Source: Actinomycetes bacterium (GTDB taxonomy: Bacteria > Actinomycetota > Thermoleophilia > UBA2241). From it: DNA of 35,484 nt. The notes under the pieces are model-generated. The model ran no database searches and was not told the DNA's origin. It saw only the letters and a program-made list of their open reading frames with translations. Positions 1 to 35,484 of this stretch are shown here, one piece after another (position 1 is the stretch's first letter; the number at the start of each line of letters is the position of its first letter). Location: assembly GCA_029547745.1 (NCBI GenBank), contig JAKPOQ010000025.1:1-35484 (forward strand), given 5' to 3'. The translations under genes were made by a program, and so were the position numbers.

Positions 1-2
1 TC

Positions 3-1829
3 GCGGCGCGCGGCGCGCGCCGCGACCGCGCCCGCCGCGACCTCACCGAGCTCCCGACCTTCACCATCGACCCCGACACGGCACGCGACTTCGACGACGC
101 GATCTCGGTCGCCCGTGAGGGTGACGGCTACCGCGCCCACGTCCATATCGCCGACGTCTCGTACTTCGTCGATCGCGACGGCGCGATCGACCGCGAGGCG
201 CGGCAGCGCACCTCGAGCCTCTATCTGCCCTTGTGGGCCGAGCCGATGCTGCCGCCGGCCCTCTCAGCGGATCTCTGCAGTCTGCGCCCGCGCATCCCGC
301 GCAAGTGCCTGACGGTCGAGTTCGCCTTCGACGCCGCAGGTCGGCGTACGGGTGTGCGGTTCTACCGCTCGCTGGTCAGCAGCGACCATCGCCTCACGTA
401 CGGGTTTGTCGACACGATCCTCGAGGCTCAGGGGGTGAGCGCGGGTCTTGAGGTCGGCGGGGGCAGCGTCGCGACCGGCGGTACGGCAGCGGCTGTGGCG
501 GTCGGCGGCGCTGCCGGGGGCGCGAGGCCGGCGGGAGCCGCGGCAGGGGGCGCAACGCCGGCGGGCGCCGCGGCACTTGCGCATCCGCCGGTCGCCGCGC
601 CGCTGCGTCCCGCGGCAGCGTCGCCTGCGGAAGCCGGACGCCCGCCGGCCGCCGCTCCGGACACGAGCCCTGGGCCGCGGCGCCCGCCGGCCGCGGTCCC
701 CGACGCGACGACCGAAGCCGACGTCGCCCTCCTGGAACAGCTTCGCCTGGCGGCCGAGCTCGCCGGGACCCTGCGCCGCAGGCGCTTCGCCCGCGGGGCC
801 CTTCGCCTGGGCTCGTTCGAGCCCGAGTACGAGTTCGACGAGGCCGGGCGGCTGACTGGCGCCGTGGCCCGACCCGAGACCGCCGCGCACGCCCTCGTCG
901 AGGAGTTCATGCTCGCCGCCAACGAGGCGGTCGCGGAGTTCCTCCTCAAGCGCCGGGCGCCGGCGGTCTACCGCGTGCACGAGCCCCCCGACGTGCAGAG
1001 CGCGAGCGAGTTCCTCGCCCAGCTCGAGGAGCTCGGCGTCCCGGCGCCGGCGCTGCCGGAGGGTGCGCTGGACGGGGGCCAGTTGAGCCGCGTGTACGCG
1101 CGCGCCGCGGCGGCGATCGTCGCCACCAGCGCGCGCGAGGGCCGCGGCCGGCTGGCCTGGCCGACCCTGCTCCTGCGCTCGCTCAAGCAGGCCGTGTACG
1201 CGCCCCAGAACCGCGGCCACTTCGGCCTCGCGAGCCCCGGATACCTGCACTTCACCTCGCCGATCCGCCGCTACCCCGACCTCGTCGTCCATCGCGCCCT
1301 GCTCAAGGAGCTGGGCGAGGGGCCGGGTACGCCGGGCGATGAGGAGCTGGCGGCGATCGCCGAGGACTGCTCCGTCGCCGAACGCGCCTTCGCGCGCCTC
1401 GAGACGGACGGCGACGACATCGCCCTCACCTTCCTGCTCGACCGCCGTCTTCGCGAGCTGGGCTGGCAGACGGCCTTCCCTGGCGAGATCACCGGGCTGG
1501 TGCCCGGCGGCTTGTTCGTGCGCTTCGCCGAGGTGCACGAGGGCTACCTGCCGATGCGGAGCCTCGGCGGTGAGCGCTTCTCGCTCAGTGAGCACGAGAC
1601 GGCGGCCGTCGGCGACGCCAGCGGCCGCCGGTTCCGGCTCGGCGACGGGATCGCCGTCCGGGTCGAGCGCCTCGACCGCGTACGCGGCCGCGTCGACCTC
1701 GTCCCGGTGCTCGAGGAGGCGCAGCGGCCGGTCCGGGCGCCGGGCCGCGCGGCGAAGCGCCGCCGAGGCGGCGCCCGCACGCCGCGGCGCCCGGCGCCTG
1801 ACCGCCGGCACCACCACCGTCGCCCCTGA
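3..1829 (+). CDS. rnr: Ribonuclease R / RNB-family exoribonuclease, 5' end cut by window
   Basis: This is a 3'-5' exoribonuclease that degrades structured RNA and works with SmpB in tmRNA quality control. The frame is open from base 3, so the cold-shock domains lie outside the window; 608 residues remain. Visible RNB motifs are [15 protein letters not shown] (residues about 21-35, catalytic Asp cluster), HIADVSYFV (about 52-60) and [16 protein letters not shown] (about 419-434). An S1 RNA-binding domain follows at about 490-571, with a basic Arg/Ala tail. Odd: residues about 147-240 are an Ala/Gly/Pro-rich insert in the middle of the RNB domain, containing short tandem repeats. A TTG/ATG inside the gene (231 onward) is not the start, because the catalytic motifs lie upstream of it. 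smpB follows 157 bases downstream, which fits a shared role. RNase II is the alternative, but the C-terminal S1 plus basic tail favours RNase R. Confidence 0.93.
516..575 (+). repeat. Two tandem 30-base units inside the RNase R insert
   Basis: Bases 516-545 and 546-575 match at 27 of 30 positions and encode the peptides [10 protein letters not shown] and [11 protein letters not shown] second, degenerate repeat lies downstream at about 638-658 and 680-700 (period 42 bases, both encoding RPPAA-VP/AP-like segments). The repeats explain how the low-complexity insert could have grown by slippage. Confidence 0.8.
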
Positions 1830-1974
1830 ACGGCCGGCAGCGTCTGCGGGCAGTGCCCGCTCTGCGACGCGTGTTGGCGTCGCCTCCCGGTCGTCATCCC
1901 GTCCTCCTCTTCGCTCGGTGAGCGCCGGTCCTGCTTCACGTGTCCTGCCCCGCTTTCCCTCTCGAGCGATGGGG

Positions 1975-1980
1975 TACGCT
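1975..1980 (+). promoter_or_regulatory. Putative -10 box TACGCT for leaderless smpB
   Basis: TACGCT fits the actinobacterial TANNNT -10 pattern and ends 6 bases before the ATG at 1987. Transcription would therefore begin at or next to the start codon. No convincing Shine-Dalgarno sequence lies at the usual distance. No clear -35 box is visible. Confidence 0.45.
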
Positions 1981-1986
1981 ATCGGC

Positions 1987-2457
1987 ATGGCGCGCGAGAC
2001 CGGCATCAAGGTGGTCGCCAACAACCGCAAGGCGCACCACGACTACTTCATCGACGAGACCTTCGAGGCCGGCCTCGTGCTGGTCGGCACCGAGGTCAAG
2101 TCGTTGCGCGAGGGGCGCGTGAACCTGCGCGACAGCTACGCCGAGATCCGCGGCGGCGAGCTCTACCTGCTCGGCATGCACATCGGTCCCTACGCGCAGG
2201 GCAACGTCTGGAACCATGAGCCCTTGCGGCCGCGCAAGCTCCTTCTTCACGCGCAGGAGATCGACCGCATCGCCGGCAAGGTGAACGAGCGCGGCTACAC
2301 CATCGTCCCGACGAAGCTCTACTTCAAGGACGGACGCGCCAAGGTCGAGATCGGCCTCGCCCGTGGAAAGAAGCTCTACGACAAGCGCGCCGACATGGCG
2401 AAACGCGACGCTCAGCGTGACGTCGAGCGTGCCCTTCGCGGTCGCGGGGAAGAGTAG
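1987..2457 (+). CDS. smpB: SsrA-binding protein SmpB
   Basis: SmpB binds tmRNA and delivers it to stalled ribosomes for trans-translation. The 156-residue product is the usual family length and carries the conserved opening ([14 protein letters not shown]), the [21 protein letters not shown] block, the [17 protein letters not shown] region and the Lys/Arg-rich C-terminal tail ending in [23 protein letters not shown]. The start at 1987 is chosen because homologues begin close to this point; an in-frame ATG at 1969 would add six residues. A -10-like TACGCT sits six bases upstream, so the mRNA may be leaderless. It lies directly after RNase R, its functional partner. No tmRNA gene was recognised in this window. 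Confidence 0.96.
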
Positions 2458-2535
2458 CCATCGGGAGGAACGCCGGTTCGGCGGGCCGCGGGTCACGGCC
2501 CGCCGCCACAGTATCATCGTCACACGGAGGCGCTC

Positions 2536-2814
2536 ATGGACGTACTGTCGCAGGACCAGATCGAGGCGGCCCTCGCCGACCTCGAGGGGTGGGCCTTCGA
2601 GGACGGGGCCCTCACCCGGACCTTCCGCCTCGCCGACTTCGCCCGGGCCGTCGACTTCGTCGAGGAGCTCGCCGACGTGGCCGAGTCGCTGCAGCATCAT
2701 CCGGACATCGACATCCGCACCAACAAGGTGACGCTGCGCCTCGTGACCCACAGCGCCGGAGGTGTGACGGAGCGCGACGTCGAGCTGGCCACGGCCCTGG
2801 GCCGCCTCGCGTAG
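2536..2814 (+). CDS. Pterin-4a-carbinolamine dehydratase
   Basis: A 92-residue protein of the PCD/PhhB family, which dehydrates 4a-hydroxy-tetrahydropterin during pterin cofactor recycling; some relatives also act as partners in molybdopterin or transcription complexes. The family signature is complete: residues about 40-70 read VAESLQHHPDIDIRTNKVTL, followed by the THSAGGVTERD block, with the active-site double His. The ATG is preceded by GGAGG (2526-2530) at five bases. A -10-like TATCAT lies at 2512-2517. No aromatic amino-acid hydroxylase is in the window, so the physiological substrate is open. It stands alone between smpB and a tRNA gene. Confidence 0.92.
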   Translation: MDVLSQDQIEAALADLEGWAFEDGALTRTFRLADFARAVDFVEELADVAESLQHHPDIDIRTNKVTLRLVTHSAGGVTERDVELATALGRLA

Positions 2815-2915
2815 CGCGGCCCTGCGTCCGCCGACTGTGTCGTGCGGCACGGGCGGCTCTCCGACCGCGGGCCGGACCTCCGGTCCCGGCCGCGGCGGTC
2901 GGGGGCCGCCCGTGC

Positions 2916-2921
2916 TACAAT
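2916..2921 (+). promoter_or_regulatory. Putative -10 box TACAAT for tRNA-Arg
   Basis: TACAAT ends 14 bases before the first base of the tRNA, which would place the transcription start about 7 bases upstream of the mature 5' end. No good -35 element is seen in the GC-rich sequence before it. Confidence 0.45.
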
Positions 2922-2935
2922 CGCAGCCCCTCAGT

Positions 2936-3012
2936 GCCCTCGTAGCTCAGGGGATCAGAGCGCGCGCCTCCGGAGCGCGAGGTCGCAGGTTCGAATCCTG
3001 CCGGGGGCACCA
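2936..3012 (+). tRNA. tRNA-Arg (anticodon CCG), CCA encoded
   Basis: The 77-base sequence folds into a full cloverleaf. The acceptor stem is GCCCTCG with CGGGGGC (one G-U pair), and the D arm is GCTC/GAGC. The anticodon stem is CGCGC/GCGCG with loop CTCCGGA, giving anticodon CCG that reads CGG codons. The T arm is GCAGG/CCTGC with loop TTCGAAT, and a genomic CCA is present at 3010-3012. The CGG codon is expected to be common in this high-GC genome. Confidence 0.97.
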
Positions 3013-3106
3013 AATGCCTGCAAATCGCATGATCAGCCGACGCCGTCGTCGTCTCGACCCTGGCATGTCCCCGGAAGATCCTCACCCTGCCTGACCCCCC
3101 GGTCGA

Positions 3107-3112
3107 TAGACT
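3107..3112 (+). promoter_or_regulatory. Putative -10 box TAGACT for leaderless EamA gene
   Basis: TAGACT ends seven bases before the GTG at 3120, so the predicted transcription start coincides with the start codon. No Shine-Dalgarno sequence precedes that GTG, which supports a leaderless mRNA. Confidence 0.45.
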
Positions 3113-3119
3113 ACCGGTC

Positions 3120-4016
3120 GTGGACCAGCGCCCGCCCTCCTCCGCCTACGTCGCCGCCCTGGGCATGACTGCGGCCTTCGGCCTGTCGTTCGTCGCCGTG
3201 AAGTATGCGTTGCGCGGCTTTCAGCCCATGCTCGTGGCGTTGCTGCGCTTCAGCATCGCGGGAGCCGTGCTGTGGGTGGCGTGGCGTCTCCAGCCGCGGC
3301 GCGAACACGTGACGCGGCAGGAGCTCGCGCGCCTCGCCCTGCTGGGCTTCGTCTCGCTCACGCTCTACTTCGCCTTCGAGACGAACGGCGTGGCGCGCAC
3401 GAGTGCCTCGAACGCGTCGCTCATCGTCGCCACCATCCCGATCTTCGTCGCCGTCCTCGGGGCGGTGTTCCTCGGCGAACGTGCCGGCCGGCGCCGGTGG
3501 ACCGGGATCCTACTGTCGTTCGCCGGTGTCGCCGGCCTCGTGCTTCTGGGCGGGGAGGAGGGCGGCGGCAGCATCGTCGGCGACCTGCTGGTGCTCGGCG
3601 CCGCCGTGACCGGGGCCGTGTACAACCTCATGGCACGGGACCTGCTGCAGACGCGCTCCGCGCTCTACGTGACCGCGTTCCAGAACCTGTTCGGGGCGCT
3701 ATTCATGCTGCCGATCGCCGTGGTCGAGGCGCTGCTGGTCGGCGTGCGCACGCCGACCAGCAGCGCCTGCCTCGGCGTCGCCTACCTCAGCGTCTTCAGC
3801 TCGGTGCTCGCCTACCTGCTGCTCAACTACGCCTTCCGCTTCCTCGAGGCGAGCCTCGTCGCGGTGTTCGTCAACCTCATCCCCGTGGTGGGCGTGGCGG
3901 CGGCGTACGCCCTGCTCGGCGAGCGCTTCACAATCGGGCAGGCGGTCGCCGCGGCCGTCGTCGTCGCCGGGGTCTGGGTCGCGAGCGGGGAGCGGGGAGG
4001 CCGGCGGCCGGCGTAG
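3120..4016 (+). CDS. EamA/DMT-superfamily exporter
   Basis: A 298-residue inner-membrane protein of the drug/metabolite transporter superfamily. It has two EamA repeats (about 10-140 and 150-290) and roughly ten hydrophobic segments. Family features include the GLSFVAVKYALRGFQP opening, the LRFSIAGAVLW helix, the ERAG/GERFT positions at the end of each half (the second reads LLGERFTIGQA), and the ASLVAVFVNLIPV helix near the C-terminus. Substrate cannot be told from sequence; relatives export amino acids, nucleosides or small metabolites. Start: GTG at 3120 with no SD but a TAGACT box seven bases upstream. It is not in an obvious operon: murI begins about 70 bases later with its own -10 box. 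Confidence 0.88.
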   Translation: MDQRPPSSAYVAALGMTAAFGLSFVAVKYALRGFQPMLVALLRFSIAGAVLWVAWRLQPRREHVTRQELARLALLGFVSLTLYFAFETNGVARTSASNASLIVATIPIFVAVLGAVFLGERAGRRRWTGILLSFAGVAGLVLLGGEEGGGSIVGDLLVLGAAVTGAVYNLMARDLLQTRSALYVTAFQNLFGALFMLPIAVVEALLVGVRTPTSSACLGVAYLSVFSSVLAYLLLNYAFRFLEASLVAVFVNLIPVVGVAAAYALLGERFTIGQAVAAAVVVAGVWVASGERGGRRPA

Positions 4017-4055
4017 GGCGGAGGCCAGCGGGCGTAGCCGGCCCGGCCGGGCCGC

Positions 4056-4061
4056 TATACT
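4056..4061 (+). promoter_or_regulatory. -10 box TATACT upstream of murI
   Basis: TATACT is a near-consensus -10 hexamer about 28 bases before the murI start, giving a transcription start near 4068. It would serve the overlapping murI-queT-rph-rdgB-CDF run. The -35 region is GC-rich with no recognisable TTGACA. Confidence 0.5.
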
Positions 4062-4089
4062 TGCGGGACGCCGCACCGGCGTCGTGACC

Positions 4090-4941
4090 ATGGCCCAGGA
4101 GCGCCCCGACATCCGCGACCCAATCGACCTGCCGATCGGCATGTTCGACTCGGGCATCGGCGGGCTCACCGTGCTGCACGAGTGCCTCGTCGCCATGCCC
4201 TCCGAGGACTTCGTCTACTTCGGCGACACGGCGCGCTTCCCATACGGGCCGCGCAGCCGGGCCGAGCTCGAGCTCTTCGCCGACCAGATCGCCGGCTTTC
4301 TCGAGAGGACCGGGGTGAAGCTCATCGTCGTCGCCTGCTACTCGGCGACCGCAGCCGCCCTGTCGCACCTGCAGGAACGTCTCGCGACGCCGATCGTCGG
4401 CGTCGTCATGCCCGGGGCGCGCGCCGCCGTGCAGACTTCGCGCTACCGCCGTATCGGCGTCATGGCCACCGAGGCGACGGTCGCCAGCGGGAGCTACGTG
4501 CGCGCCATTCACGGTCTCGACGCGGGCGCCGACATCTACCAGCAGGCGTGTCCCGGCCTCGCGGAGTTCATCCAGGAGGGGGACGTCGGCAGCCGGGAGG
4601 TCGCCGACGCCGTGCGCTCGTTCGTCGCGCCGCTCAGGCAGAAGCGCCCCGACGTCGTGATCATGGGTTGCACGCACTACCCGCTCGTCGCCGCTCTGCT
4701 GCAGCGCCAGTTGGGCCGGAACGTCACCCTGGTGAACCCGGCGGCGGAGGTGGCGCGCGAGGTCGAGACGGTCCTCGAACGCCAGGGCCTCGCCCGTCGT
4801 GACGACCGCGAGGGCGACTATCGCTTCTACTGCACCGGCGACGTCGAGGCCTTCCGCGCCGTCGGGGCGCGCTTCCTGCAGATGCCGCTCGACGAGGTCG
4901 TCGGCGTGAGCCTCGACGAGCTGGCCGCTGCATCGCCGTGA
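4090..4941 (+). CDS. murI: Glutamate racemase
   Basis: Interconverts L- and D-glutamate to supply D-Glu for peptidoglycan. The 283-residue protein has the family motifs in order: FDSGIGGLTVL with catalytic-base Asp20/Ser21, YFGDTARFPYG, the first catalytic Cys83 in VACYSATA, and the second catalytic pair Cys194-His196 in MGCTHYPLV. Odd: the residue after the first Cys is Tyr84, where the family normally has Asn (ACNTA or ACNSA), so the substrate-binding loop is altered although both cysteines remain. The start is ATG 4090; an in-frame GTG at 4084 would add two residues. Its TGA overlaps the queT GTG by four bases, so it is translationally coupled to the next gene. Confidence 0.93.
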   Translation: MAQERPDIRDPIDLPIGMFDSGIGGLTVLHECLVAMPSEDFVYFGDTARFPYGPRSRAELELFADQIAGFLERTGVKLIVVACYSATAAALSHLQERLATPIVGVVMPGARAAVQTSRYRRIGVMATEATVASGSYVRAIHGLDAGADIYQQACPGLAEFIQEGDVGSREVADAVRSFVAPLRQKRPDVVIMGCTHYPLVAALLQRQLGRNVTLVNPAAEVAREVETVLERQGLARRDDREGDYRFYCTGDVEAFRAVGARFLQMPLDEVVGVSLDELAAASP

Positions 4942-5462
4942 GCGCCCGCTCCCTGGCCCGCGCCGCTGTCTACGCCGCCGCCTATACTGCCCTCACGCTC
5001 GCTCCGGGGTTGAACGCCGTCGCCTACGGGCCGGTCCAGTTCCGGGTGAGCGAAGCGCTCACCGTGTTCGCCTGCTTCGACCCGGCGGCGATCGTCGGCC
5101 TCTCGGTGGGTACGGCCATAGCCAACGTCGCCAGCCCGATCGCCGTGCTCGACGTCCCCTTCGGGGCTGCCCTGACGGGCGTCGCGACCTTCGTGATGTG
5201 GCGCCTCGGGCCGCACTGGCCGGCGCTGCTCGCGCCAATCGTCGTCAACGGCATCGGGGTCGGCTTCGAGCTCTGGCTCCTCACCAGCGTGTCCTTCTGG
5301 TATGCGGTCGCGTTCGTGGGTCTCGGCGAGGCCGTGGTACTGTTCACGGGCGGCGCCGCGTTGCTCGCGGCGCTGCGCCGTCACAGCGGCCGTCACGGCC
5401 TGCCGGGTGGCGGCCCGCCGACGGCGTTCCGCGGCGGGGACGACGCGAGGAGGAGCGAGTGA
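4938..5462 (+). CDS. queT: QueT-family transporter (queuosine-precursor ECF S component)
   Basis: A 174-residue membrane protein of the QueT family, thought to be the substrate-binding S component of an energy-coupling-factor transporter for a queuosine precursor. The diagnostic YGPVQFRVSEALT stretch (about residues 34-46) is followed by FDPAAIVGLSVGTAIANV and several hydrophobic helices. The C-terminal 30 residues are polar and low in complexity. It starts at a GTG overlapping the murI stop (GTGA) and ends overlapping the rph start, so it sits inside a coupled operon. ECF energising subunits and queuosine enzymes are not in the window, and no preQ1 riboswitch was recognised upstream. Confidence 0.85.
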   Translation: MSARSLARAAVYAAAYTALTLAPGLNAVAYGPVQFRVSEALTVFACFDPAAIVGLSVGTAIANVASPIAVLDVPFGAALTGVATFVMWRLGPHWPALLAPIVVNGIGVGFELWLLTSVSFWYAVAFVGLGEAVVLFTGGAALLAALRRHSGRHGLPGGGPPTAFRGGDDARRSE

Positions 5463-6178
5463 GGACCGGACGCAAAGCCGACGAGCTCAGGCCGCTGAGC
5501 ATCACGCCAGGCGTGGCGAAGTTCGCCGCCGGCTCAGCGCGCATCGAGCTCGGTGACACGCACGTGCTCTGCACCGCGTCGCTCGTGAACGGCGTCCCCG
5601 CCTGGCTCCGGGGCTCCGGACGCGGCTGGCTGACGGCCGAGTACAGCATGCTCCCTGGGGCGACGCCGACGCGCACGCCGCGCGAGGCCGTCCGCGGCCG
5701 CCAGTCGGGGCGCACGATGGAGATCCAGCGCCTCATCGGGCGCAGCCTGCGCGCCGTCGTCGACTTCGGCATCATCGGCGAACGCACCATCGCCGTCGAC
5801 TGCGACGTCCTGCAGGCCGACGGCGGGACGCGCACGGCGAGCATCAGCGGCGCCTACGTAGCTGTGCATGAGGCTCTGCGCACGCTGCAGCAGATGAACG
5901 GTCTCGCCCAACTGCCGCTCTTCGACTCGGTCGCGGCCGTGTCGGTGGGCTACGTGGACGGGCGCCTGCTCCTCGACCTCGACTACGAGGAGGACGCGGC
6001 GGCCGAGGTCGACACCAACGTGGTCGTCACCGGCGACGGTCGTCTCGTCGAGGTCCAGGCGACGGCCGAGGGCGAGCCGTTCCCGCGTGAGATGCTGGAC
6101 GAGATGCTCGGGCTGGCCGCCGCGGGGGCGGCCGCGATCGCGGCCGCCCAGGCGGCGGCCGTCGCCGAGCTCGACTGA
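5459..6178 (+). CDS. rph: Ribonuclease PH
   Basis: A phosphorolytic 3'-5' exoribonuclease that trims tRNA 3' ends. The 239-residue product has the family opening (RTGRKADELRPLSITPGVAKFA), GSARIELGDTHVLCTASL, the GWLTAEYSMLPGATPTR block with TPREAVRGRQSGRTMEIQRLIGRSLRAVVD split over it, TIAVDCDVLQADGGTRTASISG (phosphate/active-site region) and the VVTGDGRLVEVQATAEGEPF motif. The GTG at 5459 gives the conserved N-terminus and overlaps the queT TGA by four bases; the frame is open further upstream, but that part runs inside queT. rdgB follows after nine bases; the rph-rdgB pairing is common in bacteria. Confidence 0.96.
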   Translation: MRTGRKADELRPLSITPGVAKFAAGSARIELGDTHVLCTASLVNGVPAWLRGSGRGWLTAEYSMLPGATPTRTPREAVRGRQSGRTMEIQRLIGRSLRAVVDFGIIGERTIAVDCDVLQADGGTRTASISGAYVAVHEALRTLQQMNGLAQLPLFDSVAAVSVGYVDGRLLLDLDYEEDAAAEVDTNVVVTGDGRLVEVQATAEGEPFPREMLDEMLGLAAAGAAAIAAAQAAAVAELD

Positions 6179-6187
6179 GGCGATCGC

Positions 6188-6874
6188 ATGCGCTTCGTGC
6201 TCGCCAGCGGCAACCGGCACAAACTGGCCGAGTTCCGCGCCGTCCTCGCGCCGCACACCGTGATCGCCATGCCGCCGGGGGTCGAGCTGCCGCCAGAGGG
6301 CACGGAGTCGTTCGCGGCCAACGCGCGCGCCAAGGCGCGCGCGTTGGCCGCGGCCGTCGCCGCCGACCCGGCGCTCTCGGCCGCCGTCGGTACGCCGCTC
6401 GACGACGTGCTTTTCCTCGCCGACGACTCCGGTCTCGAGGTGGAGGCGCTGGGATGGGCGCCGGGCGTCACGAGCGCCCGCTACGCGGGCGTCGACGGAC
6501 CCGGCGCCGACAAGGCCAACTACGAACGCCTCTTGGGCGAGCTCGCCGGCTTCGCCGGTCCGCTCGCCCGCCGTGCCCGCTTCGTGTGCACGGTTGTCGC
6601 CGTGACCCCACGGATGGAAGAATACGAGGCCACGGGATACTGGTGGGGCGCCATCGCCGAGGCGCCGCGCGGTGAAGGCGGGTTCGGGTACGACCCCGTC
6701 TTCGTCCCGGACGGGTCAGACCTCACTGTGGCCGAGTGGCCTCAGGAGCAGAAGGACCAGGCCAGTCACCGCGCGCTGGCCGGGACGGCCCTCCTCGAAC
6801 GTTTGCGACGGGAGGGGCTGCTCGATGGACGAGAGGAGCACACGCCACAGCGTGCTGGCCACGGCGAGGCCTGA
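6188..6874 (+). CDS. rdgB: RdgB/HAM1-family XTP/dITP pyrophosphatase
   Basis: Hydrolyses non-canonical purine nucleotides (XTP, dITP, ITP) to the monophosphates and so keeps them out of nucleic acids. Of 228 residues, the visible motifs are the N-terminal LASGNRHKLAEFRAVL substrate loop, TESFAANARAKARA, LADDSGLEVEALGWAPGVTSARYAG (catalytic and metal-binding acidic residues), and GEGGFGYDPVFVPDG followed near the C-terminus by SHRALA. An extra stretch at about 56-73, AVAADPALSAAVGTPLDD, lengthens the usual loop. The ATG at 6188 lies nine bases after rph. The 3' end overlaps the next gene by 50 bases. Confidence 0.95.
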   Translation: MRFVLASGNRHKLAEFRAVLAPHTVIAMPPGVELPPEGTESFAANARAKARALAAAVAADPALSAAVGTPLDDVLFLADDSGLEVEALGWAPGVTSARYAGVDGPGADKANYERLLGELAGFAGPLARRARFVCTVVAVTPRMEEYEATGYWWGAIAEAPRGEGGFGYDPVFVPDGSDLTVAEWPQEQKDQASHRALAGTALLERLRREGLLDGREEHTPQRAGHGEA

Positions 6875-7787
6875 CCACGACCCGCACGCCGACGTCCTCG
6901 ACCACCGCCTCAAGTCGCGCGCTGCGACCGTCTCCATCGTCTCGAACTCCGTCCTCATCGCCTTCAAGCTCGTGGTCGGGTTCATGTCGGGCTCGATCGC
7001 GATCGTCTCCGAGGCGCTCCACTCCGGCTCCGACCTCATCGCCGCGCTGATCGCATTCGCCGCGGTGCGACGGGCGGCGCAGCCGCCGGACGCCCGTCAT
7101 CAGTACGGCCACGAGAAGGTCGAGAACGTGTCCGGCGCCATCGAGGCCCTGCTCATCATCGGCGCCGCGGCGGTGATCATCGTCGAAGCGGTCCACAAGC
7201 TCATCGACGGCGTGACCATCGACCACGTCTGGCTGGGCGTCCTCGTCATGGGGGTGTCCGGCGTCCTCAACCTCACGGTGTCGCGGGCAGTCCTCTACCC
7301 GGCGGCGAGACGGACGCGCTCGGCCGCCCTCGAGGCCGATGCCGCCCACCTCCTGACGGACGTCTACACCTCGTTCGGCGTCGCCGGCGGTCTGGTCGCC
7401 GTCCGACTGACCGGCATCGAGTCGATCGACCCCATCGCCGCCATCGCCGTGGCCACCCTGATCGTGCGCACGGGGTACAGGCTGGTCGTCGGCTCGACGC
7501 GGGTGTTGCTCGACGAGACGCTGGACGCCGAGGACCTGGAGGCGATCCGCGCCGTCGTCAACGACCACCGGGGCACGATGATCGCCGGCTATCACAAGCT
7601 GCGCGCCCGCCAGGCCGGCAGCCGCCGGCACATCGACCTCCACGTGACGGTCGACGAGGCGCTCAGCGTGGGGGAGGCGCACGACGTGGCCGAGCACATC
7701 GCCGCCGACATCCGCGACCGCATCCCCAACTCCGACGTGCTGGTGCACATCGAGCCCCGTTCGCACGAGCGGGTCGACGGTTCCTGA
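6825..7787 (+). CDS. Cation diffusion facilitator (CDF) family metal transporter
   Basis: A 320-residue divalent-metal efflux protein exchanging Zn2+, Mn2+, Fe2+ or similar for protons at the cytoplasmic membrane. It has six predicted helices, with the metal-site motifs SEALHSGSD in TM2 and EADAAHLLTD in TM5, each with the HxxxD spacing. The HQYGHEKVE stretch follows TM3, and there is a soluble C-terminal dimerisation domain with HIDLHVTVDEALSVGEAHDVAEHI. The ATG at 6825 has GGAGGGG (6811-6817) seven bases upstream and overlaps the end of rdgB; the frame is open further upstream but reads rdgB out of frame there. In this position it is the last gene of the murI-led run, converging on the NRAMP gene. 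Confidence 0.92.
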   Translation: MDERSTRHSVLATARPDHDPHADVLDHRLKSRAATVSIVSNSVLIAFKLVVGFMSGSIAIVSEALHSGSDLIAALIAFAAVRRAAQPPDARHQYGHEKVENVSGAIEALLIIGAAAVIIVEAVHKLIDGVTIDHVWLGVLVMGVSGVLNLTVSRAVLYPAARRTRSAALEADAAHLLTDVYTSFGVAGGLVAVRLTGIESIDPIAAIAVATLIVRTGYRLVVGSTRVLLDETLDAEDLEAIRAVVNDHRGTMIAGYHKLRARQAGSRRHIDLHVTVDEALSVGEAHDVAEHIAADIRDRIPNSDVLVHIEPRSHERVDGS

Positions 7788-7838
7788 CGGCGCCGTCTGC
7801 CGCGCGTCGCCGGCGACCTCGGCGCGCCTCCGGGGGCC

Positions 7839-9104
7839 TCATGTCACCAGTGGCCCCAGGAGGAGGAGGACGCTCATCGCGATCAAGACGAGGGAGAACG
7901 CCCAGGCGATCGCGTTGTACGCCGGCCCGTTCACGTGTTCTCCCATCACCTGGCGGTCGTTCACGATCTTGAGGACGTAGATGAGGATGATCGGCAGCAG
8001 CACTCCGTTCACGTCCTGCGAGAGAATCATCACCTTGACGAGCGGCAGGCCGGGGATCATGGCGACGAGGGCCGGTACGAGGACGAAGAAAGTCAGCAGG
8101 CCGTGGAACACCGGGGCCTCGGACATCTCCCGGTCCAGCCCGGCCTCGAAGCCGAACGCCTCACAGATCGCATAGGCGGTCGTCAGCGGAAGGATGGCGG
8201 CGCCGAGGATCGACACGGTGAGCAGGCCGACGCCGAAGAGCACGTAGGCGAGTTGACCGGCGATCGGTTCCAGCGCCCGGGCCGCGTCCTGGGCCGTCTC
8301 GACGACGATGCCTTGCCTGAAGAGCGTCGCCGCGCAGGCGACGACGATGAACAGGTCGATGACGTCGGTGAAGACGGCCCCTGTGTAGACCTCCATCCGC
8401 GTGTACCTGTAGTCACGGAGGCTGACATGCTTGTCCACGACGTAGGCCTGGATGAAGAACTGCCCCCACGGGGTGATCGTCGTCCCGATGGCGGCGACCG
8501 CGGTGAGAAGCCAGAGGCCGGAAGCGCTGGCCGTGGGCACGAAGGCGCCACGAAGGACGGCATGCCAGTCAGGGCGGGCGATGACCCCGGCGACGATGTA
8601 GGCGACGTAGATCGTGGTCAGGAAGAGGAAGACACGTTCGACCCGGCGGTACGAGCCGCGCGTGATGAGAAGCCACACGCCGCCGGCGACCGGCGGCACC
8701 GCGGCCCAGGCCGGCACATGTGCCAGCCCGAAGGCCGCGGCGACGCCGGAGAACTCGGCGACCGTGGTGCCGAAGTTCGCGACCAGCAGGGCGAGCATGG
8801 CGAACGCCATGACCCGCAGGCTGAAGCGTTCGCGGATGAGCGCGGCGAGCCCTTTGCCCGTGACCACCCCCATGCGGGCGCCCATCTCCTGGGTGACGGC
8901 GAGGATGGGCGTGATCACCAACAGCAGCCACAGCAGGCTGTACCCGTACCTCGCGCCGATCACGGACCAGGTCGTGATGCCCCCGGCGTCGTTGTCGGCG
9001 GCGGCGGCGATGAGGCCGGGCCCTACCGTGGCGAAGATGATCGCCAGGCGCGAACGCCCGACGCGGGGCCCGACTTGGGCGTCTAGCCTGCGCTGCCGCG
9101 CCAT
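7839..9104 (-). CDS. NRAMP-family divalent cation transporter, probably Mg2+-type (NRMT-like)
   Basis: A 421-residue, eleven- to twelve-helix protein of the NRAMP fold. The canonical TM1 motif DPGN is replaced by DAGG (residues 39-42, in AAAADNDAGGITTW), and the TM6 MPH motif is replaced by TPW (211-213, in IGTTITPWGQFF). In classical Mn/Fe NRAMPs the Met selects against Mg2+ and Ca2+. Its loss, together with an upstream M-box and a co-transcribed MgtE-like regulator, argues for Mg2+ transport, as described for NRAMP-related Mg transporters. The start at 9104 is chosen because MARQRRLD has GGAGG eight bases upstream; the frame is open to 9179 but that overlaps the preceding gene. It lies ten bases after the PRC/MgtE_N/CBS gene. 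Confidence 0.85.
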   Translation of the reverse strand: MARQRRLDAQVGPRVGRSRLAIIFATVGPGLIAAAADNDAGGITTWSVIGARYGYSLLWLLLVITPILAVTQEMGARMGVVTGKGLAALIRERFSLRVMAFAMLALLVANFGTTVAEFSGVAAAFGLAHVPAWAAVPPVAGGVWLLITRGSYRRVERVFLFLTTIYVAYIVAGVIARPDWHAVLRGAFVPTASASGLWLLTAVAAIGTTITPWGQFFIQAYVVDKHVSLRDYRYTRMEVYTGAVFTDVIDLFIVVACAATLFRQGIVVETAQDAARALEPIAGQLAYVLFGVGLLTVSILGAAILPLTTAYAICEAFGFEAGLDREMSEAPVFHGLLTFFVLVPALVAMIPGLPLVKVMILSQDVNGVLLPIILIYVLKIVNDRQVMGEHVNGPAYNAIAWAFSLVLIAMSVLLLLGPLVT

Positions 9105-9114
9105 CGAGGCCTCC

Positions 9115-10365
9115 TCAACGGAAGATCCTCGGCAGGCGATTCTTCCATGCCGGCGGCAGCACCAGATCGATGGCGTCATCGACGGTGATGATGCCGTGCA
9201 GCCGGCCGTCCTCGTCGACGACGGGCAGGGCGAGAAGGTTGTACTTGGCGATGAGCTGGGTGATCTCCTCGCGGCTCGCGTCGGTGCGGACCGCGATCGG
9301 GTTCCCGGTCATGAAGTCGCGTACCTTGCGCTCCGGCGGGGTCATCAGCAGCTCGCGCAGCGAGAAGACGCCGCGCAGCTTGCGGGAGCGGTCGAGTACG
9401 TAGATGTAGTAGAGGGTCTCGACCTCTTCGTTCTGCCGCCGCAGGCTCTCGAGGGCCTCGGCCGCCGTGGCGTCCGGTCTCACCCAGGCGAAGTCCGGGG
9501 TCATGATGCCGCCGGCCGAGTCCTCGGGATAGCTGAGGAGCTCGCGCATGTCGTCGGCGTCGTCCTTCTCCATCAGCGCGAGCAGATGGGCGCGACGGTC
9601 GTCGGGCAGAGCGGCGAGGAGGTCCGCGGCGTCGTCCGGCGACATCTCCTCGAGGAGTTCGCTGGCCTTCTCGTCGGGCATGTCGACAAGCAGCGCCGCC
9701 TGGAAGGACGGGTGCATCTCCTCGAAGGTGTCGGCGGCGACCTCATCGTCGAGGGCGTCGAGGACAGCGGCGCGCTCGTCAGGCGAGAGCTCGTAGACGA
9801 GGTCGGCGATGTCGGCGGGGTGAAGGAGCTCGAGCTTGGTGCGCGGCACGGCGAGGCGGACCCAGCTCTCGTCGGTCTGCGAGAGGTCGACCTGGCGCCA
9901 GTCGATCAGGCGCGGGCGGGGCTTCTGTCGTCCCATGCTCAGACGCTCGCTCACGCGGCCGAGGCCGATGCGCCGCAGGATCGCGCTGCTCGACACGTCG
10001 ACGGCGGCGACGCGCACGTCCTCCCCCGTACGGACGAGCTGGATGTCGTTGACGCGGATGACCTTGCGGCCCTCGGTGTCGACGAGTTGCTTGTCGAGGA
10101 AGGCCGTGGCGAGCAGGCGCTCGTCGGGCTCAAGCTCGCGCTCGGTCAGCGTGTTGCCGGCGACGCGCAGCAGGGTGCCTGACTCCTCGAAGCTCGAAAC
10201 GACGTCCCAGGAGGCGAGGACGAGCTTGCCTCGGCGTCTGACCGTCAGCGCCGTGACACGCGGATAGACTGGTCGGGTCGTCACGACGATGTCGTAGAGC
10301 CTGCCGACCGTCTTGTCTTCGACGTCCTTGACTCTGCTGCCGAGCAGCTTGCTGAGGAAGAACAA
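9115..10365 (-). CDS. Soluble PRC-barrel / MgtE_N / CBS-pair protein (Mg2+ sensor-like)
   Basis: A 416-residue cytosolic protein with no membrane span. In order it shows PRC-barrel-like segments (about 1-80 and 85-150), an MgtE intracellular N-domain (about 175-285, rich in acidic and helical repeats such as LHPADIADLVYELSPDERAA), and two CBS domains (about 285-415) beginning with the MgtE signature YPEDSAGGIMTPDF. MgtE normally continues into a five-helix Mg2+ channel; here the protein ends at the second CBS domain, and the next gene supplies an NRAMP pore. Start: TTG at 10365 has a perfect AAGGAGG eight bases upstream; the longer frame to 10548 runs through the riboswitch leader and is rejected. 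Likely role: Mg2+-sensing gate or partner of the NRAMP protein. Confidence 0.85.
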   Translation of the reverse strand: MFFLSKLLGSRVKDVEDKTVGRLYDIVVTTRPVYPRVTALTVRRRGKLVLASWDVVSSFEESGTLLRVAGNTLTERELEPDERLLATAFLDKQLVDTEGRKVIRVNDIQLVRTGEDVRVAAVDVSSSAILRRIGLGRVSERLSMGRQKPRPRLIDWRQVDLSQTDESWVRLAVPRTKLELLHPADIADLVYELSPDERAAVLDALDDEVAADTFEEMHPSFQAALLVDMPDEKASELLEEMSPDDAADLLAALPDDRRAHLLALMEKDDADDMRELLSYPEDSAGGIMTPDFAWVRPDATAAEALESLRRQNEEVETLYYIYVLDRSRKLRGVFSLRELLMTPPERKVRDFMTGNPIAVRTDASREEITQLIAKYNLLALPVVDEDGRLHGIITVDDAIDLVLPPAWKNRLPRIFR

Positions 10366-10390
10366 CCGTCCCACCTCCTTTCGTCTGCGT

Positions 10391-10423
10391 GGCGGCCGCA
10401 CGATCGAAGGTCGTGCGGCCGCC
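10391..10423 (-). promoter_or_regulatory. Strong hairpin in the expression platform of the M-box leader
   Basis: A perfect 13-bp stem, GGCGGCCGCACGA (10391-10403) with its complement (10411-10423) and a 7-base loop. It lies between the aptamer and the Shine-Dalgarno sequence (10374-10380) of the downstream gene. A second 9-bp hairpin with a four-base loop lies at 10436-10457. There is no U-tract, so whether it terminates transcription or only insulates the ribosome-binding site is uncertain. Confidence 0.55.
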
Positions 10424-10487
10424 ATTAACGACCACGAGCCTTCCTCGCGGAAGGCTCCGGGCGCGCCGCAGGCTTGGGCGATCCTCA

Positions 10488-10642
10488 CTCGTCCACAAGC
10501 TTTAGCACAGCACACCGTAGAGGGCGGAGCCTCAGCCGTTTTGGGCAAAACCTTGAGCCGGTAGTGCCTGTCCTACCCGTCGGCGTCTCTCGACGTTTCC
10601 GGGCAACGGCCTCTATGTGTGCCGGAGCCTCACCTAACGAGG
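10488..10642 (-). promoter_or_regulatory. M-box (ykoK) magnesium riboswitch aptamer
   Basis: Reading the minus strand, the conserved M-box blocks occur in order. The 5' block GTTAGGTGAGGCTCC is at 10638-10624. The GTCGAGAGACGCC loop core is at 10594-10582, followed by a GACGGGT segment. The 3' block TGCTAAAGC is at 10507-10499. The closing stem pairs CTCGT near 10641 with ACGAG at 10492-10488. The leader lies immediately upstream of the MgtE-like/NRAMP operon. M-box RNAs are known to sense Mg2+ and shut off Mg2+ transporter genes when Mg2+ is high. Confidence 0.93.
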
Positions 10643-10668
10643 ATGGCGCCATGGTGTGACGCGCCCGA

Positions 10669-10698
10669 AACGTACTCCCGCCGTGAGCCAGGTGTCAA
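10669..10698 (-). promoter_or_regulatory. Promoter of the M-box/MgtE-like/NRAMP operon
   Basis: On the minus strand TTGACA (10698-10693) is separated by 18 bases from TACGTT (10674-10669). The predicted transcription start, near 10662, leaves about 20 bases before the first M-box stem. This is the only consensus -35 in the divergent region. Confidence 0.75.
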
Positions 10699-10705
10699 GG
10701 CGGGC

Positions 10706-10784
10706 GGCAGGGCGGCACTGCGGCGGGTGGCCCGGCGGGCGAGGCGGCCTCTCGCCCGCCGCCCTGCCGCAGTGCCGCCCTGCC
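10706..10784. repeat. Long nested inverted repeat between divergent promoters
   Basis: Outer arms of 19 bases (10706-10724 and 10766-10784) are perfectly complementary. Inner arms of 11 bases (10733-10743 and 10751-10761) pair as well, around a 7-base loop. It sits between the minus-strand TTGACA and the plus-strand TATAAT, upstream of both transcription starts. It is therefore not a terminator for either leader; it may be a DNA-level boundary or a degenerate palindromic repeat. Confidence 0.8.
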
Positions 10785-10800
10785 CCGCTTCCCCCGGTGC

Positions 10801-10806
10801 TATAAT
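10801..10806 (+). promoter_or_regulatory. -10 box TATAAT for the PfkB kinase gene
   Basis: A perfect TATAAT hexamer, with a predicted transcription start near 10813 and a leader of about 70 bases. The -35 position falls in the right arm of the long inverted repeat and does not resemble TTGACA. Confidence 0.65.
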
Positions 10807-10881
10807 CTGGGCCGCACACGGGCCGGCGCGGGGTCATGAGGCGCCGGCTTCATCATGCAGAGTCGACGACGGGACCGCTGC

Positions 10882-11841
10882 GTGATCATCACCGTCACAC
10901 CGAACGCCGCCATCGACAAGACACTCACCGTCCCGAACTTCCAGACGGGGTTCCGACATCGCGCCAGCGACAGCCTCACGCTGCCCGGCGGCAAGGGCAT
11001 CAACGTCGCCCGGGCGCTCAAGTCGCTGGGGCAACCCGTGGTCGTCACTGGTCTCGTGGGCGGCCGTGCCGGGCAGCAGATCGTCGAGGGCCTGGCGCGC
11101 GAGGACATCCTCAGCGACATCGTGCGCATCTCCGGCGAGTCCAGGACCTCGACCGTGGTCATCGACCCGACGACGATGTCGCAGACCGAGGTCATCGAGT
11201 ACGGACCGGCCGTCACTTCTCAGGAGCTCGACGGGTTGCTGGCTAAGATCGAGTATCTGGCCAAGGGCGCATCCGTGGTCGTCCTGGCCGGTTCGCTGCC
11301 GCGGAAGGTGCCCGACGACTTCTACGCCGTCGTCATGCAACGTCTGCGGCGCACCCACTGCTACCTCGTCCTCGACAGCTACGGCGAGCCCCTGCGGCTG
11401 GGCGTCCGCGCCCGTCCTCATCTGGTCACGCCGAACTTGCGTGAGGCCGAGGATCTCGTCGGTCACGAGTTCAACGACGAGCAGGACGTCGTCGACGCGA
11501 CCGCGGCCATCAGCGACCTCGGGGCGCGCAACGTCGTCATCAAGACGTCGCTCGGCTGCGTGGCGCGGTTCACGCGCGGCCGACGCTCGCATGTCTACCG
11601 GGCGCGGATCACCGAGCTCGAGACGATCGTCAGCACGGTGGGTTCCGGCGACGCCTTCCTCGCCGGCTTCCTCGATGCGCGCGTGTCGCGGCGCGACCTG
11701 CCGGACTGTCTGCGCGCCGCGCTCGCCGCCGGCGCCGCGAACACGCAGTTCTCGGGCGCCGGCCTGCTCGACGCCGAGCAGGCGCGGCGGCTCTTCGAGA
11801 CGACGGAGGTCGTCGAGCTCGAGCGCGCCGCGCGGCATTGA
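10882..11841 (+). CDS. PfkB-family hexose-phosphate kinase (1-phosphofructokinase-like)
   Basis: A 319-residue ribokinase-fold sugar kinase most like the FruK/LacC group, which phosphorylates fructose-1-phosphate or tagatose-6-phosphate. Motifs: N-terminal IITVTPNAAIDKTL, GGKGINVARALKSLG (PfkB signature 1), VLAGSLPRKVPDDFY, TPNLREAEDLVG, IKTSLGC, and VGSGDAFLAGFLDA (signature 2, with the catalytic Asp in GDAF). The GTG at 10882 is preferred because homologues begin exactly here and GGGA lies seven bases upstream; an in-frame ATG at 10855 would add nine basic residues. No phosphotransferase-system genes are adjacent, so the substrate could equally be fructose-6-phosphate. Confidence 0.85.
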   Translation: MIITVTPNAAIDKTLTVPNFQTGFRHRASDSLTLPGGKGINVARALKSLGQPVVVTGLVGGRAGQQIVEGLAREDILSDIVRISGESRTSTVVIDPTTMSQTEVIEYGPAVTSQELDGLLAKIEYLAKGASVVVLAGSLPRKVPDDFYAVVMQRLRRTHCYLVLDSYGEPLRLGVRARPHLVTPNLREAEDLVGHEFNDEQDVVDATAAISDLGARNVVIKTSLGCVARFTRGRRSHVYRARITELETIVSTVGSGDAFLAGFLDARVSRRDLPDCLRAALAAGAANTQFSGAGLLDAEQARRLFETTEVVELERAARH

Positions 11842-11942
11842 CCGGCGGCGCGGCGCGCCGGCGTGAGGCTTGGCCCAGAGGGCCTGCGCCGGCACCTTTC
11901 TGCGCGTGACGGCGCCGCCAGTACGTGACGGCGGACATCATG

Positions 11943-11972
11943 TTGACCCACCCTTGGGACCGCTGGTAGCAT
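11943..11972 (+). promoter_or_regulatory. Promoter for guaB3-guaA
   Basis: TTGACC (11943-11948), an 18-base spacer and TAGCAT (11967-11972) give a predicted start near 11979. The resulting leader of about 119 bases contains a terminator-like hairpin before the guaB3 ribosome-binding site. Confidence 0.6.
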
Positions 11973-12030
11973 CGGGTGAACTTGAGACGACACGCCGCAG
12001 ACGTCCCTCGACGCAGATCACACGCCATCG

Positions 12031-12065
12031 AGACCCCGGCACGGCCGTGCCCGGGTCTTTTGTTT
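12031..12065 (+). terminator. Intrinsic terminator / possible attenuator in guaB3 leader
   Basis: AGACCCCGGCAC (12031-12042) pairs with GTGCCCGGGTCT (12047-12058) with one mismatch and a GGCC loop, and is followed by TTTTGTTT. It could end pfkB-family read-through. Because it lies downstream of the guaB3 promoter and only about 30 bases before the ATG, it should also attenuate guaB3-guaA transcription. Confidence 0.75.
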
Positions 12066-12097
12066 ACCTTCGCACTCGGCCCACGGAGGAGGACCGC

Positions 12098-13255
12098 ATG
12101 GACGTAGAGATCGGGCGCGGCAAGAAGGGCCGGCGCGCGTACGGCTTCGACGACATCGCCATCGTCCCCAGCCGGCGGACGCGCGACGTCGACGACGTCG
12201 ACATCACCTGGAAGCTCGGGCCGCACACACTGCGTATCCCGTGCCTCGCGTCGGCCATGGACGGCGTCGTCAGTCCGTCGTTCGCGATCACCATGGGGCG
12301 GCTCGGCGGCCTCGCCGTCCTCAACCTCGAGGGTCTGTGGACACGCTACGAGGACGCCGACGAGCAGCTCGAGCGTATCGCCTCGCTGCCCAAAGAGACC
12401 GCCACGCGCACCATGCAGGAGATCTACAGGGAGCCGGTGAAGGCCGAGCTCGTCGCCCGTCGGGTCGAGGAGATCAAGGACGGCGGGGTCCTCGCCGCCG
12501 CCTCGCTCACGCCGCAGCGTGTCGCCGAGTACTACAAGGTCGCGCTCGAGGCCGGCCTCGACGTGCTCGTCGTCCAGGGCACGGTCGTGTCGGCCGAGCA
12601 CGTGTCGAGCAAGGCCGAGTCGCTCGACCTCAAGAAGTTCATCGCCGACTGTCCGGTCCCGGTGATCGTCGGCGGGGTCGCCTCGTACGCGACGACCCTG
12701 CACCTCATGCGCACCGGCGCCGTCGGCGTGCTCGTCGGCGTCGGGCCGGGCCACGCCTGCACGACGCGCGGCGTGCTCGGCATCGGTGTGCCGCAGGCGA
12801 CGGCCATCGCCGACGCCTCTGCCGCGCGTATCCAGCACCTGCTCGAGACCGGCCAGTACTGCAACGTCATCGCTGACGGCGGCATGCGCACCGGCGGCGA
12901 CGTCGCCAAGGCGGTCGCCCTCGGCGCCGACGCGGTCATGATCGGTTCGCCGCTGGCCAGCGCCGCGGAGGCCCCCGGCCGCGGCTACCACTGGGGCATG
13001 GCGACCTTCCATCCCGAGTTGCCGCGCGGGACGCGCGTCAAGGCCGGCACCAAGGGGACGCTCGAAGAGATCCTCGTCGGCCCTGCCCACGAGAACGACG
13101 GCACGCTCAATCTGTTCGGCGCGCTGAGGACCTCGATGGCGACCTGCGGCTACGAGACCTTGCAGGCCTTCCAGAAGGCTGAGGTCATGGTGGCGCCGGC
13201 CCTGATGACCGAGGGCAAGAAGCTGCAGAGGGAGCAGGATGTCGGAATGGGCTGA
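12098..13255 (+). CDS. GuaB3-type IMP dehydrogenase/GMP reductase family protein
   Basis: A 385-residue (beta/alpha)8 protein of the IMPDH/GMPR superfamily without CBS domains, matching the GuaB3 group found in actinobacteria and cyanobacteria. Motifs: N-terminal [19 protein letters not shown], the AMDGVVSP loop, [20 protein letters not shown] with the catalytic Cys (the position of GSICTTR in IMPDH), [30 protein letters not shown] (phosphate site) and a C-terminal [13 protein letters not shown] block. GuaB3 members have been reported as GMP reductases, so this may recycle GMP to IMP rather than make XMP. ATG 12098 has GGAGGAGG (12085-12092) five bases upstream. Its 3' end overlaps guaA by 17 bases. 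Confidence 0.9.
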
Positions 13256-14825
13256 GCCCGGATCGGCGGCGTCACCTGCGGAAGAGGACGGCGGCTTCGA
13301 CACCGTCCTCGTCCTCGACTTCGGGGCGCAGTATGGTCAGCTCATCGCCCGACGGGTGCGCGAGTGCCGCGTCTACTCGGAGCTCGTCCCGCACGACCTC
13401 CCCGTCGAGGAGATCGCTGCCCGCAGGCCCAAGGGGCTGATCTTCAGCGGCGGCCCCATGAGCGTCTACGTCGACGGGGCGCCGCGTCCCGACCCCCGTC
13501 TGTACGACCTCGGCATCCCGATCCTCGGCATCTGCTACGGCGCCCAGCTCATGGCTCTGCAACTGGGTGGGACGGTGGCGAAGACGGGCGTCCGCGAGTT
13601 CGGCAAGACGACCCTGCGCGTGACGAGCAACGGCCTGCTCCTCGACGGCCTCGCCGGCGAGGAGCAGTGTTGGATGAGTCACGGCGACGCGATCGCGGCC
13701 GCCCCCGAGGGGTTCAGCACCCTTGCGGCCACCGACCGCGCCCCCGTCGCCGCCATGGAGGACCGCGAGCGCGGGTTCTACGCCGTCCAGTTCCACCCCG
13801 AGGTCGTGCACACGCCGCGCGGGATCGACGTCCTCAAGAACTTCCTCTACGAGGCCTGCGACTGCACGCCGAACTGGACTCCGGCTTCGATCATCGAAGA
13901 GCAGGTGCGTCGCATCCGCGAACAGGTGGGGCTGACCGACAAGGCGATCCTCGGCCTCTCGGGCGGCGTCGATTCGACGGTCGCCGCCGTGCTCGTCCAC
14001 AAGGCCATCGGCGAGCGGCTCACCTGCGTCTTCGTCGACCAGGGGATGATGCGCTGGAAAGAGGCCGAGAACGTGATCGAGATGTTCACGCGACACCTCG
14101 GCATCCCGCTGGTCGCGATCGACGCCAAGCAGCGGTTCCTCGACAAGCTGGTCGGGGTCACCGACCCGGAGCAGAAGCGCAAGATCATCGGCGAGGAGTT
14201 CATCCGCTGCTTCGAGGAGGAGGCGCGCAAGCACAGCGACGCCAGGTTCCTCGTCCAGGGCACGCTCTACAGCGACGTGATCGAGAGCGGGACGCGGCAG
14301 GCCGCCAAGATCAAGAGCCACCATAACGTCGGCGGCCTGCCCGAGAAGATGGGCTTCGAGCTCGTCGAGCCGCTGCGCCTTCTGTTCAAGGACGAGGTCC
14401 GCGCCATCGGCGAAGAGCTGGGGCTGCCGGAGCGCATCGTGTGGCGGCAGCCCTTCCCGGGCCCGGGGCTGGGCATCCGCATCATCGGCGAGATCACGGC
14501 CGAGCGTGTCGACATCCTTCAGCGCGCCGACGCGATCCTGCAGGACGAGGTCAAGAAGGCCGGGCTCTACCGCGAGCTCTGGCAGTGCTTCGCCATCCTG
14601 CCCGTGATCCGCAGCGTCGGGGTGCAGGGCGATGAGCGTACCTACGCGTACCCCATCGCCATCCGCGCCGTGACGAGCGACGACGCCATGACGGCCGACT
14701 GGGCGCGCCTGCCCTACGACCTGCTCGAGAAGGTCTCCTCGCGCATCATCAACGAGGTACCCGAGGTCAACCGGGTGGTGTACGACATCTCGAGCAAGCC
14801 GCCGAGCACGATCGAGTGGGAGTGA
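13239..14825 (+). CDS. guaA: GMP synthase (glutamine-hydrolysing)
   Basis: Converts XMP to GMP with glutamine and ATP. Of 528 residues, the first half is a class I glutamine amidotransferase with nucleophile Cys99 (GICYGAQ) and the His186/Glu188 pair (FHPEVVHT). The second half is the ATP-pyrophosphatase domain with the P-loop [19 protein letters not shown], followed by the dimerisation domain with [18 protein letters not shown] and the invariant C-terminus PPSTIEWE. One small variation: the usual Met after the nucleophile Gly (CYGMQ) is Ala. It starts inside the end of guaB3, giving translational coupling, so XMP-forming and GMP-forming steps share one transcript. Confidence 0.97.
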
Positions 14826-14882
14826 CCCGGTCCCAAGGTCGCGCGAGCGGAGCGGTCGCGGGGGCGCGGGCGGGGGAACGCT

Positions 14883-15224
14883 TCAGGGCGTGCGCCGTGC
14901 GCGGCGGGCGCGCAGCGCCTGGCGCACGGCGCGACCGGCCGAGAACGGGACGGTGACCGCCGGGCTCCCCGCGTAGGTGACCTCCAGGGGCCCGATGTGC
15001 GTCGTCTTCTCGGCCAGCGGTCGCCGGGGCAGCGCCGGGGCGCCGCCGAGCGGCAGGATGGCCTCGTCGCCCGGCCGGCGGCGCCCGAGCCACACGAAGA
15101 CCCTGGTCGGGCGCACGTCCACGCCGAAGAGCACGCCGACCTGAACAGCGAGGCGGCGTTCCGCGACGGCGTTCGGCGGCGCGGGAGGCGACTGCGGCCG
15201 TTCTTGCGGGCGGTCAGCGGGCAC
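14883..15224 (-). CDS. Unknown small protein
   Basis: I do not recognise this 113-residue product. It has a Pro/Arg-rich polar start, a central beta-like region (AVQVGVLFGVDVRPTRVFVWLG) and a very basic C-terminus (RAVRQALRARRARR). It begins at a GTG with GGGAGG seven bases upstream, and the first 11 bases overlap the membrane-protein gene in front of it, so the two are probably co-translated. The coding case rests on that overlap, the ribosome-binding site and a reading frame that stays open through GC-rich sequence. Confidence 0.55.
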   Translation of the reverse strand: MPADRPQERPQSPPAPPNAVAERRLAVQVGVLFGVDVRPTRVFVWLGRRRPGDEAILPLGGAPALPRRPLAEKTTHIGPLEVTYAGSPAVTVPFSAGRAVRQALRARRARRTP

Positions 15225-15969
15225 GGGGCAACCTCCCCGTCTCTACGGCGTGCGAGTAGGCGACCACGAGGACGACATCGACCACGAACGACACGACGCC
15301 CATGACGACGACATAGATGACGAGCAAGGGGGCGGCCTGCAGCCAGCCTCCTTCGAGCAGCAGGAAGAGGACCGCGCTCGCGACGGACCCCACGAGCGAG
15401 AACGCAACGGCGACGAGGAGCGAGAGCGCGACGTTCGCCCGCACGCAGGCCCAAGAGCGGAAGATGGCGCGCACGGGATCGACGCCGGTGATGACGACGG
15501 CGTAGTCCGCGTACATGAGGACGATGACGAGGACCAGGCGGACGATGCCGACGATGGTCGTCACCGTCGCGCTGCTGGATGCGGACAGCGCCCACGCGCT
15601 CAGCCCGGCCACGGCCTCGGTGACGACGTACACGCCGAGCAGGGAGAAGAACTGGGTCCCGCTCTGCGGGCGAAGGCGGAAGCGCCCCACGATCGAGCGG
15701 ATGTATCCGGCGCGGAACCAGGTGGACAAGGCCAGGTAGGCGACGACGATCGCCACGGCGAAGAAGCCCGGCCGCGCGGCGGCGTCGTAGAACGGCGCCG
15801 CCGCGCGGCTCAGGACGTCCACTGCGGACTCCCTGGCGCGCAGCCACGAGAGCAGGAGCGACGCGCCGACGGCGAGCGCGTACACGGGGATGGCGTAGAA
15901 GACGAGGTACTGCTTCGCCCGGAGGACGGCCAAAGCTCGCCGCAGCAGCGTCGGTCCGGTGGCCTCCAT
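15214..15969 (-). CDS. Unknown integral membrane protein
   Basis: A 251-residue hydrophobic protein with about six membrane helices (clear ones near residues 20-42, 68-85, 105-130, 134-155, 178-205 and 215-240). A basic cytoplasmic segment, RAGYIRSIVGRFRLRP, lies after the second helix. I see no catalytic motif; a DUF-type membrane scaffold or transport-linked protein is possible. The ATG is preceded by TATACT ending seven bases upstream (15982-15977), suggesting a leaderless mRNA. It is followed by a small basic protein gene overlapping it by 11 bases. Confidence 0.75.
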   Translation of the reverse strand: MEATGPTLLRRALAVLRAKQYLVFYAIPVYALAVGASLLLSWLRARESAVDVLSRAAAPFYDAAARPGFFAVAIVVAYLALSTWFRAGYIRSIVGRFRLRPQSGTQFFSLLGVYVVTEAVAGLSAWALSASSSATVTTIVGIVRLVLVIVLMYADYAVVITGVDPVRAIFRSWACVRANVALSLLVAVAFSLVGSVASAVLFLLLEGGWLQAAPLLVIYVVVMGVVSFVVDVVLVVAYSHAVETGRLPRAR

Positions 15970-15976
15970 GTGCCTG

Positions 15977-15982
15977 AGTATA
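15977..15982 (-). promoter_or_regulatory. -10 box TATACT for leaderless membrane-protein gene
   Basis: On the minus strand TATACT ends seven bases before the ATG at 15969. The transcription start would coincide with the start codon. Confidence 0.5.
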
Positions 15983-16086
15983 TACCGCCGGTCTTCCGCC
16001 GCTCGTCGCCGCGCGGTGACGGAGACGACCGGGGCTGCGGTGGCCGGGCTCGTAAGCGCGCGGCGGGATGACCGTGCGCAGGGGGT

Positions 16087-16206
16087 CTACGCCGTCGACT
16101 GCCGCTGGCGGTGCATCGTCCTGACGATGACCACCGGCGGGGCTACGAACCCGACCAACATCGCGACGCGGGTCACGAGGAACGCCGAAACGGCGAACCA
16201 GATCAC
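16087..16206 (-). CDS. Possible tiny membrane peptide
   Basis: A GTG-initiated 39-codon frame gives MIWFAVSAFLVTRVAMLVGFVAP followed by a basic tail. That is one strongly hydrophobic helix with positive residues after it, as in real small membrane proteins. There is no good Shine-Dalgarno sequence at the usual distance, and Val/Ala-rich frames arise by chance in GC-rich DNA. It could also be a remnant of a larger gene. Confidence 0.2.
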   Translation of the reverse strand: MIWFAVSAFLVTRVAMLVGFVAPPVVIVRTMHRQRQSTA

Positions 16207-16377
16207 GACTTAGATGGGATTCGCGGTCGGCTCCTTCCTGGGCTGCCTCGAACTGCGACGATATCCGCGGACCGGCCTGGGAGCGATACCCCGGACGTAC
16301 GCGGGCGCTGCAACGGGGATGGGATGATCGCTCTAGGGCGCCGGACCCGTCTCTGCGGTAGCGTCGCCATCCTGTAA

Positions 16378-16402
16378 ACCTGCGCAGGCGCAGGTGTATC
16401 GT
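16378..16402 (+). promoter_or_regulatory. Candidate promoter/operator upstream of the NfnA-like gene
   Basis: The palindrome ACCTGCG-CAGG-CGCAGGT (16378-16395) abuts TATCGT (16397-16402), a plausible -10 box, with CTGTAA just upstream as a weak -35. A dimeric regulator binding the palindrome would overlap the promoter spacer. It is the only such arrangement before this operon. Confidence 0.35.
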
Positions 16403-16456
16403 AGGCGAGCAAGACGCCCGTCACCAGGTGGCGCGAGGGTCGCGGGGAGGCTCAGG

Positions 16457-17287
16457 GTGTACTCGATCGTCGATCGTCAGGAGCTGACCAAGCGGGACAT
16501 GATCTCGTTGACCATCGAGGCGCCGGTCATCGCCCGGCGCATCAGGCCCGGGCAGTTCGTGATCATCAGGATCAACGAGACGGGCGAGCGCGTCCCCTTG
16601 ACCGTCGCCTACGCCGATGCGGTCAACGGCACGATCAAGATCATCTTCCAGGTCGTCGGGAAGTCGACGGCCCTTCTCGCCTCGCTGCCGGTCGGCGAGG
16701 CCATCAAAGACCTCGCCGGCCCGCTCGGCGCCGTCATGGAGTTCGAGAACGTCGGCACGGTCGTGGGTATCGGTGGCGGGTCGGGCATCGCCGTCCTCCA
16801 CCATCTGCTCATCGGCTACAAGGAGGCGGGCAACCGCGTCATCAGCATCATCGGCGCCCGCGAGAAGGCGCTGCTCATCCTCGAGGACGAGATGCGCGAA
16901 CTGTGCGACGAGGTGATCCCGACGACCGACGACGGCAGCTACGGGGTCCACGGGGTGGTCACGGATGCGCTGAGTGGCCTTGTCGAACATGGCGAGCGCC
17001 TCGACCTGGCCGTCGCCGTCGGGCCGCTCGTGATGATGCGCGCGGTCTGTGACATGACCAAGCTGTACGATCTGCCGACGATCGTCAGCCTTAACCCGAT
17101 CATGATCGACGGCACGGGGATGTGCGGGGGCTGCCGCTGCACTGTGGGCAGCGAGACCAGGTTCGCCTGTGTCGACGGGCCCCACTTCGACGGGCACAAG
17201 GTGGACTTCGACGAGCTGATCCGCCGCAACACGACGTACAGCCGGGACGAGCGCATGTCGCTGCTCAGCTCGGTCCGGCGCGGGTGA
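16457..17287 (+). CDS. Ferredoxin:NADP oxidoreductase small subunit (NfnA/SudB-like)
   Basis: A 276-residue FAD/[2Fe-2S] protein of the ferredoxin-NADP-reductase type that partners GltD-like flavoproteins. In NfnAB the pair bifurcates electrons between NADH, ferredoxin and NADPH; in SudAB it acts as sulfide dehydrogenase. Motifs: the FAD site ERVPLTVAYAD (about residues 47-57), GIGGGSGIAVLHHLL (nucleotide-binding loop), and near the C-terminus GMCGGCRCTV with FACVDGPHFDGHKVDFDEL, the typical cluster-binding end. The GTG at 16457 gives the family N-terminus and has GGGGAGG (16444-16450) six bases upstream; the longer frame from 16394 is Arg-rich and rejected. The large subunit follows after seven bases. 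Confidence 0.9.
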   Translation: MYSIVDRQELTKRDMISLTIEAPVIARRIRPGQFVIIRINETGERVPLTVAYADAVNGTIKIIFQVVGKSTALLASLPVGEAIKDLAGPLGAVMEFENVGTVVGIGGGSGIAVLHHLLIGYKEAGNRVISIIGAREKALLILEDEMRELCDEVIPTTDDGSYGVHGVVTDALSGLVEHGERLDLAVAVGPLVMMRAVCDMTKLYDLPTIVSLNPIMIDGTGMCGGCRCTVGSETRFACVDGPHFDGHKVDFDELIRRNTTYSRDERMSLLSSVRRG

Positions 17288-17294
17288 GCTGGGG

Positions 17295-19127
17295 ATGGCC
17301 GAGCGGGTCGAACACGACGGGGCGGTCGTCACCGGAGCCGGGCTGGCGGCGTACTGCCCGAGCTGTCGCGAGGCGCTCACCGTCCTCGGCCCATCTGGAC
17401 GCGACGTCTCCCTTCACCTCACGGTGCGCTACGGCGACGAGACCGGCGACCTGTTCCTCGCGCCGTCGGCCGAAGGCGGACGGCGCAGCGGGTCGGTACA
17501 TCTCTGCGGAAAGACGGCGCCGGACGACGTGCTCTGTCCTCACTGCGGCGCCTCCCTCGTCGACGGCCAGCGACGCTGTCGGGCGTGTGGCGGTCCTCGA
17601 GCGCGCGTGTTGGTCGCCGGCGTCCGCCAGGCGCGCCTGAGCGCGTTCTGCGTGACGGCCGGCAGTGTGAGCGCGCTCTCGGGCGAGGCGACGCCCAAGC
17701 CGGCGGAGCGCGAGTCGCGTCACAGAATGCCCGAGCGCGATGCCGTGCTGCGCGCGCGCGACTTCGCCGAGGTCACGTATGGGTTCGACCACGGGCTCGC
17801 CGTGGCCGAAGCCGCGCGCTGCCTCTCGTGCAAGAAGCCCAAGTGCGTCGAGGGCTGTCCGGTGAACGTCGACATCCCGGCGTTCATCGCCCAGATCAAG
17901 GAGGGCGACTTCGTGGGCGCCGCGCGGACGATCAAGAAGCGGAACGCCCTGCCGGCTATCTGTGGGCGTGTCTGTCCGCAAGACCAGCAGTGCGAGGAGC
18001 TTTGCACGCTACGCAAGAAGGAGGGCTCCGTGGCGATCGGGGCGCTCGAACGGTTCGTCGCCGATTTCGAGCGCGGGACCGATGCCGTCGCCATCCCCCC
18101 CCGTGCCCCGCACACAGGCAAACGCGTCGCTGTCGTGGGCAGCGGACCCGCCGGTCTGACCCTCGCCGCCGACCTCGTACAGCTCGGCCACGGTGTCACC
18201 GTCTACGAAGCGCTTCACAAGCTAGGAGGCGTGCTCGCGTACGGCATCCCCGAGTTCCGCCTGCCCAAGGAGGTCGTCGAGGCCGAGGTCTCCTACCTCC
18301 GTCATCTCGGCGTGAGGTTCGAGGTCGATGCGGTCATCGGCAAGTTGTACGGACTCGACGACCTGTTCGCGGAAGGCTACGACGCTGTCTATCTCGCGAC
18401 CGGGGCCGGGCTGCCGATCTTCCTCGGCCTTCCCGGCGAGAACCTGTGCAACGTCGTCTCGGCGAACGAGTACCTGACACGGGTCAATCTGATGAAGGCC
18501 TACTTGTTCCCCGACTACGACACGCCTGCGCCGAAGGGCACGAGCGTCGCCGTCGTGGGCGGCGGCAACGTGGCCATGGACTGTGCGCGTACGGCGCTGC
18601 GTATGGGCAGTCGCGACGTGACCGTCGTCTACCGGCGCACGAGGGGCGAGATGCCGGCGCGTGCGGAGGAGATCGTCCACGCCGAGCAGGAGGGCGTCAC
18701 GTTCCGTTATCTCACCAGTCCCGTGCGCTACGTCGGCGACGAGCAGGGCTGGGTGCGCCAGCTCGAGTGCGTGACCATGAAACTGGGCGCACCTGACGCT
18801 TCCGGCAGGCCCCGGCCGATCCCCATCGCCGGCTCTGCCTACCTGCTGAACGTCGACCTCGTGCTGGTCGCCGTGGGCGCCGGGCCGAACCCGACTCTGT
18901 TCTCGGGCTGCGAGGGTCTGGAGCGGAGTGAGCGGGGTTACATCCGCACGTTCGATGATGCGGGCCGCACGAGCCTGCCGCGGGTGTGGGCGGGGGGCGA
19001 CATCGTGACCGGTTCGGCGACCGTGATCCTGGCGATGGGTGCGGCGCGGTTGGCGGCGCGCGACATCCATGCGTACCTGACGGCTGGTCAGACCGAGTGG
19101 CCTACAAGCGGCGGGCGACCCGCCTGA
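17295..19127 (+). CDS. NfnB/GltD-like NADPH oxidoreductase with N-terminal zinc-ribbon extension
   Basis: A 610-residue flavoprotein whose last ~465 residues match NfnB, SudA and glutamate synthase small subunits. There is an Fe-S entry domain with Cys176, 179, 184 and 188 (RCLSCKKPKCVEGCPV) and CGRVCPQDQQCEELC, an FAD-binding VAVVGSGPAGLTLAADL, GIPEFRLPKEVV, an NADPH-binding VAVVGGGNVAMDCARTALR and the C-terminal VWAGGDIVTGSATVILAMGAAR. Odd: the first ~143 residues are additional. They carry CxxC pairs at 21/24, 81/84 and 95/98 around a beta-rich segment, which resembles zinc ribbons. Without GltB nearby, and with the NfnA-like gene seven bases upstream, an electron-bifurcating or sulfide-type transhydrogenase is more likely than glutamate synthase. 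Confidence 0.88.
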   Translation: MAERVEHDGAVVTGAGLAAYCPSCREALTVLGPSGRDVSLHLTVRYGDETGDLFLAPSAEGGRRSGSVHLCGKTAPDDVLCPHCGASLVDGQRRCRACGGPRARVLVAGVRQARLSAFCVTAGSVSALSGEATPKPAERESRHRMPERDAVLRARDFAEVTYGFDHGLAVAEAARCLSCKKPKCVEGCPVNVDIPAFIAQIKEGDFVGAARTIKKRNALPAICGRVCPQDQQCEELCTLRKKEGSVAIGALERFVADFERGTDAVAIPPRAPHTGKRVAVVGSGPAGLTLAADLVQLGHGVTVYEALHKLGGVLAYGIPEFRLPKEVVEAEVSYLRHLGVRFEVDAVIGKLYGLDDLFAEGYDAVYLATGAGLPIFLGLPGENLCNVVSANEYLTRVNLMKAYLFPDYDTPAPKGTSVAVVGGGNVAMDCARTALRMGSRDVTVVYRRTRGEMPARAEEIVHAEQEGVTFRYLTSPVRYVGDEQGWVRQLECVTMKLGAPDASGRPRPIPIAGSAYLLNVDLVLVAVGAGPNPTLFSGCEGLERSERGYIRTFDDAGRTSLPRVWAGGDIVTGSATVILAMGAARLAARDIHAYLTAGQTEWPTSGGRPA

Positions 19128-19245
19128 GACCGTCGGCCGGCGTGTCGCCGCGGTGGCGTGGGCGCCGGCTGCCGCCGGGCGGCGGAGCAGGGCCGTTCCA
19201 TTTGAGCGCGACTGGTCACTCGTGGAGGCGCGTGCTAGCCTCAAG

Positions 19246-19280
19246 GCCTGGGGCGAGGCCCTGCGGGCCTCGCCCCAGGC
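19246..19280 (+). terminator. Hairpin downstream of the NfnAB-like pair
   Basis: A perfect 15-bp stem (19246-19260 with 19266-19280) and a 5-base loop. It has no T-tract but its strength and its position 119 bases after nfnB and before threonine aldolase fit a high-GC terminator. Confidence 0.55.
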
Positions 19281-19404
19281 CCGCGCGAGCGACTGCGTCC
19301 CCTCGTGATCGTGGACGCCCCGCGTCGCTCAGGGCAACGCCGAAGGCTGTCAGGCCAAGACGGTGACGGGGGACGCCGCGTCCGAAGAGCGGGAAGGGAG
19401 AACG

Positions 19405-20475
19405 ATGGTGACGAGCAGCCATGACCGCAGCGCGCGCGTGATCGACATGCGCAGCGATACGGTGACGAAGCCGGGGCCGGAGATGCGCCGGACCATGGCC
19501 GAGGCCGAGGTCGGCGACGATGTGTTCGAGGACGACCCCACCGTCAACCGCCTGCAGGAAGAGGTCGCGCGTCTGCTGGACAAGGAAGCGGCGCTCTACT
19601 GCCCTTCGGGGACGATGAGCAACGAGATCGCCCTCCATGCCCTGACGCAGCGCGGTGACGAGGTCTTCCTGCACTCTCAGGCGCACATCCTGTTCTACGA
19701 GCAGGGTGGCGCAGCGGTCCTCAGTCAGCTTCAACTGCGCTGCTTCGACTCGCCCGACGGGACACTCGACCCGGAGGCCATGGAAGGGCTCGTGCACCAC
19801 GACGACGACGTCCATTTCGCGCCTACGCGCGTGGTCTGCCTGGAGGACACGCACAACCATTGTGGCGGGGTGGTCTACCCGCTCGAAGGCATCAGGGCGG
19901 TGCGGGCCTTCTGCGACAGGCACGGCCTGAAGCTCCACATGGACGGGGCGCGCATCTGGAACGCGCACGTCGCCAGTGGAGTGCCCATCGCCGAGATCGC
20001 GGCGCCGTGCCACACGGTCAGCGTGTGCCTCTCGAAAGGACTCGGGGCGCCGGTCGGCTCGGTGCTGGCCGGCGACGCGGCCACCATCGCCCTGGCGCGG
20101 CGGGCGCGCAAGTTGTTCGGCGGCGGCATGCGGCAGGCCGGCATCATCGCCGCCGCCGGCCTGTACGCGCTCGAGCACCATATCGAACGGCTGGCCGACG
20201 ACCACCGCCGCATCAGAGGCATGGCCGAGCGGCTGTCGCGGGTACCGGGACTGGACATCGACCTCGCCAGAGTCCAGACGAACATGCTGTACGTGGGCAC
20301 GCGGGAGACGGGGCGCACGGCCGCCGACTTGGTGCCCCTGTTCGCCGACGAGGGGCTGCTGGCGCTGGACGAGGGCGTGTGGACGCTCCGCTTCGTCGCT
20401 CATCTCGGCCTCGACGACGACGACGTGGAGGAGGCTGCGGCGATCGTCGAACGAGTGGTGGCGCGGCTGGCGTAG
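19405..20475 (+). CDS. ltaE: Low-specificity L-threonine aldolase
   Basis: A PLP enzyme cleaving L-threonine or L-allo-threonine to glycine and acetaldehyde. The 356-residue product has the family motifs: [28 protein letters not shown] at the N-terminus, [15 protein letters not shown] (PLP phosphate loop), [22 protein letters not shown] (PLP-ring Asp180) and [18 protein letters not shown] with the Schiff-base Lys211. The start at 19405 is chosen for AAGGGAG four bases upstream; the frame continues open to 19363 but the extra residues are not conserved. Its product acetaldehyde and glycine fit an amino-acid-using metabolism. It converges on the iron alcohol dehydrogenase gene. Confidence 0.94.
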
Positions 20476-20591
20476 CGTGGCGCGCCGCATGGTCTGCGTG
20501 GCCGGGTAGACACGCCGCCGCGCTCGCGCAGTGCGCAGGTTCGTGACGGCATGGCCCGGAGTGAGCGTACGGCGGGGAGCTGAGAAGTGAC

Positions 20592-20633
20592 GGGGCGCCG
20601 CGGGGCGGCCATGCGGCCGCCCCGCGGCGCCCC
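20592..20633. terminator. Bidirectional 19-bp hairpin between convergent genes
   Basis: Bases 20592-20610 pair perfectly with 20615-20633 around the loop ATGC. It lies between the ends of ltaE (plus) and the 4-hydroxybutyrate operon (minus) and could terminate both. No U-tract follows on either side. Confidence 0.75.
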
Positions 20634-20647
20634 CGCCCTCGCGCGCC

Positions 20648-21940
20648 TTACTTCGCGGCGCCCGTCTTCTTGGCCTTGACTGGCTTGCTGCCGGGACGGA
20701 CGGCCATGTTGCGGTACACCTGCGCCATGTCCTCGGCCGTGAACTTGCGGGGGTTGTTCGCCCATAGACGTCCCTGGGTGAGGGCGCCCTCGACGAGGTC
20801 GGGGATCGCCGACTCGGGGATGTCGACATCACTCAGGTACTGCGGCACGTTGAGGTCGACGGCGAGCTGACGGAACGCGGCGATGGTCTTGTCGGCCGCC
20901 TCGCGGTCGCTCAACCCCTCCATGTTCTCGCCCATCGCCTCACCGATCTCGCGGAACCACGGCAGACACGAGAGCATGTTGTACTCCATGACCCACGGCA
21001 GCATGAGCGTGTTGGCGACGCCGTGCGGCACGTGGAACATGCCGCCGATCGGGTACGACAGGGCATGCACGGCGCCGACGCCCGCGTTGCCGAAGGCGAT
21101 GCCACCCAGTAGCGAGCCCATGGCCATGTTGTGGCGAGCCCACGCGTTGCTGCCGTCGTAGGTGGCGGTGCGGATGCTCTTCGAGATCAGCTTGATGCCT
21201 TCGTAAGCCAGGGGGTCGGTGTGCATGGTCGCGTTCACCGAGATGTAGGCCTCGATACAGTGGATGAGGGCGTCCATGCCCGACGCGGCGGTGACGTTGG
21301 GCGGGCAGCTCCATGTGAGCACCGGGTCGACAAGCGCGATGTTCGGGATGAGGAAACCGCTGACGACGCCCTGCTTCACGTTCAGCTTCTCGTTCGCAAA
21401 GATCGCGATGTTGGTGACCTCCGAGCCGGTGCCCGCGGTGGTCGGCACAGCGATGATCGGCAGACCCTTCTTCGGCACCTTGTCGACGCCGACGAAGTCC
21501 TCGACTTTGGCATTACTGCCGACGAGGACGGCGACGATCTTGGCGACGTCGATCGCTGAGCCGCCGCCGAAGCCGACGATGCAGTCGAACTTGCCGTTCT
21601 CGGCCATCTTCACGATGTCGTCCACGCTGCTCATCGGCGGCTCGGGTACGGCCTTGTCGTACACGCCGGTCTCGAGCCCGGCTCCGCGCAGGGGCTCCTC
21701 CACTTGGGCGATCGAGCCGGTGCAGGCGACGCCCGGGTCGGTGATGATGAGGACCTTGCTGGCGCCGAGCTTCTTCGCCTCTTCACCGATCTTGGCGACG
21801 GCGCCGTTCCCGGTGATGAGCGTCTTCGGGGCGCGATGCACGCGCACTCGGGTGTCCATGCCTCGCTCGCCTCGCTCACGGGCGCCGGCGCCGCCCGTGT
21901 CGTCGGTCGTGCGCGGTACGCCACCTGGTCTGTCAGCCAT
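20648..21940 (-). CDS. Iron-containing alcohol dehydrogenase, probably 4-hydroxybutyrate dehydrogenase
   Basis: A 430-residue group III (iron) alcohol dehydrogenase. Its position as last gene of a 4-hydroxybutyrate operon suggests it interconverts succinic semialdehyde and 4-hydroxybutyrate with NAD(P)H. Motifs: GGGSAIDVAK (NAD site, from 125), PTTAGTGSE, and metal ligands Asp223, His227, His292 and His306 (GMDALIH, GVGAVHALSYPIGG, HVPHG). ATG 21940 has TAGGAGG five bases upstream, so the roughly 27-residue low-complexity head is real; the tail is Lys-rich (KPVKAKKTGAAK). Substrate is inferred from context: 1,3-propanediol or lactaldehyde reduction cannot be excluded by motifs alone. Confidence 0.85.
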   Translation of the reverse strand: MADRPGGVPRTTDDTGGAGARERGERGMDTRVRVHRAPKTLITGNGAVAKIGEEAKKLGASKVLIITDPGVACTGSIAQVEEPLRGAGLETGVYDKAVPEPPMSSVDDIVKMAENGKFDCIVGFGGGSAIDVAKIVAVLVGSNAKVEDFVGVDKVPKKGLPIIAVPTTAGTGSEVTNIAIFANEKLNVKQGVVSGFLIPNIALVDPVLTWSCPPNVTAASGMDALIHCIEAYISVNATMHTDPLAYEGIKLISKSIRTATYDGSNAWARHNMAMGSLLGGIAFGNAGVGAVHALSYPIGGMFHVPHGVANTLMLPWVMEYNMLSCLPWFREIGEAMGENMEGLSDREAADKTIAAFRQLAVDLNVPQYLSDVDIPESAIPDLVEGALTQGRLWANNPRKFTAEDMAQVYRNMAVRPGSKPVKAKKTGAAK

Positions 21941-21963
21941 GATGCCTCCTAGGGGGTTGGCGG

Positions 21964-23274
21964 TCAGCGCGAAAGGCGGCCGGGTCCGTAGACGGCGGCC
22001 GCCTCATCGCGGATCTGGTCGTGGAACGCGGGGTCGGCGATCGCGAGCAGCGCTTCGGCGCGGTCGCGCAGACCCTTGCCGCGCAAGTGGGCGATGCCAT
22101 GTTCGGTGACGACCCAGTCGACGTCGGCGCGCATCGTCGTCACCGCGGCGCCTCGGTCGAGGGTGGCGACGATCCGCGAGACGGCGCCCTTCTTGGCCGT
22201 CGACGGCAAGGCGATGATCGCCTTGCCGTCGCGGCTGCGGGCGGCGCCGCGCACGAAGTCGACCTGCCCGCCGATGCCGGTGAACTGCACAGGCCCCAGA
22301 GTGTCGGCGACGACCTGGCCCATCAGGTCGACCTGGATCGCGGAGTTGATCGCCACGACGCGGTCGTTCTGTCCGATCACGTAAGGGTCGTTGACGTAGT
22401 TGACCGGGAACATGTTGACGGCCGGGTTGTCGTCGACGAAGTCGTAGAGCCGGCGGGTCCCCATGAGAAAGGTGGCCACCATCTTGTCGCGGTTGATGGC
22501 CTTGTTGCGATTCGTGATGACGCCTTCGTTGTAGAGGTCGACGACGCCCTCGCTGAACATCTCGCTGTGGACGCCGAGGTCGTTCTTCTCGTGGAGGAAG
22601 AGCAGCACGGCGTCGGGGATGCCGCCGATGCCGAGCTGCAGGCAGGAGCCGTCCTCGACCAGACTCGCGATGTTCCTGCCGATGGCCTCTTCGACCGGGC
22701 CGATGTTCGGCGGCTGCAGCTCGATGATCGGCTGCTCGCTCTCGACGACGACGTCGATCTCGGACACGTGGATGAACGCGTCGCCATGGGTGCGCGGCAT
22801 GTTCGGGTTGACCTGCGCGACCACCGTCTTTGCGACCTGGGCGGCGGGCTTGGTGTAGTCGACCGAGACGCCGAACGAACAGAAGCCATGCTTGTCGGGT
22901 GGGGAGACATGGATCAGGGTCACGTCGGGGGGCAGGTAGCCCTCGCAGAACAGCTTGGGGATCTCGCTGAAGAACACGGGGATGTAGTCGCCGCGCCCGT
23001 CCTTTACCGCCTCCCGCGTGCTGGCGCCGACGAAGAGCGACTTGTGGAAGAACGAGCGCGCCATCTCCGGCTGCGCGTACTCCCCCTTGCCCATGGCGAC
23101 CATATGGTTTATCTCGACGTGCTCCAGCTCGGGAGCGCGGGCGACGAGCGCGTCGACGAGGTCGAGCGGCTCGCCACAGGCGTGGGCGAACACGACGCGG
23201 TCCCCCGACTTGACGACCTTCAGCGCCTCGGCCGCTGTCGTGACCTTGCTGGCGTAGTCGGACTTCCAGTCCAT
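21964..23274 (-). CDS. 4-hydroxybutyrate CoA-transferase (AbfT/Cat2-like)
   Basis: A 436-residue class I CoA-transferase/acetyl-CoA hydrolase-family enzyme moving CoA from acetyl-CoA to 4-hydroxybutyrate. Features: SPPDKHGFCSFGVSVDY, CLQLGIGGIPDAVL, and HSEMFSEGVVDLYNEG with Glu238 at the covalent-intermediate position of this family. The C-terminal half has GPVQFTGIGGQVDFVRGA, ADVDWVVTEHGIAHLRGK and the usual GR end. Start ATG 23274 is four bases after the small Cys-rich gene and has AAGGAG seven bases upstream; the longer frame to 23370 overlaps that gene and is Arg/Ser-rich. Neighbours (dehydratase and dehydrogenase) fix the likely substrate as 4-hydroxybutyrate rather than succinate or butyrate. 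Confidence 0.92.
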   Translation of the reverse strand: MDWKSDYASKVTTAAEALKVVKSGDRVVFAHACGEPLDLVDALVARAPELEHVEINHMVAMGKGEYAQPEMARSFFHKSLFVGASTREAVKDGRGDYIPVFFSEIPKLFCEGYLPPDVTLIHVSPPDKHGFCSFGVSVDYTKPAAQVAKTVVAQVNPNMPRTHGDAFIHVSEIDVVVESEQPIIELQPPNIGPVEEAIGRNIASLVEDGSCLQLGIGGIPDAVLLFLHEKNDLGVHSEMFSEGVVDLYNEGVITNRNKAINRDKMVATFLMGTRRLYDFVDDNPAVNMFPVNYVNDPYVIGQNDRVVAINSAIQVDLMGQVVADTLGPVQFTGIGGQVDFVRGAARSRDGKAIIALPSTAKKGAVSRIVATLDRGAAVTTMRADVDWVVTEHGIAHLRGKGLRDRAEALLAIADPAFHDQIRDEAAAVYGPGRLSR

Positions 23275-23278
23275 CCCA

Positions 23279-23644
23279 TCACTCCTTGAGCTTGTCGATG
23301 ATCGTCGCGGAGACCGTGTCGGGCGTCGTCGGTACGCCGTCGACGCAGGCGCCGGCGACGACCGCCTCATCCGGGTCGTCCGTGGTCAGCCGGTGATCCG
23401 ACGCGCACGACCGCTGGCAGCCGGAGAGATAGACGGTCGCCCCGAGGCGCATGAAACCCGGCGACGATCTCAGCTCTCGTGCGATCGCCGCACGGTCGAT
23501 CTGGGGGTTGCACCCGCCGCAATAGATGATCCGCGGAGCGCAAGCCGCTGTCGTTGGCGGACGGCCGCCGTCTGGAGTGACCGGGCCGTTGCCGGGCGCC
23601 GGCGGCGGAGCCGCCGGCGCCCGGATGTGCACACTCTCGGTCAC
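23279..23644 (-). CDS. Small Cys-rich protein of unknown function in the 4-hydroxybutyrate operon
   Basis: A 121-residue protein I cannot assign. Residues 1-37 form a Pro-rich linker; the core reads IIYCGGCNPQIDRAAIARELR, later GATVYLSGCQRSCASDH, with Cys at 35, 42, 45, 76, 80 and 100. The alternation of two short Cys pairs about 30 residues apart on a small alpha/beta core suggests a metal- or Fe-S-binding, thioredoxin-like fold. The GTG at 23644 overlaps the TGA of the dehydratase gene (GTGA), and the CoA-transferase begins four bases after its end, so it is fully embedded in the operon. An electron carrier or cofactor-assembly role for the [4Fe-4S]/FAD dehydratase is possible but not shown. 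Confidence 0.75.
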   Translation of the reverse strand: MTESVHIRAPAAPPPAPGNGPVTPDGGRPPTTAACAPRIIYCGGCNPQIDRAAIARELRSSPGFMRLGATVYLSGCQRSCASDHRLTTDDPDEAVVAGACVDGVPTTPDTVSATIIDKLKE

Positions 23645-25137
23645 TTGGCGGCGGCCGCCGGCCTCGTGAGCTTGGCCTTCTCCCACGGCCTGCCCGTCTG
23701 GGCGAGGGCCCTGGCGAGCTCCTTCTTGTGGTCGAGGTTCGACTGCCGGGCGATCATGATGCGCTGTGCCTGGGGGGAGCCGGCGCCGTGCATCGATTCG
23801 GTGCGGTAGCCGACGGCGGCGGTGCCCAACGTGAGGTTCTCGATGAGGCGCAGCACGCGCATGCGGTCGAGGGTGGGCGTGTCACACACGCCGACGAGGT
23901 ATTTCTCGATTAGGGGACCGGTCTTCTCGCTCGCCAGGTCCTGGGCGGCCGGCATCGTGACCATGAGTCCGCCGGCGAGGTCTTCGGCAAGGCGGGCGAT
24001 CTCGTAGGGGAACCGCGTGATGTTCTGCTTGCAGACGTTGGCGAGCAGCAAGTCGATCTCGTAGTTGCCCGACGGGGTCCGGTGCCCCTCGGACGAGCAG
24101 GCGATGCCGCACGAGAAGAGCGTCTCGTTGAGGTGGGTCATCTCGATGATCTTGTCCTTGATGTGGCTCGCCCTGGGGACGCCGTTCATGTCGGCGGCCA
24201 AGGCAGCCGCGCCGATGAGGACGTCGCCGACGCCGACCTTGCAGCCGCCGTAGCTCTGGCGATGGTAGCCCGCGAAACGCTCGACCAACGCTCCCGAGAA
24301 CTCGATCTCGCCGCAGAGGTAGACCCTCTCCCAGGGGATGAAGACGTCGTCGAAGACCACCAGGGCCTCCTGTCCGCCGAAGCGGGCGTTGCCCACGTCG
24401 AGGTCGTTCCCCTCGAGCTTGCGCGTGTCGCAGCTCTGTCGTCCGTAGATGTAGCTGATCCCCTTCGTGTTGGCGGGCGTGCTGAAAGAGACGGCGTAGT
24501 CTTCGTCGCCCGCGCGCATGGCGACGGTCGGCATGACGAGGATCTCGTGCGAGTTGCAGGCTCCAGTCTGGTGCGCCTTGGCGCCGCGCACGACGATGCC
24601 GTCGTCGCGCCGTTCGACGACGTGGACGTACATGTCCGGGTCTTCCTGCTGCGACGGCGCCTTGCCGCGATCGCCCTTAGGATCGGTCATCGCGCCGTCG
24701 ACGACGAGGTCGTTGTCCTGGATGTACTGGACGTACTTCGTGAAGCGCTCGTGGTAGTCGGTGCCTTTGGCCTGGTCGCAGTCGTAGGTCACCGACCACA
24801 CCGCGTTCAGGGCGTCCATCCCTACGCAGCGCTGGAAGCACGAGCCGGTCTTTTGGCCCAGCAGGCGTTGCATCTTGACCTTCTTGACCAGGTCGTCGGT
24901 CGACTGGTGGATGTGGGTGAAGCGATTGACTTTCTTGCCGGTGAGGTGGCTGGTCGCCAGCATCAAGTCCTCGTACTCGGGATACTGGGCCAACTCGTAC
25001 GTCATCGCCATGCAGTTGAGGCTCGGGCGGATGATCGGGTGGTCGACGTAGTCCTTCACCCGCTCGCCGAACATGTAGATCTCGAGGTCGAGGTCGGCGA
25101 TGGTCTGGATGAACTCCCGAGGGGTCTTGAGAGCCAT
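23641..25137 (-). CDS. abfD: 4-hydroxybutyryl-CoA dehydratase / vinylacetyl-CoA isomerase
   Basis: An FAD and [4Fe-4S] radical enzyme that dehydrates 4-hydroxybutyryl-CoA to crotonyl-CoA. The 498-residue protein keeps all four cluster ligands at the positions known from the Clostridium enzyme: Cys100 and Cys104 (TGSCFQRCVG), His292 and Cys299 (YHRQSYGGC). Other blocks include KVNRFTHIHQSTDDLVKKVKMQR, AHQTGACNSHEILVMPT, FDDVFIPWERVYLCGE and the C-terminal ESMHGAGSPQAQRIMI. The start ATG 25137 has AGGAAGGAG eight bases upstream; the frame is open to 25293 but that covers the promoter. It is the first gene of the operon. In fermenters this enzyme serves 4-aminobutyrate or succinate breakdown to butyrate; in some archaea a related one serves CO2 fixation. 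Confidence 0.97.
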   Translation of the reverse strand: MALKTPREFIQTIADLDLEIYMFGERVKDYVDHPIIRPSLNCMAMTYELAQYPEYEDLMLATSHLTGKKVNRFTHIHQSTDDLVKKVKMQRLLGQKTGSCFQRCVGMDALNAVWSVTYDCDQAKGTDYHERFTKYVQYIQDNDLVVDGAMTDPKGDRGKAPSQQEDPDMYVHVVERRDDGIVVRGAKAHQTGACNSHEILVMPTVAMRAGDEDYAVSFSTPANTKGISYIYGRQSCDTRKLEGNDLDVGNARFGGQEALVVFDDVFIPWERVYLCGEIEFSGALVERFAGYHRQSYGGCKVGVGDVLIGAAALAADMNGVPRASHIKDKIIEMTHLNETLFSCGIACSSEGHRTPSGNYEIDLLLANVCKQNITRFPYEIARLAEDLAGGLMVTMPAAQDLASEKTGPLIEKYLVGVCDTPTLDRMRVLRLIENLTLGTAAVGYRTESMHGAGSPQAQRIMIARQSNLDHKKELARALAQTGRPWEKAKLTRPAAAAK

Positions 25138-25264
25138 ACGGTTACTCCTTCCTGGTGCAGGCCGGTACCGGGCGCGGGCGCACGCGGAGGCGGAAGCACT
25201 CGCGCGGTGATTCGGCGGGGCGGGCACAGAGGACCCAACAGGCATTGGCACCCTCTTGACGCGA

Positions 25265-25293
25265 AACATAGGGGGCCAGGAGGTCGTTGTCAA
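25265..25293 (-). promoter_or_regulatory. Promoter of the 4-hydroxybutyrate operon
   Basis: On the minus strand TTGACA (25293-25288), a 17-base spacer and TATGTT (25270-25265) give a consensus-like vegetative promoter; transcription would start near 25258, leaving a 120-base leader. The plus strand here reads TTGTCAATCATTGTCA, a direct repeat of TTGTCA with 10-base spacing that overlaps the -35 and could be an operator. Confidence 0.75.
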
Positions 25294-25654
25294 TCATTGT
25301 CAGCCGCATGTCCAATACCTGGCCTCGATGTGTACATCATGGCCCAGCCGGATGAACGATCAGAACGGTCATTTCGTTCCAGGAGTCGTCAACTCTTCGA
25401 CCCTGGGGCGGCGTCGCGATGGCGACGCGGACCGGAGTGGGTCAGGTGAGGTTCGGGCAGCGTGTGCATCTCGCCAGAATGGCCAAGGGGGAGGCGGCTG
25501 ATGCATGGCTTTGGCCTGTGGCCGCTGTCGCGATGCGACTGCAAGGTCGATATGCTTGTGGCCGCAAGAGGCGGGCCAGGCTCACCGGCGGCACCAAAGG
25601 CTGGTGCGTGGCGGAGCCGTGCGCCGATCGGCAAGTCCGACAGAGGAGCGCTAG
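25294..25654. other. Intergenic region between abfD operon promoter and gdhA
   Basis: No gene is supported here. A TATGCT box (25551-25556) could be the gdhA -10, with a start near 25563. The transcript would then contain a long imperfect hairpin around 25577-25620, with arms GGCTC/GAGCC and GCACC/GGTGC. No known glutamine, glycine or other riboswitch signature was recognised. Overall GC is lower than in the neighbouring genes, as expected for a divergent promoter region. Confidence 0.45.
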
Positions 25655-26995
<1,341 letters not shown>

Positions 26996-27073
26996 GGAAC
27001 AACGCCATGGCAAGAGACGGGCGTTGCGCATGCACGCCACGTCCGCGTCAGGAAGTCGCGCGGTGACGGGTGG

Positions 27074-27079
27074 TAGTCT
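27074..27079 (+). promoter_or_regulatory. Putative -10 box TAGTCT for the PII-like gene
   Basis: TAGTCT lies 40 bases before the ATG at 27120, giving a transcription start near 27086. No clear -35. The gene could also be read from the gdhA promoter since no terminator separates them. Confidence 0.4.
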
Positions 27080-27119
27080 TGCGAAGCCGGAGTGAGGCTA
27101 TCGAAGAGGGAGGCGCTCC

Positions 27120-27461
27120 ATGAAGAAGATCGAGTGCATCATCCAGCCGTACAATCTCGACGAGGTGGCTCAGGTCCTGGCCGTCGAAGGCGTGCGCGGC
27201 ATGACCGTCATCGAGTGCAAGGGTTTCGGTGTGCAGAGGGGCTTCACGCGCGGTGAGGACGTGCAACCCGGCATGTACCGCTTTCATCCCAAGATGAAGG
27301 TCGAGATGGTCGTCGTGGAAGATGATGTCGAGCGTGTCGTCGAACAAGTGAGAAAGTCCCTGAAGATGCACGAGATAGGGGAGGGCAAGATCTTCATCTC
27401 GTCGGTGGACGATGCGATCCGCACGCGCACCGGTGAGCGTGGGCGCGACGCTATCCGCTAG
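27120..27461 (+). CDS. PII-family signalling protein with atypical T-loop
   Basis: A 113-residue trimeric PII regulator, normally sensing ATP/ADP and 2-oxoglutarate and controlling nitrogen enzymes and transporters. Family blocks: MKKIECIIQPYNLDEV, GVRGMTVIECKGFG, KVEMVVVEDDVERVVEQV, GEGKIFISSVDDAIRTRTGERG. Gln39 and the C-terminal RTGERG are kept. Odd: the T-loop reads QRGFTRGEDVQPGMYRFHPK, of normal length but with Gly at position 51 and Glu at 46, so the usual uridylylated or adenylylated Tyr51 is missing (a Tyr sits at 53). GGGAGG precedes the ATG. Its neighbour is gdhA, not amtB or glnA, which suggests a different target from classical GlnB/GlnK. Confidence 0.9.
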   Translation: MKKIECIIQPYNLDEVAQVLAVEGVRGMTVIECKGFGVQRGFTRGEDVQPGMYRFHPKMKVEMVVVEDDVERVVEQVRKSLKMHEIGEGKIFISSVDDAIRTRTGERGRDAIR

Positions 27462-27532
27462 TCAGCGCGACCAGCTCTCGCAGCGAAGCCACTGCGGCGG
27501 CTGAGCGAGCGTCACCGAGGCGACATGTAAAG

Positions 27533-27565
27533 ACAGGCGGGCGGCCGGAGAGGCCGCCCGCCTGT
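27533..27565. terminator. Bidirectional terminator between PII-like gene and trxA
   Basis: A 14-bp stem (27533-27546 with 27552-27565) and 5-base loop lie between convergent genes. On the plus strand it is followed closely by a T-containing stretch (GCATTTGTCT). It can serve both directions. Confidence 0.75.
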
Positions 27566-27632
27566 GCATTTGTCTGCGGGCTGGAATGCGATCGACGCCG
27601 AGAAAGCCTGCATCGGTCGTCCGTCGTGTCTC

Positions 27633-27953
27633 TCAGGCGAGTCCGAGTTCACGCTCGAGGTCGGCCTTGGGTCGCGCTCCGATCACCTTCCTCGCTGGCT
27701 GGCCATCCTCGAAGAGGATGATCGTGGGGATGCTCATGACGCCGAACCTGCTCGCCATGGCAGGGTTCTCGTCGACGTTCACCTTTCCGACAATGACCTT
27801 GTCGGCATGCTCGGTTGCGATCTCCTCGATGGTGGGCCCCACTATGCGGCAAGGGCCGCACCATGGGGCCCAGAAGTCGACGAGCAGCGGCAGCTTCGCA
27901 TGGGCGAGTTCGTTGTCGAAGTTGGCGTCGGTCAGAGTCTTGACGTCAGTCAC
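27633..27953 (-). CDS. trxA: Thioredoxin
   Basis: A 106-residue dithiol-disulfide reductant. The active site WCGPC is at residues 31-35 in FWAPWCGPCRIVGPTIEEIA, followed by KVNVDENPAMASRFGVMSIPTIILFEDG with the conserved cis-Pro. It begins with GTG at 27953 and has AGGAGG seven bases upstream. It is monocistronic. A 12-bp palindrome, GACCGTACGGTC, at 27997-28008 lies in the upstream region and may be a regulator site. Thioredoxin reductase is not in the window. Confidence 0.96.
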   Translation of the reverse strand: MTDVKTLTDANFDNELAHAKLPLLVDFWAPWCGPCRIVGPTIEEIATEHADKVIVGKVNVDENPAMASRFGVMSIPTIILFEDGQPARKVIGARPKADLERELGLA

Positions 27954-27996
27954 TGCCTTCCTCCTTGGTAGGTACCGTGCGCGGCCAGTCGTCGCC

Positions 27997-28008
27997 GACC
28001 GTACGGTC
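27997..28008. promoter_or_regulatory. 12-bp palindrome upstream of trxA
   Basis: GACCGTACGGTC is perfectly self-complementary and lies 44 bases before the trxA start. No clear -10/-35 pair flanks it, so a regulator site is only a guess. Confidence 0.25.
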
Positions 28009-28115
28009 GTCCGGACGCACCCAGGTGCATATGGATCCAGCGACTGGCTCGTCGACGGTGCTGGTTGCCGGACATGTCGGGCGCCGAGGCGAGCACCGAG
28101 GATCGATCGTCGACC

Positions 28116-28203
28116 GTGCTGCGCTTCCGGCGCGGGACGCAGGGCCGCGCAGAGCGGCGTCGAGTGCGCCCTGCACGTGCTGCGCTTCCGGCGTGGGATG
28201 CAG
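28116..28203 (+). repeat. Direct repeat of 27 bases, 61 bases apart
   Basis: Copies at 28116-28142 and 28177-28203 share GTGCTGCGCTTCCGGCG and differ at two positions in 27. Sequence between the copies is not repeated. Only two copies exist, so this is not an array. Confidence 0.7.
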
Positions 28204-28366
28204 TGTCACGGGAGAGTCGATCGGTAACGCTCGGACTACCGGGGCCGGAAGGGTGGCCTTCGATCGGCGGCAGTCCATGGGAGGGCTCTCGGCGGTGTAC
28301 CCGATGGTCTCGCAAAGATCGTTCGTACGTCCTCTTGATATGGTAGCTGACGATCACCCTGTCGCG

Positions 28367-28385
28367 TATACCCTTTGGGGGTATA
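28367..28385. promoter_or_regulatory. CsoR/CstR/RcnR-type operator-like palindrome
   Basis: TATACCC-TTTGG-GGGTATA is a 7-bp perfect inverted repeat with G/C-tract core, like operators of the CsoR superfamily (copper, persulfide or nickel sensors). It lies 180 bases upstream of ilvD and 410 bases upstream of trxA. No CsoR-family gene is in the window. Confidence 0.5.
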
Positions 28386-28550
28386 GGTCGAACATGCGGC
28401 GTGACGAGGCCTGTGGCGGTCGGTGTGACCGGGGCTCCCCATGTGGGCTGGAAGAGGCCGGGGCAGTGCTCTTGGGCTATGATTACGGTTTCCGGGTCAC
28501 GGCGGAGTTGACTGGCACGACGCCCGCCGTGTCCGCAGAAAGGCGCACAC

Positions 28551-30212
28551 ATGAGAAGCGACGAGATCAAGCATGGGCCAGAGCGCGCCCCTCACCGCGC
28601 GCTGCTGCGCGCCCTCGGCGTGAGTGACGCCGAGATGGAACGTCCGTTCGTCGGCGTCGCCGACTCGTTCAGCGAAGCGATCCCTGGTCACGTGCATCTG
28701 CGTCAGGTCACCGAGGCGGTGAAGGCCGGCGTGCGCATGGCCGGCGGCACCCCGTTCGAGTTCGGCGTGCCGGGCATCTGCGACGGGATCGCGATGAACC
28801 ACGAGGGCATGCTCTACTCGCTGCCGAGTCGGGAGTTGGTGGCGGACGGCGTCGAAGCCGTGGCCAAAGGCCATGCCTTCGACGCCCTCGTCCTCGTGCC
28901 GAGTTGCGACAAGATCGTCCCGGGCATGCTCATGGCGGCGATGCGCCTCGACATCCCGGCCGTCATGGTCGGCGGCGGGCCGATGCTCGCTGGCCGGCAG
29001 GGTGGTCGCGCCATCGACCTCAACACGACGTTCGAGGCGGTCGGCCGCCACATGGCCGGCGATCTCGACGACGAGGGCCTCAAAGCCCTCGAGTGTGCGG
29101 CTTGTCCGACCTGCGGCTCGTGCGCGGGCATGTTCACCGCCAACTCGATGAACTGCCTCGCCGAGGTGCTCGGCCTGGCGCTGCCAGGCAACGGCACGGT
29201 GCCGGCGGTGTATGCGGAGCGCCTGCGCCTCGCCAAGGAGAGCGGTATGGCGGTCATGCGTGCGCTCGAGCAGGACCTGAGACCGCGCCAGATCGTCAGC
29301 GACGCGGCGATCGGCAACGCCCTCGCCCTCGACGCCAGCCTCGGGTGCAGCACCAACACGGTCCTGCATCTCGCCGCCATCGCGACCGAAGGCGGGCTCG
29401 ACTTTCCGCTGCAGCGCATCAACGAGGTGGCGTCCCGGGTGCCGCACCTGTGCAAGCTGGCGCCGGCGAACGACCTGCACGTCGAGGACCTGTACCACGC
29501 CGGCGGGATCCAGGCGCTGATGAAGCGCCTGATCGACGCCGGCCTCATGGACGGGTCGACGAAGACGGTCGCCGCGGCGACGCAGGCCGAGGCCGTTGCC
29601 GCGGCGCAGGTGCTCGACGACGACGTCATCCGTCCCTTGGACCGGCCCTACCATGCGACCGGCGGACTCGCCGTGCTCTTCGGCAACCTTGCCCCGAAGG
29701 GTGCGGTGGTCAAGGAGGGCGCCGTGGCTGACGAGATGCTGCGGCATCGGGGCCCCGCCCAGGTCTTTGAGAGCGAAGTGGAGGCGTTCGCGGCGATCTC
29801 GGGTGACCAGATCCGCAAGGGCAGCGTCGTCGTCATCCGCAACTGCGGGCCCAAGGGCGCGCCCGGCATGCCTGAGATGCTGAGCCCGACATCGGCGATC
29901 GTCGGGCGCGGTCTCGACAAGGACGTCGCCCTCATCACCGACGGCCGCTTCAGCGGTGCGACGCGCGGAGCCGCCATCGGCCACGTCGCTCCGGAGGCCC
30001 AAGCCGACGGTCCTGTCGGCCTGGTCGAAGACGGCGACGTCATCGCAATCGACATCCCGGCGCGCAGCCTGACCCTCGAGGTGGACGAGGAGGAACTCGC
30101 GCGGCGCAGGGCGGCGAAGCCGCCCGTCACGCCGCGCGCAGGCGTAACGGGGTATCTCGCCCGCTACGTCAAGCTCGTCTCCGGGGCAGAGAAGGGCGCG
30201 GTCCTGCGCTGA
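28551..30212 (+). CDS. ilvD: Dihydroxy-acid dehydratase
   Basis: An Fe-S enzyme that converts dihydroxyisovalerate and dihydroxymethylvalerate to the 2-oxo acids of valine and isoleucine synthesis. The 553-residue protein has PFVGVADSFSEAIPGHVHLR near the N-terminus, GIAMNHEGMLYSLPSRE, VPSCDKIVPGMLMA and CPTCGSCAGMFTANSMNCLAE (cluster cysteines), and at the C-terminus LITDGRFSGATRG, IGHVAPEAQADGPVG. ATG 28551 has AAAGG at about eight bases. A -10-like TATGAT lies at 28478-28483. It heads ilvD-ilvB-ilvN-rnk, while ilvC is 2 kb downstream behind its own promoter. The gene order differs from the common ilvBNC arrangement. Confidence 0.96.
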   Translation: MRSDEIKHGPERAPHRALLRALGVSDAEMERPFVGVADSFSEAIPGHVHLRQVTEAVKAGVRMAGGTPFEFGVPGICDGIAMNHEGMLYSLPSRELVADGVEAVAKGHAFDALVLVPSCDKIVPGMLMAAMRLDIPAVMVGGGPMLAGRQGGRAIDLNTTFEAVGRHMAGDLDDEGLKALECAACPTCGSCAGMFTANSMNCLAEVLGLALPGNGTVPAVYAERLRLAKESGMAVMRALEQDLRPRQIVSDAAIGNALALDASLGCSTNTVLHLAAIATEGGLDFPLQRINEVASRVPHLCKLAPANDLHVEDLYHAGGIQALMKRLIDAGLMDGSTKTVAAATQAEAVAAAQVLDDDVIRPLDRPYHATGGLAVLFGNLAPKGAVVKEGAVADEMLRHRGPAQVFESEVEAFAAISGDQIRKGSVVVIRNCGPKGAPGMPEMLSPTSAIVGRGLDKDVALITDGRFSGATRGAAIGHVAPEAQADGPVGLVEDGDVIAIDIPARSLTLEVDEEELARRRAAKPPVTPRAGVTGYLARYVKLVSGAEKGAVLR

Positions 30213-30272
30213 CCTTCAACCCGGGGCGCGACCGGAGCGCATCGCTCCGATGACCCGAGGAGTCACACTGCG

Positions 30273-31997
30273 ATGACACCACAGAGCAAGATGAAAGGGT
30301 CCGAGGCCATCGTCCGGGCTCTGCAGGACGAAGGATGCGACGTTATCTTCGGGTACCCGGGTGGCGTCGTCATCCCGTTCTACGACGCCCTGCTCGACTC
30401 CAGCCTGAGGCACATCCTCGTCCGTCACGAGCAGGGTGCGGCCCACGCCGCCGACGGCTATGCGCGGGCGACGGGGAAGGTCGGGGTCTGCATCGCCACG
30501 AGCGGCCCGGGGGCGACGAACCTCGTCACCGGCATCGCCAATGCCTACCTCGACTCGGTCCCGATCGTCGCCCTCACCGGTCAGGTCAAGAGCGACCTCA
30601 TCGGGACGGACGCCTTCCAGGAGGCCGACACGACGGGGATCACTTTGCCGATCGTCAAGCACTCGTACCTGCTGCAGGATGCAGCCGAGCTGCCACGGGT
30701 GATCCACGAGGCCTTCCACATCGCCGGCACCGGCCGTCCCGGGCCCGTCCTCATCGACATCCCCGTCACGACGTCGCTGGCAGAGGTCTCATACAAGCGC
30801 GTGGAGACGCTGGGCCTCCCCGGCTACCGGCCGACGACCAGGGGCCACGTCAAGCAGATCCGCGCCGCGGCGCGGGCGATCAACGACGCCGAGCGTCCCG
30901 TCCTGTACGTCGGCGGAGGGGTCATCTCGGCGGGCGCAGCTCCCGAGCTCCTGGAGCTCGCCGAGCTGCGCCGCATCCCGGTGACCACGACCCTCATGGG
31001 ACTGGGCGCCTTCCCCGAGACGCACGAGCTGTCGCTCGGCATGCTCGGCATGCACGGTACGGTCACCGCCAACTACGCGGTGCACGAGTGCGACCTGCTG
31101 GTCGCCGTCGGAGCGCGGTTCGACGATCGCGTCACGGGCAAGCTCAGCGCCTTCGCGCCGAAGGCCAAGGTCATCCACATCGACATCGACCCTGCCGAGA
31201 TCGGGAAGAACGTCCCGCCGCTGATCCCGATCGTCGGCGACGCGAAGCACGTGCTCGCGGCGCTGGTCAAGGAGCTTCAGGGCCTCGAGTGGACGCCGGA
31301 GCGTACGTCGGCGTGGCTAGCCAAGCTGAAGGGTTGGCAGGACGAGTACCCGCTGCACTACGAGGACCCTGCCGACGGTACCCTCGCGCCACAGTACGTC
31401 GTCGAGGAGATCGACCGCGTCACGCGGCACGAGGCCGTCGTCGTCAGCGACGTGGGCCAGCACCAGATGTGGGCGACGCAGTACTACACGTTCACGTTCC
31501 CCCGTCAGTGGGTCAGCTCCGGGGGCTTGGGGACGATGGGTTTCGGCCTGCCGGCGAGCATCGGGGCCAAGATCGGGCGTCCCGACGCGACCGTCGTCGA
31601 CATCTCGGGCGACGGTGGGTTCCAGATGACCGTGCAGGAGCTCGCCACAGCGGTGAACTACGACATCCCCGTGGTGGTGGCGATCCTCGACAACTCTTAC
31701 CTGGGGATGGTCCGCCAGTGGCAGGACCTCTTCTGGAACAAACGTTACTCGCAGACCCATTTCGAGCGTCAGCCGGACTTCAAGATGCTGGCCGAGGCCT
31801 ACGGAGCGGTGGGCATGCGGGTCACCGAGAAAGACGAGGTGGCCGACGCGCTGCGCGAGGCGATCGCCTGCGGCCGCCCGGCCGTGATCGACTTCAAGGT
31901 CGCCGCCGAGGAGAACGTCTACCCGATGGTGCCGGCTGGAACCTCCATCACCGAGATGATCGGCGGCGTGGCCCCGCGCAGGAGGAAGAAGTCATGA
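30273..31997 (+). CDS. ilvB: Acetolactate synthase, large subunit
   Basis: A ThDP-dependent enzyme condensing pyruvate (with pyruvate or 2-oxobutyrate) in branched-chain amino-acid synthesis. The 574-residue product has the GYPGGVVIPFYDAL opening, the HEQGAAHAADGYARATG catalytic Glu region, the GPGATNLVTGIANAYLDS loop, the FAD-domain GVGARFDDRVTGKL-like stretch, and the ThDP motif GDGGFQMTVQELATAVNYDIPVVVAILDN. ATG 30273 has GAGGAG upstream; an internal ATG at 30291 is less well placed. Its TGA overlaps the ilvN ATG (ATGA), so the subunits are translationally coupled. Confidence 0.96.
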   Translation: MTPQSKMKGSEAIVRALQDEGCDVIFGYPGGVVIPFYDALLDSSLRHILVRHEQGAAHAADGYARATGKVGVCIATSGPGATNLVTGIANAYLDSVPIVALTGQVKSDLIGTDAFQEADTTGITLPIVKHSYLLQDAAELPRVIHEAFHIAGTGRPGPVLIDIPVTTSLAEVSYKRVETLGLPGYRPTTRGHVKQIRAAARAINDAERPVLYVGGGVISAGAAPELLELAELRRIPVTTTLMGLGAFPETHELSLGMLGMHGTVTANYAVHECDLLVAVGARFDDRVTGKLSAFAPKAKVIHIDIDPAEIGKNVPPLIPIVGDAKHVLAALVKELQGLEWTPERTSAWLAKLKGWQDEYPLHYEDPADGTLAPQYVVEEIDRVTRHEAVVVSDVGQHQMWATQYYTFTFPRQWVSSGGLGTMGFGLPASIGAKIGRPDATVVDISGDGGFQMTVQELATAVNYDIPVVVAILDNSYLGMVRQWQDLFWNKRYSQTHFERQPDFKMLAEAYGAVGMRVTEKDEVADALREAIACGRPAVIDFKVAAEENVYPMVPAGTSITEMIGGVAPRRRKKS

Positions 31998-32473
31998 AGC
32001 ACACGCTCTCCGTGCTCGTCGAGAACAAGCCCGGCGTGCTCACGCGTGTCGCCGGCCTCTTCGCCCGCCGCGGCTTCAACATCGAGAGCCTCGCCGTCGG
32101 GCAGAGCGAGGATCCCCGCCTCTCGCGCATCACGATCACCATAGATGGCGCCGAGCGTCCCATAGACCAGGTGATGAAACAGCTCCACAAGCTCATCAAC
32201 GTGGTCAAGATCCGTAATCTCCAACCCTCGGGCATGGTGGCCGAAGAGCTCATGCTGGTGAAGGTGAACGCTGAGGGCGAGAAGCGCGCCGAGGTGTTGC
32301 AGGTCGCCGAGGTGTTCAAGGCGAAGATCGTCGACGTCGACCGGCGGACCGTCGTGCTGCGTGTGGTCGGGTCGACGCAGAAGCTCGAGGCGTTCCTCGA
32401 GCTGCTCAAACCTCTGGGAGTCCTCGAGATCGTGCGCACCGGCATCATCGCCATCGCGCGGGGCAAGGGTTAA
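31994..32473 (+). CDS. ilvN: Acetolactate synthase, small regulatory subunit
   Basis: A 159-residue regulatory subunit with an N-terminal ACT domain (KHTLSVLVENKPGVLTRVAGLFARRGFNI) that binds valine, and a C-terminal domain (VKVNAEGEKRAEVLQVAEVFKAKIVDVD). Start ATG 31994 overlaps the end of ilvB by four bases. The reading frame stays open far upstream inside ilvB but only this ATG gives the conserved start. The gene is followed after 15 bases by rnk. Confidence 0.95.
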   Translation: MKHTLSVLVENKPGVLTRVAGLFARRGFNIESLAVGQSEDPRLSRITITIDGAERPIDQVMKQLHKLINVVKIRNLQPSGMVAEELMLVKVNAEGEKRAEVLQVAEVFKAKIVDVDRRTVVLRVVGSTQKLEAFLELLKPLGVLEIVRTGIIAIARGKG

Positions 32474-32488
32474 GACGGGAGCGAGCTG

Positions 32489-32914
32489 ATGGCCGAGAGG
32501 AAGATCTTCATCACCCAGTCCGACAAGGAGCGGCTCGAGGCGCTGCTCCAGAAGGACGGCGAGTATCTGCCTCGCAGCAAGCAGGGCCTGCGGGGACTGC
32601 GCGACCTCCAGAGGGAGCTCGAGCGTGCTCGTGTCGTGGCGCCCGAGGAGATCCCCTCGGACGTTGTGACGATGAACTCCAGGGTCCTTCTTCGCGATGC
32701 GGACAGTGGCGAGGCGATCACCTGTACGCTCGTGTTCCCAGGCGACGCCGACATGGAGAAGGGTGCTGTCTCGGTCCTTGCTCCCGTGGGTACCGCGATC
32801 CTGGGGTACCGAGAGGGTGACACCATCGAGTGGATGGTGCCTTCCGGTCTGAAGCGGTTCACGATCGAAAAGGTCATCTATCAGCCTGAGGCCGATGGGC
32901 ACTTCGAGCTGTGA
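32489..32914 (+). CDS. rnk: Rnk-like GreA/GreB C-terminal domain protein
   Basis: A 141-residue protein of the Rnk group (nucleoside diphosphate kinase regulator), related to the C-terminal domain of transcription-cleavage factors GreA/GreB. It shows a short N-terminal helical region (DKERLEALLQ) and the core VVTMNSRVLLRDADSGEAITCTLVFPG, SVLAPVGTAILGYREGDTIEWMVP, IEKVIYQPEA. The exact role in actinobacteria is unclear; it may bind RNA polymerase. ATG 32489 has GGGAG upstream. It is the last gene of the ilv operon and is followed by a very strong terminator, so co-transcription with amino-acid genes is likely. Confidence 0.9.
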   Translation: MAERKIFITQSDKERLEALLQKDGEYLPRSKQGLRGLRDLQRELERARVVAPEEIPSDVVTMNSRVLLRDADSGEAITCTLVFPGDADMEKGAVSVLAPVGTAILGYREGDTIEWMVPSGLKRFTIEKVIYQPEADGHFEL

Positions 32915-32915
32915 C

Positions 32916-32971
32916 GCGTGACGGCGGCGGCGCGGCCCGGCTGAAGTTGGGCCGCGCCGCCGCCGTCACGC
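32916..32971. terminator. 23-bp bidirectional hairpin terminator
   Basis: Bases 32916-32938 are perfectly complementary to 32949-32971, with the 10-base loop GGCTGAAGTT. It lies two bases after rnk and 30 bases before the end of the converging sigma-partner gene. The stem is all G/C-rich with no U-tract. Confidence 0.8.
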
Positions 32972-33000
32972 CGCCCGCCCGTCGCTCAGGGTACGGTGGA

Positions 33001-34206
33001 CTACTCCGCGGCCTCGCGGATCTGCTCCCTGTACCATTCCTGGTAGGCGAGCCAGTCCTTGATGCCCTGCAGGTCGCCGCGCCGCGCCCGTCTGTCGAGC
33101 TCTTCGAACGTACGCAGCGTGTGTGCGTCGACGCCGCTCCACTGCTCGGCGTCAGGGTCGGGCGGGTAGCCGGCGGCGAGGAGGTCGTGGAGACGCGCCG
33201 ATGCCGCCGCCGCGGCGGCGACCCGCGCGTCGTCGCCGGCCCGCGCGGCGGCGACCCACTCCCGCCACCAGGCGGTCCAGGCGTACTCGGCAGCCGCCCT
33301 CCAGCCGTCCCCCTTGTCGTAGAGAGCGTCGGTGCGCAGGGCCTCGGCGCCCGGCCAATCCCGCCAGGGCGCTGACTGCGGCAAGCCGAGCGAGCGCAGG
33401 GTGGCGGCGTACTCGGCCGCGGCGTCGCTGGCGGCGATGCGCATGGCGTTCAGCTCGGCGGTCGAGAGGTCCAGCGGGATACGGCCGCTCCACCCTATCG
33501 GGTACTCCGTTCCCGGGTAGGTCTCCGGCGGCTGGTCCCAGTGGGGAGGCCGGGCCCACTTGGCGAACGCGGCGAGGGGTGCGAAGCGGTAGTCGCGGGC
33601 CGCGGCGATGGCGGCGTCGAGCTCGTCGAGAGTGCTCTGGCCGTAGCCGCTCTGGTTCTCGCCCATGTACTTGGTGTGGCCTCTCATGGTGGCGCGAAGC
33701 CGCACGAGCCACGCGTCGGCGACGGCGATGCGCCGCTGGTCGCGGTCTTTGGCGGCGGCGATCCACTCCTCGGCCCAGCGGCCGATCGCCTGCTCGATGG
33801 CCCAGGAGGCGCCCGAGTTCGTCCCATAGTGTGTATTGGCGAAGTCGTACGGGCGCACGAACCGGTTCCACCTGACCCCCGCGGGGAGCTCGATCTTCTG
33901 GGTCCAGCGGTAGTACTCGTCGCGGAACTGCTGCCACGTGAGTCCGGGGTCGTCCCGCGGCGGCGTCGGGGGAGGTGTGATGATCTGCTGGGTGCCGTAG
34001 GCGGTGGCGCCGCCGACGAGCAGCAGGCCGGCCGCCGCGAGCGCGAACCAGCACCGACGGTGACGCTTCCGCAGCGGCAGCGACCGGGTCGGCGGTTCCG
34101 CTGCGACGATGCTCGCGACGAGGCGTTCATCGTCTTCCTCTGTCGCCTCCGGCATGGTCGCGGCCGGGTCGACGGCGGCGAGGCGGTCCAGGATGTCAGC
34201 ACTCAT
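33001..34206 (-). CDS. Membrane protein paired with ECF sigma factor (putative anti-sigma), duplicated ectodomain
   Basis: A 401-residue single-pass protein: an acidic cytoplasmic head of 50 residues (SADILDRLAAVDPAA...), basic RKRHRR, a membrane helix at about 52-70, then a Pro-rich linker and a large Trp-rich outer domain. Residues about 139-170 (IGRWAEEWIAAAKDRDQRRI...) resemble 309-341 (TAWWREWVAAARAGDDARVA...), so the outer domain looks like a tandem duplication. ATG 34206 has AAGGAGG seven bases upstream and overlaps the sigma gene by 11 bases. By position it is the likely anti-sigma factor, although no zinc-binding HxxxCxxC motif is present. The outer domain's ligand is unknown. Confidence 0.7.
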   Translation of the reverse strand: MSADILDRLAAVDPAATMPEATEEDDERLVASIVAAEPPTRSLPLRKRHRRCWFALAAAGLLLVGGATAYGTQQIITPPPTPPRDDPGLTWQQFRDEYYRWTQKIELPAGVRWNRFVRPYDFANTHYGTNSGASWAIEQAIGRWAEEWIAAAKDRDQRRIAVADAWLVRLRATMRGHTKYMGENQSGYGQSTLDELDAAIAAARDYRFAPLAAFAKWARPPHWDQPPETYPGTEYPIGWSGRIPLDLSTAELNAMRIAASDAAAEYAATLRSLGLPQSAPWRDWPGAEALRTDALYDKGDGWRAAAEYAWTAWWREWVAAARAGDDARVAAAAAASARLHDLLAAGYPPDPDAEQWSGVDAHTLRTFEELDRRARRGDLQGIKDWLAYQEWYREQIREAAE

Positions 34207-34786
34207 CGGGGAGCCTCCTTTCGGTGTCGGTAGCGAGGGGGGCATCGGTCTCGGTGCCGTCGAGAGCCGCTTTCAGCCGCCGGCGGGCACGGTACAGGCG
34301 GACGCCGGCGGCGGCGGGCGAGCAGCCGACGACCGTGGCCAGCTCCTTGTGGCCAAGGCCCTCCCAGGCGGCCAGAAGGAGGATCTCGCGGTCGGGCTCT
34401 GGGAGGCGCTGGAGGGCCGCGCAGACATCTGACCCTGCGTCGACGGCGTCGGTGAACGACGGTGCGACGGCGGCAGGAGCGCAGCGGAGCTCGCGCTCCT
34501 GCCGCCGTCGCTCACCGCGTCGCCCGTTGAGGAGCACGTTGCGGGCGACGCTGAACAACCACGGGAGCGGCTCGCTCGGGACCTCGTCGAGGTGCTGCCA
34601 GGCGAGCGTGAACGTCTCGGCGACGATGTCGTCTGCCGTCTCGGGCGCACGTCGCCAGGCGTAGGCGCGGACCGCCTTCTTGGTCGCCTGGAAGAGGGCG
34701 ACGAAGCGCTCCTCGCGGGCCGCCTGTGCATCGGCTGGCGGTGCCTCGGCCGCCGGTGCCTCGGCCGCCGGTGTGGTGTCGTCCAT
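34196..34786 (-). CDS. ECF-family RNA polymerase sigma factor
   Basis: A 196-residue extracytoplasmic-function sigma factor. After a 24-residue Ala/Pro-rich head come region 2 (FVALFQATKKAVRAYAWRRAPETADDIVAETFTLAW and PWLFSVARNVLLNGRRGERRR) and region 4 (LQRLPEPDREILLLAAWEGLGHKELATVVGCSPAAAGVRLYRARRRLKAAL, the helix-turn-helix). No zinc-binding or C-terminal extension domain is seen beyond a short tail. The gene is followed, with an 11-base overlap, by a membrane protein that is its probable partner. Upstream promoter elements recognised by it could not be identified. Confidence 0.9.
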   Translation of the reverse strand: MDDTTPAAEAPAAEAPPADAQAAREERFVALFQATKKAVRAYAWRRAPETADDIVAETFTLAWQHLDEVPSEPLPWLFSVARNVLLNGRRGERRRQERELRCAPAAVAPSFTDAVDAGSDVCAALQRLPEPDREILLLAAWEGLGHKELATVVGCSPAAAGVRLYRARRRLKAALDGTETDAPLATDTERRLPDEC

Positions 34787-34933
34787 CGCCCTCCCCTCGT
34801 CGAGATGGACTCTATGACGTATGGTCCGCCCGGAAGGCTTCTGTTACAGACGGATTCCGTGCTGCCGGGCGGCTTGCCGGCCCACTCGACGACGGGGATC
34901 GGCCGACTTCACGGACCGGGGTGGCGCCTCGCG

Positions 34934-35484
<551 letters not shown>

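Follow-up and report, generated by a model that had tools for sequence, protein, structure and literature searches.

The window analysed here, a stretch of 35,484 nucleotides, carries on its minus strand a single operon in which a conserved promoter and an M-box are followed by a gene for a soluble PRC/MgtE_N/CBS protein, here called the partner, and by an Nramp gene (Table 1). This confirmed what an earlier note had observed from the sequence alone. Every coordinate of that note was found to fit, including the gap of exactly ten bases between the stop codon of the partner gene and the start codon of the Nramp gene, and the complete M-box aptamer that it described was recovered over its full length in the covariance-model search that it had suggested. 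This M-box is the sole copy in the genome. The promoter at 10698-10669, which the note had also proposed, was not called by a generic sigma-70 scan, and its -10 box (TACGTT) is weak. However, L140 and L143, which are near named relatives, have identical hexamers with the same 18-nt spacer 5' of their M-boxes, and therefore the promoter is very likely real.

Table 1. Features of the M-box operon, with positions in the window
Feature	Position	Strand	Evidence or remark
Promoter, TTGACA-18-nt spacer-TACGTT	10669..10698 (TTGACA 10698-10693, TACGTT 10674-10669)	-	Hexamers and spacing shared by L140 and L143
M-box (ykoK leader) Mg2+ riboswitch aptamer	10477..10648	-	RF00380, 145 bits (gathering cut-off 44), E 4e-33, model positions 1-169 of 169
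Candidate antiterminator strand GGCTCCGG in aptamer 5' side	10622..10629	-	Can pair with CCGGAGCC at 10460-10453
Terminator-type hairpin GAGCCTTCC-GCGA-GGAAGGCTC, downstream of aptamer	10436..10457	-	Stem without T run
Second strong hairpin, 14 base pairs, before Shine-Dalgarno sequence	10390..10424	-	Leader tail z-score -5.8
Partner, PRC-PRC-MgtE_N-CBS protein, 416 aa, without membrane helices	9115..10365	-	Pfam, hydrophobicity, AlphaFold2
NRMT (Nramp-related magnesium transporter), 421 aa	7839..9104	-	Nramp 297 bits (Pfam)

The M-box leader is likely an OFF switch that acts by transcription termination, since alternative pairings and stems followed by T runs occur in relatives. The two regions of the candidate antiterminator pairing (10629-10622 and 10460-10453) are paired in the predicted ligand-free minimum-energy fold of the leader, and the GAGCCTTCC side of the terminator-type stem overlaps the second of them. 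In L140, seven of the eight pairs of this alternative pairing are present in the same arrangement, and the homologous stem is followed by TTTTTCTG, that is, by a T run that the window copy lacks. The stem is followed by TTTTTTT in L144-L146, L030, L031 and L087, several of which could use the aptamer 3' side (GGGAAGGC) for alternative pairing. A consensus scan for intrinsic terminators found none in the leader of the window. Because the stem here has no T run, termination may be weak, may depend on Rho, as has been described for a mycobacterial M-box (PMC12810186), or may be helped by the second hairpin at 10424-10390.

The partner gene starts with a TTG codon behind the Shine-Dalgarno sequence AGGAGGT at 10379-10373. 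The three domain types that the earlier note had described in its product were recovered with Pfam, which gave 30 bits for PRC, 104 for MgtE_N and 83 for CBS, with a PRC domain at residues 2-66, a second PRC-like domain at 82-171, MgtE_N at 181-282 and the CBS pair at 284-402. No hydrophobic segment was found in the 416 residues, and the five-helix membrane domain of MgtE with its Asp432 was not found. In the AlphaFold2 model (pLDDT 83, pTM 0.53), two PRC-like barrels precede an N-CBS unit, which superposes on the Mg2+-bound cytosolic domain of MgtE (2yvy) with an rmsd of 1.7 and a TM-score of 0.87 of the target. The partner thus resembles the MgtE channel of Thermus thermophilus (2yvx, 2zy9) in its cytosolic N and CBS domains, which are about 41% identical with an rmsd near 2, but it lacks the channel domain and the plug-helix sites and has the PRC barrels in addition.

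Operons of this kind are known and the pairing is not new, since it was published in 2014 as an observation and a hypothesis. According to the accessible text of Shin et al. 2014 (PMC4072509), most NrmT genes adjoin a homologue of the MgtE cytosolic domain, many of the pairs lie behind M-boxes, and either a cytoplasmic feedback or a chaperone role was proposed for the MgtE-like fragment. The operon in the window has all three parts of this type together, the M-box, the MgtE cytosolic-domain homologue and the Nramp-related Mg2+ transporter, in that order, and the feedback idea developed below is the same. It differs in the PRC domains, which are never named in the main text of that paper, and in its origin from an actinomycetote close to Thermoleophilia.

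By sequence, the transporter is an NRMT, closer to the NRMTs than to the Mn/Fe Nramps. Its best solved relative is EleNRMT of Eggerthella lenta (7qia; PMC8806188) with 347 bits, in comparison with 111 bits for the manganese Nramp DraNramp; these scores, together with the site residues, rule out an ordinary Mn/Fe Nramp. The metal-binding D39 is present, with G42 for the Asn of DPGN, T211 for the selectivity Met and W213 for the His that follows it. EleNRMT has the same Asp and Gly in helix 1 and likewise no methionine in helix 6, but it has Ala at the methionine site, where the window transporter has Thr211. The selectivity Met is absent from all of the 145 close sequences, which have Ala, Thr or Ser there, and Thr is found in 52 other loci. 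However, Thr is also found in the homologues of the Acidobacteriaceae, the family of Acidobacterium capsulatum, whose NrmT, which has the fragment, moved mainly Mn2+ (PMC4072509, accessible text), and therefore Thr211 does not settle the metal. It is quite unlikely, in our judgement, that the transporter moves mainly Mn2+, or both metals, and that the partner and the M-box tie it to the Mg2+ status only indirectly. This possibility draws on Thr211, on the ability of EleNRMT to transport Mn2+ as well as Mg2+ (PMC8806188), and on the A. capsulatum NrmT, which in the accessible text of Shin et al. rescued a Mn2+ defect fully and a Mg2+ defect poorly. On the other hand, the A. capsulatum case had no M-box in front, whereas there is one here, and the same text found the M-box to be predictive of Mg2+ transport (PMC4072509). 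Furthermore, the genome encodes a separate canonical MntH with DPGN and MPH, and no match to the MgtE membrane domain (PF01769) was found in it. The M-box is a stronger hint to the metal than residue 211, and the substrate would be Mg2+. The NRMT is not the only route for Mg2+, because CorA is present in the genome; for an MgtA-type ATPase, only P-type ATPases below the curated cut-off were found there. A gene for a cation-diffusion-facilitator exporter (6780-7787, plus strand; TIGR01297, 220 bits) and the NRMT gene are arranged tail to tail, with 51 bases between them.

A genome survey for conserved pairing, which the earlier note had named as a check of its proposal, showed that the pairing is conserved. 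The survey covered 297 genomes of the phylum and the genes around 65 NRMTs with scores of more than 270 bits. A partner gene on the same strand adjoins 63 of them, two having none, versus none of the 20 canonical Nramps of the same genomes. The single stray match near the latter scored 23 bits on the opposite strand, while most true partners exceed 200 bits. Chance co-location of the partner and the NRMT is ruled out by these counts. In 49 of the 63 loci, the partner has MgtE_N and/or CBS and lies upstream of the NRMT gene. This number includes two partners that were scored as downstream by the script because of an overlap of mechanically called reading frames, one that runs off its contig, which hides the PRC part, and one (L090) with a reduced MgtE_N; four of the 49 loci also have a PRC-only gene downstream. 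The remaining 14 loci have a double-PRC gene alone, downstream of the NRMT gene, which makes PRC the most constant part of the pairing. When loci with named organisms were compared, spanning Thermoleophilia, Coriobacteriia, Acidobacteriota, Nitrospirota, Bacillota, Chloroflexi and archaea, 57 of 80 had a partner, several of the others having no upstream sequence available. Many of the partner-NRMT operons have an M-box in front, and of the 27 M-boxes detected across the phylum, 11 precede a partner and an NRMT by comparison of coordinates. In L103, L105, L106, L094 and other distant NRMTs (33-37% identity), the M-box lies directly 5' of the NRMT gene, and the partner follows the NRMT gene or precedes the M-box. 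In L040, L045, L048 and L049, a five-helix partner with a dead pore precedes the NRMT gene and a separate double-PRC gene follows it; since these loci carry both genes, the PRC-only protein may be a second component.

The partners of relatives differ in how much of the channel half of MgtE they retain. Twenty-six partners, 600-666 aa long, carry a C-terminal domain that is related to the MgtE membrane domain and for which four or five helices are predicted; the partner of L034, for example, aligns with MgtE through the membrane domain with 276 bits. The pore aspartate Asp432 is found in none of these 26, all of which have lost the GGN..Q motif as a whole, L034 alone retaining the Q. In contrast, Asp432 is present in 30 out of 30 canonical MgtE proteins of the same phylum, as are the G, N and Q of the motif. 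Eight partners retain one C-terminal helix, five of which (L071, L072, L076, L077 and L078) adjoin transporters 86-96% identical to EleNRMT, and partners of the window type have none. No pore-dead full-length or single-helix partners, as found here in relatives, are described in the accessible text of Shin et al. (PMC4072509). Such a series of partners is what would be expected if an MgtE had lost its pore and kept its sensor. In the partner tree, soluble partners (17 of 20, together with a paralogue described below) and membrane-bound partners form two clades with 99 and 96% support, and the one-helix partners are the only group inside the five-helix group. A single order of loss, from five helices to one helix to soluble, is thus unsupported. 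Because the support for the split between partners and canonical MgtE is 0 and branches in the NRMT tree are long, the direction of change was taken from the homology to MgtE rather than from the trees, which are compatible with an MgtE that lost its pore and kept its sensor but do not prove the order. The paralogue is a second soluble PRC/MgtE_N/CBS protein of the same genome (G000:C16:63351-64799; L027:5352-6800, minus strand), with a reading frame of 482 aa, which groups with the soluble partners; no Nramp gene is nearby, and a PASTA-type Ser/Thr kinase is encoded in its neighbourhood.

The Mg2+-binding sites, assigned according to PMC5882242, are mostly retained in the window partner. The residues of Mg4 (D244 and D397), Mg6 (D248) and Mg7 (D212 in place of E59) are present, and Mg5 is half retained, with D400 kept and D226 replaced by N376. 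The plug-helix sites Mg2 and Mg3 are gone (K408 and N409), as would be expected for a protein without a channel; all of the 26 five-helix partners keep both, whereas the soluble partners have lost them. The residues of Mg6 and Mg7 are acidic more often in partners than in canonical MgtE, in which E59 and D95 are often basic or neutral in this phylum, and thus the partners hold these two sites more strictly. The retention of most Mg2+ ligands makes it very improbable that the partner senses adenine nucleotides or another CBS ligand and that its Mg2+ sites are remnants. MgtE CBS pairs do bind ATP (PMC5529423), and the equivalents of Tyr170 and Arg187 are retained (Y320 and R337), but the adenine-stacking Phe227 is replaced by Leu and Asn203 by Thr. 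A role as a Mg2+ or metal chaperone, or as a factor for the assembly or stability of the NRMT, without gating of transport, seems to us unlikely, although less so. A chaperone was named as an alternative in the accessible text of Shin et al. (PMC4072509), and since 14 NRMT loci have no partner other than PRC barrels that lack MgtE_N and CBS, the constant role of the partner may be structural. Against such a role, the acidic residues that bridge the N and CBS domains through Mg2+ are under stricter conservation in partners than in canonical MgtE, and the five-helix partners retain the plug-helix sites that work in gating.

We regard it as probable, although not strongly so, that the partner is a sensor subunit of the NRMT, that it goes back to a dead MgtE channel, and that it shuts the NRMT at high Mg2+. 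This is built on findings read from sequence: the RNA, the gene pair and its conservation, the membership of the transporter in the NRMTs, the decay of the MgtE membrane domain among relatives, and the Mg2+ sites that the partner retains. At low Mg2+, the leader would refold and both genes would be made, and the NRMT encoded by the second gene would admit Mg2+. The product of the first gene, in which the N-CBS Mg2+ sensor of a pore-less MgtE is joined to two PRC-barrel domains, would be its regulatory subunit, likely positioned on the cytosolic face of the NRMT and in contact with it, with PRC perhaps as the docking part. At high cytosolic Mg2+, the M-box would fold and expression would stop, and Mg2+ bridging the N and CBS domains of the partner would hold the NRMT shut, inhibition being the presumed direction of the effect. 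The earlier note had proposed that Mg2+ is sensed twice, in RNA and in a protein made of the sensing domains of MgtE that works with an unrelated pore. An RNA sensor combined with an MgtE-derived protein sensor and an unrelated transporter is well supported by the conserved pairing, the retained Mg2+ sites and the dead-channel intermediates. The term pore has to be given up, since NRMTs are LeuT-type carriers.

Several findings count against a sensor subunit, namely the loss of one Mg5 ligand (D226 to N376), the sharing of Thr211 with the Acidobacteriaceae homologues, the two close NRMTs that have no partner, the PRC-only partners without Mg2+ sites, and the second partner-like gene that stands without an NRMT. 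According to the accessible text of Shin et al. (PMC4072509), NrmT proteins of C. acetobutylicum complemented a Mg2+-transport mutant without the fragment, and rescue was no better when the A. capsulatum fragment was added; both results fit an inhibitory role and neither shows it.

For the wider proposal, we would put the chances at about even: a dead MgtE channel became the regulatory subunit of an unrelated carrier by gaining PRC barrels and losing the pore aspartate while keeping the Mg2+ sensor, was then trimmed in separate lineages until a single helix, a soluble sensor or perhaps nothing but PRC barrels was left, and is the missing Mg2+-dependent gate of NRMTs, the EleNRMT lineage included. 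For a gate that would keep NRMTs from overloading the cell with Mg2+, the conserved partner is a concrete candidate, since it retains Mg2+ sites and has dead channels among its relatives. If true, this would be a clear case of a channel without a pore that survives as the regulator of another transporter. Since the partner gene adjoins the transporters closest to EleNRMT, a well-behaved, already characterised protein is available for testing the idea; its structure paper (PMC8806188) mentions neither a CBS partner nor a riboswitch. Our literature search found no further paper on the pairing of the partner with NRMTs, and none on PRC barrels with magnesium transport or on PRC-barrel, CBS, MgtE and Nramp combined. 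Compared with the literature found, it appears to be new that PRC is the most constant part, that there are full-length partners with a dead pore, that the Mg2+ sites are conserved and that a partner gene adjoins the transporters of the EleNRMT group, and the series of dead channels makes the suggestion of 2014 into a testable model of NRMT gating that is worth following up. Elsewhere in the window, at 20648-25293 on the minus strand, reading frames resembling an iron alcohol dehydrogenase, a CoA-transferase and a 4-hydroxybutyryl-CoA dehydratase stand in a row, which, judged by eye only, suggests 4-hydroxybutyrate metabolism.
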